DNA of 64,000 bases, from assembly GCF_000970305.1 (NCBI RefSeq), contig NZ_CP009517.1, forward strand, positions 1,922,001 to 1,986,000, given 5' to 3'. Shown here piece after piece: positions 1 to 64,000 of this stretch. The stretch is from Methanosarcina barkeri 3 (GTDB lineage: Archaea; Halobacteriota; Methanosarcinia; Methanosarcinales; Methanosarcinaceae). The position numbers and the translations under genes were made by a program. The notes under the pieces were generated by a model, which was given only the letters and a program-made list of their open reading frames with translations, searched no databases and had not been told where the DNA came from. Position 1 is the first letter of the stretch, and every line of letters starts with the position of its first letter.

Positions 1-519
1 GGGTCGATCTTTATTATTTATAATTACAACAAAATTTTCTGACTGGCACAATCCTGCATTAATTAAAGCTCTTTCTAGTAAGTTGTCTAAGTTTGTCGAA
101 AAGACCATTTTAATGAAGCCATTTCTTATTAGTTGGACTAAATGACCATATCCTTCAGAAGGATTTTTGTTTTCCAATAAATGTTTTTTAAGAATTAAAT
201 ATCGATCACTGTCTCCTAATTTTTTCCAAGTTTCAAAAAAATAAGTACGTTTTTCTTGGTTAATTTTTTCATTTAGATATTCTGCAAATTCTTTATTTTC
301 TTGATCAGCTTCTTTAATTTTATCTTCCCAATAATCAAGATCTGACTTAGTAGCATGAGATTTCAATACATCATCAACAATTTTCATCAAATTTGAGCAT
401 CCAGAATTTATGGATGCTCCAGCTCCGAGGAACAAAATATATGGGTCAGCGCCTGCTTTTTTTCTTGAAACCATGTGATTGGCTAAAGCTCTTATATGAT
501 CAGACATATGGCGTATCAT
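1..519 (-). CDS. SIR2-like domain protein, 5' part only
   Basis: The reverse strand is open from an ATG at 519 (or 507, the same frame 12 bases later) to the window edge, about 170 residues with no stop. An in-frame TAA lies just upstream of the first ATG. Near residue 30 it has FLGAGAS, the glycine-rich NAD-binding start of SIR2-type folds, and near residue 145 FSTNLDNLLE, the TN-D-x-LLE motif typical of SIR2-like proteins found in defence genes and NAD hydrolases. The middle is charged and helical. The C-terminal part, which would show an effector or sensor domain, lies outside the window. Function as a defence protein is inference; the SIR2-like fold assignment rests on the two motifs. Confidence 0.7.
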   Translation of the reverse strand, partial: MIRHMSDHIRALANHMVSRKKAGADPYILFLGAGASINSGCSNLMKIVDDVLKSHATKSDLDYWEDKIKEADQENKEFAEYLNEKINQEKRTYFFETWKKLGDSDRYLILKKHLLENKNPSEGYGHLVQLIRNGFIKMVFSTNLDNLLERALINAGLCQSENFVVIINNKDRP

Positions 520-665
520 CTTCCGTGCTTAGAATTCCAAAATCAAATGAGAGATACTAATTCAAAAATTTTGTCATTTTTCACATTTCTAATAACAAAT
601 TTCTCATAATATTAACATAAAAACTGTTCTGAGTAAAAAAGTATTTATTTCAGTCGAATGCTCCG

Positions 666-796
666 CTAGCTTGCAGGCTGTCCGACAATTACCTTCAGTA
701 ATAAAAGAATTCCTTTTTTAATTTAAAGGTCTGATTTGCTTCTTTTTAGCACTTTTTATTACTACCAATAATTGTCTGACAGCCTGCTTGCTGCTA
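666..796. repeat. MITE-like element with terminal inverted repeats
   Basis: The arms 666-691 and 769-796 are imperfect inverted repeats around the core GCAGGCTGTCNGACAATTA, with an AT-rich interior of about 77 bases and no ORF. A related interior (CAGTAATAAA, then T-runs and ATTTAAAGGT) recurs at about 31445-31580. It may be a non-autonomous insertion element. The rest of 520-989 shows no gene. Confidence 0.5.
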
Positions 797-989
797 GAAT
801 GGAAAATTTTACGGCAACTATTGAAGATAATATAATTTCTCAATTTCGTTTCCAGTTATTAACCTCTGCTTAAACTAAATTACTTAAGGTTATTATTTCC
901 TTTAACGGAATTTGGAACGGTGGTGCAAACATACCCGTTGCTTGCAGCAGGCTACGCCAGCGCAACTTTGATTATTGTGGTTGTAATTT

Positions 990-2207
990 TTAATTTTCCG
1001 CTGGATACCGGACAAACACTGCAAGAATGGGACACAACATCGTAGGAATAATCAACAGAAACATTGCGTCCGAAAGCGATCCCATGACATCAGCAGCCCA
1101 TCCGATAATTGCGGCTCCTACTCCCCCAATACCCATACAGAGCCCGAGAATAAGTCCCGATGCAAATGCGACGTTTCCGGGGAGAAGTTCCTGCGTCATC
1201 GTAACTGATGTCACATAGCAGAAACAGGCAAAAAACGAGTACATCATAATCCCAAAGTACATTAGCCAGCCGTCAGCAAGAAAAATAAGGGCAAACAATG
1301 GTACTGCGCATAAAAGACCCAGAACGAGCATCAGTTTACGCCCGTAACGATCCGAGAAATACCCGCCTGCAATCTGGCCCGCAACTCCAAAGAACAGCAT
1401 AATCGTGACAATAAAAGATGTTGTCACCGTATCAAATTCTCTATGTTCTAGAGTTAGAAGTGTTGGCAGATAAGTAATCAGTCCCATGTATGCCCAGGCT
1501 CGAAGAGAGCAGATTACCACAACCAACCCTGCAGGAATCCACCAGAATTTTTTCTTCTCTGCAAGCTGACTTTTAACTGTCCTGACTGGTTTTTCAAAAA
1601 CTTCTTTGTTTAGATATCGGATGTCATTTCGGTAAATCCATGCAGCACCTATAATACCCGGAATCACCATCCATATAATTGATGGAAGACCGGCAAATTC
1701 AATCAAAACTCCTGCAATAAACGGTCCAAGAGAATAGCTAATGCTGCCGCTTGTTGTGAATATTGAGGTGTACATTCCCCTTTTGACAGGAGAGCTTAAT
1801 CGGTAAACAAGATCCATTGCTGAAGGATGGAACAATGCATGGCCGATTGCAGCTCCCATTACCATCATAAGAAGTACCAGATAACTTTTTGTGAAAACCG
1901 TAAGACATATGCCAGTACTACCAATTAAAACGCACAGAGGAACACTTGCACGCCATCCGGTTTTATCGCTGTAGAGACCGACAAACGGTTGGGTTACTGA
2001 GGATACAACATTAAATGCCGTGACAATAAGGCCGGCAAGAAAATAGGACAGGCCCATAGTGTCAATCAGGAGTGGGAGGATAATCGGAAGTATCGGGGTA
2101 TAGAGGTCTATGAGAAAATGTCCGGTGATTACCCCTGTGAGTTTTTTGTTAACGTTTTCAGTAATTGTAATCCCTTCTTGAAAATATTGTAATTTTTGAT
2201 ACAGCAT
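990..2207 (-). CDS. MFS transporter, fosmidomycin-resistance-like exporter
   Basis: A 12-helix major facilitator. The first helix region GHFLIDLYTPILPIILPLL resembles the start of the Fsr/fosmidomycin-resistance group of MFS exporters. A loop FVGLYSDKTG and its second-half counterpart GGYFSDRYGRK are the paired MFS A-motifs. A reading frame extends up to 2264 with a TTG, but conservation begins later, so the ATG at 2207 or a start slightly downstream is more likely. It lies just downstream, on the same strand, of a decayed binding-protein gene and a SAM methyltransferase, and next to an oppositely oriented ABC importer. Export of a small molecule made or modified by the neighbouring methyltransferases is an inference from context. 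Confidence 0.8.
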   Translation of the reverse strand: MLYQKLQYFQEGITITENVNKKLTGVITGHFLIDLYTPILPIILPLLIDTMGLSYFLAGLIVTAFNVVSSVTQPFVGLYSDKTGWRASVPLCVLIGSTGICLTVFTKSYLVLLMMVMGAAIGHALFHPSAMDLVYRLSSPVKRGMYTSIFTTSGSISYSLGPFIAGVLIEFAGLPSIIWMVIPGIIGAAWIYRNDIRYLNKEVFEKPVRTVKSQLAEKKKFWWIPAGLVVVICSLRAWAYMGLITYLPTLLTLEHREFDTVTTSFIVTIMLFFGVAGQIAGGYFSDRYGRKLMLVLGLLCAVPLFALIFLADGWLMYFGIMMYSFFACFCYVTSVTMTQELLPGNVAFASGLILGLCMGIGGVGAAIIGWAADVMGSLSDAMFLLIIPTMLCPILAVFVRYPAEN

Positions 2208-2274
2208 CTCAATAACGTGGGCAATTGCTCGGATTAATGGAATAAGCCCTGGCAATTGTCCCAATTGAACACAT

Positions 2275-2490
2275 TCACTTAAGGTGGATTTTTGATGTCG
2301 GGACCGTCAGCTCATTTGGGTATATCTCAAACCCGGTTACATTAGAACTGAGAGCAAAAACATCTGTACCATAGAAAACGGAATTAACGGCACTTCTTTT
2401 TGAGTCAATATTGCAACCGCATATTCACAACGGTATATTCACAACCGTATATTCGCCGGTTTTGTAAACGCTGGCCACAAATAAGACCCT
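2275..2490 (-). pseudogene. Remnant of a third ABC substrate-binding protein
   Basis: Read on the minus strand, 2275-2395 encodes VFYGTDVFALSSNVTGFEIY, then PNELTVP and a stop. This matches the C-termini of the intact binding proteins at 4218-5804 (VFYANEIYALSSNVTGFEMY) and 6151-7713. Just before it QKEVPLIP appears in another frame, matching QKDAVLLP. At about 2432-2470 the segment VYKTGEYTVV matches the central VYKTDDYTVV of the second intact protein. The roughly 300 codons between these segments are gone and frames are broken, so this is an internally deleted pseudogene lying between the methyltransferase and the MFS gene. Confidence 0.75.
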
Positions 2491-2581
2491 GATCTTCGCG
2501 TTTTCTATGTGATAATCTTCAGAATAAAATAGAGTGAATGAGGAAGTCCCCTGCAGGTATTTAAGGCCTTAAGTCAACAAT

Positions 2582-2700
2582 TTGATTATACAAAACTATG
2601 AAGAGTCAGAAAAGATTAATCAAATCCGACTTACGAAGAGTCAAATCAAGGTTGACTTACGAAGAACCAAAAAAGATTAATCAAGTCTGACTTATTTTCT
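2582..2700. repeat. Degenerate tandem repeat at 3' end of methyltransferase gene
   Basis: Three to four imperfect units (GACTTACGAAGA plus AAAAGATTAATCAAGT variants). The first unit on the minus strand includes the last codons and stop of the methyltransferase gene. Confidence 0.7.
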
Positions 2701-3397
2701 TTGCAAGAATCATATGCGGAGGCTGGATATACCCTGCTGAATGACCGGACGGATCATTCCGTTCCAAAAAGGCATCATAATCTTCCAAGAACCTCCATGA
2801 AACAGCCTCAAAACCATGGGATTGTGCAAGGGAGGTTATCCTCTCAGGTGTATTGTTTTTCGCAAGGGGCAGGTTCGGCTTAACACCAGAATACAACTCA
2901 TTAAATCTGTCATTACGACTACTTTCCTTCTCTGTCCCGTCAGGGTTCTGGAACCACAAACCATCAATTATCATCATGAGGCCACCGTCTTTTAAAAGCC
3001 TGGAGCACTCATTTATAAACTTGTCCGGTTGAGGCAGGGTCCAGAGAAGATATTTGCTCAAAACGAAATCATACTCTCCATCACATAGAGGAATTTCTTC
3101 TGCATCTCCCTGTACTAAAGAAACATCTACTCCTTTTTTTCGGGCATTTTCCGCTGCTTTTTCAAGCATATTTTCTGACAAATCCACACCGGTTACATCA
3201 TGCCCCATGGAGGCAAGAGAGATTGCAAGAATTCCAGGACCTGTTCCTATTTCTACTGCACGGATTTTTTTATCCGTTAGCAGTATTTCATAAAACAGAG
3301 ATTTCCAAATCTCCATTTCTTCATCCATACATTTGGCATATTCCGTATGATAATCAGAACTTCTGTAGTCCCAGTATTCTAAAATTTTATCCTTCAT
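2681..3397 (-). CDS. Class I SAM-dependent methyltransferase
   Basis: A 238-residue Rossmann-fold methyltransferase counted from MKDKILEYW. Motif I is VEIGTGPG at about residues 48-55, the acidic residue ending strand 2 is in VTGVDLSENML, and a later QGDAEEIP fits motif III. It is a paralogue of the gene at 7725-8417, which starts MKDKITEHW, so the start is set at 3397. The frame stays open upstream to 3523 only because a 7-codon unit has been tandemly copied, giving several alternative in-frame ATG or GTG starts. It sits divergently from the ABC operon. The methyl acceptor is unknown; association with the transporter suggests a small molecule. Confidence 0.8.
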   Translation of the reverse strand: MKDKILEYWDYRSSDYHTEYAKCMDEEMEIWKSLFYEILLTDKKIRAVEIGTGPGILAISLASMGHDVTGVDLSENMLEKAAENARKKGVDVSLVQGDAEEIPLCDGEYDFVLSKYLLWTLPQPDKFINECSRLLKDGGLMMIIDGLWFQNPDGTEKESSRNDRFNELYSGVKPNLPLAKNNTPERITSLAQSHGFEAVSWRFLEDYDAFLERNDPSGHSAGYIQPPHMILAKKISQT

Positions 3398-3523
3398 CTC
3401 TGATATTCCATCTTTCACTTCTAATATTCCATCTGTCATTTCCAGTGTTTCACCTGTCATTTCTAGTGTTTCACCTGTCATTTCTAGTGTTTCACCTGTC
3501 ATTTCTACTGTTCCACCTGTCAT
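3398..3523 (-). repeat. 21-bp tandem repeat, in frame with methyltransferase start
   Basis: Six 21-bp units precede the likely start codon, encoding MTGGTVE, MTGETLE three times, MTDGILE and VKDGISE. They grade into the gene's own first seven codons MKDKILE. Most units carry an ATG and a GGTGA sequence about 10 bases before the next ATG, so each could act as a start with a ribosome-binding site. Confidence 0.8.
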
Positions 3524-4217
3524 TTCTATTCCTCAAACAAACTTGGCACCAAACCGTTTCTATCCGGAATAACATTGTTATCCAGAGCGATATTATGTTT
3601 GTAACATGATTAATTTGGATTAACGGCACCTCATCCCGAATAAAGGCCTTAACCTCTTATATTTGCATAATGATGAGCGAATTCGAAAGCCTGTATAGTA
3701 ATCTGTGATTTGGGTATCTTTTTATAGAATTATATTTTATTGTGTATGAATAAAACAATATGTAGTATTACTATTTATAATAATAATTTGCTTAACTCAT
3801 CATAATTAACAATATATTAATAGTTATGCATTTTATTTCCTAATTTAACTGAGATAAATAACGATTAAGTCATACATCTATTCTGCATAATATTATTCTG
3901 AATGGTAAAAATAAATAAAGTGATCTAAATGGAGGACGCTGCATCCTGAAAAAGCTCTCTTAGATTAAAAACGAGTTATCAAACCCAGGAATGGTGTAGT
4001 TCGGTTAGACCTGCAACATAACATCTGCCAGGTCACATATACGACTTACTGAACAGTTTTTGTTTCAAATAAAATTTGTACTTAATCACACTTACTGGAT
4101 AGGTATGGAATAAAATCACGCACTTTAAATATACAGATATAAAATAAAATCACACACTTTAAATATACTCCTCATATTCTAGTTAAAAATAATGTTAATA
4201 AACTAAATATTTATGTA
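3524..4217. other. AT-rich divergent intergenic region upstream of ABC operon
   Basis: About 690 bases between the methyltransferase and the first binding protein. No ORF or RNA gene is supported. It holds the duplicated promoter-like sequence listed separately near its right end. Confidence 0.5.
4110..4168 (+). promoter_or_regulatory. Duplicated 25-bp promoter-like sequence before first binding protein
   Basis: Two near-identical 25-base direct repeats (4110-4134 and 4144-4168) differ at one base and are spaced 34 bases apart. Each contains ATAAAATCAC followed by CACTTTAAATATA. The TTTAAATATA part resembles an archaeal TATA box, and the second copy lies 50-60 bases before the start codon. 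It could be a tandem promoter or a duplicated operator. No known regulator site is recognised. Confidence 0.5.
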
Positions 4218-5804
4218 TTGGTGTTAATAATGAAATTTAATGCACAAAAAACAAAAGTTTCCATCCCTACTGTTGCTGTAATTCTAATTGTAGCATTGCT
4301 CTGTGCAGGATGTGTTGATACTGGGGAGGCGTCTAAAGAAAAAGTTCTCCGCGTAGTTTTTAATGAAGGTCCTGATACCGGGGGCAGTCTTGATCCTGCC
4401 AACGGCTGGACAGGGTGGTATGTCCATCAGGCAGGCATCTATGAAACATTGTTTTACTACGATGCAGACATGAACCTTATGCCTAAACTCGCATCCGGAT
4501 ACAAACAATTAAACGATACCGAGTGGGAAATTCAGCTCCGTAAGGATGTAACCTTCCACGACGGAACAAAAATGGATGCAGATGCGGTGCTCTTTTCGCT
4601 AAAAAGAGTGCTTGATCCGTCAAACAGCAGGTCATCAGAGTACTCTTTCATTAAAGATGTACGAAAGACTGGTGAGTACACTATTGTCATTGAAACTAAT
4701 GATGTCTATGCTCCATTAATTTCATCTCTTGTAGACCCTGTCATGTCTATAGTCAGTCCTAAAATCGTTGATGCGGACAAACAGCCGGATGGGACCGGTC
4801 CTTTCAAGTTTGTTTCCTTCGAACCGGGTGCAAGCCTTGAAGTCGAAAAGAACCCTAGTTACTGGGACGGCGAGGCCAAAGTTGACCGTATACTCATTCA
4901 GTACAACAAAGACAGTACGGCAAGAACAATGCTGATAAAATCAGGAGATGTCGACATTTCCAGAGATCCTCTCCAGAGCGAGTATTCGGCACTTAAGAGT
5001 AACCCTGATATAAACGTCACTTCCAAAGAAACACTGCGGACTTATTTCCTGTATATAAATGGCGGCAAAGCCCCATTCAATGACACCAGAGTCCGCCAGG
5101 CCCTCTTTTATGCGATCAACCGCCAGGAAATCGTTGATACAGCACTCGAAGGAGTTTCCGGTATACCGGCAAAGGGAATATTCACAAATACCATGCCCTG
5201 GAACGCAAACAATCAGATTGAATCCTACGACTATAACCCTGAAAAGGCTCTGGAACTCTTCGAAGAAGCAGGAATCACGAAAGGCACGGATGGTAAGCTG
5301 TACTACAACGGAAAACCATTCATGATTGACATCCAGACCTATACAAAACGTGCAGCTCTTCAGCCGAGTGCGGAAATCCTCGCTTCACAGCTAGAAAAAA
5401 TTGGCATTACCTCAACTGTGACAATTCTGGACAATGCTGCACTTACGGAAAACGCTGTTGCAGGAACTTATGACCTCTCACTTGCCGCGTGGAGCACTGC
5501 ACCTACCGGGGACCCGGACTACTTCCTCTCAAGCCATTACCTCTCAACAGGCAACTACGCGTCCAAATGGCTCCGCTATTCCAATCCTCAGGTAGATAAG
5601 TGGATTCTTGAAGCAAGAACCGAAACTGACGAAAAGAAACGTGCTGAGCTGTATGATAAAATCCAGATACAGATTCAGAAAGATGCAGTATTACTGCCCG
5701 TTTTCTATGCCAACGAAATTTATGCACTGTCATCAAATGTGACAGGCTTTGAGATGTATCCAAACGAGTATACAATCATCACCAAGGACATCGGATTTGC
5801 ATAA
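4218..5804 (+). CDS. Peptide/nickel-type ABC substrate-binding lipoprotein (copy 1)
   Basis: A periplasmic-type SBP of the family 5 extracellular solute-binding class (OppA/DppA/NikA), 528 residues. A hydrophobic signal segment ends in LCAGC, a lipobox-like site that would leave a lipid-modified Cys near residue 32. Family 5 hallmarks follow: PKLASGYKQLNDTEWEIQLR, then VTFHDGT and PDGTGPFKF. The start is a TTG at 4218 or an ATG at 4230; the paralogue begins MVLRTKL, which matches the TTG form MVLIMKF. It is close to the second binding protein and probably duplicated from it. The ligand (peptide, metal or metal chelate) cannot be read from sequence. Confidence 0.85.
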   Translation: MVLIMKFNAQKTKVSIPTVAVILIVALLCAGCVDTGEASKEKVLRVVFNEGPDTGGSLDPANGWTGWYVHQAGIYETLFYYDADMNLMPKLASGYKQLNDTEWEIQLRKDVTFHDGTKMDADAVLFSLKRVLDPSNSRSSEYSFIKDVRKTGEYTIVIETNDVYAPLISSLVDPVMSIVSPKIVDADKQPDGTGPFKFVSFEPGASLEVEKNPSYWDGEAKVDRILIQYNKDSTARTMLIKSGDVDISRDPLQSEYSALKSNPDINVTSKETLRTYFLYINGGKAPFNDTRVRQALFYAINRQEIVDTALEGVSGIPAKGIFTNTMPWNANNQIESYDYNPEKALELFEEAGITKGTDGKLYYNGKPFMIDIQTYTKRAALQPSAEILASQLEKIGITSTVTILDNAALTENAVAGTYDLSLAAWSTAPTGDPDYFLSSHYLSTGNYASKWLRYSNPQVDKWILEARTETDEKKRAELYDKIQIQIQKDAVLLPVFYANEIYALSSNVTGFEMYPNEYTIITKDIGFA

Positions 5805-6150
5805 ATTTGCAGGAGGAAATGAGGAAAACTGCCGTTTGCAGACAGCAGATTTGATGTTATTTGTAGAAAGGTGTGCTTCCGAGGGGAGATCAGTGAAGGA
5901 TAGATCAGTGAAGGATAAAGCTTACGTGGCGAAGTCCTAAACCATCTCTCCTTTTTACGATAACATGCCGTGAACAATATCTGAAATCAGATGGTGTCTG
6001 AAAACGGATACTTTCAAGGGTTTTTCATTCCGGAAAAGATCAGTGAAGTGAATAATGAATATTGATGTTTTTTTATCCGGGCTGGAAATTACGATATGCC
6101 GTATTACCCAGCCGGATAATTACAATTTTTCTACTGGAAGAGGTATTGAC
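5805..6150 (+). other. Gap between the two binding-protein genes
   Basis: About 350 bases. It contains a short GGAGATCAGTGAAGGATA direct repeat (5882-5920), a strong GGAGG just after the first gene followed at once by an 11-codon ORF whose spacing is too short to trust, and the hairpin listed separately. No further gene is seen. Confidence 0.5.
6073..6119 (+). promoter_or_regulatory. Long inverted repeat in leader of second binding protein
   Basis: TTATCCGGGCTGG (6073-6085) and CCAGCCGGATAA (6108-6119) pair over 12 bases with one bulge around a loop of about 22 bases, followed by a T-rich tract. It lies 31 bases before the start codon and could be a transcript hairpin, an attenuator or a protein-binding palindrome. 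Confidence 0.5.
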
Positions 6151-7713
6151 ATGGTGTTAAGGACAAAGTTATCATTTGCCTGCACGACAGTTTTTTTTAT
6201 TGCAGTCGTCATCTGTTCGGGTTGTGTTCAGACAGAGGGTTCTGAAGAAAAAGTTCTTCGCGTGGCTCTCACAACTGGCCCTGATACAGGAGGAAGCCTT
6301 GATCCTTCTATTTCATGGGAAGGTTGGCCGATGAGAAGAACCGGAATATATGAGACTCTCTTCTCTTACGACGAAAATATGAATCTCCAGCCTGAACTTG
6401 CAACAGGTTATAAACAGTTAAATGATACAAAATGGGAAATTCAGCTCCGCAGGAACGTAACCTTCCATGACGGAACTATAATGGACGCCGATGCCGTGAT
6501 TTATTCCATCAACAGAGTTCTTGACTCCTCAAACAGCAGGTCATCAGAATACTCTTTTATCAAAAACGTCTACAAAACCGATGACTACACAGTCGTCGTT
6601 GAAACAAACGAATCATATGCACCAATTATTCTCATGTTCACAGACACCATCATGTCAATTGTAAGTCCTGATGCAGAAAACCTTGATACCGAACCTGTCG
6701 GAACTGGACCATACAAATTTGTCTCGTTCGAACCGGGTGCCAGTATAGAACTGGTAAAGAATCCTGATTACTGGGGTGAAGCGCCAAAAATTGGCAGAAT
6801 AATTATCCAGTACAGCAAAGATGCTGCTGCAAGAACTCTTCTGCTCAAATCAGGCGATGTTGACATTGCAAGGGATGTCCTGCAAAGCGAGTACGCAGCC
6901 CTTGAAGCTGACCCTGACACTAATATCGTATCCAAAGAAACGCTTAGAACCTACTTCATGTACATTAACGAAGGAAAAGCACCGTTCAACGATGTAAAGG
7001 TTCGCCAGGCACTTAATTATGCAATTGATCGGCAGGAAATCGTTGATACTGCCCTCGAAGGTGTTGCCGGCTCTCCGGCAGTTGGAATATTCCCGGACAT
7101 CATGCCCTGGAGTGCGAACGACAGGATTGAAGCTTACGAATATAACCCTGAAAAAGCCCTTGAACTCTTTGCCGAAGCGGGAATCAAGCAAGGAAATGAT
7201 GGTAAACTCTATTACAACGGTAAACCGTTCACAATTGAAATCCAGACATATACAAAACAGGCAGCGCACCAGCCAATGGCAGAAGTAATTGCCGCCCAGT
7301 TTGAAAAAATCGGCATCACCACTACAATAAAAATTGCCGAAACAAACTCAATTAATGCCGATGCAGTATCAGGAAATTATGACCTTGCACTTTATTCATG
7401 GGGTGTCGCACCTGTAGGAGACCCTGACTATTTCGTATCAAGTCACTTCCTTTCAACCGGAACTTATGCATCCACATGGCTCCGCTATTCCAATCCTCAG
7501 GTTGATGAGTGGATTCTTGAAGCAAGGGCTGAGACAGACAAAGAAAAACGTACAAAACTCTACGACATGATTCAGGAACAGGTCCAGAATGATGCGGTAC
7601 TGATCTCTATCGCATACAAGAAGGAAATTGACGGACTTTCCCCCAATCTCAAAGGTTTTGAAATTTATCCAAACGAATACACATTCATTACAAAGGAAAT
7701 GGAACTTGCCTGA
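6151..7713 (+). CDS. Peptide/nickel-type ABC substrate-binding lipoprotein (copy 2)
   Basis: A 520-residue family 5 solute-binding protein, highly similar along its whole length to the gene at 4218-5804. The signal segment ends in ICSGC, giving a lipobox-like Cys near residue 24. The ATG at 6151 has GAGGT seven bases upstream, which decides the start over an upstream ATG at 6055. Conserved blocks include EIQLRRNVTFHDGT, VGTGPYKFVSFEPGAS and FNDVKVRQALNYAIDRQEIV. It is followed after 11 bases by a methyltransferase, so the two are probably co-transcribed. Two binding proteins for one permease suggest two related ligands. Confidence 0.87.
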   Translation: MVLRTKLSFACTTVFFIAVVICSGCVQTEGSEEKVLRVALTTGPDTGGSLDPSISWEGWPMRRTGIYETLFSYDENMNLQPELATGYKQLNDTKWEIQLRRNVTFHDGTIMDADAVIYSINRVLDSSNSRSSEYSFIKNVYKTDDYTVVVETNESYAPIILMFTDTIMSIVSPDAENLDTEPVGTGPYKFVSFEPGASIELVKNPDYWGEAPKIGRIIIQYSKDAAARTLLLKSGDVDIARDVLQSEYAALEADPDTNIVSKETLRTYFMYINEGKAPFNDVKVRQALNYAIDRQEIVDTALEGVAGSPAVGIFPDIMPWSANDRIEAYEYNPEKALELFAEAGIKQGNDGKLYYNGKPFTIEIQTYTKQAAHQPMAEVIAAQFEKIGITTTIKIAETNSINADAVSGNYDLALYSWGVAPVGDPDYFVSSHFLSTGTYASTWLRYSNPQVDEWILEARAETDKEKRTKLYDMIQEQVQNDAVLISIAYKKEIDGLSPNLKGFEIYPNEYTFITKEMELA

Positions 7714-7724
7714 GGGATTAAAAA

Positions 7725-8417
7725 ATGAAAGACAAAATTACAGAACACTGGAACAAGATTAGTCCGAATTATCGGAAAATGTATCGTGACCACCTTGATG
7801 AAGAGATTCTCCTGATGCAAAAACTCTTTTCAGAGAAGCTGCCAGCTGGTAAGAAACTCAATGTCCTTGATATTGGAACAGGGCCTGGCATCCAGGCATT
7901 TGTTTTTGCCGAAATGGGACACAATGTTACTGCTCTTGACATCTCGGAAGAGATGCTTGCACGTGCAAAAGAAGGGGCAAAGGACCGCAATTTGTCAATC
8001 AGGTTTGTTGCAGGTGACGGAGAAAACCTGCCTTTTGAAGATTGTATGTTCGATATTATCGTAAACATGCACCTTCTCTGGACGCTAACGGACCATGACA
8101 AGTTCTTCAGTGAATGCCTGAGAGTCCTGGTGCCAGGGGGCAGAATTCTTGCAATCGATGGCCAATGGTTCCAGCCAGGATACGTCCCAAACAGAAATTA
8201 CAACCCGGAAGAAAGAAATCATGATGAGTTAATTGAATATCTTCCGCTTTATGACAGTAACTCACCTGAAATGGTTACAGCCATCATGGAAAATAACGGG
8301 TTTTTCGAGGTCTCCTGTAAATCTCTTCCCGAGTATGCAGAGTATATGAAAAGATGCGATCCGGAAGGTTATGACTATTTATCTGTCCCGTATCTTGCCA
8401 CCGGAATAAAACATTGA
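7725..8417 (+). CDS. Class I SAM-dependent methyltransferase (copy 2)
   Basis: A 230-residue methyltransferase, paralogous to the one at 2681-3397. Motif I LDIGTGPG is at residues 48-55, strand-2 acid in VTALDISEEML, then AGDGENLPF, and a shared NMHLLWTL and DGQWFQPGY region that both paralogues keep, which is probably the substrate pocket. It lies between the binding protein and the permeases of an ABC importer, 11 bases after the former. This strict placement makes modification of the transported compound, or of a compound exported to capture it, the simplest idea. No acceptor is identifiable. Confidence 0.82.
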   Translation: MKDKITEHWNKISPNYRKMYRDHLDEEILLMQKLFSEKLPAGKKLNVLDIGTGPGIQAFVFAEMGHNVTALDISEEMLARAKEGAKDRNLSIRFVAGDGENLPFEDCMFDIIVNMHLLWTLTDHDKFFSECLRVLVPGGRILAIDGQWFQPGYVPNRNYNPEERNHDELIEYLPLYDSNSPEMVTAIMENNGFFEVSCKSLPEYAEYMKRCDPEGYDYLSVPYLATGIKH

Positions 8418-8427
8418 GGAATAAAAA

Positions 8428-8524
8428 ATGGAAGACAAAATTGCAGACGACGAATATAACGCATTTTTGCTGGAACATGGTCGGATATGTAGCCCCATAC
8501 CTCGTTTCTACAAGGAAGCGTTAA
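8428..8524 (+). pseudogene. Micro-remnant of a third methyltransferase
   Basis: After the second methyltransferase the sequence restarts with a near copy of that gene's start (ATAAAAAATG, then MEDKI). It then passes directly to DDEYNAFLLEHG, like EDYDAFLERND near the C-terminus of the first methyltransferase. After a frame change it reads GYVAPYLVSTRKR and a stop, matching the end of these proteins (GYIQPPHMILAKK). Some 190 internal codons are missing. In the original frame the stop overlaps the permease start at 8544. Confidence 0.6.
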
Positions 8525-8543
8525 GCTTGTCGAGGGTACTGCA

Positions 8544-9494
8544 ATGCTAAATGATTATTTCATCCGTCGGGTTTTATATCTGGTCCCTGTCCTCATATTT
8601 ATCTCATTCATGAGTTTTTCACTCATCTATATCGCACCTGGCGACCCTGCAGAGATTATGATGACGAGCCCCTCAGGTGGATATGATGAAGCAGCTGTTG
8701 AAGCTTTCCGCATAGCCCACGGTCTTGACCAGCCGTTTTACATCCAGTACTTGAACTGGCTTAAAAATGCGGCTGTCGGAGACTTTGGCTACTCGTACAT
8801 GAGCGAACAGTCGGTATTTGAAACTGTTCTGAATGCATTCGAGAATACGCTGAAACTTTCCGTTCTTGCCCTTGCAATTGCTCTTGTTATTGCTATCCCT
8901 CTCGGCGTAGTTTCAGCTCTGAAACATAATACCATTGTTGACGACACCTGTCGTTTTGGCGCTCTTCTCGGAGTATCCATTCCTAACTTCTGGCAGGCCT
9001 ATCTGATGATAATTTTCTTCTCGGTAATCGTTCACTGGCTCCCAGCATCCGGATTTGGCCACGGGACAGACATCAGCTACATGATTCTGCCGGCGGCTGT
9101 TCTCGGGACAGGGTCAGCAGCCGTAATGATGAGGATGATCCGTTCAAGCATGCTGGATGTCATGGGAAAGGAGTACATCCAGACTGCCCGTGGAAAAGGA
9201 CTATCTGAAAAAATCGTCATTGTCAGGCACGCATTGAAAAACGCACTTGTTCCGGTTATCACGGTGATCGGTCTGTCGATTGGTTTTCTATTAAACGGCT
9301 CGGTTGTTGTTGAGACAATTTTCGGATGGTCAGGCATTGGAAATCTTGTGGTGGACTCAATTCTTTCCCACGACTATATGATGGTACAGGGCTCGGTGCT
9401 CTTTGTTGCCGTCATTTTCCTTCTGATCAACTTCTTTGTAGACCTGGTCTACGTTTGGGCTAATCCGGAGATACGCTATGATAAAACTTCTTAA
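8544..9494 (+). CDS. ABC transporter permease, DppB/NikB type
   Basis: A 316-residue inner-membrane permease with about six helices. The family's N-terminal FIRRVLYLVPVLIFISFMSF and PGDPAE are present. The EAA loop, EYIQTARGKGLSEKIVIVRH near residues 210-230, is where the ATPase docks. The C-terminal segment has VVETIFGWSGIGNLVVDSI, typical of DppB. It overlaps the next permease by 17 bases, so translation is probably coupled. With the following permease it forms the heterodimeric channel of the importer. Confidence 0.9.
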   Translation: MLNDYFIRRVLYLVPVLIFISFMSFSLIYIAPGDPAEIMMTSPSGGYDEAAVEAFRIAHGLDQPFYIQYLNWLKNAAVGDFGYSYMSEQSVFETVLNAFENTLKLSVLALAIALVIAIPLGVVSALKHNTIVDDTCRFGALLGVSIPNFWQAYLMIIFFSVIVHWLPASGFGHGTDISYMILPAAVLGTGSAAVMMRMIRSSMLDVMGKEYIQTARGKGLSEKIVIVRHALKNALVPVITVIGLSIGFLLNGSVVVETIFGWSGIGNLVVDSILSHDYMMVQGSVLFVAVIFLLINFFVDLVYVWANPEIRYDKTS

Positions 9495-10317
9495 AAACCG
9501 ACAGATTGCTCTTTCCCTGATAATTCTCGGCGGGCTTATCTTCATGGCCATATTTGCCGGTTTTTTAGCCCCATATGATTACACGGAAAAAGACCTGCAG
9601 AACCGTCTGCAGCCTCCGTCTTTCGATCACCTTTTCGGGACCGATAACCTTGGCCGCGATATCCTTACAATGGTAATATACGGTGCACGAGCATCACTTT
9701 TAGTCGGGTTTGCGGTTGTTAGCATTTCACTTGTAATAGGAATGACGCTTGGCGTTCTGGCAGGGTATTACGGAGGGTGTCTGGATGAGATTATCATGCG
9801 GCTAACGGACAGTTTCCTTGCTTTTCCGTCAATGTTTCTGGCACTTGCAATTACAGCGTTTTTGGGACAGGGGATGGAAAACATGATGCTTGCTTTAATT
9901 GCTGTCGAGTGGACAGTGTTTGCAAGGGTTGCACGAGGTTCAACACTTGACGTCAAGACAAAAGGCTATGTTCGGGCATCCAGGTGGATTGGTGCTTCAA
10001 ATGCTTATGTAATGATAAAGCATGTTCTTCCCAACATTATATCTCCTGTTTTGATCATGGCATCGCTTGGGATCGGTAATGTGATTCTGGCAGCGGCCGG
10101 TTTAAGCTTCCTCGGACTTGGGGTGCAGCCGTCAACACCGGAATGGGGTGCAATGTTGAATGCAGGCCGTACATATTTCACAACCGCTCCCTGGCTGATG
10201 CTTTTCCCGGGTCTTTTTATAATGATAACTGTTCTTGCATTCAACTATTTCGGCGATGGGTTGAGGGATGCACTTGACCAGAAGATGAAAAATATTGAAC
10301 TTGAAGGGAGGTTCTGA
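9478..10317 (+). CDS. ABC transporter permease, DppC/NikC type
   Basis: A 279-residue permease. The family 5 signature after the first helix is clear: DHLFGTDNLGRDILTMVIYG. The EAA loop is GYVRASRWIGASNAYVMIKH, and a GLSFLGLGVQPSTPEWG block follows, which is diagnostic of the DppC branch. About six membrane segments are expected. It overlaps the preceding permease gene and ends one base before the first ATPase start. Confidence 0.92.
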   Translation: MIKLLKNRQIALSLIILGGLIFMAIFAGFLAPYDYTEKDLQNRLQPPSFDHLFGTDNLGRDILTMVIYGARASLLVGFAVVSISLVIGMTLGVLAGYYGGCLDEIIMRLTDSFLAFPSMFLALAITAFLGQGMENMMLALIAVEWTVFARVARGSTLDVKTKGYVRASRWIGASNAYVMIKHVLPNIISPVLIMASLGIGNVILAAAGLSFLGLGVQPSTPEWGAMLNAGRTYFTTAPWLMLFPGLFIMITVLAFNYFGDGLRDALDQKMKNIELEGRF

Positions 10318-10318
10318 C

Positions 10319-11257
10319 ATGTCTGATGTATTGCTAAAAGTATCCGACGTTTCTGTAACAATCCCGACTGAGCAGGGAACGGTTCACGCGGTTGATGATG
10401 CAACATTTTCGATTAACAAACACGAGGTTTTTTCACTGATTGGGGAGTCAGGCAGCGGTAAGTCAATTCTTGGCCAGGCAATAATGCGGCTGCTTCCTCC
10501 GAATGCGATGTTTTCCGGCAAAGTGGAACTTGAAGGTATGGAAATTTCAGCTCTTTCCGAGAAGGAAATGCAGAAAGTCCGCGGCAAAATGGTTTCATCA
10601 ATTGCTCAGAACCCATATCTTGCAATGAACCCCGGAATAAGGGTTGGCACTCAAGTTGCAGAGCCAATGCAGGCACATCTTGGAATGAGTAAAGAAGATG
10701 CAAAGTCAAGAACATGTCAGGCTCTGAAGTATTTCGATATCATCCCTCCTGAAGTGCGGGAAAGGGAATACCCGTTCCAGTACAGTGGCGGAATGTTACA
10801 AAGAGCAATGGTTGCAATGGGAACGGCTGCAGATCCTGAACTCATTATCGCTGATGAACCGACAAAAGGCGTTGATGTGCTTAAGAAGCGCAATATTGCA
10901 GCAATTTTTCAAAAGGTTGCCTCTAAAGGCTGTGCGTTTCTTTTAATTACGCATGATGTAGGTTTTGCCCGAGCGATGTCAGACAGAATCGCGGTAAACT
11001 ATTGCGGACAGATTATAGAGATCGCAGAGAAGGAACCGTTTTTCAAAGAACCTTTGCATCCGTATTCACAGGCACTTTTAGACGCGGTGCCGGAGCGTGG
11101 CATGCACCCGATTCCAGGCCCGTCACCTTCGATGATTGAGGTGCCGGAAGGTTGCAGGTTTCATCCTCGATGTCCGCATAAAACGGACAGGTGCCTGAAA
11201 AATCCGCCGGTTGTGGAAATAAACGGAAGATGTGTGAGGTGCTGGATGTATGCTTAA
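10319..11257 (+). CDS. ABC transporter ATPase, DppD/NikD type
   Basis: A 312-residue ATPase. Walker A GESGSGKS is at residues 42-49, the signature YSGGMLQRAMVAM at about 155-167, and Walker B LIIADEP near 176. The residues after Walker B read TKGVDV where most relatives have TTALDV, a variant D-loop. The C-terminal oligopeptide/dipeptide domain carries GCRFHPRCP and further Cys residues. The ATG at 10319 follows GGGAGG by eight bases and is preferred over an upstream TTG. It overlaps the second ATPase by eight bases. Confidence 0.92.
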   Translation: MSDVLLKVSDVSVTIPTEQGTVHAVDDATFSINKHEVFSLIGESGSGKSILGQAIMRLLPPNAMFSGKVELEGMEISALSEKEMQKVRGKMVSSIAQNPYLAMNPGIRVGTQVAEPMQAHLGMSKEDAKSRTCQALKYFDIIPPEVREREYPFQYSGGMLQRAMVAMGTAADPELIIADEPTKGVDVLKKRNIAAIFQKVASKGCAFLLITHDVGFARAMSDRIAVNYCGQIIEIAEKEPFFKEPLHPYSQALLDAVPERGMHPIPGPSPSMIEVPEGCRFHPRCPHKTDRCLKNPPVVEINGRCVRCWMYA

Positions 11258-12185
11258 GGCAGATAATCTGCATTATGTTTACACCTCAGGATTGATTAAA
11301 ACAGTCAAAAAGACAGCTGTCTGCGGCGTTGAGCTTGAGATCTTTCCGGGTGAAACGGTGGCTGTTGTCGGTGAGTCGGGGTGTGGTAAATCAACGCTTG
11401 CAAAGATGCTTGTCCAGCAACTTGAGCCGGTTTCCGGGGAAGTGTTTTTTAACGGGACGAAATTGACCGGAATGAGCTGGAAGAATCTTCGAAAGTTTAT
11501 GGGGAAAATCCAGCTGATTCCCCAGAATCCGGATGATGTGGTTGATCCTAGATGGACGGTTGAAAAATCGGTTGCCGAGCCATTTATCATTTGCGGAGGT
11601 TTTTCCAGAGAGGAGATTTCAACAAATGTAGATGCCCTGTTTGCAGAAGTAGGGCTTTCTGCGGAACACAAGACCCGATATCCTCACGAGCTTTCAGGAG
11701 GGGAACTGCAGAGGGTTGTAATTGCCAGAGCACTTGCTCTGAAGCCTGAGTTACTGGTCTGTGACGAAGCGACCTCGATGCTTGATGTGTCGGTGCAGGC
11801 TTTTATTGTGACGATGCTCAAAGAGATTCAGATGAAACGCGGTCTCAGCCTGGTGTTTATTACACACGACCTGGAGGCGGCGAAGGCTGTTTCCGATCGG
11901 GTACTGGTGATGTATGCAGGTGAGATTGTTGAGGAAGGGGCGGATGTGTTTGATCGACCATTGCATCCTTATACGCGTGCTCTCCTGGATGCAGCACGGT
12001 ATATGTCACTTGAGGTTGTGGTGCCTGAGGAGATCGGAGAACTTCCTTATGGTTTTTCAGGTTGTTCCTACTACAGATTATGCCGTGAGAGAATGGATGC
12101 GTGTAAAAAGCCACAGAAATTACAGGATGTCTCAGGTAGATTGGTGAGGTGCTGGAAATCAAAATGCGGCAGTCCAAAAAACTAA
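11250..12185 (+). CDS. ABC transporter ATPase, DppF/NikE type
   Basis: A 311-residue ATPase, the last gene of the operon. Walker A GESGCGKST is at residues 41-49, the Q-loop is IPQNP, the signature LSGGELQRVVIARAL and Walker B LLVCDEATSMLD. The C-terminal Cys-containing segment (CSYYRLCRERMDACKKP) is the family's oligopeptide/dipeptide C-terminal domain. The start ATG overlaps the end of the previous ATPase. Tandem repeats begin directly after the stop. Confidence 0.92.
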   Translation: MLKADNLHYVYTSGLIKTVKKTAVCGVELEIFPGETVAVVGESGCGKSTLAKMLVQQLEPVSGEVFFNGTKLTGMSWKNLRKFMGKIQLIPQNPDDVVDPRWTVEKSVAEPFIICGGFSREEISTNVDALFAEVGLSAEHKTRYPHELSGGELQRVVIARALALKPELLVCDEATSMLDVSVQAFIVTMLKEIQMKRGLSLVFITHDLEAAKAVSDRVLVMYAGEIVEEGADVFDRPLHPYTRALLDAARYMSLEVVVPEEIGELPYGFSGCSYYRLCRERMDACKKPQKLQDVSGRLVRCWKSKCGSPKN

Positions 12186-12370
12186 TCTAATGAACAACTA
12201 AACTGATAAACAACTAAACTGATAAACAACTAAACTGATAAACAACTAAACTGATAAACAATTAATCTAACGCACAACTGATCTGATAAGCAACTGATTT
12301 GATAAGCAACTGATCTGATAAGCAACTGATCTAATAAACAACTGATTGATAAACAACTAATATCATAAAT
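12186..12370. repeat. Tandem repeat array, 16-bp unit
   Basis: About ten units of AACTGATAAACAACTA and decayed variants (GATCTGATAAGCAACT) start at the stop codon of the last ATPase. Units are best preserved near the gene. No ORF is supported in 12186-12580. Confidence 0.85.
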
Positions 12371-12531
12371 ACTACGGAATTCTGCGCAACCGTAGTAGCT
12401 GTAGATACCTGACACTCCTTCCTGAAGGGCATAAAAGTCTAGTATATAGTTTAAAGGTATTGTTAGAGAATTCTACAGCTTTTCTGTATTATTAACACTT
12501 AATTGTTAGACTCAGGCTTACAGGCATATAA

Positions 12532-12571
12532 AAAAGACTTTACAAGAGTAAAATATAACTCTTTGTAAAAT
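12532..12571 (-). terminator. Hairpin terminator after AhpD-like gene
   Basis: On the minus strand TTTACAAAGAG and CTCTTGTAAAG pair with one bulge, and a run GTCTTTTTTAT follows directly. It lies ten bases beyond the stop codon. Confidence 0.6.
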
Positions 12572-12580
12572 TAAACGATT

Positions 12581-12979
12581 TTACTTTAACAGTTTTAACG
12601 CATCCCTGCAAGCTGCTACTGCAGGTGCCCCTGAAGTTATGAATATAACGTCCATAAGTTCCATAATTTCTTCTTTGGTAGCCCCATTCTTTAGTGCACT
12701 CTGCATCTGCACAACCGTGCACCTTTCACACTGCTTGGCTGCAACGACTGCAAGTGCTACCAGGATTTTTGTTTTTGCAGGTAGGGCACCGTCAGAAAGT
12801 AATTTCTTATTGCATCTATTATATTTTTTAAGAGATTCGCTGTCAAGTTCTCCAAGGATCTCAAGGATATGAGGAGTAAAACCCAGCTTCTCGCTCATGC
12901 TTTCCAGTAACTCTTCATGTTCGAGGTCTCCGTGTTCTTCCTGACGTCCTCCACAACATCCTTCCCCATGTTCTTCCAT
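12581..12979 (-). CDS. Carboxymuconolactone decarboxylase/AhpD-like protein
   Basis: A 132-residue protein of the CMD/AhpD alpha-helical family. The conserved redox pair is CERC (C84 and C87). In AhpD a His usually follows (CxxCxxxH); here the position is Gln, so it may lack the full AhpD proton relay. The N-terminus has a CCGG motif and a His/Glu-rich stretch that could bind metal. Likely a thiol-disulfide or peroxide-stress protein of the cytoplasm. It is alone on its transcript and opens a run of redox genes. Confidence 0.8.
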
Positions 12980-13228
12980 ATTTGCTAACCCCCACTGTAA
13001 TTAACCGGTCATAATTCAACTGGTTATTAGTATAATAGTAGTATTGTATCTGTATATATGTTATTTATCTATTCCTGATAATTCGTAGCTCTTAACTTAA
13101 GCACTTGCTTTATAAACGGCAGAAGACACGGAAGAATCCTGCCCCTTATTTCCTTCATTTTCGCGCTTTCCATATTTGATCTTTCACTTCGGATTGGTGA
13201 AGAGATTTTTATCCCTACTACGAAAAAC

Positions 13229-14053
13229 TTACCTTTCAGCAGCCTTTTGAGAATCTAATTCTTCTCCCCCATTCCAGAGGAGTTCGAATTCCTTACTCAG
13301 GTTTTTGGCAAGCCCTGCATCCCAAATTTTTACAACCGAAAGAACGCGGTCACTGTCCTGGGGATGGAGCTGGAACAGCACTACAATACTGTCATCAATT
13401 ATACCGAAGCAGGAATTAAAGTTATGGACAAGCCTTACTTCTATGCCTTTTTTGAATTTACAGAAATTCTCTTCTCCCAGCAGCAGTGAAATCATAGGAG
13501 AAAGATCTACAAAGCGATAAGGCCCCAGCAGCCTGATTTTTACCCCACGGTCAACAGCTTTTAAGATTTCAGGCAGCAGACTGGAAATTAAGGGTATTCC
13601 GAAAGCAGGAGGAATTATCCATATGGATTTTTTTACCTCTCCATAGATGGAAATGGCAAACTTCTTGAACTCGGACTCGGTTATGGTAGTCGTCCAGAAA
13701 ATCTCGTCTTTTCGCTTCTGAACCGGTATGGTTTTCAAAACCTGTTTTGCCTCTTCAACAAAACCCTTTAAGGCCGTTATTTCTTTTTCAAACTCGGATT
13801 TCCGCCTTTCATAAAAGAAGTCTAAAGCCGTTTCAGGATCAACCGCCCTGAATTTTTTAGGCCTTGAAACCTGGACTTCTACAAAACCTTTTCCTGCCAG
13901 CGACTCAAGAACGGTATATATTTTTCCATAAGGTACATCGGCATCTCTGCAGACAAGATTTGCCTCGGAAATCCCGAGTTTTAAGAGAGAAATATACGCA
14001 GATGCTTCATAAGCCGTCAGGCCGATATCCTGCAGAAGCCTTTTCTTTTGCAT
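13229..14053 (-). CDS. TrmB-family transcriptional regulator
   Basis: A 274-residue archaeal regulator. The N-terminal winged helix-turn-helix (IGLTAYEASAYISLLKLGIS, then DVPYGKIYTVLESLAGKGFV) is typical of TrmB. A coiled segment (residues about 85-115) and an effector domain follow. Such proteins in methanogens and other archaea control sugar, energy or methanogenesis genes. The target here is unknown; nearest neighbours are the AhpD-like and hemerythrin genes. Confidence 0.85.
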   Translation of the reverse strand: MQKKRLLQDIGLTAYEASAYISLLKLGISEANLVCRDADVPYGKIYTVLESLAGKGFVEVQVSRPKKFRAVDPETALDFFYERRKSEFEKEITALKGFVEEAKQVLKTIPVQKRKDEIFWTTTITESEFKKFAISIYGEVKKSIWIIPPAFGIPLISSLLPEILKAVDRGVKIRLLGPYRFVDLSPMISLLLGEENFCKFKKGIEVRLVHNFNSCFGIIDDSIVVLFQLHPQDSDRVLSVVKIWDAGLAKNLSKEFELLWNGGEELDSQKAAER

Positions 14054-14194
14054 AGGTAATTCAACAATTGGGAACTTAAAAATATTTCTAAAAAAACTTC
14101 AATCCAGAAACTCCATTCATTTTCAATAATATCATATATTTTTGAGTATGCTTTTTCCCCAAACTCACTTGTTTAATAATGATAATATAATTCT

Positions 14195-14283
14195 TACACT
14201 CTATAATTCTTACACTCTATAATTCTTACATTCTATAATTCTTACATTCTATAATTCTTACATTCTATAATTCTTACACTCAA
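14195..14283. repeat. Tandem repeat array, 16-bp unit
   Basis: Five to six units of TATAATTCTTACAYTC in tandem within the 450-base divergent gap between the TrmB and hemerythrin genes. No gene is seen in this gap. Confidence 0.85.
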
Positions 14284-14513
14284 TTTTGAACTGAGTCGAT
14301 AAAGAGAATGTAACGTTACTGTTTGTATTTTCTAGAGTTATATAAGCTTATTATTGATGGATCACTTTATTATTGTTGGGTATTGGAATTGAATATTAAA
14401 TAGAGTTCTAAAAATATTATATAGAATTCTAAGGTTTTGTTCTTTAAACAAGATTGCTATGTTTATAAAATAAAAAAGATTGAAGTTACTTTCAAGAGGC
14501 AATGGGGAGTAGT

Positions 14514-15065
14514 ATGACACCGACAGATGGTTTAAGAGAGGAGCACAGGATTATCAAACAAGTAATACTGCCAGTTCTTGAAGAAATATGTGCAGAAATA
14601 GAATCTGGTAGAAGTGTTGAACAGAATAACCTTGAAGGATTCATAGTATTCGTGAAAGAATTTATTGAAAAATCTCACTATATAAAAGAAGAAACTTATC
14701 TTTTCCCGGAGATGGAAAAAGCAGAAATTTCAGGGGCAAAAGAACTGATAACTTCCCTTAAAAAAGAGCACGAAGAGGAAAGGCAATATATTAATGAGAT
14801 TGATAAAGTCATTTTCGAGAAAGAAGAAAATAGGGAACTCTCTGCTATGGTTGAGTACTCAAGAGCCTATATGCGGCTTTTGGTTCTGCATATTGACAAG
14901 GAGGAGAATGAACTTTTCCCAATGGCTGATGCCTATCTCTCACCGACTGTCCAGAAAGATTTGCTTAAGTCTTTTGAAGATGTAGATACAGGAATAATAG
15001 GCCCTGAAAGACAGGAGGAACTCAAAATGTGGCTGGAAGGAAAAACTTATGTAAAGCCAGAGTAG
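14514..15065 (+). CDS. Hemerythrin-like HHE domain protein
   Basis: A 183-residue four-helix protein with the spaced iron ligands of the hemerythrin HHE family: EEHR near residue 10, KSHYIKEETYLFPEM near 60, KKEHEEER near 88 and HIDKEENELFPMAD near 130. It probably carries a di-iron centre for oxygen or NO sensing, storage or detoxification. The ATG at 14514 has GGGAG five bases upstream and is preferred to the ATG at 14502. Confidence 0.85.
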   Translation: MTPTDGLREEHRIIKQVILPVLEEICAEIESGRSVEQNNLEGFIVFVKEFIEKSHYIKEETYLFPEMEKAEISGAKELITSLKKEHEEERQYINEIDKVIFEKEENRELSAMVEYSRAYMRLLVLHIDKEENELFPMADAYLSPTVQKDLLKSFEDVDTGIIGPERQEELKMWLEGKTYVKPE

Positions 15066-15095
15066 GCACTTGAGTTCCACATCCCGAGTCCCGTC

Positions 15096-15229
15096 ACCCG
15101 AGTTCCGCTTCGGGAGCACGGGGCCCTTTTCGCTCACTTCGTTCGCTCAAGAGGGCTGAATTACCCGAGTTCCGTCTCGGGAGCACGGGGCCCTTTTCGC
15201 TCACTTCGTTCGCTCAAGAGGGCTGAGTT
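15096..15229. repeat. 67-bp GC-rich direct repeat, two copies, with internal hairpins
   Basis: Units at 15096-15162 and 15163-15229 are nearly identical. Each has a CCCGAG...CTCGGG-like hairpin and a segment TTCGCTCACTTCGTTCGCTC between arms that partly pair (GGCCCTTTT with AAGAGGGCT). It follows the hemerythrin stop and may act as a terminator. Confidence 0.75.
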
Positions 15230-15348
15230 ATAACGAAGATACTAAATTGAGCTAGAACTGCGAATTTAAGGGCAAGAAAGGTCAGATTCTCAATGCGCTA
15301 AGAAAAACTGATCTACTTACGTTTCTTTTTGCATTACTCGGCAAACAT

Positions 15349-15487
15349 GGTTATACCTTTTTTCGAAAACTGCTTGCCTGCAAGCCTTTTTCAAACAAGG
15401 CTTGACCGAAAACCCAGTAACATTTGGATTTGAGAACCTTATCCCCAAACCCTATCGGCGTGATAAACCGGCGCAACGGTTTCGGGT
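15349..15487 (-). repeat. Dispersed intergenic repeat, copy 1 (reverse)
   Basis: Reverse complement of a sequence also at 41307-41493 and 63321-63572. Shared blocks are CCGTTGCGCCGGTT, ATCACGCCGATAGGGTT, GGGGATAAGGTT and AAGCCTT..TTGAAAA.GGCTTGC, the last able to form a hairpin. It lies between convergent genes. Confidence 0.8.
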
Positions 15488-15541
15488 CAACGGTTTCGGG
15501 TCAACGGTTTCGGGTCAACGGTTTCGGGTCAACGGTTTCAG
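15470..15541. repeat. Tandem repeat, 14-bp unit
   Basis: About five units of CAACGGTTTCGGGT between the dispersed repeat and the ferredoxin gene, apparently grown from the edge of the dispersed repeat. Confidence 0.8.
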
Positions 15542-15562
15542 CCCAATGGATTTTTAAAAGAA

Positions 15563-15931
15563 TTAGCCGTGAATCAGTTTAGGGAGGCAGCGTGTACATA
15601 CCCACATACTTTGCATGTTGTGCCTGAGGGGGAGGAGATAGCTGGTGTCTTCGCCTGCCCCGCAGGTGAAACAGTGGATGGAAGTGTCTTTTTGTTTGGG
15701 CTGTGATTCTGCTTTTTCCCGGTTAAATTCGACAGTGTACCTTTCTTCCACCGATAGCGCACCTTCGGGACATATACCGACACAAAAACCCATCCCGTCG
15801 CAGAGTTCCTCGGATACTACCTTTGCTTTCCCGTTGATAATTTTAATAGCACCTTCGGCACAGGGCGCAATACATTTTCCGCAGCCTGTACATTTCTTTT
15901 CATCAATTTTTACTATCATTCGTTTTACCAT
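15563..15931 (-). CDS. Ferredoxin-type protein with C-terminal Cys pairs
   Basis: A 122-residue protein. The first cluster motif is CTGCGKCIAPC (C14, 17, 20, 24). The second is CDGMGFCVGIC followed by P, which lacks one of the usual four Cys and may hold a different cluster. A C-terminal CFTC and CTRC pair looks like a zinc ribbon or rubredoxin-like knuckle. GGGGGT eight bases before the ATG at 15931 sets the start; the frame is open further upstream. Probably a soluble electron carrier for the neighbouring redox genes. Confidence 0.8.
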   Translation of the reverse strand: MVKRMIVKIDEKKCTGCGKCIAPCAEGAIKIINGKAKVVSEELCDGMGFCVGICPEGALSVEERYTVEFNREKAESQPKQKDTSIHCFTCGAGEDTSYLLPLRHNMQSMWVCTRCLPKLIHG

Positions 15932-16029
15932 TAAACTAACCCCCATAACGAGATATAATAAAAAATATATTTTAATTGTAAAGCTCAGTGAAATTCCAGA
16001 ACAAAAATGCCACCGAGCGAGAATTTCGT

Positions 16030-16458
16030 TCAAATATCCTGTAAATACCCTTCTCTGTGTAGCATTTTCTTATAGTCACTGATTAATCTACACATTTTAC
16101 GGGTATAATTTATAAAGTCCGTGTCTTTTTCTCCTCGGAATAACAGCTTCTCAGCTTTTTCCAGAAGGTCGGGATAAATGAACACTAGCTCTTCTTTGGT
16201 ATGCAAGAACAGAGCTAAAAAATCCCGATGGATACTCATGCTTCTCTGGAGAAGTTCCATATCCAGGGTTTTTTCGGAGATATAGTCTTTAAACTTCGTG
16301 TAAGCATAAAAGTTTGCAATATTATGGTTTAAAGAGTTTAAAATCGAGTAGATGATATTGCCTGTTTTTGGAAGGGGAATGTCACGAAGCTCAAGGTCTG
16401 CACCATCGTAATTTTCATCTTCTTCGATATTCCGGTCCCGAGTTATATCATGGCTCAT
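16030..16458 (-). CDS. Hypothetical helical protein
   Basis: 142 residues, not recognised. It is acidic at the N-terminus and otherwise predicted mostly helical, with no membrane segment, and one Cys. GGGT lies nine bases upstream of the ATG. It is 98 bases upstream of the ferredoxin gene on the same strand and may be co-transcribed with it. Confidence 0.7.
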   Translation of the reverse strand: MSHDITRDRNIEEDENYDGADLELRDIPLPKTGNIIYSILNSLNHNIANFYAYTKFKDYISEKTLDMELLQRSMSIHRDFLALFLHTKEELVFIYPDLLEKAEKLLFRGEKDTDFINYTRKMCRLISDYKKMLHREGYLQDI

Positions 16459-16584
16459 TTTATTACCCTATTTCATTTATACGTTATTTTTATTATAAAA
16501 TTTTAAATTCAAGAAATATAAATTAAATTCAAGAAATATAAAACGATACCCTGCACTCTATAAAGTTTAACCTTCGTTTCCAGG

Positions 16585-16995
16585 TTAAGGAGCGATCCCC
16601 AGCTGTTGCATCAGGCCAAGAAGATTGACTTCGCCCCAAAGCTCAACGATCTTACCGTCCTTAATGCGGAAAATCTCTATACCGGTCATGGTTATTGGCT
16701 TGCCTGTAGCCGGCAAATCCATGAAGTTACCCTTGTGTACCCCGCGAGCTGTAAAACGTGCAGCTACGGTATTACCCTCGGCAATCATATCCTCGACTGT
16801 AACATTGAGGTGCTCGAAAGCTGCCCTGCATGCAGTAATTACTTCATTTATTCCCTCAACTCCCGGAGAAGCAGGAAGAGGTACATGCATAGCAAAATCG
16901 GGTGACAGCAAATCGCCAGCAGCACTTATATTGCCTTTAGAAGGACCTTCTTCAAAAAATCGGCTAACTATTGCCTTATTCTCTTCCGTAGACAT
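16585..16995 (-). CDS. SnoaL-like ester cyclase family protein
   Basis: A 136-residue NTF2-fold protein. MHVPLPASPGVEGINEVI and the later FTARGVHKGNFMDLPATGKP, with TGIEIFRIKDGKIVELW, are the standard features of SnoaL/ester-cyclase proteins. GAGGA six bases before the ATG at 16995 defines the start; an open frame continues upstream. In non-actinomycetes these proteins usually have no known substrate. Confidence 0.83.
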   Translation of the reverse strand: MSTEENKAIVSRFFEEGPSKGNISAAGDLLSPDFAMHVPLPASPGVEGINEVITACRAAFEHLNVTVEDMIAEGNTVAARFTARGVHKGNFMDLPATGKPITMTGIEIFRIKDGKIVELWGEVNLLGLMQQLGIAP

Positions 16996-17097
16996 ATTTT
17001 CCTCGTTTGCGTATTTATTTATTCGGCTTTTGAGATATTTCTTGCCTATAAACCTTTTTATCAACAGCTGTATTCGGTGATGAGTTATTTTCAAGAG

Positions 17098-17175
17098 TGA
17101 GTTATCTTCAGTGGTTAATCATCTTCAAGAGTAGGTTCTCTTCACTGGTTAATCATCTTCAAGAGTGTATTTTCT
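17098..17175. repeat. Tandem repeat at 3' end of CGGC gene
   Basis: Three units of about 31 bases (GTTAATCATCTTCAAGAGT core) abut the stop of the CGGC-domain gene. Confidence 0.75.
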
Positions 17176-17520
17176 TCAATGATGAGTACCTTCCACAACC
17201 TGTACTCCTGCATCCTGAATTGTCTTTTTTATACTGTCCATGTTAGGACATTTAGGGTAAGTGCCATCCATAAGCATACAGGAACTGAGATGTACGGCAT
17301 CAAGGCCATGCTTTTTGAGGGCGTTCACCAGACGGTACACTCTCCTACCGGAACAGCCTCCGCATGTGAAAAACGCGATCATCTGAGTATTTTCACCGTA
17401 GACCTCAAAGTGTGACTTTCTTTCGTTAAAAGCCTTAAAGCAGCCTACACCCGGACAGGTTTCCGAGACGATATCGCAGCGCACGATCGCTATTTTTGTA
17501 GGTTTTGTATTTTCTTCCAT
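17176..17520 (-). CDS. CGGC-domain protein
   Basis: A 114-residue cysteine-rich protein. The naming motif FFTCGGCSGRR is near residue 52, with further Cys in CDIVSETCPGVGC near residue 15, SSCMLMDG and KCPN. CGGC proteins are small putative metal-binding proteins of anaerobes; the function is unproven. GAGGT lies five bases before the ATG. It lies next to a cupin and a SnoaL-like gene on the same strand. Confidence 0.85.
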   Translation of the reverse strand: MEENTKPTKIAIVRCDIVSETCPGVGCFKAFNERKSHFEVYGENTQMIAFFTCGGCSGRRVYRLVNALKKHGLDAVHLSSCMLMDGTYPKCPNMDSIKKTIQDAGVQVVEGTHH

Positions 17521-17572
17521 TCATACCTCGTTTTGAACAACCAGATAACCGTTCTTACACTTGCTTTACACT

Positions 17573-17911
17573 TTACAGCATACGTGTAGCTTCGGTTTGT
17601 CTTGGGGCCTTTACGACCAGCGCCCTGAAAATTCCATCTCCCTGATTCAGAAGGCGGTGAGGGATCTTTGCAGGACTCTCAATCAGCATATCTCGACTGA
17701 CTTCCTGTTGTTCGTCGCCAATCTCAACAATGCCTTTTCCTTCAAGAATGTAGAAAAAGACATCTGTTGGAGTAGTATGCTTTTTTAAAGCTTCCCCTGG
17801 CTTAAGTTCTATATGTACTGCCTGAGCGTGATCGGTATTATAGAGTATCCGGACACTCACATTATGAGGGTTCGGTTTTTCAGGTGAAGATTTCATCTCA
17901 GTAATTTTCAT
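17573..17911 (-). CDS. Cupin domain protein
   Basis: A 112-residue single cupin barrel. Motif 1 is LKPGEALKKHTTPTDVFFYILEG, though only one of its usual His residues is present, and motif 2 is PAKIPHRLLNQG. GGGGGAGA precedes the ATG. Such stand-alone cupins often bind a metal and a small ligand. Catalytic activity is uncertain because of the reduced metal-ligand set. Confidence 0.85.
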   Translation of the reverse strand: MKITEMKSSPEKPNPHNVSVRILYNTDHAQAVHIELKPGEALKKHTTPTDVFFYILEGKGIVEIGDEQQEVSRDMLIESPAKIPHRLLNQGDGIFRALVVKAPRQTEATRML

Positions 17912-18000
17912 TAATTCTCCCCCTTTGACAATATAGTTTTTTGTTTTTCAGCATCATGCCTTAGCTTAGCATTATGCCTTAACACCGTGCCTTAGTATTA

Positions 18001-18262
18001 ATACCGACCAGGCTTATGCGAAAACTCTAACGTTTTTGATTATGTTAATATTCAATTCTGAGATCCATTTAGCAGTTAGATTCTTTTGATATCCACTTAT
18101 CAGTTAGATTCTTTTGATATCCACTTATCAGTTAGATTCTTTTGATATCCACTTATCAGTTAGATTCTATTATAATATTCATCTATCAATTAGATTATAT
18201 TATATCATCGCTATCAGTTAGATCTCGTACTAGCGTCTGTCATATATATGCCTGGTCGGTAT
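18001..18262. repeat. Inverted-repeat-bounded element with internal tandem repeats
   Basis: Perfect 13-base inverted repeats ATACCGACCAGGC (18001-18013) and GCCTGGTCGGTAT (18250-18262) bound a 262-base stretch. Inside are about five units of a 28-base repeat (TTAGATTCTTTTGATATCCA, then CTTATCAG). No ORF. It could be a small insertion element later invaded by repeats. Confidence 0.6.
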
Positions 18263-18367
18263 AATTTTTCGCTACTTGGAAAGTATTATGAATTTCAAAA
18301 CCTGAAATTCTGGGTTTATCCTTGGCTTAAGAGTTGGTAAAGAATACCACACAAAAGCTACCTGGTT

Positions 18368-19027
18368 TTACAGGCCTACCTGGGATTTGAAACTCTCAAG
18401 GCCTGTGTCCTCAATGAACCTTCCAAGCCTCTTTTTCGTACCGGAACTTTTATAGAAATTAACAATTCTCTCGATTGCATCAAGAACTTCCTCTTCTGAC
18501 AGTTCTTTTGCGACAACCTCAGCAAGTCTTGGACTTGCAGCTGCAGCACCTCCTACCATAAGGGTATATCCTTTAGCAGTGCCCATTACCCCTATGTCCT
18601 TAATAGCAGGTTCAGAGCAAGAGTTAGGACAACCGGAAACTGCCATCTTGAACTTGGAAGGCATCGACATTCCGTGGTATTTTTCATCCAGTTTAAGACC
18701 CAGACCTACTGCATCCTGTTTTCCTTGCTTGCAGAAAGTGGTCCCAGGACAGAACTTTACACTTCTTACGCAAAGCCCTACAGCTGCACCTGGTTTCATG
18801 TCCAGATCAGCCCATGCATTATCAAGGTCTTCTTCCTTCAGGCCCACGATTGCAATCCTCTGTGCAGAAGTCATCTTAAGAGCAGCAGCACCATATTTTT
18901 CCGCAACATCGGCTATCTTCCTGAGGGTTTTTGGGTCAGCAATTCCTCCTGGGATATGAGGGGCGATTGCATAGGTTTCACGGTCTCTCTGAACAATTGC
19001 ACCTTTTTCCGGTAAGTTGTCCTTCAT
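18368..19027 (-). CDS. Small siroheme/4Fe-4S nitrite-sulfite reductase-like protein
   Basis: A 219-residue version of the nitrite/sulfite reductase fold. Only one half-repeat is present, compared with over 500 residues in full enzymes. The ligand motif is intact: C93-x5-C99 in FCPGTTFC and C133-x3-C137 in SGCPNSC. The N-terminal ferredoxin-like half (APHIPGGIADPKTLRKIAD) is present. This belongs to the dissimilatory-sulfite-reductase-like small proteins known in methanogens, of uncertain substrate. The ATG at 19036 is an alternative start. It is divergent from an HxlR regulator that probably controls it. Confidence 0.87.
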   Translation of the reverse strand: MKDNLPEKGAIVQRDRETYAIAPHIPGGIADPKTLRKIADVAEKYGAAALKMTSAQRIAIVGLKEEDLDNAWADLDMKPGAAVGLCVRSVKFCPGTTFCKQGKQDAVGLGLKLDEKYHGMSMPSKFKMAVSGCPNSCSEPAIKDIGVMGTAKGYTLMVGGAAAASPRLAEVVAKELSEEEVLDAIERIVNFYKSSGTKKRLGRFIEDTGLESFKSQVGL

Positions 19028-19157
19028 GATTATCATTCACTCCAAACTGTCTGAATTTACTGCATATTTAAATTCCCAGAATTCTGACGTTATTTTTGCC
19101 AGATCTGGGGAACTTATACAAAAAATTACATGCACATATTTATAAAATATGTGATAT

Positions 19158-19197
19158 ATTAGTATTTTTTTGATATTAGTATATTAGAGATACTAAT
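19158..19197. promoter_or_regulatory. Candidate HxlR operator
   Basis: ATTAGTAT occurs at 19158-19165 and 19175-19182, 17 bases apart, and its inverse ATACTAAT at 19190-19197. The last two form an 8-7-8 palindrome. It lies between the divergent reductase-like and HxlR genes. Confidence 0.55.
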
Positions 19198-19228
19198 TTA
19201 TATATTGGACAGTTTCTATGTTTATACC

Positions 19229-19585
19229 ATGAAAGACTGTACAGTCTACAAGACCATGAATATCATCGGGAAAAGATGGACAATCCATATCCTTCTGGAG
19301 CTGCACAAAGGGGAAAAGAAGGAAAAGCGCTTTAATGAGCTTAAAAGGAAACTTGGATACATAACTCCCAAAATTCTCTCCGAGAGGCTGACAGAGCTGG
19401 AAACTGAAGGCCTGATTGAAAAGAAGATTGATAATTCAACAAACCCTCCAAAATCCGAATATTACCTGACCGAAAGCGGAGTGGACTTCGTAAAAATAAT
19501 ACAGGCAATCAAACGCTGGGGGCTGAAGTGGAAATTCCAGAATGAGGAATGCGAAAAGGCTATTTGCATGTACTGTGAACGTTAG
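19229..19585 (+). CDS. HxlR-family transcriptional regulator
   Basis: A 118-residue winged-helix regulator. CTVYKTMNIIGKRWTIHILLEL and FNELKRKLGYITPKILSERL are the HxlR signatures, including the N-terminal Cys often used for redox or electrophile sensing. EYYLTESG forms the wing. The C-terminus has two more Cys (CMYC region). Start taken as the ATG at 19229. Divergent from the reductase-like gene, with palindromic sites between. Confidence 0.87.
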   Translation: MKDCTVYKTMNIIGKRWTIHILLELHKGEKKEKRFNELKRKLGYITPKILSERLTELETEGLIEKKIDNSTNPPKSEYYLTESGVDFVKIIQAIKRWGLKWKFQNEECEKAICMYCER

Positions 19586-19713
19586 ATCGTAACTAAGGAA
19601 TGATGAAGATAGCTTCAAGTCTTATGCGTTACATTGTCATTAACAACACTTGAAAAATGTAACTGTAAAGAAGCCATGACCGAAAAACTTGAAGTTATAT
19701 CTCAACCATTCCT

Positions 19714-19780
19714 GAGTAAGAAAGGTGTGCTGGGAAGGCACTCAAAGGTGCTGGGAAGGCACTCAAAGGTGCTGACAAGG
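19714..19780. repeat. Tandem repeat, 21-bp unit
   Basis: Three units of AAAGGTGCTGGGAAGGCACTC. A 64-codon frame over this region is judged not to be a gene. Confidence 0.75.
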
Positions 19781-19974
19781 GCACCGAAACTTTTATTCGT
19801 TCAGGTTTTCCAGGATTGTAGTAATTAAAGGTTCTGAAAAGCTCTTCAAATTTATTTAAAGGCCTTATAATTAGCTTTTATTATCCATTCAAATTTTATT
19901 AGATTTTACTTGTTTCTATATTAGAAATTAGAAGTTTGTTAAGTGCAAATATTTAAACTCAAAACTGTAATCTC

Positions 19975-20098
19975 AATATTAACCTTAATATAATCTCAAT
20001 ATAATCTCGATATAATCTCAATATAATCTCGATATAATCTCAATATAATCTCGATATAATCTCAAGTAATCTCAATATAATCTCAATATAACTCAGAT
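19975..20098. repeat. Tandem repeat array, 12-bp unit
   Basis: About ten units of AATATAATCTCR in the gap upstream of the acyl-CoA synthetase gene, ending some 20 bases before its start. The TATA-like content may include its promoter. Confidence 0.85.
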
Positions 20099-20114
20099 TA
20101 TTCGGAAGGCCATA

Positions 20115-21482
20115 ATGACCACTGAAGGACAGATCGACTTTTTCTTCAAGCCTGAAAGCATAGCCCTGATAGGAGCCTCACCAAACCCGAAAAAGCTCTC
20201 CTTTACAATCCTGGAAAACCTGCTGAAAATGGGATTTCAGGGAAAGATATATCCCATAAATCCGGGTTACCAGGAAATCAGGGGGCTTAAATGCTATCCG
20301 GCTCCTGACGAGATAAAAGACAGGATCGATATTGCAATTTTTGCAGTTCCGGCTTCTACTGTTCTTGAAATCCTCAACGGCCATGTTGAGAATATAAAGG
20401 GAGCAATAATTGTCAGCTCCGGTTTTCGGGAAACCGGGCCTGAAGGAAAGGAAATGGAAATCCGCCTGAAAGAAATTTTAGAAAAGAAAGGCATCCGGGC
20501 TATGGGACCGAACTGCCTTGGAATCTACGATACAGTCTCAAAAGTGGATACTTTTTTTATAAGCAGCGATAAGGTCGAAAGGCCTGTAAGAGATGGAGTT
20601 TCGGTGCTTACTCAAAGCGGCTCTTTTGCCGCTATGATCATGGACGAAATGGCAAACGAAGGAGCAGGGATTTCACGGGTAGTAAGTTACGGAAATAAGG
20701 TGGATGTTGATGAGAGTGACTGCCTTGAATTCCTGGCAGGAGACGAAGCAACAAAAGCCGTTGCTCTCTACATCGAGTCTGTGGGAAACGGACGCAGGTT
20801 CCTTGCCACTGCATCGGAATGCGTGCAAAAAAAGCCTGTAGTGGCTCTTAAAGTCGGAAAAAGGGAACCAGGCGCAAAGGCTGCAAGTTCTCATACAGGA
20901 GCTATTAGTGGAAGATATGAAGCTTATGAAGCCGCTTTCAGGAAAGCAGGTGTAATAGAAGTTGAAAGTTATGAAGAATTAAAAGACGCCTGCAAAGTCC
21001 TTAACAGGTATCCGCTGGTAAGAGGAAATAGAATTCTCATAATAACTGATGGAGGAGGGATTGGAATTTCCATTGCTGATGCCTGTGAGGAGGCTGGACT
21101 CAAGGTTCCCGATCTCTCTAAAGAAGTTATGGAAAAACTGGAAAAAAAACTTCCTGCCTTTGCTTCCGTAAGAAATCCTGTTGATCTGACAGGCAACGTT
21201 AAGGACGAACACTACATTGATGCTCTACAGGAAGCTTTTGGGGAAGAATACGATCTTGCGATAGTGAGCCTGTTATGGGGCCCGCCTCTTCTTTCCAAAG
21301 AGGTAGCTGAAAAAATCAAAGCCTTTGCCATTCACTGTGAAAAACCGGTTCTAATCTGTTCTCCGGGCGGAAGATTCAGCAGGGAAGTGGCTTCGGCTTT
21401 TACAGCCATCGGAATGCCGGTCTTTTTTACTCCTGACAGTGCAGTAAGGGCGGCACTGGTACTGTGCGGAGGAAAGAAGTAA
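20115..21482 (+). CDS. ADP-forming acyl-CoA synthetase, alpha subunit
   Basis: A 455-residue CoA-binding plus CoA-ligase protein, the length of ACD alpha subunits. The N-terminal CoA-binding domain starts SIALIGASPNPKKLSF. The ligase domain has MGPNCLGIYD and LTQSGSFAAMIMDEM. The catalytic phospho-histidine is H260 in SSHTGAISG. It converts acyl-CoA, ADP and phosphate to acid, CoA and ATP together with a beta (ATP-grasp) subunit. No beta subunit is within the window, so it must be elsewhere or this subunit has another partner. Confidence 0.85.
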   Translation: MTTEGQIDFFFKPESIALIGASPNPKKLSFTILENLLKMGFQGKIYPINPGYQEIRGLKCYPAPDEIKDRIDIAIFAVPASTVLEILNGHVENIKGAIIVSSGFRETGPEGKEMEIRLKEILEKKGIRAMGPNCLGIYDTVSKVDTFFISSDKVERPVRDGVSVLTQSGSFAAMIMDEMANEGAGISRVVSYGNKVDVDESDCLEFLAGDEATKAVALYIESVGNGRRFLATASECVQKKPVVALKVGKREPGAKAASSHTGAISGRYEAYEAAFRKAGVIEVESYEELKDACKVLNRYPLVRGNRILIITDGGGIGISIADACEEAGLKVPDLSKEVMEKLEKKLPAFASVRNPVDLTGNVKDEHYIDALQEAFGEEYDLAIVSLLWGPPLLSKEVAEKIKAFAIHCEKPVLICSPGGRFSREVASAFTAIGMPVFFTPDSAVRAALVLCGGKK

Positions 21483-22180
21483 ACTGAAACTCGATCTAAA
21501 GCAAAAGTTCTGAAAAGCCAGGACTTAAAATAAAATTATGATTAAGGCTTATAGAAGACTTAAATGCTTAAATACTCTTTATCAGGCTGTCCAAAAACTA
21601 GATCTTTTTTCTACAATTGGAGAATTAGCATTCTTGACTTTAAATAATATATCAAAAATTTTTTTAAATTTGTATATATAATTGCTTTGAAGTAAATATA
21701 TTGTTCCAATTATAGAATCAACTATAGTTTTAAAATAACTTTTATGCAAATTTTGGTTATTTATCTCAAAAACCTGTTTTATTCTAAAAATCTGCTTATA
21801 AAGGTCAGAAAAATATAAATAGATCCTGGCCTATTTAGTTAGGAATCTAACAATTCAATTAAATAACAAGTAATGTAAGCACCAAATTCCCGTTCTTGAG
21901 ATTAGATATGGGGAGTATCACTTAAGTACGGTTTTGCAACCTGAAACGTACTGCACATGTTTTACTGGTTCTGAAATAAAAGTACCTGGAAAATAGAAAA
22001 AACCGGAAGACCTGCAGGAACGTTTGGATAGTAGATAACTGTGCCTGTATGTGAGAAAGAAAGTATACCTTAATTCTCAATACAGAAGATATAATACAGA
22101 AGAGCCAATTACTACAGAAAGTGACTTAAAAACTTTTGAATCCCTGTTTTAAAAACGATTTGTTAAGGAAGATGCAATAG
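21483..22180. other. AT-rich intergenic region before first MATE gene
   Basis: About 700 bases with no supported ORF. GGCTGTCCAAAAACTA at about 21590 resembles one arm of the inverted-repeat element at 666-796, but no second arm was found. Confidence 0.4.
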
Positions 22181-23617
22181 ATGAAAATTAATGAAGATGA
22201 AAGTGAAGTTTCTGCCGGCTATTCCGGAAAAAAAGAGACGGATGGCGTAAAAATCCTGCAAGGAGATCCGAAAAAAGCCATAATAAAGCTGTCAATCCCA
22301 ATGATAGTTGCTATGTCCGTGCAGACAATTTACAGCCTTATTGATACTTACTGGGTTTCCGGACTTGGAGCCGACGCCCTTGCAGCAATGGGTTTTGTGT
22401 TCCCGTTTTTCTTTATAAGCATGGCTCTGTCAAACGGAATAGGCATAGGAGGAGGATCTGCAATCTCCCGTATGATCGGAGCCAGGGATAAAGCCGGTGC
22501 AGACAACGTAGCCGTACATACAATAATCGTAATTATCTTGCTCTCTATTGCATTTACAGTACCGTTTTATCTCTTTGCCCCTCAGCTCTTTGCCCTTGCA
22601 GGAGCCGGAAAAGCTACAGGACTTGCAGTAGCGTATGCCAGAGCTATTTTTCTTGGAAGCATTATAATTTTCTTTTCCAATGTAGCCAATGCGATTCTTC
22701 GAAGCGAAGGAGATTCGAAACGAGCCATGAAGGCTATGATTTTAGGCGGGGTACTGAACGTTATCCTTGACCCCATATTCATATATACGCTTAATATGGG
22801 AATTGCAGGTGCAGCCTGGGCTACTGTACTTTCCATAGGGGTATCCTGTGTTATGATGGCAAACTGGCTGTTCTTCAAGAAAGATACCTATGTAGCCTTT
22901 AACTTCAAGGATTTCCGCTTTGAGAAAAGCATTGTAAAAGAGATCTTCAGTGTTGCACTTCCGGCTTCAGCCCAGCAGCTTTCCATGTCCCTGTCAATGA
23001 TATTCATGAACTACATTATTGTGCTTGTAAGTAGCACCGACGGAGTTGCGGTCTATGCAACGGGATGGAGAATAGCTACAATTGCAACTTCTCCTTTATT
23101 GGGAATGGCGACTGCCGTAATTTCCGTATGTGGGGCTGCAATCGGAGCCCATGATTATATAAAGGCAAAGGCTGCCCTTTCCTATTCAACCAGAGTCGGA
23201 TTCCTGATAGAGTGTGTAGCCGGGGCTTTTATTTTTGCTTTTGCCATGCCGATAGCATCTATATTTACACAGTCAGAAGGTGGAGCCCACATAACTGACG
23301 ATCTTGCGCACTTCCTGCGTGTGATGTGTACTTTCTACCCCATGCTTGCACTTGGCCTCTTTTCGTCCTCCTTTTTCCAGGGTGCAGGAAAAGGTCTTAA
23401 CTCCCTGATTGCTACCCTCCTCAGAACTATTGTCTTTACCCCTCTCTTTGCAGCTCTCCTGGCTTTTACCTTTAATATGGGACAAGTAGGAGCCTGGTGG
23501 GGTTTAGTCATAGGCAATGGAATAGGTTCTCTGTTGATGTACATATGGGCAGAATATTTCTTGAAAGCACTTTTAAAAACAAAACATATTACAAAAACTG
23601 ATGGAGCCTCAGCCTGA
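22181..23617 (+). CDS. MATE family efflux transporter (copy 1)
   Basis: A 478-residue protein with about 12 helices and a charged 30-residue N-terminus. KLSIPMIVAMSVQTIYSLID and the second-half counterpart VALPASAQQLSMSLSMIFMN are the paired MATE repeats; ILRSEGDSKRAMKAMILGG and FFQGAGKGLNSL are also typical. It probably exports drugs or metabolites using a sodium or proton gradient. A paralogue at 28367-29824 shares the same N-terminal extension and most core motifs. Confidence 0.9.
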   Translation: MKINEDESEVSAGYSGKKETDGVKILQGDPKKAIIKLSIPMIVAMSVQTIYSLIDTYWVSGLGADALAAMGFVFPFFFISMALSNGIGIGGGSAISRMIGARDKAGADNVAVHTIIVIILLSIAFTVPFYLFAPQLFALAGAGKATGLAVAYARAIFLGSIIIFFSNVANAILRSEGDSKRAMKAMILGGVLNVILDPIFIYTLNMGIAGAAWATVLSIGVSCVMMANWLFFKKDTYVAFNFKDFRFEKSIVKEIFSVALPASAQQLSMSLSMIFMNYIIVLVSSTDGVAVYATGWRIATIATSPLLGMATAVISVCGAAIGAHDYIKAKAALSYSTRVGFLIECVAGAFIFAFAMPIASIFTQSEGGAHITDDLAHFLRVMCTFYPMLALGLFSSSFFQGAGKGLNSLIATLLRTIVFTPLFAALLAFTFNMGQVGAWWGLVIGNGIGSLLMYIWAEYFLKALLKTKHITKTDGASA

Positions 23618-23636
23618 AACAGGCAAGAGCTCTTTT
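23612..23636 (+). terminator. Possible terminator after first MATE gene
   Basis: GCCTG AAA CAGGC forms a perfect short hairpin overlapping the stop codon, followed by GAGCTCTTTT. Weak. Confidence 0.35.
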
Positions 23637-23689
23637 CCCGAATTTCTTATTAATCCCTATTTAAGTTTGAGTCGATAAGCCATCAAGAT

Positions 23690-23830
23690 ACTGATATCGT
23701 TTCAACTGTAAGATATTAAATATTTTTCAGATTTTAGGATATAGAATACTTTTTGGCTATTAAGTATCGAATATTTTTAGATGTTCGATATAGAATGTTT
23801 ATAGATATTCGATATAGAACGTTTTTCCAG
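23690..23830. repeat. Degenerate tandem repeat
   Basis: Four to five variants of ATATTCGATATAGAAYRTTT with decayed upstream units. Confidence 0.6.
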
Positions 23831-23862
23831 ATTTTTCCCTTTACGGTTCTTGTTTTTCAGAA

Positions 23863-25125
23863 CTAGTTGCTCATTATCCAGTTATGTATAATTGCCCATA
23901 GCTCATGAGAGTTATAATCAAGGGCTATGCTACCATGACCCTGGTTCTTCCAGCCTATATAAGTAACTTTATTATTTATTTTTCCTACCTCGTTTTTATA
24001 CCACCAGGAACCGTAGTCGCTGAAACCTCCCCCAAGCCCTATATAAAGAAGAGGGGAGCTTATTCTTGAAAAGTCAATCTCATAGCCTTCCACATTTCCC
24101 ATCAATCCGGCCATATAAAGATCCAGGTATTTAGGTGCATAAGGAACAGCCCCTCCGGTTAAGGTCAAGTTAAGTAGCCTGTTTTCATCAACATAATAAA
24201 GGCCATCCAGATCTCCGCTCCAGTAATGATAATTCGGAGTATAGGGGTATGCATTGAATGCATAAGTTTGGGTAGCCATAAGCCGGAAAAGTTGTCTGTT
24301 TGTAAGGTCAGGTTGAAAAATGGATTCTCGGTCAGGATCGGTTAAAGCCAGATTGGCTAGCTGAATCATGGTAGCCATATTGCTGCTGTTATATGTCCTG
24401 TTTTCCAAACATCTGGAAATAGTGTCAAATTCCTGTGCCTGAGAGCTTATTAACTCCGAATATTTAGGCTCGTACTTAATAACGATATCAACAGGAACCA
24501 TTCTGTTAACCGAGCCTAAAACAAAGTCGTTGTACTTGCTAGCTCCGTAAGCAGTAAGAATCAAGGCCCCATGACTGTGGCCAATTGCCATAACCTCTAT
24601 GTCCTCTACAGCTTTATCACTCAGGAAAGCTGTATGAAATCTTGATACTGCTATGCCGTTGTATGTATCACTCAGGTAACTGTCAATGGTCCAGTTTTCC
24701 ATGTAACTGAAATCGGTCTCATTTATAGGAACATTTGTCTCTCTTCTATCCAGAATGTATGTGCTGTATCCTTGCTGAGCGTAGTATATAGCCATATCGG
24801 AATAGAAACTTTCAGTCAAAGCTTGACCGGGCAGGATTATTAAGTTTTTACTTTGAGCTATACTCCAGGGACTCTTTTCTTTTACATAATTGGTGAGTAT
24901 AATGTAATCATACTCTCCGGATCCGACATTTATCTTAAGTTTATACTCAGCCACGTCACCTCGGATAAGGCCGATTCTATTGCTTTTCGTTAAGGGAGAG
25001 TACATACCTGGTACTCCGAACGAAGCAGATTTATGGAAAAAAGTCTTCATATGCTCGGGTTGATTAAGTATGGTCTCTGTTTTATTCTCAGGGTTGACAG
25101 CTAATGGTACTACTCGGTTCTTCAT
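23863..25125 (-). CDS. Alpha/beta hydrolase-fold protein
   Basis: A 420-residue protein. The nucleophile elbow is GHSHG with Ser184, and a strand-helix order LIILPGQALTESFYSDMAIYYAQQGYSTYILD before it fits the fold. A late GHGSIALDYNSHE supplies the likely catalytic His. About 150 residues form an insert or lid between elbow and His. No signal peptide or membrane helix is evident, so it is probably cytoplasmic. The substrate is unknown. Confidence 0.75.
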   Translation of the reverse strand: MKNRVVPLAVNPENKTETILNQPEHMKTFFHKSASFGVPGMYSPLTKSNRIGLIRGDVAEYKLKINVGSGEYDYIILTNYVKEKSPWSIAQSKNLIILPGQALTESFYSDMAIYYAQQGYSTYILDRRETNVPINETDFSYMENWTIDSYLSDTYNGIAVSRFHTAFLSDKAVEDIEVMAIGHSHGALILTAYGASKYNDFVLGSVNRMVPVDIVIKYEPKYSELISSQAQEFDTISRCLENRTYNSSNMATMIQLANLALTDPDRESIFQPDLTNRQLFRLMATQTYAFNAYPYTPNYHYWSGDLDGLYYVDENRLLNLTLTGGAVPYAPKYLDLYMAGLMGNVEGYEIDFSRISSPLLYIGLGGGFSDYGSWWYKNEVGKINNKVTYIGWKNQGHGSIALDYNSHELWAIIHNWIMSN

Positions 25126-25444
25126 CTTCTCGCCTTTGTGAGACTCTCTAATTAGATTTTAGACTTGAAAATTCATATTTTGTGAAATTTTTTGTTAAGC
25201 AAAGCAGGCTAATTTTCAGCTCTGACTTCAAATTGCATAGAGTGAAATAGCAAAAAGCAAGCGAATAATGCTAAAAACCAAATCCTGAAAACATGATAAC
25301 ATAGGGATCGTTTATTACCAGGAGCAGGCATGTAAACCAGGATGAAGTTGTTCGATTTTTGATTCGCATTTTTCAGTTATAAAATATTACTTAATTCACC
25401 ACATAATTTAATACAGATAAGAATTGTGGTTTAAGATTTCGGCT

Positions 25445-25981
25445 AATTTTTGTTTGAATGTCTAGATTCGTGTATTAAAAGTAATGATGGCATAAATAAC
25501 CTGGAGCCAGGCGTACAATTACTGTTACTGACACAGCCGATAAGCAAGTAGTAAACGAAATAACATCAAAAATTTTAAAGACTAACTGATTCACAAACTA
25601 ACTGATTCACAAACTAACTGATTCACAAACTAACTAGTTCACAAACTAACTAATCCATCAACTAACTAATCCATCAACTAACTAATCCATCAACTAACTA
25701 ATCCATCAACTAACTAATCCATCAACTAACTAATCCATCAACTAACTAATCCATCAACTAACTAATCCATCACTTTAAAGTCAAGAAACTTCCGTAATTT
25801 CCGAGCAGGCTCTAGCTCTGTTGAGAACAGAGGAGCCGAAACAGAGATAGGAAGAGTAAAAAAAGCCAAAGAAGAGAGCTCATTTAGGGTTCCCAGACTC
25901 GGAATATTACCTGCAGCTATAGGCCTGTTAGGAGTTTATGCCGTTAAGAAGATAAATCAGGCTAAAAGAATTAAAGTGTAA
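25445..25981 (+). pseudogene. Decayed secreted or surface protein gene
   Basis: Protein-like fragments on the plus strand are broken by frame shifts and a repeat array. SNDGINNLEPGV near 25480 is followed, in a shifted frame, by TITVTDTADKQVVNEI and a stop, resembling Ig-like or PKD surface repeats. After the repeat, 25787-25981 is open and ends VPRLGILPAAIGLLGVYAVK then KINQAKRIKV and a stop, a C-terminal membrane anchor with basic tail. There is no start codon. The 16-bp repeat lies in the middle. Confidence 0.4.
25580..25775. repeat. Tandem repeat array, 16-bp unit
   Basis: About eleven units: first AACTAACTGATTCACA, then ATCCATCAACTAACTA. The later units are identical to one another, indicating recent expansion. 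The rest of 25126-26214 shows only the decayed gene fragments listed. Confidence 0.9.
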
Positions 25982-26214
25982 CTGAAGGAAAAATAGATCC
26001 ATTTTTTCATGTTTAGTTTAATGGTTAAAAAGGAAAAATAGAAATCAAAGAAATCATAAAAGGAAAAACTCAAATTCTTATTACAAAAAGCTATAGAAAG
26101 TAACATAGAATCATGAAACTAAGACTTCTTGTTACTTCCACAATTTCAGACTGCCGAGTTTTTGCCCTAAACCCAGGTTGAAAGCTTGAAATGTGTATTT
26201 CCGTTTTTATCAGT

Positions 26215-28026
26215 TTACATTTCAAACCTCGTCATAACCCCATGGAGTTCGTCAGTAGGAAGCCTGTAAAACTGGACAAAGGAAGGCGATATCTTTTTGA
26301 TTATAGAAAAGACTCTCCAGATTAAGTTATTAGTAAAAATATCCTCTACTCCGTAGAAAATGGTTTTTTCGTGAACGCCCTGGTCTTCAAGAATCTGTTC
26401 AACATTAACAATTTCCATGTATCCTGCTCGTATTTCCAAAATTTTTAATCCTTTTGCCGGTTCTTTTGTGAATGAGCTTTCTATTCCGAACGGGCTGTCA
26501 GACTTGATAATGGAAATAAAAATATTATTTTCATAAATGATGTTGTTTTTAAACATCACATGGGAAATGTACTGGGGAATTCTTTCGATGTCACGTGTAA
26601 AGAAGAGGGCGGTCCCCATAATTTTATTTTGGGTAGCATATAAATAATTATATTTTTCAAGAAAGTCTTTAGCACTCATGAGTTTCATCAGTTCATACAG
26701 TTTCTTTTGTCCGGATGTATATATAAGTATAAGAGAGAGAATAAAAGCCGCTATGATGATTGACCAGTAGCCCCCATGGGGGATTTTATAGCTATTTGAG
26801 AGAAGGAATACTATGTCAATAAGTGTTATAAATAAAGAAATAATAGCTTTAGTTATATCTTTTCTATGGTAAAATATCGAAGTCATCATTATGCCCGTAA
26901 TAGACATGGTTCCTGTAACTGCTAACCCATATGCAGCTGCAAGTCTGGCCGACTCTCTAAATACAAGCATCATAAATAATACAGAAACCAGGAGAAGCCA
27001 GTTTATGGTACTTATGTAGATTTGGGACTTTAATATCCCGGAGGTATAATCAATCTTCAGCATTGGAATTATCCGAGTTGTTATTCCCTGATATACTATA
27101 GAGAACATACCGCTGATCATAGCCTGAGAAGCGATAATTGTAGCTATGATACTGAGGAGAAGGAATGGGATATAAAGTATGTTTGCCTGCTGATTTATCA
27201 TTTCGAATAAAAAGTTTGTCGAACCAGGATTTCTGAGAAGGAACGCACCCTGTCCCAGATAATTTAAAACCAGTGCTACAAACACGAATCTCCAGGCTTT
27301 TAAGATAGGCTCTCTTCCCAGGTGTCCCATATCAGCATATAATGCTTCACCTCCCGTAGCGCACAGGATGACTTCGGATAGTACAAAAAATCCTATAATC
27401 CCGTTATCCAGAAGAAACCTGATAGCATAATAAGGATTGATAGCGTTAAGTACTTCTGGAGTATGGAAAATAGAGGCGATACCTGAAAAACCAATGGCTG
27501 CAAACCATAGAACCATTATAGGCCCAAAAACCCACGTAATCTTTTCTATTCCCTTACTCTGGACTGAAAAAAGTGCTACTGCAATTGCGGCAGAAATAAG
27601 TATAATAGTTCCCTGGCTTATGTTTTCGAACTGAGGAATAATTCGCAAGCCCTCGACTGCACTCAGAATACTTATTGCAGGAGTAATTACTCCATCTCCC
27701 ATGAGGAAAGATGTTCCTATATAAGCTAACAATGTGACCAGAGCTACGTTTCTACTCGACTTGAGCAGAGGAACGAGTATTTCTTTTAAAACTATCGTAC
27801 CTCCTTCCCCTTTTTTACCCAGACTCATGGCAAGCCAGGCGTATTCCAGAGTCACAAGTATGATGAGTGTCCAGATAATTAAAGATAAAACTCCTATTAT
27901 GTGAGCGGGTGTAGGTCTTGTTAGAAGGAAAATAACGGTCAAAGTATAAATAGGACTTGTCCCGATATCTCCAAAAACAAGACCCATAGACTTTACTACT
28001 TCTCTAAATTCTGACTTGGAAAACAT
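26215..28026 (-). CDS. kup: Kup-type potassium uptake protein
   Basis: A 603-residue KUP/HAK family potassium transporter. The N-terminal GLVFGDIGTSPIYTL is the family hallmark, followed by GEGGTIVL and YIGTSFLMGDGVITPAISIL in the first helices. GQGAFLL and SQAMISGMFSIVYQGI belong to later helices; the last about 150 residues are a soluble C-terminal domain. The ATG at 28026 with an AGGTGA upstream is chosen over an upstream start. Potassium uptake fits osmoadaptation in methanogens. Confidence 0.92.
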   Translation of the reverse strand: MFSKSEFREVVKSMGLVFGDIGTSPIYTLTVIFLLTRPTPAHIIGVLSLIIWTLIILVTLEYAWLAMSLGKKGEGGTIVLKEILVPLLKSSRNVALVTLLAYIGTSFLMGDGVITPAISILSAVEGLRIIPQFENISQGTIILISAAIAVALFSVQSKGIEKITWVFGPIMVLWFAAIGFSGIASIFHTPEVLNAINPYYAIRFLLDNGIIGFFVLSEVILCATGGEALYADMGHLGREPILKAWRFVFVALVLNYLGQGAFLLRNPGSTNFLFEMINQQANILYIPFLLLSIIATIIASQAMISGMFSIVYQGITTRIIPMLKIDYTSGILKSQIYISTINWLLLVSVLFMMLVFRESARLAAAYGLAVTGTMSITGIMMTSIFYHRKDITKAIISLFITLIDIVFLLSNSYKIPHGGYWSIIIAAFILSLILIYTSGQKKLYELMKLMSAKDFLEKYNYLYATQNKIMGTALFFTRDIERIPQYISHVMFKNNIIYENNIFISIIKSDSPFGIESSFTKEPAKGLKILEIRAGYMEIVNVEQILEDQGVHEKTIFYGVEDIFTNNLIWRVFSIIKKISPSFVQFYRLPTDELHGVMTRFEM

Positions 28027-28268
28027 AATATTCACCTTTTTGCTCCAGAAATTATCACAAAGATACAATTTGAAATAAAAATTCCACTCTTTGAGCACTA
28101 AAACGATAAATCATGCTTTTTCTGCCCTATAAGAAAAAGTAAACGGATTATTTTTAAAATTGTGACTTTTAAATATTACTGTTTTCATATTGTTATCATC
28201 TCTATATATGGTCAATAAGCCTAACAGTAAATAGCGATTCAATAAAGGATGGTTTTGAGTATTACTTT

Positions 28269-28278
28269 TTTATATATA
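28269..28278 (+). promoter_or_regulatory. TATA-like promoter of second MATE gene
   Basis: TTTATATATA lies about 90 bases before the start codon in the 340-base divergent gap between kup and the MATE gene. No other feature is seen in this gap. Confidence 0.4.
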
Positions 28279-28366
28279 AAACTCATGACCCTTTCTCCAT
28301 AAAATGAAGATTTCACATCTCAAATCTCATCATAACTGCAGGTAGTTCTGGAAACGGCGGGAGAAA

Positions 28367-29824
28367 ATGAACAGCGGATCATTAACCGGAAGCAAAGACG
28401 CTGACGAGTACTCATGGGACAGGATGAAAGAGAAAGAAGGAGTTCCTCCAAAGAGTACAGAAGGAGTGAATATTCTTCTCGGTGATCCCAGGAAAGCCGT
28501 TGTCAAACTTTCAATTCCTATTATAGTTGCCATGTCTGTCCAGACTATATACAGTCTTACTGATACCTTCTGGGTTTCCGGGCTTGGAGCTGATGCCCTG
28601 GCTGCTATTGGATTTGCTTTTCCATTTTATGTAATCCAGATGGCGCTTACTGGCGGACTAGGAGTCGGCGGAGGGGCTGCAATTTCTCGACGCATAGGAG
28701 CCAGGGATAAAGCAGGTGCGGATAATGTTGCAGTTCATACCCTCGTGATAATGCTCATCTTCACAGTTGCCCTTACAGTTCTTGGACTTGCGATTATAAA
28801 GGATCTTTTTATTTACAGTGGGGCTGGAAGAACGACAGGATTGGGAGTAGAATATGCCAGAGTGATTTTTGCAGGCAGTTTTGCTTTCTTTTTTACAAAT
28901 ATTGCGAATTCCATCCTGAGAAGTGAAGGAGATTCAAAAAGAGCTATGAGGTCCATGATTCTGGGTTCGGGTCTTAATATAGTGCTTGACCCCATTTTTA
29001 TATATACCCTGGGGCTTGGGGTCGCAGGAGCAGCACTGGCTACAGTTATCTCTTTTGCCATCTCAGGACTGCTGATGTTCTACTGGTTTTTTATTAAAAA
29101 AGACACCTATATTTCTTTCAGGTTTCACTCTTTCAAATTCAACAAATTAATTGTCAGGGATATTTTCCGAGTAGGAATTCCCTCATCAATAGAACAGCTT
29201 GCTCTGGCACTGACCGCCCTTATAATGAACTTTGTTATTGCAGCCGTTGGTGGTACGGATGGAGTTGCAGTTTACGCAACAGCCTGGAGAGTAACAAGTA
29301 TTGCAGTTTCTCCTCTTATAGGAGTTTCAATCGCTGTAGTCTCAATCAGTGGAGCTGCCTTTGGAGAGAAGGACTTTAAAAAAGCACAGAACACCCTTAT
29401 ATACGCAATTGAAGTCGGTTTTCTCGTAGAAATGATAATTGCCGCCATAGTGTATTTTTTTGCCCCAGACATTGCTGCTGTCTTTACACATACCGAAAAT
29501 GCAGCCCATATAGCTCCTGAACTGACAAGACTCCTTAAAATTATGACGATTTTCTATCCAGTTGTAGCCTTCGGAATGCTCGCAGGTTCTCTCTTCCAGG
29601 GTGCAGGAAAGGGCACAAGCGCCCTTGCTGCTACTCTTCTGCGAAGTCTTGTGATGACTCTATTTTTTTCCTTACTTTTTGTGTTCGTACTCGACTGGGG
29701 GTTACTCGGAGTCTGGTGGGGACTGGTTGTGGGTACAGTAATCGGTTCAATTATTTCTTTTGTGTGGGTGCAGGTGTATTTGAGGTGTGTGATAAAAGAG
29801 GGGGCAGTAGGAGGAAAATGCTGA
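28367..29824 (+). CDS. MATE family efflux transporter (copy 2)
   Basis: A 485-residue MATE protein, paralogous to that at 22181-23617. Shared blocks include KLSIPIIVAMSVQTIYSLTD, VSGLGADALAAIGFAFPF, RRIGARDKAGADNVAVHT and SLFQGAGKGTSALAATLLRS. Both have a charged N-terminal extension of about 35-45 residues before the first helix, carrying GDP(R/K)KA just ahead of the membrane. Substrate unknown. Confidence 0.9.
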   Translation: MNSGSLTGSKDADEYSWDRMKEKEGVPPKSTEGVNILLGDPRKAVVKLSIPIIVAMSVQTIYSLTDTFWVSGLGADALAAIGFAFPFYVIQMALTGGLGVGGGAAISRRIGARDKAGADNVAVHTLVIMLIFTVALTVLGLAIIKDLFIYSGAGRTTGLGVEYARVIFAGSFAFFFTNIANSILRSEGDSKRAMRSMILGSGLNIVLDPIFIYTLGLGVAGAALATVISFAISGLLMFYWFFIKKDTYISFRFHSFKFNKLIVRDIFRVGIPSSIEQLALALTALIMNFVIAAVGGTDGVAVYATAWRVTSIAVSPLIGVSIAVVSISGAAFGEKDFKKAQNTLIYAIEVGFLVEMIIAAIVYFFAPDIAAVFTHTENAAHIAPELTRLLKIMTIFYPVVAFGMLAGSLFQGAGKGTSALAATLLRSLVMTLFFSLLFVFVLDWGLLGVWWGLVVGTVIGSIISFVWVQVYLRCVIKEGAVGGKC

Positions 29825-29931
29825 ATGGATAATTATCTACAGATTTTTATGTGGAAGTAATTCATCAGGTGTTTTTGCGACTTTTTATTATAAGTTATAT
29901 AAATAGATCCGTAGGTTTTGCCGCCTGATTT

Positions 29932-30062
29932 CATTCAGTATCTATTCAGTATCTATTCAGTACCCATTCAGTATCTATTCAGTATCCATTCAGTATCCAT
30001 TCAGTATCCATTCAGTATCCATTCAGCACCCATTCAGTACCCATTCAGTACCCATTCAGTAT
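29932..30062. repeat. Tandem repeat array, 11-bp unit
   Basis: About twelve units of TATTCAGTATC or CATTCAGTACC. A 71-codon frame through it simply translates the repeat and is not taken as a gene. Confidence 0.9.
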
Positions 30063-30295
30063 CGTTTTTCAGAGTTCCAGGTTCGAAAGATATATTCTAT
30101 TTTAAGTTTATCTTTACAATGAAGCTCACCTAACCGTAAGAAGCTATTGATTTTTAAACATAAATCCCTTTTTCTAGCAGCTTGGAATTTTCCTATCGGT
30201 TTGGGAAATCTGGTATGATGGTTAATATGGGAAACAGAACTTTCCACTAAGTAAGGATTCGTAAAAAGAGCTACTTTTAGAGAGAAACTATCCTG

Positions 30296-30418
30296 TAGCA
30301 TATCCTGTAGTCCATAACTTATAGGCTCATGTTTTGTATAGGTTCATATCTTGTAGCATATCCTGTAGATCCATATCCTGTAGGTCCATACCCTGTAAGT
30401 TCATACCTTGTAGGTTTG
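30296..30418. repeat. Degenerate tandem repeat
   Basis: Six or seven units of CATATCCTGTAGRTC and variants. The remainder of 29825-30866 shows no gene. Confidence 0.7.
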
Positions 30419-30866
30419 GGTTTTTATGTTGAGGATTATCTCCTCACGAGAAGTACAAGGAGCTTTGACTGTGCCCACTTTTATAAGAAAGGCCAAAGAT
30501 AGCAAATGTGAAACCGAGAAAATCTTTGATTATACACCGATGCCTAACGCTTAAATAGGCCTTAATTACAAATCATAAAATATAAATAAAACCGGTTCAT
30601 TTTTAGTTTGAAATCTAACAGTAAGAAACTGAATAGTAAGTAAAAACGGTCACAATTCGGATGATAAGGTACAATTAAAGCTCAGTCAAACTCAAGAAAA
30701 TTCGTAAAATCCATTAGGACAGCAGATTCAATTAAGAAACACCTCGCAAATAAGTCTACTGGATAAGGAACTTCAAGGAAAAAGACCTCTAATGGCTACT
30801 ATCCTGCCTTTATCATCCGAATATTGACTGCAAATAAAACTGCAAAAAACCCTGACTGTGATATCA

Positions 30867-31343
30867 ATGAAGGAAGAGAAGATAAAAGAAACAGTAAAAC
30901 TCCAGTTTGAGATAATCAATCTGTTTCAAAAAAATTTTGCTAAAATTTTTCACAAACCAGGGGAGAGTCCTTATAACCTCAATAAAAATCAGAATAGAGC
31001 AATTATGATTATTGGGTCAATAGACAACATTATGCCTACAACCCTGGGAAAATGTCTTGATCTTCAGAAGGGAAGCTTGACAAGTATGATCGATGCTCTG
31101 GAAAGAGAAGGGCTTGTTTGCAGGAAAAAAGACCCCCAGGATAGGAGAAAAACCCTTATTTCTCTCACCGAAAATGGAATAGCTTACAGAGACTGGTTCA
31201 TGGGAGAACTTGAAGAAAATGCTTCAGAGATTCTCAGAAAGCTGGACGAAGAGGACATCCTTGCATACAAGGAGAGCCTGCAAATAATGCTTGCAACGCT
31301 GAAGAAGCTTGATGACACAATTCGAACAAAAACAGTATCGTAA
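30867..31343 (+). CDS. MarR-family transcriptional regulator
   Basis: A 158-residue winged-helix regulator. LNKNQNRAIMIIGSIDNIMP and TTLGKCLDLQKGSLTSMIDALEREGLV form the HTH, and RKKDPQDRRKTLISLTENG is the MarR wing. The start is the ATG at 30867. A drug- or phenolic-responsive role is common for the family. The upstream MATE genes are plausible targets but no operator was identified. Confidence 0.87.
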   Translation: MKEEKIKETVKLQFEIINLFQKNFAKIFHKPGESPYNLNKNQNRAIMIIGSIDNIMPTTLGKCLDLQKGSLTSMIDALEREGLVCRKKDPQDRRKTLISLTENGIAYRDWFMGELEENASEILRKLDEEDILAYKESLQIMLATLKKLDDTIRTKTVS

Positions 31344-31439
31344 GGCTGCACTGGACATCGAACTTGCAAATATTTGTGCCGTTGCTTTTAACTTTATACT
31401 GCGATGTTGTGAAATCAATTAATGCAGCCACATGACTTA

Positions 31440-31580
31440 AAAGGACTGTCCGATAAAAAGGACTGCCCGATAATAATCAGTAATAAACGGACTTTTTTTC
31501 GATTTAAAGGTTTTAAACTCCTTTTTTTTGCCACTTTTTTCATTGTCTCATAACTCAAAGTTAAACTGTTGGACATATAT
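31440..31580. repeat. MITE-like element related to 666-796
   Basis: Starts GGACTGTCCGATAAAAAGGA, a direct repeat with GGACTGCCCGATAATAAT, and contains CAGTAATAAA, T-runs and GATTTAAAGGTTTT like the element at 666-796; it ends near CTGTTGGACAT. Terminal symmetry is decayed. Confidence 0.4.
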
Positions 31581-31730
31581 TACGCATCAGAACAATTACA
31601 TTTCTACATTTTAAGGCGAAAGTTGCTGACACTTTATTAGGAAAGCCAGTTCCATAAAGGAAAATCTAGATATTTAATAAAGAGAATACTGCATAAATCT
31701 AACTGTATGATTATAAATGTGAAAGGTTAA

Positions 31731-31874
31731 TGTGTTCAACTTCACGTCCATAAACGAGTACTGTCAATGTATTCACCTTCACGTTCATAAACGAGTACTG
31801 TCAATGTATTCACCTTCACGTTCATAAACGAGTACTGTCAATGTATTCACCTTCACGTTCATAAACGAGTACTG
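31731..31874. repeat. Tandem repeat, 37-bp unit
   Basis: Four head-to-tail units, each with TTCACGTTCATAAACGAGTA then CTGTCAA and TGTATTCACC. There are no spacers, so it is not a CRISPR array. It lies about 125 bases before the NlpC/P60 gene. The rest of 31344-31996 shows no gene. Confidence 0.9.
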
Positions 31875-31996
31875 GTATTAAGCTTATGTTCAAGCTGAGT
31901 TATGTTTTTAAAAGTCAGTTGAGTCATTGCGTTACTCTAATGATAATAAATGCAGATAGTATAACTAAGTTAGTAAAACACAGGCACTGAGCAAAA

Positions 31997-34201
31997 ATGA
32001 AGATTAAAAAATATCAACTAATAGCCATACTCCTTGTAGCTATCTTAATAGCATTCATACCCCTCGTATCAGCAGCTCCTGCAGGAACATCCGAGTCCGC
32101 GGTAGTAGCAGCCACAAAAGGCTGGATTGGAGTTAAATCCGTGCATGGAGGTAACAGCAGATCGGGCATTGATTGCTCTCATTTAGTATATCAAGTATAC
32201 AAGCAAACCGGAGCCAAAGACATAGTTTTCCAAACTGTGCCTAACATGAAAAAAAATGCATATTATGTTACTACAGCTTCTCCGAAGCCCGGTGATATAA
32301 TTTTTTGGAAAAAAGACATTACTAAAAACAACAGGAACTACTGGCTTACCAGTCACGTGGGAATATACATAGGGAGTGGGCAGTTCATAGATACATCTTT
32401 TGAGACAAAGACAGTTAACACAGAAAGTGTTAGTGGCGTGTATCAGGAAGGAATGCCGTATTATGCGAGATGGAACCCTGGTGGAAGCGATGACACGGAT
32501 AGCGATGAAACTCCTGATAATAATGATGTAAACGTGCCGGTTGCTGCATTCTCTATGTCTCCTACCTCTGGAAAAGCTCCGTTGAATGTAGCATTTACTG
32601 ATAAAAGTACGGATGCAACTTCCTGGGCATGGAGTTTTGGAGACGGAAGTACTTCGATAGAGAAAAACCCAAAGCATACCTACTCTGAAGCAGGAAACTA
32701 TAACGTTGTCCTGACTGTAAATAATGAAAAGGGCTCAAATTCAAAAACTCAAGAAGTAACTGTTCAGAGCGAACCAGTTCCGGAAAAAGTGGATCCTGTA
32801 GCGAACTTTAGTGCAGATACCACGAGTGGCCCTGCTCCTCTTTCTGTGCAATTTACAGATCTATCGCAAAATGCGAACGAATGGAACTGGGATTTTGGAG
32901 ACGGAGAAACTTCAACCGAGCAGAGCCCGGACTATACTTATTTCTCAGCAGGAAACTATACTGTTATCCTGACCGTAAATAATGAAAATGGCTCGAGCTC
33001 GAAAACCCTGAATATAAATGTTGAGGGAGAGCCGGATCAAGAAGAAACCCTTCCTGTAGCGGATTTTGATGCAGATACCACGAGCGGCAATGCACCTCTA
33101 TATGTGCAATTTACAGATCTGTCGCAAAACGCAAACGAATGGCACTGGAATTTTGGAGACGGAAATACTTCAACCGAGCAGGAGCCGTTGTACATATATT
33201 CTTCAGCCGGAAACTATGATGTTAACCTGACAGTAGTTAATGAAAACAAAACGTCCTCGAAAATCACTACAATAAACGTACTGGAAGAAAGCAATTCAAG
33301 CGACAGCAACAGTAATAGTGACACTATCGGCAACAGTGACAGTAACAGCGAAAGTGATAGCAACAGCGACAGCGATAGTAATAGCGAAAGCGACAGTAGC
33401 AGTGATAGTGATAGTGGCCGTGACAGCAATAGTGGAGGACACAGCCACAAGAGCGGAGGTAGCAGTGGTGGCATTGGTGGGTCCCCCGAACCAGCCAGTA
33501 ATGTCCAGGTAAAAGAAAATTTACAGAACTTTATTGCCAGTGGAAAGGATGTGAATTTTAATTTTACTAATAACGTAACCTGTGTTGAATCGATAACATT
33601 CAGATCAACAAAAACCGTAGGAAAGACCACTACAATAGTAGAGGAACTGAAAAATAAGTCAAGCCTGGTTTCCAAGCTTCCTGAAGGTATTGTCTACAAA
33701 TCATTCAATATATGGGTTGGAAACGGCGGTTATGGCAACTCAAAGAATATTGAGAGTTCATCGGTCAATTTTAAAGTTAATACATCATGGGTAAACGAGA
33801 ATAACATAAACAAGTCCTCAATTCTACTTGATTGGTACGATGACGAGAAAAAAGAATGGATACAACTGCCAGTAAATCTAACAGGTGAAGATGACCAGTT
33901 CTTGCATTTCACAGCAAATGTGCCTGGCTACTCTTCCTTCGCAATAACAGGCACAAAGGACGAAGGCAACACAATAAATGCAGAGCCTGCTCAAACAGCC
34001 GTAAATAGCACTACAGGCAGTAATGCAGGCAATACTGCAAGCATTAGTGAAGGTAGTAACGCAAGCAATAACTCAAGCAGCAGTACAAACACTATTGAAA
34101 ATAATGTCACTGAAGAAAGTACAAAATCTCCGGGATTTAGTATAATCAGCGGCGTTGTATGTTTATTCTGTGTTTTCTTGTATAGAAGTAAGAAAAGATA
34201 A
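31997..34201 (+). CDS. Secreted NlpC/P60-PKD surface protein with PGF-CTERM
   Basis: 734 residues. Signal peptide 1-26. NlpC/P60 domain about 35-158 with Cys60 in GIDCSH and His120 in SHVGIYIG; at the usual third position there is Asp132 (FIDTS). Three PKD domains follow at about 181-257, 267-343 and 352-428, each with W.FGDG. Then a Ser/Asp/Asn-rich linker (432-495), a PGF-pre-PGF-like domain (about 500-660) and a Ser/Asn/Thr-rich stem. The end has SPGF (711-714), a hydrophobic helix and RSKKR, the archaeosortase sorting signal. A wall-peptide hydrolase displayed outside the S-layer is suggested, but Methanosarcina has no murein, so the substrate is open. Confidence 0.85.
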   Translation: MKIKKYQLIAILLVAILIAFIPLVSAAPAGTSESAVVAATKGWIGVKSVHGGNSRSGIDCSHLVYQVYKQTGAKDIVFQTVPNMKKNAYYVTTASPKPGDIIFWKKDITKNNRNYWLTSHVGIYIGSGQFIDTSFETKTVNTESVSGVYQEGMPYYARWNPGGSDDTDSDETPDNNDVNVPVAAFSMSPTSGKAPLNVAFTDKSTDATSWAWSFGDGSTSIEKNPKHTYSEAGNYNVVLTVNNEKGSNSKTQEVTVQSEPVPEKVDPVANFSADTTSGPAPLSVQFTDLSQNANEWNWDFGDGETSTEQSPDYTYFSAGNYTVILTVNNENGSSSKTLNINVEGEPDQEETLPVADFDADTTSGNAPLYVQFTDLSQNANEWHWNFGDGNTSTEQEPLYIYSSAGNYDVNLTVVNENKTSSKITTINVLEESNSSDSNSNSDTIGNSDSNSESDSNSDSDSNSESDSSSDSDSGRDSNSGGHSHKSGGSSGGIGGSPEPASNVQVKENLQNFIASGKDVNFNFTNNVTCVESITFRSTKTVGKTTTIVEELKNKSSLVSKLPEGIVYKSFNIWVGNGGYGNSKNIESSSVNFKVNTSWVNENNINKSSILLDWYDDEKKEWIQLPVNLTGEDDQFLHFTANVPGYSSFAITGTKDEGNTINAEPAQTAVNSTTGSNAGNTASISEGSNASNNSSSSTNTIENNVTEESTKSPGFSIISGVVCLFCVFLYRSKKR

Positions 34202-34339
34202 AACAGAGTAAATTGTAGTAAGACAGTGAGGGTTACTGATCTGATCTGACAAGCGAGTAAATTTACTTATCGCAGTTAGGTTGGAAAAACTACCCTCTGG
34301 CCACTATTTTTAGATTACTATAATTTTCTGAATTTTATT

Positions 34340-34440
34340 TTTCTAAAGTATTATTTTCCGATTATTATTTTCTGAATTATGATTTTCTGAATTATTATTT
34401 TCTGAATTATGATTTTCCGAGTATTATTTTTTAGAGTAAT
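34340..34440. repeat. Tandem repeat, about 15-bp unit
   Basis: Five or six units of ATTTTCTGAATTATK with variants in the gap between the surface protein and the YjbQ gene; no gene otherwise. Confidence 0.75.
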
Positions 34441-34545
34441 ACTTTTCCAGATCAGATCCAGCTTTTTGAAAATATTACACTGAATCAATACATTTTTTGT
34501 AAGAAAAGACTGAAATGGAATTTGGAAAACTTTAGAGGAGAGACT

Positions 34546-34941
34546 TTGAAACTTAAAATTGATACGTCCAAACGCATTGAACTGGTTGATATCACTTCAC
34601 AAGTTCAGGAAGAAATAAGGAAAAGCGAAATATCTGAAGGCATATGCCTTATCAGCACACGACATACCACTGCAGGCATCATAATAAATGAGAATGAAAA
34701 CGGACTGAAAGACGACATTCTCAATCTTTTAAACAAACTGGTCCCTGCCGATGCAGGGTACAGGCACGACCGCATAGATAACAATGCAGACTCCCATCTT
34801 AAAGCAGTACTGCTTGGAGCAAGCGAGGCCCTGCCTGTTTCGGAAGGAAAACTTGAGCTTGGGACCTGGCAGAGAATCTTTTTTGCCGAAATGGATGGGC
34901 CAAGAAGCAGGATAATTAATGTTACACTTTTAAGAGCTTAA
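34546..34941 (+). CDS. yjbQ: YjbQ/UPF0047 family protein
   Basis: A 131-residue protein of the YjbQ family, which in bacteria has secondary thiamine-phosphate synthase activity. SEGICLISTRHTTAGIIINE and the metal-site region ADAGYRHDRIDNNADSHLKA are diagnostic, as is LGTWQRIFFAEMDGPRSR. The start is read as TTG at 34546, since GAGGAGA lies six bases upstream and no in-frame ATG exists. A thiD-thiN gene lies 3 kb away, but a functional link is only inferred. Confidence 0.85.
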   Translation: MKLKIDTSKRIELVDITSQVQEEIRKSEISEGICLISTRHTTAGIIINENENGLKDDILNLLNKLVPADAGYRHDRIDNNADSHLKAVLLGASEALPVSEGKLELGTWQRIFFAEMDGPRSRIINVTLLRA

Positions 34942-35114
34942 AGCGAGAACAAGCAAACATAGAATAGATAAAATTGAGAATAAATCAAAAATACAATGAT
35001 AGAAATCAAAAGAGTAGTGGAGAATCAAATAGATGATGAAAGAACTCAAAAAGATAGTAAGAATTCAAAAAGAATAGTGAAGAAAGTCCCTTAAAAAAGA
35101 CTGGAAAGAGTAGT

Positions 35115-36548
35115 TCAGGGACTTTCCGGTTTATTGTCGAAGTCGTCCAGACGTGTCTGTTTTCGTATGCAGTTTTCTCCAGGGATTTCTACAGGATACT
35201 CGCCTGTGAGGCAGCCAAGGCACATGTCACTCCTATCGCATTCAAGAGCCCTCATAAGTCCGTCAATACTCAGATATCCGAGGGAATCCGCGTTAATAAG
35301 GCTTTCAACCTCTTTTACGGTTTTATAAGAAGCAATAAGTTCCTGCCGAGTAGCCATATCTATACCCAGATAGCAGGGAGCAATAATTGCAGGGCTCCCT
35401 ACTCTTGAATGAATTTCTGACGCACCTGCCCTGCGGACCATATCTATAATCCGCCTTGAGGTTGTACCCCTGACAATACTGTCGTCAACCAGAACCACAC
35501 GTTTGCCTTTGACATTATCCTGGATAGCATTCATTTTAAGTCGGACTGCGGTTTCACGCAGCTCCTGGCCAGGCAGGATAAATGTACGCCCTATATAACG
35601 GTTCTTCATCAGGCCTTCGAGGTATTTAGTGCCTGATTCCCTGGCATAGCCAATTGCCGAAGTAATCCCGGAGTCCGGAACAGGAGAAACAACATCAGCC
35701 TCTACCGGATGCTCTCTTGCAAGCTCCCTCCCGATATTTTCCCGCACTTTGTAGACCAGTTTTCCGTCAATAATAGAATCGGGTCTTGCAAAATAAATGA
35801 ACTCAAACACACAGTGCGCAGGATGAGGCTCGTTTCCTATCTGATGACTCTCAAAGCCGTCGCCCGTAAAAACTATTACCTCACCTGGCCGTACATCCCT
35901 GATAAGGGTGCCATTAAGGGTATCAAGGGCTACGCTTTCCGAGAAGACTGCATATCCACAATCGACTTTCCCGAAACATAGCGGTTTAAGCCCAAGAGGG
36001 TCCCGCACAGCGTATATAGCGCCGTCGATATGGATAACAAGAGAATAGGAACCAACAAGTTTGCGCATGACATTCCGGATTGATTCTATAGGATCGTGTC
36101 TTATCAATTCTTTTACAAGAAGGTGGCCGATAACTTCGGTATCGGAATCACTGATAAAGATACGGCCTTCGCACTCCAGTTCGTCCTTGAGCGTTCTGGC
36201 ATTAACCAGGTTCCCGTTATGGGCAATTGCAACTGCTCCTCCTTTGAAATTCAGGATAAAGGGCTGGCAGTTCTCGATTTTTGATCCTCCGGTAGTTGAG
36301 TAACGGACATGCCCTACTCCTACATTTCCGATCAGGTGCCCCAGAGAATCTTTGTTATACACATCAGGGACAAGACCCATGCCTTTAATGGAATGAGAGG
36401 ATGTACCATCATATACCATTATGCCAGTGGATTCCTGTCCTCTGTGCTGGAGGGCATACAAGGCGTAATATAGCTTGAATGCGACAGTATTGGATTGTGG
36501 CCTGTCGCCTGGTAGAATTATGCCTGCTACGCCACATTCTTCTTTCAA
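35115..36548 (-). CDS. purF: Amidophosphoribosyltransferase
   Basis: A 477-residue enzyme for the first step of purine synthesis, PRPP plus glutamine to phosphoribosylamine. The N-terminus MKEECGVAGI leaves Cys5 as the glutaminase nucleophile after a four-residue propeptide is removed. ALYALQHRGQESTGI is typical of the amidotransferase domain, and VVLVDDSIVRGTT of the PRPP loop. Cys near the end (DMCLGCLTGEYPVEIP) fits the iron-sulfur form of the enzyme. It follows rpl37e and lsm on the same strand, a common archaeal order. Confidence 0.95.
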   Translation of the reverse strand: MKEECGVAGIILPGDRPQSNTVAFKLYYALYALQHRGQESTGIMVYDGTSSHSIKGMGLVPDVYNKDSLGHLIGNVGVGHVRYSTTGGSKIENCQPFILNFKGGAVAIAHNGNLVNARTLKDELECEGRIFISDSDTEVIGHLLVKELIRHDPIESIRNVMRKLVGSYSLVIHIDGAIYAVRDPLGLKPLCFGKVDCGYAVFSESVALDTLNGTLIRDVRPGEVIVFTGDGFESHQIGNEPHPAHCVFEFIYFARPDSIIDGKLVYKVRENIGRELAREHPVEADVVSPVPDSGITSAIGYARESGTKYLEGLMKNRYIGRTFILPGQELRETAVRLKMNAIQDNVKGKRVVLVDDSIVRGTTSRRIIDMVRRAGASEIHSRVGSPAIIAPCYLGIDMATRQELIASYKTVKEVESLINADSLGYLSIDGLMRALECDRSDMCLGCLTGEYPVEIPGENCIRKQTRLDDFDNKPESP

Positions 36549-36597
36549 TTTTGACCTCCGATAAAGGTAAAAAATAGAGGAAGTGGATCAGACAGGT

Positions 36598-36795
<198 letters not shown>

Positions 36796-36918
36796 TTAGA
36801 GCAGTATTCGATAATCTGAAGCGATTCTGTTCATCTGAATTTAGTCTCTGTAGCCAGTAACAATAAGTCCTGGAGCTCACCGAGATTTAACGATAATAGA
36901 TGAAGTGCTTGATATAGA

Positions 36919-37158
<240 letters not shown>

Positions 37159-37184
37159 TTATAAATCAAGTCATTATCTATATC

Positions 37185-37194
37185 AATATAAATA
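37185..37194 (-). promoter_or_regulatory. TATA box of lsm-rpl37e-purF operon
   Basis: On the minus strand TATTTATATT is centred about 50 bases before the lsm start. Transcription would begin near 37160. Confidence 0.5.
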
Positions 37195-37299
37195 GTTAAT
37201 CCAGATTTAAATTGATCGCCGCGTCTTAAATTCGATTATTTGAATCAAAGTCGCAAATACACTATATAAATGTATCGAAGAAATATGTCCATTTTTAAG

Positions 37300-37420
37300 T
37301 TACCGTATAAAAAAACCTGGTATAGAGCAGAAAAAATCTGATATCAAGCAAAAAAAATCTGGTATCAAGCAAAAAAAATCTGATATTAAGCGGAAAAAGC
37401 CTGATATTAAATGGAATAAA
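37300..37420. repeat. Tandem repeat, about 21-bp unit
   Basis: Five to six units of AAGCAAAAAAAATCTGGTATC and variants between lsm and thiDN. A minus-strand frame covering it is repeat-driven and not a gene. Confidence 0.8.
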
Positions 37421-37700
37421 TCTGATACCAACGAAATTTCCTTCAAGTACTCCCTGATAAAAGCGCAATACGAACGAGAACTTCTTAAGATAGGAAAAAC
37501 CCTCCATGAGAAATAAAATATAGTTTAAAATTGTCGAACTTAAGCCATCTGTAAGATTTATATAAAGAATCTCCTCAGGACATTGCAAAATCTTCCTGGA
37601 AGGCACAATATTAAAATAACTAAACTTATTGCCTAAACTCATTGCCAGAAGAAAAAGTTCCTGGAATAACAGGGAAACCAATGAGAAAAGAGAGAAATCC

Positions 37701-39047
37701 ATGACCGAAAAACCCTTAAAAGTGAAAACTCCAATCGTTCTGACTATTGCAGGCTCGGACTCAGGAGGAGGAGCCGGGATTGCTGCGGATCTGAAGACTT
37801 TTGCCGCTCTTGGAGTGCACGGGACCTGCGCTATTACATCGGTTACCGCACAGAATACTACCGGAGTGTTGAAAGCCTTTGACCTCACTCCTGAAACCGT
37901 AGCCAGTCAGATTGAAGCGGTCTGCACAGATATGGAGGTCAGGTGGGCAAAAAGCGGTATGCTTGCCTCATCGGAGATCGTAAGGGAAGTTGCAAAAGAA
38001 GTCAGGAAACATGAGCTTTCTCTTGTGCTGGACCCCGTTATAGCTGCTGAAGCAGGAGGGAACCTGCTGCGAAAAGAAGCTCTCTCTGTCCTTGCTGAAG
38101 AACTGCTGCCCTTCTGTAAGGTTACGACACCCAACGCGTCCGAAGCAGGTGCACTTGCTGGCATGACTGTCAAAACACCTGAAGACGCAAAAGTTGCAGC
38201 CAGGAAAATTGCAGACCTGGGTGTTGAAGCTGTCATTGTTACAGGAGGACATCTGGACGCCACGGACCTGATTTATGAGGCTGACTCTGAGACTTTTACC
38301 CGTGTTCCAGGCACTTTTGTTAAAGGAGGAACACACGGTACTGGCTGCACTTACTCTGCGGCAGTGACTGCCTTCTTAGCCTCAGGAGAGGACCTGGAAG
38401 GAGCTGCAAGGAAAGCAAAGAAATTCGTTGAACAGGCAATTCTCAGGAGTCGCCCTGCAGGCAGGGGAGTAAGTCCTGTAAACCAGCTTGGAGCAGTTCT
38501 GGAGGAAAAAGAACGCTATCTGGTTTTAAGAGAATTAAAAGACGCAGTCTCGATTCTTGAAGGCAGCCCTGATTTTTCAAAACTCATTCCCGAAGTAGGC
38601 TGTAACATCGGAATGGCTATTCCCGAGGCTGACAGCTACGAAGACATTGCAGCCGTTGAAGGCAGGATAGTAAGGCACAGAGGACGGGCAGTTTCTGTAG
38701 GCTGTGTGGATTTTGGGGCAAGTCGACATGTAGCAAGGATCATTCTCTCGTCACTTCGATATAATCCTGAAATAAGGGCAGCAATTAACGTAAAGTACTC
38801 CATGGAATTACTTGCAGCCTGTAAAGAAATGAAACTTGGAATTTCTTCTTTTGACAGGGCTGAAGAACCGGAAAACACCAGTACTATGGACTGGGGTACA
38901 GCCGAAGCAATCAAAAAGTACGGAAGTGTGCCGAAAGTCATCTATGATAAAGGTGGCTCAGGAAAAGAACCAATGATACGCCTGCTAGGGGGATGTGCCA
39001 CTGAAGTGGCAAAACTTGCTGTGGAGCTTGCAGAAAAGATACAGTAA
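37701..39047 (+). CDS. thiDN: Hydroxymethylpyrimidine (phosphate) kinase fused to ThiN
   Basis: A 448-residue bifunctional enzyme. ThiD covers about 1-265: [20 protein letters not shown] at the start, [10 protein letters not shown], and [20 protein letters not shown] near the active site. A C-terminal ThiN domain (about 280-448) has [19 protein letters not shown] and [16 protein letters not shown], the archaeal thiamine-phosphate synthase that replaces ThiE. The ATG at 37701 is preferred; the frame is open upstream. It makes thiamine phosphate from HMP and thiazole phosphates. Confidence 0.93.
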
Positions 39048-39107
39048 ATCCGGTAAGAGAAAACTTGCTGCGGAGCTTGAAGAAAGATACTGTAAAAATC
39101 GGTTAGG
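39011..39107. repeat. Tandem duplication of the thiDN 3' end
   Basis: The last codons and stop (39011-39058) are copied imperfectly at 39060-39107 (AAAACTTGCTGYGGAGCTTG shared, then GAAA.GATAC.GTAAA). The second copy is non-coding. The remainder of 39048-39496 shows no gene. Confidence 0.75.
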
Positions 39108-39442
39108 AGTCAAGAATTTCAGGCATCGGCAAGTCATTCCAAATCATCGAAATTCTTAAAATCAAACTTTTATCAGAATTAAGTTATTTTATGGGAATCA
39201 AGTTTTAGTTCTGATGTTTTTACTTTTTGATTTCTGTCCGTAAAAGTATTTTTTTATTTTTGTAACTGGTAATTTTCTCTACTTAAGTCTATTTCGAATA
39301 CTTTTCCTTTTTTTCAGTTTTTATTTTTGGTGTTTATCCTTTTTCATGCCTTATTTTTGCTTAGCAGCTTTCCTTTAAACACTTCACTCTATAAGGAAGT
39401 ACATAAATGGAATGTAAATACCTTAACTGTAAAATAAATAAC

Positions 39443-39452
39443 ACTTATATAC
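39443..39452 (+). promoter_or_regulatory. TATA box of trpB2
   Basis: ACTTATATAC is preceded by the BRE-like AAATAA and lies about 50 bases before the trpB2 start. Confidence 0.45.
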
Positions 39453-39496
39453 GTCGAAGTACGAATCTGTGCATAAACGAATGACGGAGAAAACCT

Positions 39497-40795
39497 ATGG
39501 AACAGACCAAGATTATCCTTGATGAAAACGAAATGCCTAAGCAGTGGTATAATGTCCTTTCAGACTTCTCTTCTCCTATCGAGCCACCTCTCGATCCCAG
39601 AACCTGGGAACCTATAGGTCCTGAAGCTCTTGAACCGATTTTCCCCAAAAGTCTCATTAAACAGGAAATGAGCAGTGAGAGGTTTATTGATATTCCCGAT
39701 GAGATACTTGAGATTTACAGGCTATGGAGACCCAGCCCACTTTACAGGGCTCACAGGCTGGAAAAGCTTCTCAAAACTCCTGCAAAAATATACTATAAAA
39801 ACGAAGGGGTAAGCCCTGCAGGCAGCCATAAGACAAATACCTCAATTGCCCAGGCCTATTATAACATGAAAGAAGGAACCGAAAGGATCACAACCGAAAC
39901 CGGTGCAGGGCAGTGGGGAAGTGCATTGTCTCTTGCCTGCAACTACTTTGATCTCGAATGTAAAGTCTATATGGTCCGTTCCAGTTATTACCAGAAACCT
40001 TATCGTAAATCCATGATGACAATCTGGGGAGGAAATGTTGTGCCCTCTCCGAGTGAAGACACCGAATTCGGGAGACAGACCCTGAAGGAGCAGCCAGAAA
40101 CACCGGGAAGTCTGGGAATAGCAATCAGTGAAGCCGTAGAAGATGCAATCGAACACGATAGCACGAAATACTCTCTGGGAAGTGTCCTCAACCATGTTAT
40201 GCTCCATCAGACAGTAATCGGGGCTGAATGCAAGAAACAACTTGAGAAGGTTGACACCTATCCTGACATAGTTATAGGCTGCTGCGGAGGAGGAAGTAAC
40301 CTTGCAGGAGTATCCCTTGAGTTTATTAAAGACAGGCTTGAAGGAAAGCGTAATCCGAGAGTAATCGCAGTCGAACCCTCGGCCTGTCCGTCCCTGACTG
40401 AAGGAGAATACAGATACGACTTTGGGGACACAGCCGAAATGACCCCGCTTCTAAAAATGTATACTCTGGACCACAAGTATGTGCCTCCTGCCATCCATGC
40501 AGGCGGGCTACGCTATCACGGAGCCTCTCCAATTATAAGTAAACTCTGTGCTGAAGGGCTTATTGAAGCTGTTTCATATGATCAGTACCCGGTGTTTGAT
40601 GCTGCGGTTCAATTCGCACGGACCGAGGGTATAGTCCCTGCTCCGGAGTCTTCCCATGCTATCCGCTGCGCAATCGATGAAGCTCTCAAATGCAAACAAA
40701 CCGGAGAAGAAAAAACAATACTTTTCAACCTCAGTGGACACGGGCATTTCGATATGAGTTCTTATGACAAGTATTTCAACAAGGAACTTGTCTGA
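39497..40795 (+). CDS. trpB2: Tryptophan synthase beta chain, TrpB2 type
   Basis: A 432-residue PLP enzyme. The long N-terminal block [20 protein letters not shown] is specific to TrpB2. The PLP Lys is K112 in [11 protein letters not shown], and the phosphate loop is [10 protein letters not shown]. It condenses indole with serine (TrpB2 may prefer phosphoserine, known from other archaea). It is alone, with no trpA beside it, as is usual for this type. Confidence 0.95.
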
Positions 40796-40997
40796 AACAA
40801 CTGAAAAAATATAAGTAAGGGTAGGATTCAGCAGGGTGCCTTAAAGGCATCCTGACAATTATTAAACTACACCGCTAAAGCACTGCTACATAGAAAGACA
40901 TTATGAAAACTGCATCTGTGCAGACTAGTCAGTAGAGTAAAGATGCTCTATGAAACATTAAGTTACCCAAAATACTCCAGAATGGCTGGGCCTCAAG

Positions 40998-41112
40998 AAT
41001 AGTTAACAATAATCAGTAATCAGTAATCAATAATCAGTAATCAGTAATCAACAATCAGTAATCAGTAATCAACAATCAGTAATCAACAATCAGTAATCAA
41101 CAATCAATAAAT
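40998..41112. repeat. Tandem repeat of AATCAGTAATCAAC units
   Basis: About ten alternating 7-base half-units (AATCAGT and AATCAAC). It lies between the convergent trpB2 and DUF1699 genes. Confidence 0.85.
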
Positions 41113-41306
41113 TAATAGCCAGGCTAGATGTCAGATTTGCCTACATAAGTATAAATAGTAAAAGCTTTTCTTAATAATCTCCACTTTCAAGAGATAAAGA
41201 GATATTGTTTTAAATTATTTGTCTTTGTCCATATATAGTCAAATTTGAGAACAGTCCAGTAGATCCTGAATTTGAACTAGTCCTTTTGAGCACAACTGTT
41301 GTGCCG

Positions 41307-41493
41307 CAACCGTTGCGCCGGTTGATCACGCCGATAGGGTTAGGGGATAAGGTTGTCAAATCTAAACGTTATCAGGGGTTTTCGGTCAAGCCTTTTTTGA
41401 AAAGGCTTGCGTTCAAACCTTTTTGAAAAGGCTTGCAAGCGATTTTTTGAAAAGGCTTGCAAGCAAGTGTCTTTTTGAAAAAAAGTATAGTTG
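41307..41493 (+). repeat. Dispersed intergenic repeat, copy 2
   Basis: CCGTTGCGCCGGTTGATCAC, CCGATAGGGTTAGGGGATAA and repeated AAGCCTTTT.TTGAAAAGGCTT hairpins; the last part is repeated three times. It lies between convergent genes. Copies 1 and 3 are at 15349-15487 and 63321-63572. Confidence 0.85.
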
Positions 41494-41538
41494 AACTTAT
41501 ATATAAAAGACCTGCAGAAGACGGACAGAGATAAGTTC

Positions 41539-41946
41539 TTATTCCAAATTTTTTTTGTTTAGAACGTAAGAAATCATTTCAGGACTAAGTTTGCTTTCAT
41601 ATGCTATTTTCTCTGCGATTTTTTCATCGGAAATACCCTCAGCTTTCATGTTTCTTATTTTTGAAATTATTGAATCAGGAACAGTATAGTACTCATGAAT
41701 GTCTTTTCTATGTCCCCATACATCTCCTTCCACAAGTTGAACCTTTTGCATTTCCAGAAACATCTCTATGGCTCTTGAAACTGTTTTTCTGTATGATTTT
41801 GGAAGCTGAATTATCTCCAGTTTCGGACAGGTCTCAACAAGCAGGAAAATGTCTTTATTTGATGGCCTGAATGCAAAGTGAACGATTTTTTCATTTGGAT
41901 TCAGTGACAGAATTTCATTTCTTGAACTGATGACTCTTATTTTCAT
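41539..41946 (-). CDS. DUF1699 family protein (copy 1)
   Basis: A 135-residue protein. It begins MKIRVISSRNEI and keeps FAFRPSNKD, CPKLEIIQLPKSYRKTVSRA, VEGDVWGHRKDI and EYYTVP. The C-terminal 45 residues resemble a small HTH (KAEGISDEKIAEKIAYESKL). It is one of three paralogues (also 42602-43009 and 52092-52499). I assign it to DUF1699 from memory of this archaeal family; the role is unknown. The helical tail might bind DNA or RNA. Confidence 0.8.
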   Translation of the reverse strand: MKIRVISSRNEILSLNPNEKIVHFAFRPSNKDIFLLVETCPKLEIIQLPKSYRKTVSRAIEMFLEMQKVQLVEGDVWGHRKDIHEYYTVPDSIISKIRNMKAEGISDEKIAEKIAYESKLSPEMISYVLNKKNLE

Positions 41947-42354
41947 TATAGATCCCCCGACCCAAAACTTAATTAAAGAATCAATAAAATAAGTTACACT
42001 ACTTTATTTAAATAATCTTCTGTGTATACTCAGATATTTTTTCCTGTTTAATTGAGAGTACTAAAAAACGGGTATGTATGGGAAGCAGGAAAAAAGAGCC
42101 AAGAAAACAAAGAATTTTTCATATCTTGACATATGTAAATTAACTACAATGTTCTTACTAAATATAATAATTATGTTTTTATGGATATAATAAGAATGGA
42201 AAATAATACAGAAGAGATTGGAATAAAAACCAAGTTAAGATGTTGTTAATATTGTGTACAGAGTACAGAGAGCTTTAGAAAAAACTGGAATGAGTAAAGA
42301 ACAAAAAGTCCCATAATAGCTGAGATGGAAACAAGGCATGAGAAATTAAGTAAT

Positions 42355-42442
42355 AGGTAAGATGCAGTATAGATGCAGTATAGATTCATAATATGCAGTA
42401 TAGATGCAGTATAGGTTCATAAGATGCAGTATAGGTTCTTGA
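42355..42442. repeat. Tandem repeat of GCAGTATAGAT units
   Basis: Five units of GCAGTATAG(A/G)T with TCATAAGAT inserts upstream of the first DUF1699 copy. The gap 41947-42601 is otherwise without a gene. Confidence 0.75.
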
Positions 42443-42601
42443 TTTGCCTTCAAACAAAAATGAAAGTATATATTTTCCAAACTGCAAAATATAAGAACAA
42501 TTTGAGAAAAGTATAGATTAGATGGAAGTTCCAGTCCGGAATTCCATCCTGAAAAGAGAGTTCAAACTCTAAAAGCTTTAGAAAACGAAAGAATTAACCG
42601 A

Positions 42602-43009
42602 TTAATCCATAATTCTTTTGCTCAGAATATAAAGGATCATATCCGAATTTAATTTACTTTCTCTCGAAAGCTTTTCAGCGATAACCTCATTGGTAAACCG
42701 GTCGGCTTTTAATTCCTGAATTTTCTCAAGAACGTTCTGAGATACATTATAATATTCGTTTATGTCTTTTCTGTGTCCCCATACATCTCCTTCCAGAAGA
42801 TTTATCTTCTGCATCTCCAGGAACATTTCAATTGACTTGGAAACTGTCCTTCTGTAAGATTTAGGAAGCTGTATAGCTTCAATTTTAGGGCATGTTTCTG
42901 CAAGCATGAATACGTCCTTGTTAGATGGTCTGAAAGCAAGGTGGATAACCTTTTCATTCGGGTTCAGGGTAGGAATTTCCTCCCGTGAACTAACTACTCT
43001 TATCTTCAT
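42602..43009 (-). CDS. DUF1699 family protein (copy 2)
   Basis: A 135-residue paralogue of the gene at 41539-41946: MKIRVVSSREEIPTLNPNEK, HLAFRPSNKD, LPKSYRRTVSKSIEMFLEMQ and LEGDVWGHRKDINEYY are shared. The N-terminal two-thirds are almost invariant between copies, while the C-terminal helix-turn-helix-like region differs. GGGG lies upstream of the ATG. The gene starts about 100 bases downstream of hisD. Confidence 0.8.
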   Translation of the reverse strand: MKIRVVSSREEIPTLNPNEKVIHLAFRPSNKDVFMLAETCPKIEAIQLPKSYRRTVSKSIEMFLEMQKINLLEGDVWGHRKDINEYYNVSQNVLEKIQELKADRFTNEVIAEKLSRESKLNSDMILYILSKRIMD

Positions 43010-43110
43010 ACTATCCCCACTCCTTATTTAACAATTAGATTTTCATTTATTTAAAAATCAAATTTTGTTTACGCATTTACATTTTAAATACATATCGATT
43101 AGCTAATATA

Positions 43111-44406
43111 TTATTTAGAGGGTTTATACCCAAAACGAGTTCTTATAGCATCAGCATGTGCCTGTAGACCCTCTTCCTCGGCTAATGCGATTACAGTTTC
43201 TTTCAGACTTTCAAGCCCACTCTTGCTGATTCTCTGAATACTTGAGTATTTAATAAAATGATTTATATTCAGACCTGAGTAAACTCTGGCGTATCCGGAT
43301 GTAGGAAGCACGTGATTTGTCCCTGAGGCATAATCCCCAACAGGAACAGGAGAATAGTTTCCTATAAAAATCGATCCTGCATTTTTAATCCTGTCAAGTA
43401 CGAAGTCAGGGTCCGATACCATTATCTCAAGGTGTTCGGGAGCAAACTTATTGCTAAAGCCAATACATTGTTCCAGGGAATCTGCAATAAGAATTGCGGC
43501 ATTCTTAAGAGAAGCCTTTACAATGCTGCTTCTTGCAGTCTGTTCTGCCTGAACCAGAACCTCTTTGTTTACAGCTTCCGCCAGCGTATCCGAACTTGTG
43601 ATGAGTATCGAGAGTGAATTCGGATCATGTTCGGCCTGTGCAATAATGTCCGAAGCTGCCATAACGGCATCTGCCGATTCATCTGCAATAATAAGTACCT
43701 CGCTTGGGCCTGCCGGAAAATCGATTTCCGCAACGTCCCTGATCTGCATTTTAGCAGACGTGACAAAAACATTTCCAGGCCCTACGATTTTATCCACTTT
43801 TGGAACCGTTTCTGTCCCATAAGCCATTGCCCCTATAGCCTGCGCGCCTCCGAGTTTGAAAACTTTATCCGCTCCAGCAACCTTTGCGGCAGCAAGTGTA
43901 AGCGGGTGCACGGAGCCATCCGGCCTTGGAGGCGTACAGACTATAACCTGCTCCACTCCTGCAACCCTGGCAGGGATTACAGTCATGAGCACAGTTGAAG
44001 GATAAGAAGCACGGCCTCCTGGAGCATACGCACCTACACTTTCCAGAGGCGTTGCCTTTTGACCCAGTACGATCCCTGGTTTGAGTTCCATAAACCAGAT
44101 AGCTTCCGGAAGCTGAGCTTCATGGAAAGCCCTAATGTTTGCAGCTGCGGATTTGAGGTGATCCAGAAGCTCGGGACTTATGCTGGAGAGAGCCTGTTGA
44201 AGTTCCTCTTCACTCACCTCAAAGTTTGCAAGTTCAACTTTATCGAATTTAGCCGTATATTCCCTGAGCGCGGCGTCTCCTTTAGTACGCACATCCGAAA
44301 GCACAGCTGAAACAGTTTTCGCTACATCCTCTAGCCCGGACCCCCGGGAGAGCAATTTCTGCATTTCAACTTCCGAAACATCAGACAACTTTTTGAATAA
44401 CATCAT
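43111..44406 (-). CDS. hisD: Histidinol dehydrogenase
   Basis: A 431-residue enzyme for the last two steps of histidine synthesis. [33 protein letters not shown] and [12 protein letters not shown] are the NAD-binding and conserved blocks; AEHDPNS and APEHLEI hold zinc and catalytic His residues, with [15 protein letters not shown] later. Tandem ATGs occur at 44412, 44406 and 44403; 44406 has the best-placed GAG. No other his gene is nearby. Confidence 0.95.
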
Positions 44407-44489
44407 GACCATCTCTAAATGAACCTGACAGGACCTTATACAGGTTGAAACTGAACTGATATAAGTGCTGATCAAACCCGATATAAAAC

Positions 44490-44765
44490 GACTCTACTAC
44501 AAATTAATAGTCGGTAATCTGATACCTGAATAAATGGATAATTGGTTAATCTGACAACTGAATAACCAGAACCGATTGATCTGAGAAAGAATAACCAGAT
44601 AATTGGTTAATCTGAGAACCAGTAACCAGGTAACTGATTAATTGATAGTTCAATCCCGTTATTTAACACTCGATAACCAGGTAATTGGTTAATCTGATAA
44701 TTCAATCCCGTTATTTAACACCGGATAACCAGATAATCGGTTAACCTGATAATCCAATCCCATTA
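44490..44765. repeat. Tandem repeat array, complex units
   Basis: Degenerate repeats of GATAACCAGATAATTGGTTA and TCTGATAATTCAATCCCGTT, about ten units, between hisD and hel308. CAGATAATTGG is itself near-palindromic. Confidence 0.75.
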
Positions 44766-44876
44766 AATCTCTACCCTCATTTAATATTTTATCCCTTATT
44801 GGATCGGCCAACATAGAATAAAATTGTTAAGCAGACCAAAACTATCAAAAATATATAAGAGATGAAAATGGCAAAT

Positions 44877-47066
44877 TCAATAATCGTTAATTGTCTTTTG
44901 CCCTGAAGAAGAACTTTTCTCAGGATGTTCAGACTCAACAATTTGAGGGACTGCATCCCTGCCCTCAATCTGCCTAAAAATCCGGTCTGCAATTTTCGGC
45001 CCGAGAAGAGCTGCTACTTTCTCAAGGTCAGCTCCTGCAAGCTCTGCTGAGGAACTGAAACCTGCCTCATAAAGTCTTCTTGCTCTCACGCGCCCTATAC
45101 CTCTGATATCGAGCAGGTCCATAAGTTCGGGGGCTGCTCCGTAATGAATCCTTTTTTCAAGTTCTGTGGCTTCTTTTGCACCTTTCAGGTCAAGGAGCCC
45201 TGCAAGCTGAGCGGTAACATGCATTATCCATTCCGCAATATCCGCAATTGCATGAATGTCACCTTCCCCGGTACCGAACTTCAAGCAAATCTCATTTTCA
45301 GACTTTTCATGGACCCAGTCAAGCAGAAGGAGAGAAGTTTTGACTTCTCCCAGGAACCATTCATATTCTGTAGCGTCGAAAGAACTTGGCACCTTTACAA
45401 ACTCGCTTGCATGAGCCATTACATAATCATTGATATCCTGATAATCATGGTTCCGCATGTATAGAAGGCGCATGTCAGGTGTGCTGCACACCAGATGAAG
45501 TAGGGTAAGCTCACTCAGGCTCTTTGCTTCTTTCAGGCCCTTTGCAATGCGAGCAGCTGAAAGAGGGTCGATATAGAGCCTTGAAACAAGTCTTCCGAAG
45601 CTTGTAGGAATAAGGGCATCGGTTTTTTCAAGCATTCCTTCCTGACGCAAAAAGTTAAGGCATTCGTTCACAACCGTGGAAAGCCCGAAGTTCGAGTATT
45701 GGAAAGCGAAAAACGTTGCCTCCAGAAAGTCAATTAGTTCATCATATGTCCTCGCAAAACCGTTGGAAATTGTAGAGAGCACATGAGTCCTGAGAGCATT
45801 TTCGGTTCCGAGTTTGGACCAGATATCTTCGGCTTCGGCCTTTATGTAGTTCTCAAAAAGGAAAACAAATTCATTATATGATTTTGCAACAAGTACCGCC
45901 TCTCCGTATGGATCAAGCCTTGGTCTGCCTGCCCTGCCTGCCATCTGTTTATACTCGAGCACAGGAATAGGCTGCATTCCGTCTTCAGAAGAATAACGCC
46001 GATAACTTCGTATAATTACACGTCGTGCAGGCAGGTTGAGTCCGGCTGCTAGAGTAGGCGTGCTTGAAATTAACTTGATCTTTCCAGCCCTGAAACCATC
46101 CTCTACAATTTCCCTTAAAGGCGTGGTAAGACCCGCATGATGAAAAGCTGTCCCCGAACGGACACAGGCTGCAAGGTTCGTTGAAGTATCAGTGTCACTG
46201 ATTTCCAGGATTTCATCTGCGATTTCTGCAAGGATTTTCCTGTTTTCTGTAGAAAGTGTCTTTTTAACAGTTGAAGTCGCCTTTTTTGCAAAAGCCATAC
46301 AATTTTTTCTACTGCTTTCGAAAACCAGGCACTGACCATCTTTTTTGAGAGTATCCAGCACAAGGTTCACGGCTTCATCTTTTGTGGACTGCTCAATACT
46401 TTTTTCCCTGTCTTCGCAGTAGAAAGTCCCATTAAAGAATACCCCTTCGAGGAGCTCGGTAGGTCTCCATTCACTTACTACAAGCTCGGCTTCCAGCCAG
46501 GCTGCAAGTTCATCGGCATTCCCGACAGTTGCAGACAGCGCCAGAATCTGGCAGGAAGGATTCATTTTCCGAAGCTTTGCAAGAGTGACCTCAAGCGTTG
46601 GACCCCTATCCGGTGAATCTATGAGGTGCACCTCATCTGCCACAACAACCGAAATTTCCTGCATCCAGATGGTTTCGTTTCTTAGCAGTGAATCGGTTTT
46701 CTCGGAGGTTGCCACAATAATGTCGTTTACTCCGAGTCCTTCATCCCGCAAGTCATAGTCACCTGTAGATATCCCGACCCGAATTCCAAGTTCCGAAAAC
46801 TCCCTAAACCGCTTGAATTTTTCGGAAGCAAGAGCTCTGAGAGGTACGATATAGAGTGCCTTTCCTCCTGCTAAGATGGACTTCAACATTGCAAGTTCGG
46901 CAAGGAGTGTTTTCCCTGAAGCCGTTGGGATTGCAGCAAGCAGGTTTCTTCCTTCAAGCAACCCTTTTTCCACTGCTTCGGCCTGAGGAGGATAAAGTTC
47001 CAGAATTCCGGAATCGAGATAAAACCGTTTTACTTCATCGGGCAGATCGAGACTTTCTATCTTCAT
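44877..47066 (-). CDS. hel308: Superfamily 2 DNA helicase Hel308
   Basis: A 729-residue DNA helicase. Walker A is AIPTASGKT (residues 45-53), Walker B DEVH at 144-147, and [25 protein letters not shown] and [15 protein letters not shown] are motifs III, V and VI. The C-terminal ratchet and the helix-hairpin-helix ([20 protein letters not shown]) complete the Hel308 fold. It unwinds lagging-strand forks in repair. It lies downstream of the ABCE1 gene with a terminator between them. Confidence 0.95.
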
Positions 47067-47167
47067 TGAAAATCAGAAACTCACACATTAGATAAAAAAC
47101 TATTTTGGAATTGAATGCCAGTATCGAAAAAGGTAGTATATGCAGAAACCTCTTCAAAAGGTTCTGC

Positions 47168-47198
47168 AAAAAACCTGATTCCCTTATTAAGGGAACCT
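47168..47198 (-). terminator. Hairpin terminator after ABCE1 gene
   Basis: On the minus strand GGTTCCCTTAATAAGGGAATC forms a strong hairpin followed by AGGTTTTTT. It is about 80 bases beyond the ABCE1 stop. Confidence 0.65.
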
Positions 47199-47278
47199 GA
47201 TTTTTGACATTTTTCCGATTTTTAAGGTCTTTGAATATACCTTGTTCAGTATCATTTATTAAAGTAACCAATGAGAGT

Positions 47279-49045
47279 TTAATCACCTGCTGAGTAATAG
47301 TAATTTCCACTGTCTTTTTGTTCCCTGTCAAGCCGTGAGCCCAAGTTATTCACACGTGGACGCCTTGTTTCCTCATCTCTTCGGAAGGTTATGCCCAGGT
47401 TTTTCAGGAATCTGTTCATACCGTTTTCCATGCTAAACGGACCATGCGCCTCACCGTATACTGAAGGTTTGCCTTCAAAAACCATAAGTCGTTGACTCAA
47501 CATGTCTATCATGTAGATATCGTGGTCTACGACAAGCGCTGTCTTCCCGTTGTTTTCGGCAAAGCGGTTGAGGACTTTCGTGACCATAGAACGCTGTTCC
47601 ACGTCCAGATGGGCGCTGGGCTCGTCCAAAATATAAAGGTCGGCTTCATGAGTGAGGCAAGCTGCAATCGCAACTCTTTGCAGTTCTCCACCGCTAAGGT
47701 CTGTAAGAAGACTGTCATAGATCTTATCAAGCTGGAGTGGATTCGAAATTTCTACCTCGTAGTAGCTGGTACCAAAGTGTTTAGAGATCCCACGCAGGAA
47801 GTCCTGTACGCGCACAGGAATGTCGGCTTTAATATACTGAGGCTTGTAAGAGATTTTGACATCTATGCCTGGATCGCCCTCATCAGGTTTGATTTCCCCT
47901 GCAAGCACTTTTACGAAGGTTGACTTTCCTATCCCGTTAGGGCCCACTACTCCGAGCACCTCGCCTTCACGAAGACTCCCACCTGTAGCTTTGAGGGAGA
48001 AGCCGTCTCCAAACTTCTTTGAAAAACCATTAAAGGCAACCATAGACCTTAACTGGTAGTCTTCCCTTGGAGGATGGACTTCAAACTTGATGGCTTCAGG
48101 CCGTATCCTTATATTTTCTTCAGGGAGATAGCCTTTGAGATACTGGTTGATCCCAACACGTACGCTCTTTGGAAGAGTAACCACACCGAAAGCAGCAGGC
48201 TCTCCGTAGGCAATGTGAATGACATCAGTGAGCATATCCAGGATCGCAAGGTCATGCTCTACTACGAGCACAGCCCTATCCTTTGAGATATTCTGGATCA
48301 GGCGGGCGACGTTAATCCTCTGGTAGATGTCAAGGTAGGGACTAATTTCATCAAAGAAGTAGAACTGAGCATCCTTTGCCGCACATGCTGCTATTGCCAC
48401 ACGCTGCAGCTCTCCGCCGCTCAATTCCGAAATTTTCCTGTCGATTACGCTTTTTAAATCGAGATAGTCGATAAGCTCATCAAGGACTCCTCTCTCATCG
48501 GTTTTTTCTAGCAGTTCGGAGGTTTTTCCTTTGAAAGCTTTAGGGATAAGGTCCACGTACTGGGGTTTCTGGGAAACCCGAACTTTCCCGTCCACAACAG
48601 CTTTGAAGTAGTCATAAAGTGCAGTTCCGGAATAGTGTTCAAGCACAGTATCCCAATCACCTTTTTCCTGTCCGAAGTTAGGGATTAAAGCTCCTGAAAG
48701 AATCTGGACTGACGTACTTTTTCCTATCCCGTTAGGGCCGAGAATCCCTGTTACTTTTCCTATCCTTGGCACAGGTAGCCCGAAGAGGGCAAAACCGTTT
48801 GCTCCATACCTGTGAGTGGGTTCTGTCAGAGCTTCAGGAAGCCCTATGATCATTATGGCTTTAAAAGGACATTTGTTTACGCAAATTCCACAGCCTACAC
48901 ATAGTTCCTCGGAAATGACGGGCTTTCCGTCTTCCTCAAAAACAATAGTTTCGTCCCCTGTCCGGACCCTCGGGCAATATTTCTCGCACTCCTTACTGCA
49001 CCGTCTGGGCTGACACCTATCTTTATTAAGTATAGCTATTCTCAT
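47279..49045 (-). CDS. ABCE1/Rli1 ribosome-recycling ATPase
   Basis: A 588-residue ABC protein without membrane domain. The N-terminus has two 4Fe-4S sites (Cys11, 16, 20, 24 and 49, 52, 55, 59). Two ATPase domains follow, each with GPNGIGKST and LSGGELQRVAIAAC. It splits ribosomal subunits after termination. Length and domain order match archaeal ABCE1. Confidence 0.96.
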   Translation of the reverse strand: MRIAILNKDRCQPRRCSKECEKYCPRVRTGDETIVFEEDGKPVISEELCVGCGICVNKCPFKAIMIIGLPEALTEPTHRYGANGFALFGLPVPRIGKVTGILGPNGIGKSTSVQILSGALIPNFGQEKGDWDTVLEHYSGTALYDYFKAVVDGKVRVSQKPQYVDLIPKAFKGKTSELLEKTDERGVLDELIDYLDLKSVIDRKISELSGGELQRVAIAACAAKDAQFYFFDEISPYLDIYQRINVARLIQNISKDRAVLVVEHDLAILDMLTDVIHIAYGEPAAFGVVTLPKSVRVGINQYLKGYLPEENIRIRPEAIKFEVHPPREDYQLRSMVAFNGFSKKFGDGFSLKATGGSLREGEVLGVVGPNGIGKSTFVKVLAGEIKPDEGDPGIDVKISYKPQYIKADIPVRVQDFLRGISKHFGTSYYEVEISNPLQLDKIYDSLLTDLSGGELQRVAIAACLTHEADLYILDEPSAHLDVEQRSMVTKVLNRFAENNGKTALVVDHDIYMIDMLSQRLMVFEGKPSVYGEAHGPFSMENGMNRFLKNLGITFRRDEETRRPRVNNLGSRLDREQKDSGNYYYSAGD

Positions 49046-49199
49046 GATAGTCCCCGAAAATTACGTTTTTCGTTAATTTGTTAAATAATATTAGATGAAG
49101 CACTTGCTATGATTTCAAACGTAACCGAAGTATAGCAATGTAATGTTTGCTATAGTAAAGAACGGTTATCCACGGCAAGGCAGTTGATAGTGTAATGTC

Positions 49200-49355
49200 A
49201 AGTATGTTAAGAGGATATTTCCATATATACAGCAGTCATTTGCCTAAAATACTTTACATTATATACAGCAGTTCATTTACGATATTTTGCATATACAGCA
49301 GTTTATTTACCTCAGATATTTTGCATATACAGCAGTTCATTTACATTAGATATTT
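49200..49355. repeat. Tandem repeat of ATATACAGCAGTTCATTTAC units
   Basis: Four units of about 20-33 bases. A 61-codon frame across it is repeat translation. The gap 49046-49566 has no supported gene. Confidence 0.75.
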
Positions 49356-49518
49356 TACAGATAGTGGTCACCGGTTATGAGATGCCTGCTCTAATATATG
49401 AACCGTTGGACTATTGCAGGCATAAAATACCAGTCATAAGGAGTTTAATGAAATAAAGGCCAGGTAGTACAGGAGTTGAGTAAATCAAAAAGGTGAAAAT
49501 CTTGATAAAGACTGTATA

Positions 49519-49545
49519 AAAGGCCCTTAACTTTAAGAGCCTTTT
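49519..49545 (-). terminator. Hairpin terminator after EMC6-like gene
   Basis: On the minus strand AAAGGCTCTT and AAGGGCCTTT pair with one mismatch, followed by TAT and T-rich sequence, 20 bases past the stop. Confidence 0.55.
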
Positions 49546-49566
49546 TGTAGTTCAGGAAAGAAGAGT

Positions 49567-49980
49567 TTAGTTCAGGAGGAGAGTCCAGACGATAAGGAAG
49601 AAATCAATAACTATAAACTCTACATAGAACCAGTCCTTGAATTTGAACTCCTTTGTACTGATATTGAGTTGGGGATAAAAAATTTTCTGTATGTAGTATG
49701 TAATTCCAATGACAATAGTAAGTACAGCATACCAGATCCTGTCTTCTCCAGTCCCATACAGATAAAAACATAAAACTCCTGCGATTGTGCCAAGTAATGA
49801 GGCTACTATCGTCTTTATAATTCCATCCCTGTGCTCCTTTTGTTTTTCCTCAGGCGTCCTCTCCTTGATAAAACTTTTCTTCTCTGGAGTCTCAATCTTT
49901 GCTGCAGGAACTTCTGAAGTAGCCTCTGCTATTTTTGCAGGTTCCTTTCTGGACTTTGACTTCGGATTTTGCTTACTCAA
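49567..49980 (-). CDS. EMC6-like membrane protein
   Basis: A 137-residue protein with a charged N-terminal 60 residues, then three membrane helices (IIKTIVASLLGTIAGVLCFY, YAVLTIVIGITYYIQ and FYVEFIVIDFFLIVWTLLLN). This layout fits the EMC6-like family of Methanosarcina, named for the eukaryotic ER membrane complex subunit; the homology is distant. TTG at 49980 is taken as start because CAGGAGA lies about nine bases upstream and would be inside the gene with the ATG at 50010. Confidence 0.65.
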   Translation of the reverse strand: MSKQNPKSKSRKEPAKIAEATSEVPAAKIETPEKKSFIKERTPEEKQKEHRDGIIKTIVASLLGTIAGVLCFYLYGTGEDRIWYAVLTIVIGITYYIQKIFYPQLNISTKEFKFKDWFYVEFIVIDFFLIVWTLLLN

Positions 49981-50194
49981 CCTTATACTCTCCTGAACGG
50001 TAATTAACATTCCCGAGATGTAATCGTAGTCAGGATCTAATCTCAGTTAAAAAATTAGACCTGAGTTATAAAATTTTGATTTGCAGATTTGAGATATCAG
50101 ATTAAAACCATTATATTTAAATTAATAGAATGAAATTATTTATTAAGCTATGATAATTTGTGCTGAAATAAGATTCCTGGAACTATAATATGAA

Positions 50195-50300
50195 ATTAAA
50201 TCAATATGAAATTAAATCAATATGGAATTGAATCAATATGGAATTGAATCTATATGGAATTGAATCAATATGGAATTGAATCAATATGGAACTAAATCCT
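50195..50300. repeat. Tandem repeat, 16-bp unit
   Basis: About six units of AATATGGAATTGAATC and AATATGAAATTAAATC. The gap 49981-50371 holds nothing else. Confidence 0.85.
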
Positions 50301-50371
50301 TGGAGTTGGTTTCTGATACAAGGCCCTCTAAATTGAATTCGGGATCAGTATTAAGACCTGATCTCACAGCT

Positions 50372-51391
50372 TTAAATAAATTCATTGCTTAAAACATTAC
50401 CGATCTGATCTATAGATATCGAATCAATTCCTATCGAATTTAAATGTTTTGAAAATTTTGAAGGTCTATTCCCTCCTGGGTGATAGACAAGAGTAACTTC
50501 AGGGGAAAGTCTCCTGACCATATCTTCAAGTCCGCAAGCGTCAAGATGATCGCTTATCCTGATTGTTGGGTAAGGATAATCCATGCGGCAACTTAAAACA
50601 TATTTTTTCATGTTCCAGGGCAACTTGTCAAGATTCCAGGGAGCAACTATGAAAACCCCGTCATCTTCTCCGGAATCAAGCCCTGCAAGTTCTCCGGCAT
50701 CTTCAAGCATACTGCGGGTAAGAGCCCTTGTCCTTGCCTCCATACGGATGGCACCGTCATATCCGAAGCCTCTTATGAGTTCAACTGCGCGCTGAGCCTT
50801 TCCGAATTCATATGCCCCAAAGGCTACAGGCCCTTTTTCGAAAAGCGCAGATTTCATGCCTTCAAGGTCATCTGCAAAATGGCAGGAGGGATCTGCAGGG
50901 TCTCCGTAGTTAGCTTCAGTGATAAGGACGTCACACGGAGGAAGGCTGCTTGCATCTTTGACATCGCCTGTAACCAGAATCCTTGTCCCTACATCGTTTT
51001 CCCAGTAAAAAGCACTCGCGCCTGCGGTGTGTTCCGTAGGAAATGTCTTTACCTTTGTTCCTTCTATATCGATTTCATCCCCAAGCTTACACATGCTGCC
51101 TGCATATTTTCTGTCGTGCCTGATTTCAAGAGCCATTGCTGTCTTTTCAGAACAAAAGGCATTAGGAGAGAGCATAGCCGATTTTCCGTAATGGTCAGAG
51201 TGAGCATGAGTTATAAGATAAGCATCAGGCTGGATATGTTTTCCAACCGTCCTGGTGGTATCAATAGAAAAAGTACGCAAGTCCCCGGCATTGTCCCTGA
51301 ACCGAAGTGAGATATGCGGTTTAAATGTCCCGCGGGAATTACGCTGCCTGAGCGCCAGCACACCAAGATCAATCAGTTTTTTAGAAATCAC
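50372..51391 (-). CDS. Metallo-beta-lactamase-fold hydrolase, nuclease-like
   Basis: A 339-residue protein. Motif 2 is THAHSDHYGKS near residue 60 and motif 4 is VTGDVKDAS near 140, with FPTEHTAGASAFYW between. HPGGNRPSKF near the end supplies a late metal ligand. The fold resembles the Pso2/CPSF-type nuclease group (a DNA/RNA exonuclease-like set), though no beta-CASP motif was confirmed. Function in nucleic acid processing is inference. Confidence 0.75.
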   Translation of the reverse strand: MISKKLIDLGVLALRQRNSRGTFKPHISLRFRDNAGDLRTFSIDTTRTVGKHIQPDAYLITHAHSDHYGKSAMLSPNAFCSEKTAMALEIRHDRKYAGSMCKLGDEIDIEGTKVKTFPTEHTAGASAFYWENDVGTRILVTGDVKDASSLPPCDVLITEANYGDPADPSCHFADDLEGMKSALFEKGPVAFGAYEFGKAQRAVELIRGFGYDGAIRMEARTRALTRSMLEDAGELAGLDSGEDDGVFIVAPWNLDKLPWNMKKYVLSCRMDYPYPTIRISDHLDACGLEDMVRRLSPEVTLVYHPGGNRPSKFSKHLNSIGIDSISIDQIGNVLSNEFI

Positions 51392-51594
51392 GCAAATCCT
51401 TGAGGAAATAATACTTAAGGTATTTAAGGTTAGGGAAATAGTGGAGATTCAAAATGTACGATCGTCCGGTATTACAGTGTGAATATTACCATAATTAATA
51501 TTCGGTATGACATGATTGTGTTTTTGTACAAGGGATTTAAGTCAGCTCCGTTTGCACTGAGGTTCAGAACAGAAAAAGAACTCTTTTTACGAGC

Positions 51595-51690
51595 ATTTGA
51601 GAATAATGTCAACCAGAGAATAATGTCAACCAGGGAATAGAGAACAACCAGAGAATAGAGAACAACCAGAGAATAGAGAACAACCAAAGT
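51595..51690. repeat. Tandem repeat of CAGAGAATAGAGAACAAC units
   Basis: Five units of 18-19 bases, with AATGTCAACCAGAGAATA variants. In 51392-52091 a minus-strand 99-codon frame (51763-52062) shows no recognisable domain and is not called. Confidence 0.8.
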
Positions 51691-52091
51691 CAAGTATTTC
51701 ATAAAATCATTTGGAAGTTAAGCATTCCATAAAATCATTTGGAAAAGATATCACAAACGAAATTATTGTGAGTTACGCCGCTGAAGAAATCGCAAAACTT
51801 GTTTTCCAGTTAGTGTTGACAGCAACTTCGACAGCAACCCTGGGAATTCCAATTCCTCTCCAGAGTATAAATCTTTGAAAAAATATAGGAAAATAATTAA
51901 TAAATAAGAAAATCCTCTTAAAAAGCGGATCTCAATTATATTTTCAGGGTTTCTTACTTTTTCCGGACATAAGTCTTCTCTAGTAGAAGATTTAAGCCGG
52001 AGATCAGATCGCGAAAACGCGAAAAGTTCAACGCCTTTGCGGTTTAATCTCCAGTGAAACACATCTTGTAGCGTATTTTTCCGGTTGAAAC

Positions 52092-52499
52092 TCAGGCAGT
52101 GGATTCCTTAGTTATGATATAAGCGACCATTTCAGGGTTAAGCATATTTTCCCTTGAAACTTTTGCTTCAATATCCTCAGTGGATATACCTTCGGATTTC
52201 ATTTCCTTTATTTTTTCAGTCACTGAGGAAGGAATGGTATAGTACTCGTTTATATCTTTTCTGTGGCCCCAGACGTCCCCTTCAATGAGCTGGATTCTCT
52301 GCATCTCAAGGAACATCTCTATGGACTTTGAAACTGTAGCCATATAGGATTTTGGCAACTGAATTACTTCGATTTTTGGGCAGGTCTCAACCAGGCCCAA
52401 AACATCCTTGTTCGATGGCCTGAAGGCCAGGTGAACAACGCGCTCGTTCGGGTTAAGTGTAAAGATTTCTTCTCTGGAACTAACCACTCGGATCTTCAT
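52092..52499 (-). CDS. DUF1699 family protein (copy 3)
   Basis: A third 135-residue paralogue, 10 kb from the other two: MKIRVVSSREEIFTLNPNER, LAFRPSNKDV, IQLPKSYMATVSKSIEMFLE and EGDVWGHRKDINEYYTIP. The variable C-terminal 45 residues again look like a small HTH. AT-rich flanking sequence without neighbours suggests its own promoter. Confidence 0.8.
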   Translation of the reverse strand: MKIRVVSSREEIFTLNPNERVVHLAFRPSNKDVLGLVETCPKIEVIQLPKSYMATVSKSIEMFLEMQRIQLIEGDVWGHRKDINEYYTIPSSVTEKIKEMKSEGISTEDIEAKVSRENMLNPEMVAYIITKESTA

Positions 52500-53111
52500 G
52501 TTTTTCTCATCTCACTTTGAATTTTTTTACGTTTTTACATTGATATAACTAAGATATACTGACTATAAATATTTATCCCATTGAACTAACATTATTTAGA
52601 TAGTATTATGAGTTTTCAGTTTAAGAAACATTTTTTTAATTGAAATTTCTCAGATAACTCATATAATTAATTTATACAAACTTATTCAATTATTATTACT
52701 TTTATGGAGTTTTAGAATTTTTCAGCCAGGAGTTTCAGGGACTTACTTTTCACAGAAAGAGAATAGACATGTATAGTTCATCTGCTACTGTTTCTTTATT
52801 CAATACGAATTTACTGAACCTCTATAAAGAAGTTAAGAATAGCTATGCGGTTTAATATGAAAACCAGAAAACGAAGGTATTAAATTCCATCATTTTTCCA
52901 TTTAGATCCTATATTATAAAAATAAGTTTTATATACAGTATTAATAAATATGTTCAGTTCGGAAAAGTACTGAGAAAAAAGTACTGAGTAATACGGGCAG
53001 TAAAACTTTTTCCGTTTTAGGAATTATAGAAAAAGTCCAAAAAATAGACGACCAGGGATACGAAAAAGGACACTTCCGGACTTGTGGAACATACAAAAAC
53101 AGATACGGAAA
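52500..53111. other. AT-rich gap upstream of DUF1699 copy 3
   Basis: No ORF is seen. A TATA-like TTTTATATAC at 52930 points to the plus strand, but no gene follows it until the minus-strand thioredoxin; a small RNA cannot be excluded. Confidence 0.35.
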
Positions 53112-53149
53112 AAGATAGCCCCAGGTTTATGGAACCCTGGGCGATCTTT
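53112..53149 (-). terminator. Hairpin terminator after thioredoxin gene
   Basis: On the minus strand AGATCGCCCAGGG and CCTGGGGCTATCT pair around a ten-base loop, followed by TTTTTCC. It starts some 20 bases beyond the stop. Confidence 0.65.
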
Positions 53150-53166
53150 GTCAGAAAAGCTGAGGG

Positions 53167-53436
53167 TTAGAGGATCTTATCGAGTTCCGACGCCAGTACA
53201 CTACCCTGGGTAACTCCCATGAAGCGTTTCACCTCAGTCCCGTCTCCTTTCTGAATAATCAGAGTTGGAACCGCATGTATGCCGTATTTGGAGGCCATAT
53301 CCTGGTTTTCATCCACATCGACAACCTTAAAATCAACCTTATCCCCGTACTTTTTCTCAAGCTCTTCAAGAATCGGTTTTTGCATCCTGCAAGGTCCACA
53401 CCATGTTGCGGAAAAGTCCAATAACATTGGTTTCAT
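53167..53436 (-). CDS. trxA: Thioredoxin
   Basis: An 89-residue protein, shorter than bacterial thioredoxin but usual for archaeal forms. The active site is ATWCGPCRM with Cys13 and Cys16. VDVDENQDMASKYGI and the cis-Pro loop HAVPTLI are typical. It is a cytoplasmic disulfide reductase. Confidence 0.93.
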   Translation of the reverse strand: MKPMLLDFSATWCGPCRMQKPILEELEKKYGDKVDFKVVDVDENQDMASKYGIHAVPTLIIQKGDGTEVKRFMGVTQGSVLASELDKIL

Positions 53437-53700
53437 AAAATCACCTTTATATTTTTGAAATGTCTGAGACTTTCTTTATTTTTGTTTAATCCACTCCGGA
53501 AAGCATACCGAAGAGTCGTACATATACTAGCCTCAATGGTCTGTGCGACAAAGCTACCGGAAGCCCAATCCTGATGGCAGGCGACATGAAAGCTGGGTTT
53601 ACCAAATACAGGGTCGGGATTCAATAATTATATATTATCTTCGATAATGTGAAATAGTTTTCCGTATATCCAGTTGTTTCTTCCAGCTTCATACTTCCCT

Positions 53701-53934
53701 CTACTGAGAATAAGTCCGCAGGTTGTACCCTGGAACCTTAAGGTGAACTATTTCCATATCGAAGTGCAATAATAGTCTTATATTGATCGCTGCATTTATA
53801 TTTCTATCGTGTATGATCTCGCAAAAGATAAGACTGATACCGTCCATTGATACCAGGTTAGAACTGAGATAGTCGCAATATACACGATCTGGATAACGAT
53901 TTTAAGCCGCCGATTTACAAGTGTGTTTTCTCAT
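53701..53934 (-). pseudogene. TnpB/OrfB transposase remnant
   Basis: On the minus strand a frame reads MRKHTCKSAA, a stop, then CDYLSSNL and later CEIIHDRNINAAINIR (53776-53815 region). The last part matches the TnpB C-terminal signature DRDxNAAxNI, preceded by the positions of the CxxC zinc ribbon. An internal stop and missing Cys show decay. No partner tnpA or end is visible. Confidence 0.55.
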
Positions 53935-54312
53935 ATTATAAAGTTCCTGGTTCCAGCCCGGTGATGAATCTTCTCAGAAGCATCACTTACTGCTTGGCAA
54001 GATTGTAGTTTTTTAGATCCCAATTATATACTTCATTTTTATAGCTGGTCCGATTGGACATAAATTAAAATTTATAGTTTTCGAAACATAAGTCAATTTG
54101 TTTTACCATCAAATGTTTATTAATTTTTCAAAACTATTGATAATAAGAAAGAATTATTCCATTATTATTATATAAAATATAATTATATTTGTGTTTGTAT
54201 TCATGTAAGCTAAATTTGAACATTTTAGCTTAAGTAAATAAGGGAAACACCAATAATTTCGAAAAATAACTGCTAAATAAAAGAACATCGCAAAATCATG
54301 GGGGTAAATATA

Positions 54313-54504
54313 ATGGGAGGATATCCATTCTTTAAAAACAGGTTCGATGGTCATGGTGGCTGCGGATGGGGCGGCTATGGAGGCTATGGTGGATTTGATG
54401 GCTTCGGTTTTGGCCATCATGGTGGCCGCTTTGACTGTGACCATAGATTTAGAGGTCGTCATTGCGACCGTCGAAGATTCTGGAACCGGGGACGGGACTG
54501 TTAA
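54313..54504 (+). CDS. Small Gly/Tyr/His-rich protein
   Basis: 63 residues from the ATG at 54313, with GGGGGT seven bases upstream; an ATG at 54298 adds five residues. It runs MGGYPFFKNRFDGHGGCGW and repeated GGYGG and GFGFGHHGG, then an Arg/Cys/His-rich tail (CDHRF, HCDRRR). It resembles low-complexity Gly-rich proteins, not a known fold. Metal binding by the Cys and His residues is conjecture. Translation is supported only by the ribosome-binding site and the clean composition. Confidence 0.5.
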   Translation: MGGYPFFKNRFDGHGGCGWGGYGGYGGFDGFGFGHHGGRFDCDHRFRGRHCDRRRFWNRGRDC

Positions 54505-54893
54505 GGGACTGAAGCTGTCAACAGTAACTGACGAGCCTGAATAATTATTTGGTGTGAAGGAAAAAGCATAATAGCTATCTTTTCACAGCCCGACTGACAA
54601 ATCATTAAAAATCGCATTTTCTGAACCGACGAGTTATATATTTTTCTTAAATATTAAAGAAAATGTTTAAGAAAAATATTTTTCATAAAATCTTTTTTTA
54701 AGAGATTGGAAAATTGGAAAGTTATTGCAGACTCTCCAATAAGAGTTCCTGAAAGAGTGAGATCCGGACCTGAAACTTTACTTATAAAGTTTATTAGTAT
54801 TATAATTCTTGCCAGAAGATTTGTTAATTTAAAAATGTTCAGTTTGTTGAAGAATATTTAAAACATTGTTTTTATCAGGATCCTGTTAAAGAG
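54505..54893. other. AT-rich intergenic region
   Basis: No gene or repeat is supported. AAATATTAAAGAAAATGTTTA and AAATATTTTTCA form loose inverted sequences typical of AT-rich DNA. Confidence 0.35.
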
Positions 54894-55703
54894 TCATATG
54901 TTTTTCTTGCAGTTTTTATCCTCAGGCCGACCTTTTATTATATTGCCGAAATACATACAGCCTTCCATTGGGATCGTTGGCATATCATAGGGCTCATTTA
55001 TCATGCATACAGGAGCACCACGGATAAGTACACACGGTATCCTTTCCCCGGCCTCTCCCATAAGGAGTTCGGCAGCCGAGACAAGATTGTCTGCTACAGC
55101 CTTGTATGTAATACGTAGAGGTTTTCCATAGATATCGTTAGTTCCCCGCGCATCTTCCACAGGTATAAAACCTGAAACTCCAAGAGCAATTCCCGAACAG
55201 CCAAGCCTGAGAGGCTGAGTCCTGCTGTCTCCTATAATTACCCCTAGCCTGCATGAGTAACGCTGCTCAAGCCGGGATCTGATAATCCCGGAACTTTTTT
55301 GGGGGTCTTCAGGGAGCAGGATTACATAACCTTCAGGGGCATTTGAAGCGTCGATTCCTGCATTTGGAGCCAGAACACCTTTTGTGATTGTAAGAGCAGC
55401 TCCTGGAACACCTCCAAAAATCTCATCGCATTCATGAAGCACGAGTTCCATTTCCCTGGGGTCAATCCCGTACTTTTCCCCAAGCACCTTTGCCCTTTCG
55501 CCTGGAGTTACGCTTGCAAGCTTGACGACTCTTCTTTCCGACGTGCCAACTGCAGATTCTGCAAGTACGAAAATATCCCCGTCAATAGGGACAAGCCCTG
55601 CTTCCTCCAGAGCCTCATATAGAATCTGTACAATATCATCCCCTTCCCTGATAATAGGGGTCTTAATTCCAAACATCTGGATGGAAGTATTTTCTGAACT
55701 CAT
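54894..55703 (-). CDS. cofE: Coenzyme F420:L-glutamate ligase
   Basis: A 269-residue CofE, which adds glutamate residues to F420-0 with GTP. FGIKTPIIREGDDI, VLAESAVGTSERRVV, GVIIGDSRTQPLRLGCSG and ALGVSGFIPVEDARGTNDIYG are the family motifs including nucleotide and metal sites. F420 is the hydride carrier of methanogenesis, so this supports the assignment to a methanogen. Confidence 0.95.
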   Translation of the reverse strand: MSSENTSIQMFGIKTPIIREGDDIVQILYEALEEAGLVPIDGDIFVLAESAVGTSERRVVKLASVTPGERAKVLGEKYGIDPREMELVLHECDEIFGGVPGAALTITKGVLAPNAGIDASNAPEGYVILLPEDPQKSSGIIRSRLEQRYSCRLGVIIGDSRTQPLRLGCSGIALGVSGFIPVEDARGTNDIYGKPLRITYKAVADNLVSAAELLMGEAGERIPCVLIRGAPVCMINEPYDMPTIPMEGCMYFGNIIKGRPEDKNCKKNI

Positions 55704-55934
55704 ATTCTCTGCTGCCTTAGAAGCTAATGATTAATTACTTTGCCTAATCAAAAATAGGTACAAAATCAAACCGTAAAATACAAGAAGATATTGATAAATG
55801 TATCCAAAGGCTCCGATAAAATGCCATGAGAATAAAGGTCTCAGGCAGAGTATACAGGAAGTAAAAGATTTTACCACTGAAAAAGAGAAAAAATAGTCTT
55901 CCGGAATAGAGATTGATTTAAACTTCTACGAAAA

Positions 55935-56813
55935 TTATTTTCCGGAAAGTCCAGCCATAGAAAGCAGTCTTGAGGTATTGTTGTGAGAGCCTACGGGCAT
56001 AATATGAACCCCTCTTGAGAGTTTCATAAGCTCTTTTATAGTCTCTGAAGCTATTAAAAGACCTTCTTCAACAGGATCAGGTGAGTCTTTTATGCGAAAC
56101 ATGATTTCTTCAGGCACATTAACTCCTGAAATGTTTCTGTTCATGAATTCGGCCATACCCAGAGATTTCAGAGGAATAAGACCTGCAATTACAGGCACTT
56201 CAAGGTAGCTTATAGCCTCCATAAACTCCTCAAACATGCCTACATCATAAACCGCTTGAGTTTGAATAAAGTCAGCTCCGGACCTTACTTTTTTCTCAAG
56301 CTTTATGAGTTGCAGAGGTTTGTCAGGGTCTATGCCAGAAACTGCACCTGCACAGAAAGAAGTTCCCCCATCCAGCCTGTCTCCTGCAAAATTAATGCCC
56401 GAGTCAAGCTTCCGGACAAGTTGCAGGAGATGTACGGAATCGAGGTCATATACGGGCTTTGAACCTGGATGATCTCCACAAGAAGGAAAATCTCCTGTCA
56501 TCACACAGATGTTCCGGATACCCAGAGCATACGCTCCAAGAAGATCGGACTGAAGTCCTATCCTGTTCCTGTCCCGACAGGTGAGCTGCATAATAGGCTC
56601 GTGTCCCTCATCAAGCAGAAACTTGCTAAAAGCCAGGGAACTCATGTGCATAATTGAGCACTGATTGTCCGTAACGTTTATAGCATCTACAATTCCTTTG
56701 AGCTGACGAGCATCTTCGAGGGGAACTGAGAATCTTGTGCCCTTAGGAGGGGAGACTTCAGCAGTAACCAGAAATTTGCTGGAATTCAGTTTTTCACGAA
56801 AATTAAAGAGCAT
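55935..56813 (-). CDS. metF: Methylenetetrahydrofolate reductase, MetF-type
   Basis: A 292-residue MTHFR-fold protein. VTAEVSPPKGTRF, NVTDNQCSIMHMSS, QLTCRDRNRIGLQSDLLG and ICVMTGD are the usual blocks; SGADFIQTQAVYD and PVIAGLIPL follow. It interconverts methylene- and methyl-folate. It lies downstream of metV on the same strand, the arrangement of MetVF in acetogens. FAD-binding details were not checked. Confidence 0.9.
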   Translation of the reverse strand: MLFNFREKLNSSKFLVTAEVSPPKGTRFSVPLEDARQLKGIVDAINVTDNQCSIMHMSSLAFSKFLLDEGHEPIMQLTCRDRNRIGLQSDLLGAYALGIRNICVMTGDFPSCGDHPGSKPVYDLDSVHLLQLVRKLDSGINFAGDRLDGGTSFCAGAVSGIDPDKPLQLIKLEKKVRSGADFIQTQAVYDVGMFEEFMEAISYLEVPVIAGLIPLKSLGMAEFMNRNISGVNVPEEIMFRIKDSPDPVEEGLLIASETIKELMKLSRGVHIMPVGSHNNTSRLLSMAGLSGK

Positions 56814-57066
56814 TGAGTAAGAATATTAGGAATGAAATTATTTAAAACCATGCTCCTGAATCGTGCTCTATCAGTCGGTTAATATCATTTTTATTATTTC
56901 CAAAAACCTGATGTTATACATCATCCCTTTTTTGTAGATCAGAGAAATTACAGCAGACTTACACTGATGCGTGAAAGATGTGCATTTAACACTGATGCAT
57001 AAAAGACATGCATTTATTAACACTGGAAAAATTAATTAAAAAATTAAATAAAAACCGTGATGAATT

Positions 57067-57681
57067 TTAATCAATTATATGCTCCTGAGGGGCATGAATT
57101 GTGTAAAGGAGATCAAGTCTATTTATTTTTTTCAACCGATTATAAATCAAAGTCCATACACAATCGTTTTCTCTGTTGACTTCACACATCCCGTCAACAG
57201 CTCCTCCACAGGGCCCGTTTAGGAGTCCTTTTGGGCACCGTGATTTAGGACAGATTCCTCCGAATTCACCAATTGTGCATTTTCCACACATTATGCACTG
57301 TCCTGAAAGCAGCTTACCCTCGCTTGAACCTCCCAGAGAAAGCGTATCGTTTGAGCCCAATACCGGTACCTCTGTTACACTGGAAACCGTTGAAACTCCA
57401 CTACCGCAGCCCATAACCAGAATACAGCGTGCCTCTTTTATTTTTTCGTTTTTCTGGACAAGGGAATCAAAAGACCTGACACTGCAGGCTGCTGTGGGAA
57501 GAGCCCAGCCTACTACATGCTTTCCGTTTTTCTCAAGTTGTCGGATCATCTCAAGGATTTCGGGTTCTCCACCGGTCTTCAATTTTGCAGCGCAGACATT
57601 GCATCCGATAATAAATATATCATCTTCGTCCTTCAATAAGGCCAGGATTTCTTCAAGGGGTTTTGCTGAAGTTATAATCAT
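57067..57681 (-). CDS. metV: MetV-like methylenetetrahydrofolate reductase partner
   Basis: A 204-residue Cys-rich protein of the MTHFR C-terminal (MetV) family. Cys motifs are CNVCAAK near residue 28, CIMCGKC near 134, and CPKSRCPKGLLNGPCGG, with CEVNRENDC close to the end; the last probably holds zinc or an iron-sulfur cluster. The start at 57681 has GAGGT five bases upstream. It lies two bases after the folP stop, so the two genes are translationally coupled, and 250 bases before metF. Confidence 0.85.
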   Translation of the reverse strand: MIITSAKPLEEILALLKDEDDIFIIGCNVCAAKLKTGGEPEILEMIRQLEKNGKHVVGWALPTAACSVRSFDSLVQKNEKIKEARCILVMGCGSGVSTVSSVTEVPVLGSNDTLSLGGSSEGKLLSGQCIMCGKCTIGEFGGICPKSRCPKGLLNGPCGGAVDGMCEVNRENDCVWTLIYNRLKKINRLDLLYTIHAPQEHIID

Positions 57682-57683
57682 AA

Positions 57684-58910
57684 CTACCTCAAGTATCGAT
57701 ATTCCAGATCGTTCCGATTTGCAATACATTCTCGGATCATTTCGGCAATAAGTGGAAGGGAGCGCGCTTGTCCTTCAAGCTTCCTGGCAAGACGTTCAAA
57801 CTGAAGTAGAGTACCCATTATAAGCACATCAGTCATCTCCGTTTCGTGGGAAACTGCGTTCCTTGTCAGGGCTGCATCCCCTCCCCGAGCAAGTATCTCC
57901 TGTTTTATTATCAAAGCCTCTGTGGTCGTAAGATTACGAATTTTTAGCATAAGATGGATGCTTTTATTCTGCATTACCTTTGAGCCTGTCACGGTAACCC
58001 CAAGTTTCCGCATTGCCATGGCTGCATCCTGTGGTGTCTTTACCTCAACCACAGAGACCTCATACCTACCCTCTTTTACTACACTTGGCCTACTTCTGAT
58101 AGCTCCTGAAAGTTTTACAACGTCTGCGGTCTCAGGTACATCATGCGTACGGACGATATGAGCACCTTTGTAAACTGCAATAGCTGCTGCAGCCAGGCTG
58201 CCATAGAGCCTTTCAGTTGCAGGTTTTCCAAGCAAATCTCCTATGAAAGATTTTCTTGAGAGAGCTGCTAACAAAGGCTTTTCAAGGATTTTAAGGCGTT
58301 CAAAATCGTCAAGAGTCTCAAAATCATGAACAGGAAGTTTTTCTTCGATCCACCTGCCGGATGCAGGGTCAAGTATGAGCTTTTCCGGACTTATGCCGCC
58401 TGCCTCAGCAGCCTGTATTATGGATTCGAGGGATTCGATAATCGCATCCATTCCAAGGGGGTCACCAGGTAATTTATTTGAGGCCATAACAACAGCAGGA
58501 CATCCGTAATCTGCCACTACTTCAATCATTCTGGGATCTGCTGTAAAACCGGAAACATCATTTATAATGTCAGCTCCTCTTTTGAGAACTTCTTCTGCGA
58601 TTTCAGAAAACATTGTATCTACGGAAATTACAGCATCCACATTGCCTTCCAGTGCTTCAAGCACTGGCAAAATACGTTCAAGTTCCTGTTTCCTGCTAAT
58701 AGGTTCGGCATGTATCCAGGTTGAACGAGCTCCAAGATCAAGGAATGTTGCTCCTTCCTCAACCATTTTCAGGGCAGTCTCAAGCGCAGAGTCCGGGCTT
58801 ATGACCGAATTTCCGTAAAAGGACTCAGGACTAAAGTTAATAATACCCATAACGTGTGCAGGGTATCGATCTCCTATTTTAATACCACATATTTCAGTAT
58901 CAACAACCAT
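57684..58910 (-). CDS. folP: Dihydropteroate synthase-like enzyme with C-terminal extension
   Basis: A 408-residue protein. The DHPS core (about 1-285) has VMGIINFSPESF, LDLGARSTW, AVISVDTM, NDVSGF, LDPASGRW and HIVRTHDVPETADV, fitting condensation of the pterin with p-aminobenzoate. A second domain of about 120 residues (from VVKEGRYEVSVVEV) is not part of bacterial DHPS. ATG at 58910 is chosen; an upstream TTG adds three residues. Confidence 0.87.
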   Translation of the reverse strand: MVVDTEICGIKIGDRYPAHVMGIINFSPESFYGNSVISPDSALETALKMVEEGATFLDLGARSTWIHAEPISRKQELERILPVLEALEGNVDAVISVDTMFSEIAEEVLKRGADIINDVSGFTADPRMIEVVADYGCPAVVMASNKLPGDPLGMDAIIESLESIIQAAEAGGISPEKLILDPASGRWIEEKLPVHDFETLDDFERLKILEKPLLAALSRKSFIGDLLGKPATERLYGSLAAAAIAVYKGAHIVRTHDVPETADVVKLSGAIRSRPSVVKEGRYEVSVVEVKTPQDAAMAMRKLGVTVTGSKVMQNKSIHLMLKIRNLTTTEALIIKQEILARGGDAALTRNAVSHETEMTDVLIMGTLLQFERLARKLEGQARSLPLIAEMIRECIANRNDLEYRYLR

Positions 58911-59359
58911 TTTTGACAACCAGACTCTATAGATTTTAATTTAATTACGCCAGCCCACGTTTAATAGCCATTAGTAAACAGGTATTGAGGGAAGCCGGCT
59001 TTACAGAGCGTTCTCACTATCGGAGATTTCAACGATATGCCTTTAAATCGTGAAAATATAGTTTATTCCACTTTTACTACATTCCGTGAAAAATCTTTTA
59101 TTTCATCCGCAGAGGCTTCCAGAGAGGGGAGATTGTTTATTGATTATTATCAGGACTGGATAAGTAATCACTATAATCATATGTTGATTAATATATATAA
59201 ACTGACTTTATCAGGTGTACTTGTTTAAGGTATTTTGAAGACACATTAAAGCAGGTTTCAAGCCTTACTATAGACCTCATTCCGCTGACACATTATATAG
59301 TAGGGGGATTATATATTAAACTAAGCAGCTATTTTGAATATTGTTGGCGGTAAACGTTA

Positions 59360-59440
59360 CTATAAACACTACTGTAAACACTATTGTAAACTTATTGTGA
59401 ACTTATTGTAAACTTATTGTAAACTTATTGTAATATTATA
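59360..59440. repeat. Tandem repeat, 11-bp unit
   Basis: Six units of TAAACTTATTG and TAAACACTACT variants. The 1.2 kb gap 58911-60133 has no supported gene. Confidence 0.8.
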
Positions 59441-59478
59441 AGCTCCAATAATACATAAAAATATTGATGTGTAGAATT

Positions 59479-59607
59479 GATCTGGCACAATTAGGAAAGC
59501 AGCATTGTATGTTAATTTAGAAATCGTTTATAAATAATTATTAATATTGTAAACTGACAAGACAAAGAGGACAAACATGATTTTTCTGATCCGGTACAAT
59601 TAGGAAA
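59479..59607. repeat. Spaced direct repeat GATCYGGYACAATTAGGAAA
   Basis: Copies at 59479-59498 and 59588-59607, 18 of 20 bases identical, 109 bases apart. Between them is AT-rich sequence without an ORF. Confidence 0.5.
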
Positions 59608-59779
59608 AACAACTTTTCTTGCTTTAGTACGAAACGAGTAAAATAAAGGGTATACACATTAAATTGAGTACCTGACTTAACTCAATAACTCATAATTGAT
59701 GTTTCACTCAAGAACTCAATGCCTTTACTTGATTTTCGGTGCTATCAAAGATATAGGTCGTCTCTATTACCTGGTTAAT

Positions 59780-59940
59780 ATTGTTCTCAAACGTTAGTAA
59801 AGCAGTTTTTAGGTTCTTATTGTTCTGAAGTAAAGCAGTTTTCAAGTTCTTATTGTTCTGAATTTCAGTACAACAGGAGATCTAAGTGCAACTGGAAATC
59901 TCAGTGCAATTGGAGATCCAAGTGCAACTGAAGCTAACCT
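59780..59940. repeat. Degenerate repeats in folD downstream region
   Basis: Two copies of GTAAAGCAGTTTTYARGTTCTTATTGTTCTGAA-like units (about 33 bases) followed by three GGAGATCYAAGTGCAACTG-like 18-base units. Confidence 0.65.
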
Positions 59941-60133
59941 GCAGTCCTTGCGCAAAAACACCATCATTCTTCATACTTAATATTAAATCATAGTGATATC
60001 AGTCATATAACACAGGACGACCAAGAGATAAAAAGTAAACAGGTATCACTAAAACAATACCAGAAAACAAAATATTATCAAAAAAGTCTCAAAAAAGATT
60101 AAAAGGCCTGGTAAAGACCTTACTAAAGAAATT

Positions 60134-60997
60134 TCAAAAATTCGTTTCTGCACAGTTAAGTACGTGCTTCATAAGTATGGCAATTGTCAGAGGGCCAACC
60201 CCTCCAGGAACAGGGGTGATTAGGGCTGCTTTTTTGATCACGTTTTCGAAGTCTACATCTCCGTATACGCCGTCTTTTTCCTGGGTAATACCCACATCAA
60301 AAATTACTGCACCTTCCTTTACCATATCGGCTTTTATGAGGTGTTTGACCCCAGCAGCAACCACCAGGATGTCTGCACCTAGAGTATATTTTTTAAGGTC
60401 ATCCGTGAATACGTGACAAACCGAAACGGTTGCGTTCCGGTTAAGGAACATTGCTGCCATGGGTTTTCCGACAACATTGCTGTGCCCGACAATAACCACA
60501 TTTTTGCCTTTAATAGGCACATTATATTCTTCAAGCGCCCGGATAACCCCATGCGGAGTGCAGGGTACAAGCCCTTCATCTCCAATCATTAGCTTTCCCA
60601 TATTGTAGGGATGAAAACCATCCGCATCTTTTTCAGGAGCTATGGCTTCCATTGCTTCCTGAGGGAAGAGGTGTTTAGGAAGTGGGAGTTGAAGCAGAAT
60701 TCCATGCACATTCCTGTCTTTGTTAAGGGTATTGATCAGGGAGATAAGTTCCTCCTGACTGGTTTCTGCCGGAAGAAAGTGGTCTTCTGCCCGAATGCCC
60801 ACACGTTCACAGGCCTTATGCTTCAGGCGGACGTACATCTTGGAAGCTGGGTCATCGCCAACAAGAACGGTAGCAAGTCCGGGCGTAACTCCCCTGTCAC
60901 TTACAAGAGCCTTAATTCCAGACTCCACTTCACCTTCAATTTTCTTTGCAAGAACTTTCCCATCTATAATTCGTGATTCATACCCTTCGTCTGACAT
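60134..60997 (-). CDS. folD: Methylenetetrahydrofolate dehydrogenase/cyclohydrolase
   Basis: A 287-residue Fol[21 protein letters not shown] contains the catalytic Tyr-Lys region, [13 protein letters not shown] the substrate site, and [19 protein letters not shown] the NADP-binding loop; [18 protein letters not shown] ends the fold. It interconverts methylene-, methenyl- and formyl-folate. The start at MSDEGYES (60997) is preferred. An upstream open frame overlaps the end of glyA, which lies directly upstream on the same strand. Confidence 0.95.
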
Positions 60998-61020
60998 TGG
61001 TAAAACATCCCACTTTTTAA

Positions 61021-62259
61021 TTAACAATAAACCGGGAACCTTGAACAGAGTTCTCTGACCTTGTCACTAGTTTCAGACAGGATCCTATCATTTTCTGAAT
61101 TCGTGATTGCAGTCTCAATATAGTCGGCAATTAATTCCATTTCCGTTTCCTTCATACCCCTTGTGGTGCAGGCAGGAGTTCCGAGCCTTACACCGCTAGT
61201 GATAAAGGGACTGCGGGTTTCGAAGGGTACCGTGTTTTTGTTTGCAATAATCCCGGATTTGCTTAGGGCAGCTTCTGCATCTTTGCCTGTTATGTTCATA
61301 TTATTGAGATTGACAAGCATAAGATGATTGTCCGTGCCACCGGAAACCATATCAAAACCTTTCTCTTTCAGGCATTTGCAGAGGGTTTTTGCATTCCTTA
61401 CGGTCTGGATCTGGTCCTGTTTGAACTTCACACTCATGGCCTCTTTGAAGGCTACTGCCTTTGCGGCTATAATATGCATGAGAGGCCCACCCTGAAGACC
61501 CGGGAAAACAGCTTTATTAATTCCGGTTGCAAGTTCTTCTGTCTTGGAAATAATAATTCCGCCTCTTGGGCCCCTGAGAGTTTTATGAGTCGTGCTGGTA
61601 ACAAAGTCCGCATAAGGTACAGGACTCTGATGCACACCTGCAACTACAAGCCCTGCAATGTGGGCAATATCTGCAAGCAGATAAGCTCCAACTTCGTCAG
61701 CAATTTCTCTGAATTGTTTGAAATCAATTTCGCGAGGGTAAGCTGAAGCCCCGCAAACAATCATTTGCGGTTTATTTTCCTTTGCTTTTTTTAGAAGTTC
61801 GGAGTAGTCCAGCATCTCGGTCTTTTCGCTGACCCCGTAAGGCACAATATTAAAGAGCTTTCCGGAAAAACTCACAGGGCTGCCATGAGAAAGATGCCCT
61901 CCGTGAGAGAGATCCATGGACATGATGGTGTCTCCGGGATGCAAAACCGAGAAATAGACAGCCATATTAGATCCAGAACCCGAGTGAGGCTGGACGTTTA
62001 CATAATTTGCGTTAAAGACTTTCTTTGCCCTGGTAATCGCGAGATCCTCGGCAATGTCCACGAAATCACAGCCGCCATAGTACCGCTTTCCGGAATATCC
62101 TTCAGCATACTTATTCGTCAGAATCGATCCCTGAGCTTCCATAACAGCTTTGCTCGCATAATTTTCAGATGCGATGAGGTTTAGTTTATATTCCTGGCGA
62201 TCGGCTTCCTTTTTTATAGCCTCGAACAATTCCGGATCAATTTTTTCAATATAAGACAT
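61021..62259 (-). CDS. glyA: Serine hydroxymethyltransferase
   Basis: A 412-residue PLP enzyme. The N-terminus [48 protein letters not shown] and the PLP-Lys motif [13 protein letters not shown] are all present. It transfers the C1 unit from serine to a folate carrier, giving glycine. ATG at 62259 follows AGGTGAC. It forms a unit with folD. Confidence 0.96.
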
Positions 62260-62668
62260 TACTGTCACCTGTAACCTGTTCCTTTAAAATTCTTCAAAAT
62301 CAAGAGTTTTTGTAGCTTGGATTAATGGATTGATTAACGCTAACATGTGCACGTATACAGGAGTTGCCTTCCAGATTGGAAAGTTACTCAAGAGGTCGGC
62401 GTTCAGCAATAAAATCGCCGAATAATGGGGAGTATAATTAAACAGACTCTATAACCTTCCTGATGGGGTTTTTCATTCTGAAGTTTCAAAAATTCCGGCA
62501 AAAAGCTCCTGAACTTGAAGATAGGAGATTTCGAAACCCGAAAAGCCCTTATGGTCTATATGGTTTCGCGGAATACCTATAAGTTTGGAATATTTATAAC
62601 TATCAGGGATTAAAGAAGTTATTAATCAGTAAAATCTGTTCCGGTTTTATATGATATTAAGCGTTTGC
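62260..62668. other. Gap between purN and glyA
   Basis: About 410 bases. A small ACATGTGCACGTAT palindrome-like sequence at about 62344 is the only notable point; no gene. Confidence 0.35.
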
Positions 62669-63277
62669 TCAATTTCCGGTTACTACATTTCTACCCTCAA
62701 TTTTAAGTTTACCCTCGGTAAAAAGCCTGACTGCTTCAGGATAAATAACATGTTCTTGCTCCAGAATTCTGGCAGTAAGGGTTTCTTCGGTATCCCCTGT
62801 AAGCACAGGTACGCACTTCTGGATGATTATCGGTCCCGAGTCCAATCCTTCGTCAACAAAATGCACTGTACAACCTGCAACTTTTACCCCGTATTCGAAA
62901 GCCTGCTTCTGGGCGTGAAGTCCTTTGAAGGCAGGAAGAAGAGAAGGATGAATGTTCATAATTCTGTTCCTGTAAGCTATAATTATTTCATTTCCTAAAA
63001 GCCTGAAGTAACCTGCAAGCAAAAGAAGGTCGATATCATATTGGCTCAAAACATTCAGAATAGCCCTATCATATTCATCCCGGTCATACTCGCCCGGATC
63101 AAGAAAAACCGCGTCTATCCCGTGATTTCTTGCACGTTCGAGCGCGTACGCATTTGCCTTATTGGAAATAACCACATTAACTGTAGCATTCTTTATGTAA
63201 CCCTTCTGAATGCTGTCCATAATTGCCTGGAGATTCGAACCCCTTCCAGAAACCAGCACTGCAATTTTTACAGTCAT
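62669..63277 (-). CDS. purN: Phosphoribosylglycinamide formyltransferase
   Basis: A 202-residue PurN. VLVSGRGSNLQAIMDSI binds the glycinamide ribotide phosphate; VVISNKANAYALERA, LAGYFRLLG, NIHPSLLPAFKGLHAQKQAFEYG and GCTVHFVDEGLDSGPII carry the catalytic Asn-His-Asp set. It uses 10-formyl-folate to form the second carbon of the purine ring. ATG at 63277. Confidence 0.95.
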   Translation of the reverse strand: MTVKIAVLVSGRGSNLQAIMDSIQKGYIKNATVNVVISNKANAYALERARNHGIDAVFLDPGEYDRDEYDRAILNVLSQYDIDLLLLAGYFRLLGNEIIIAYRNRIMNIHPSLLPAFKGLHAQKQAFEYGVKVAGCTVHFVDEGLDSGPIIIQKCVPVLTGDTEETLTARILEQEHVIYPEAVRLFTEGKLKIEGRNVVTGN

Positions 63278-63320
63278 CAAAGCTTTTAGATTGAAACAGT
63301 GCTATATTAGGGTTTTGGAA

Positions 63321-63572
63321 CAACCGTTGCGCCGGTTGATCACGCCTATAGGGTTAAGGGGATAAGGTTGTCAAATTCAAATGCTGAATCGCTTTTGGTA
63401 AAGCCTTTTTGAAAAGGGTATTTGAACAATTATTGCACTGGTTGATCAAAACCGTTGCGCCGGTTGATCACGCCGTTACTCGAGGTTTTCGCTCAAGCCT
63501 TTTTTGAAAAGGCTTGCGGGAAAGCAGTTTCTTGAAAAGGCTTGTGAGCAAGCAGTATTTTGAAGAGGCTTA
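63321..63572 (+). repeat. Dispersed intergenic repeat, copy 3, partly duplicated
   Basis: CCGTTGCGCCGGTTGATCAC occurs twice (63323 and about 63450), with TATAGGGTTAAGGGGATAAGG and several AAAGCCTTTT.TTGAAAAGG hairpin segments. It lies upstream of purN and just past the stop of the next gene. Confidence 0.8.
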
Positions 63573-63599
63573 TTGGACTAGGACAGTGGAAACTCGATT

Positions 63600-64000
63600 T
63601 TACTTCTCGTCGTGAGTTTCTCTACGTTCTTCTATAAAGTTAAGGAGTTCTTGAGAATCACTTATTCTGTCAAGTTCCTTTTTCTCTATCATAACAGTAT
63701 TTTCTACGGATTTTATTTTTGAGTGTCCATTGATGATAAATACGGATTGGGTCTCAGTGACGCAGGAGATACTGCTCATTAAATGAGCTCTTTTGACCAC
63801 GGTCGTATTGAATTCGCTGACTCCTGTAAGGATAACTGAGGATTTATCCCGTGAAATGGCCTTGAAAGGAGCCTGGGCAGTAGGAAGGACGTCATAGCCA
63901 AGCATGGAAATTGTGTTAAGTATCAAGTCTTCCGGTAAAAGCGTAGAGGGTTTATCCTGGATTTCGGTAATGGACTCTGCTTTCTTCCTGGGCTTTCTGC
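63600..64000 (-). CDS. Probable archaeal HTH regulator, C-terminal part
   Basis: The minus-strand frame is open from the window edge to the stop at 63600, about 133 residues, starting RKPRKKAESITEIQDKPSTL. LILNTISMLGYDVLPTAQAP, FKAISRDKSSVILTGVSEFN and KRAHLMSSISCVTETQSVFI match, from memory, the C-terminal domain of a conserved archaeal putative HTH-type regulator, in which the DNA-binding domain precedes this part. That domain is outside the window, so the assignment is provisional. Confidence 0.6.
   Translation of the reverse strand, partial: RKPRKKAESITEIQDKPSTLLPEDLILNTISMLGYDVLPTAQAPFKAISRDKSSVILTGVSEFNTTVVKRAHLMSSISCVTETQSVFIINGHSKIKSVENTVMIEKKELDRISDSQELLNFIEERRETHDEK

What the first reader, a model, noticed from the sequence alone, without database searches (positions are those of the whole stretch)
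3390..3523. Start codon and first seven codons of a gene amplified upstream as a tandem repeat
Six 21-base units encode variants of MKDKILE, the gene's own first seven residues. They keep frame and bring repeated ATG and GGTGA elements. Changes in unit number would alter start choice or N-terminal length without breaking the gene, so expression could be tuned or phase-variable.
Basis: partly seen in the sequence, partly recalled or inferred. Interest (0 to 1): 0.7.

Follow-up and report, generated by a model that had tools for sequence, protein, structure and literature searches.

The report
Start codon copied into N-terminal repeat
In a methane-producing archaeon, a 21-base stretch holding a methyltransferase gene's start codon has been copied in tandem six times, lengthening the protein by 42 residues in steps that related species still show; it looks like a frame-safe copying accident rather than an expression switch.

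Summary
A minus-strand SAM-methyltransferase gene (2681-3523) of a satellite-rich Methanosarcina carries six diverged 21-bp copies of its first seven codons ahead of the native MKDKILE. Orthologues preserve intermediate stages: 0 extra units in eight intact genomes, one or two 18-bp units in the barkeri-like group, then 1, 4 and 6 21-bp units towards this species. An rpoB tree makes the seven array-bearing genomes one clade (100/99), so there was one founding duplication followed by growth. In every array-bearing genome whose start can be read, one Shine-Dalgarno motif (GAGG, 7-8 nt spacer, the genome's modal spacing) lies before the FIRST ATG. The internal GGTGA motifs sit 10 nt from the next ATG (genome mode 4-6), and the sister species lacks them. 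All known length changes are multiples of three. Best explanation: slippage duplication whose left breakpoint falls between SD and ATG recreates an intact initiation site each time, so the N-terminus grows without harm; the added tail is predicted disordered. A second, independent case (deaminase, MSDN doubled) occurs in the same clade. Unit number does vary between species, but phase-variable or start-choice tuning is not supported. Within-species variation could not be tested.

The parts
2681..3523 (-). SAM-dependent methyltransferase gene (280 aa as extended; 238 aa from the native start)
   Evidence: ORF; Methyltransf_11 5.2e-25, residues 90-185; orthologues in 15 other Methanosarcina genomes, one of them a fragment
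3398..3523 (-). Tandem array of six extra 21-bp units, each a copy of start codon plus six codons
3503..3523 (-). Unit 1, MTGGTVE; first ATG, the likely translation start
3482..3502 (-). Unit 2, MTGETLE (holds AGGTGA)
3461..3481 (-). Unit 3, MTGETLE (identical to unit 2)
3440..3460 (-). Unit 4, MTGETLE (one synonymous change)
3419..3439 (-). Unit 5, MTDGILE (identical in DNA to the single extra unit of G022)
3398..3418 (-). Unit 6, VKDGISE (begins with GTG)
3377..3397 (-). Native start unit, MKDKILE, conserved in orthologues without an array
3531..3534 (-). Shine-Dalgarno core GAGG, 7 nt before the first ATG
   Evidence: present at 7-8 nt in 13 of 14 orthologues whose start can be read

Best explanation
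This is an N-terminal repeat extension made by repeated tandem duplication of the start-codon region. Step 1 (inferred): in the ancestor of the barkeri/vacuolata/spelaei group, slippage between the short repeat AGAA just before the ATG and the AGAA that ends codon 7, 21 bp apart, duplicated ATG-AAA-GAT-AAA-ATN-TTA-GAA. Step 2 (shown by sequence): because the left breakpoint lies between the Shine-Dalgarno core and the ATG, the SD keeps its 7-8 nt distance to an ATG after every duplication, and because 21 is a multiple of three the old start becomes an internal in-frame Met. Each duplication therefore recreates an intact initiation site and only adds seven residues. Step 3 (shown): the array then grew (1, 4, 6 units) and diverged, with some units losing one codon. 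Step 4 (inferred): translation starts mainly at the first ATG, giving a mostly disordered 42-residue tail of little consequence on a normal methyltransferase. The array is a tolerated by-product, not a switch.
For: Graded orthologues: 0 extra units (G018, G005, G019, G002, G014, G004, G027, G025), 1x18 bp (G028, G029), 2x18 (G013), 1x21 (G022), 4x21 (G016, M. spelaei), 6x21 (window). rpoB tree: the array-bearing genomes are one clade, 100/99, with zero-unit G018 next outside. GAGG at 7-8 nt from the first ATG in 13 of 14 orthologues, with or without array; GAGG spacers across 364 genome ORFs peak at 6-8 nt. All length changes seen are multiples of three and no unit contains an in-frame stop. 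The native ATG has only background anti-SD pairing (-3.4 against a median of -3.1 kcal/mol). Second independent case in the same clade: a deaminase with MSDN doubled (12 bp, SD-like GAGAG run kept) in G000 and G020, diverged to MSANMSDN in G016, single in 20 other Methanosarcina. The genome is extremely rich in tandem arrays (PMC6749651, M. vacuolata 406 satellites). AF2: residues 1-32 have pLDDT under 50, helix from 31.
Against: No protein or transcript data. Internal units 2-4 pair better with the anti-SD (-8.4 kcal/mol) than the true leader does (-5.6), so some internal initiation is possible despite poor spacing. Unit-to-unit pN/pS is about 0.5 (0.19 over 0.37, pairs not independent), which leaves room for some constraint on the tail. 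Which strand slipped and the exact breakpoints are inferred. The methyltransferase tree alone is poorly rooted. The AF2 alignment was shallow (9 sequences; the other four models averaged pLDDT 54-64).
Confidence: 0.77

Rival explanations
1. One reading: the array is a tuning device. Extra ATG and GGTGA copies act as additional ribosome-loading sites, so unit number sets expression or the mix of N-termini.
For: Units 2-4 place AGGTGA (full anti-SD complementarity, -8.4 kcal/mol, beyond the 10% tail of -6.6 for ATGs in the window) upstream of starts 3-5; unit number differs between species.
Against: Spacer is 10 nt where the genome's GGTGA sites cluster at 4-6 (1 of 23 at 10 nt). The sister M. 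spelaei array has AGATGA/AGATGG instead, so the motif is not conserved. One unit has GTG, and the native start has no SD. No frame switching is possible with 18- or 21-bp units.
Confidence: 0.1
2. The extension is a selected functional tail: repeated MTGETLE segments serve as a docking, localisation or stability element of the methyltransferase.
For: Frame and absence of stops are kept in all array species; unit pN/pS about 0.5; in Borg elements N-terminal amino-acid repeats are proposed as interaction tails (PMC9879509).
Against: Length and sequence change quickly between sister species (6 against 4 units; MTG/MTD); residues 1-32 predicted disordered; absent from the paralogue in all 15 relatives examined and from most orthologues.
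Confidence: 0.1
3. The array is untranslated 5' leader: translation starts at the native ATG and the open frame upstream is incidental.
For: The native start is the conserved one in zero-unit species.
Against: The only SD-like motif at the right spacing precedes the first ATG and moves away from the native ATG as units are added; pairing before the native ATG is at background; all units and length changes keep frame without stops, whereas intergenic arrays in this genome have periods divisible by three only 36% of the time (98 of 271).
Confidence: 0.03

Closest known systems
Satellites / coding tandem repeats of Methanosarcina (PMC6749651)
   Same: Short in-frame tandem arrays in a genus, and probably a species, listed as very satellite-rich among the archaea surveyed
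   Different: That survey does not mention start codons; here the unit includes the start codon and the array grows between SD and native start
Amino-acid tandem repeats (aaTRs) of Borg elements, including N-terminal aaTRs of Sm proteins (PMC9879509)
   Same: Fast-evolving, frame-keeping repeats that give a disordered N-terminal tail on a conserved core
   Different: ATG is reported as one of the codons most depleted in Borg aaTRs; here nearly every unit begins with ATG because the unit IS the start region. Chromosomal gene, not an extrachromosomal element
De novo tandem duplications in a beta-lactamase gene (PMC4169377, abstract)
   Same: De novo short in-frame tandem duplications that change a protein
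   Different: There the duplications lie within the enzyme's omega loop and alter substrate range; here at the start codon
Simple-sequence phase variation near bacterial start codons (e.g. licA-type; from memory)
   Same: Repeats close to the start, several ATGs
   Different: Those units are not multiples of three and switch frame; these keep frame

Membership tests
Coding tandem repeat (VNTR/satellite) in a prokaryotic gene | Head-to-tail units within an ORF | tested here: met
Coding tandem repeat (VNTR/satellite) in a prokaryotic gene | Unit length a multiple of three, frame kept | tested here: met
   21- and 18-bp units in all array-bearing species
Coding tandem repeat (VNTR/satellite) in a prokaryotic gene | Unit number varies between related genomes | tested here: met
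   0 to 6 extra units across species
Coding tandem repeat (VNTR/satellite) in a prokaryotic gene | Unit number varies among strains of one species (true VNTR) | not testable with these tools
   one genome per species held
Phase-variable gene (simple sequence contingency locus) | Change in unit number shifts frame or switches expression | tested here: not met
   18/21-bp units cannot shift frame; SD-to-first-ATG spacing does not depend on unit number. Expression itself was not measured
Multiple alternative translation starts | Correctly spaced SD before each start | tested here: not met
   Only the first ATG has one; internal GGTGA at 10 nt against mode 4-6
Class I SAM-dependent methyltransferase | Methyltransf_11 domain with SAM-binding GTGPG motif | tested here: met
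   EIGTGPG at residues 91-97, with G93, T94, G95, P96 and G97 invariant; Foldseek hits to class I methyltransferases

The most novel reading that the evidence does not exclude
Start-codon regions form a special class of duplication target in satellite-prone genomes: a break between SD and ATG makes a self-renewing start, so N-termini grow stepwise as a one-sided, low-cost route to new disordered tails, and the internal AGGTGA-ATG units also give some alternative initiation, so that unit number mildly tunes N-terminal isoforms.
Probability: 0.15. Interest if true: 0.6.

Novelty: new variant of a known kind. Interest (0 to 1): 0.38.

Why it matters
It is a clear graded series (0, 1, 2, 4, 6 units) of how an N-terminal extension arises from the gene's own start region, with a simple reason why it survives: each duplication leaves the SD-to-ATG distance unchanged. 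A second independent case in the same clade suggests a general route to new N-termini, and a source of mis-called start codons, in repeat-rich genomes.

Tried and rejected
Array elsewhere in the genome: none. Same expansion in the flanking paralogue (window 7725): none in the 15 relatives examined. Other genes with amplified starts: in 1.64 Mb (36% of the genome, 1,174 ORFs of 100 aa or more) nine hits, of which I accept two, this gene and the MSDN deaminase; most of the rest are low-complexity ORFs made of satellite, two are weak four-codon matches. Rooting with the methyltransferase tree: the outgroup is too distant (branches near 2), so rpoB was used instead. PDB relatives: generic class I methyltransferases; no substrate assignment. 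NCBIfam: no model over its cut-off among the 25 best shown. Literature: no report of amplified start codons found in eight searches; the library is open-access only.

Full report
What is there. The gene lies on the minus strand, 2681-3523, and encodes a class I SAM-dependent methyltransferase (Methyltransf_11, E 5.2e-25, residues 90-185). Ahead of the native start unit MKDKILE (3377-3397) stand six more 21-bp units (3398-3523): MTGGTVE, MTGETLE three times, MTDGILE, VKDGISE. Near-copies of the unit occur nowhere else in the 4.56-Mb genome. The genome is a Methanosarcina of the barkeri/vacuolata/spelaei group; M. spelaei is the closest named relative (94%). The size (4.56 Mb) and repeat density fit M. 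vacuolata, reported with 406 satellites, the highest number in the part of the survey table I read (PMC6749651); that identification is an inference.

Background. In 844 kb sampled (window plus 39 stretches) TRF found 333 arrays, 271 of them intergenic; 49 of 62 arrays inside ORFs have periods divisible by three, against 98 of 271 between genes. Tandem duplication is therefore frequent in this genome, and coding arrays are filtered for frame.

The series. Orthologues show every stage. Eight genomes with a complete start have one ATG and no extra unit (G014, by its size M. acetivorans, is one). G028 and G029 have MNEILE before MKDKILE; G013 has MNEILE-MKDKLE; G022 has one MTDGILE, identical in DNA to unit 5 of the window and to unit 1 of M. 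spelaei; M. spelaei (G016) has four units; G020 has at least two and a fragment of a third, next to an assembly gap. An rpoB tree places these seven genomes in one clade (support 100/99) with zero-unit G018 next outside, so one founding duplication followed by growth is the simplest history. The methyltransferase tree agrees on the groups but its root is not reliable.

Which start is used. Before the first ATG, GAGG at 7-8 nt is present in 13 of 14 orthologues with a readable start, with or without array; across 364 ORFs of this genome GAGG spacers peak at 6-8 nt. The genome's 16S-type 3' ends read GGATCACCTCCT, so both GAGG and GGTGA can pair. The internal AGGTGA of units 2-4 pairs better (-8.4 against -5.6 kcal/mol) but lies 10 nt from the next ATG, whereas GGTGA sites upstream of genes cluster at 4-6 nt (16 of 23; one at 10). 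M. spelaei has AGATGA or AGATGG at these places. The native ATG has only background pairing. Hence the first ATG is the likely main start and the GGTGA motifs look incidental. Some internal initiation cannot be excluded.

How it arose. In the array clade the leader ends ...TAGAA before ATG and the native unit ends TTAGAA, so AGAA recurs at a distance of 21 bp (sequence). Slippage between such short repeats would duplicate exactly ATG through GAA. This is inference; de novo short tandem duplications are documented for a beta-lactamase gene (PMC4169377, abstract). The important point is position: with the left breakpoint between SD and ATG, every duplication restores the same SD-spacer-ATG arrangement and demotes the old start to an internal Met. 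Later codon losses (MNEILE, MKDKLE) also kept the frame.

A second case. A scan of 1,174 ORFs in 1.64 Mb (36% of the genome) gave two genes whose start codon lies in a convincing tandem unit: this one and a deaminase (L137:3065-3550; PF00383) that begins ATGTCAGATAAT ATGTCAGATAAT. In 20 other Methanosarcina genomes the segment is single (MSDN, MSEK and similar); it is double only in G000, G020 and G016, where one copy in G016 has already diverged to MSAN. A GAGAG-type leader precedes the first ATG. So the event has happened twice in one clade, at unrelated genes.

What it does. AlphaFold2 on a shallow alignment gives residues 1-32 pLDDT under 50 and a helix from residue 31, so most of the tail is predicted disordered. 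Unit-to-unit pN/pS is about 0.5, which neither proves nor excludes weak constraint. The paralogue at 7725-8417 has no array in the 15 relatives examined. I conclude that the tail is tolerated rather than needed (inference).

The statement that unit number can change without breaking the gene is right and is borne out between species. The step to phase variation or start tuning is not supported: the frame cannot switch, and the well-spaced initiation site is independent of unit number.

Limits. One genome per species; no transcript or protein data; gene calls in the sample are simple ORFs; the sample is 36% of the genome; the literature library is open-access only.

Noticed in passing
L137:3065-3550 (G000:C1:593065-593550): Deaminase gene (PF00383) whose first four codons, start included, are perfectly doubled (MSDNMSDN); single in 20 other Methanosarcina, double only in the three nearest genomes.
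   Followed up: yes
window 2681-12185: Conserved cluster: this methyltransferase divergent from two family-5 solute-binding proteins (best NCBIfam model for the first is NikA-like but under its cut-off), a second methyltransferase, two permease-like and two ATPase-like genes of a nickel/peptide-type ABC transporter (the last four read from sequence only). The paired methyltransferases keep their places in many Methanosarcina, which hints at a transported methylated ligand or metallophore.
   Followed up: partly
L109:10431-10883, L109:14006-14332, L129:828-1160: Predicted ORFs made almost wholly of satellite sequence (LFLLLL, FTLFI, FSFVFPL repeats); probably not genes, but likely to be annotated as such.
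   Followed up: no
window 12176-12369, 25581-25772, 29932-30063, 31729-31874: Long arrays of 11-37 bp units, a sample of the extreme satellite load of this genome.
   Followed up: no
L036:5774-5997 (G020): A 224-base assembly gap that cuts the array in a metagenome-derived genome; repeat arrays at starts may be under-counted in drafts.
   Followed up: partly
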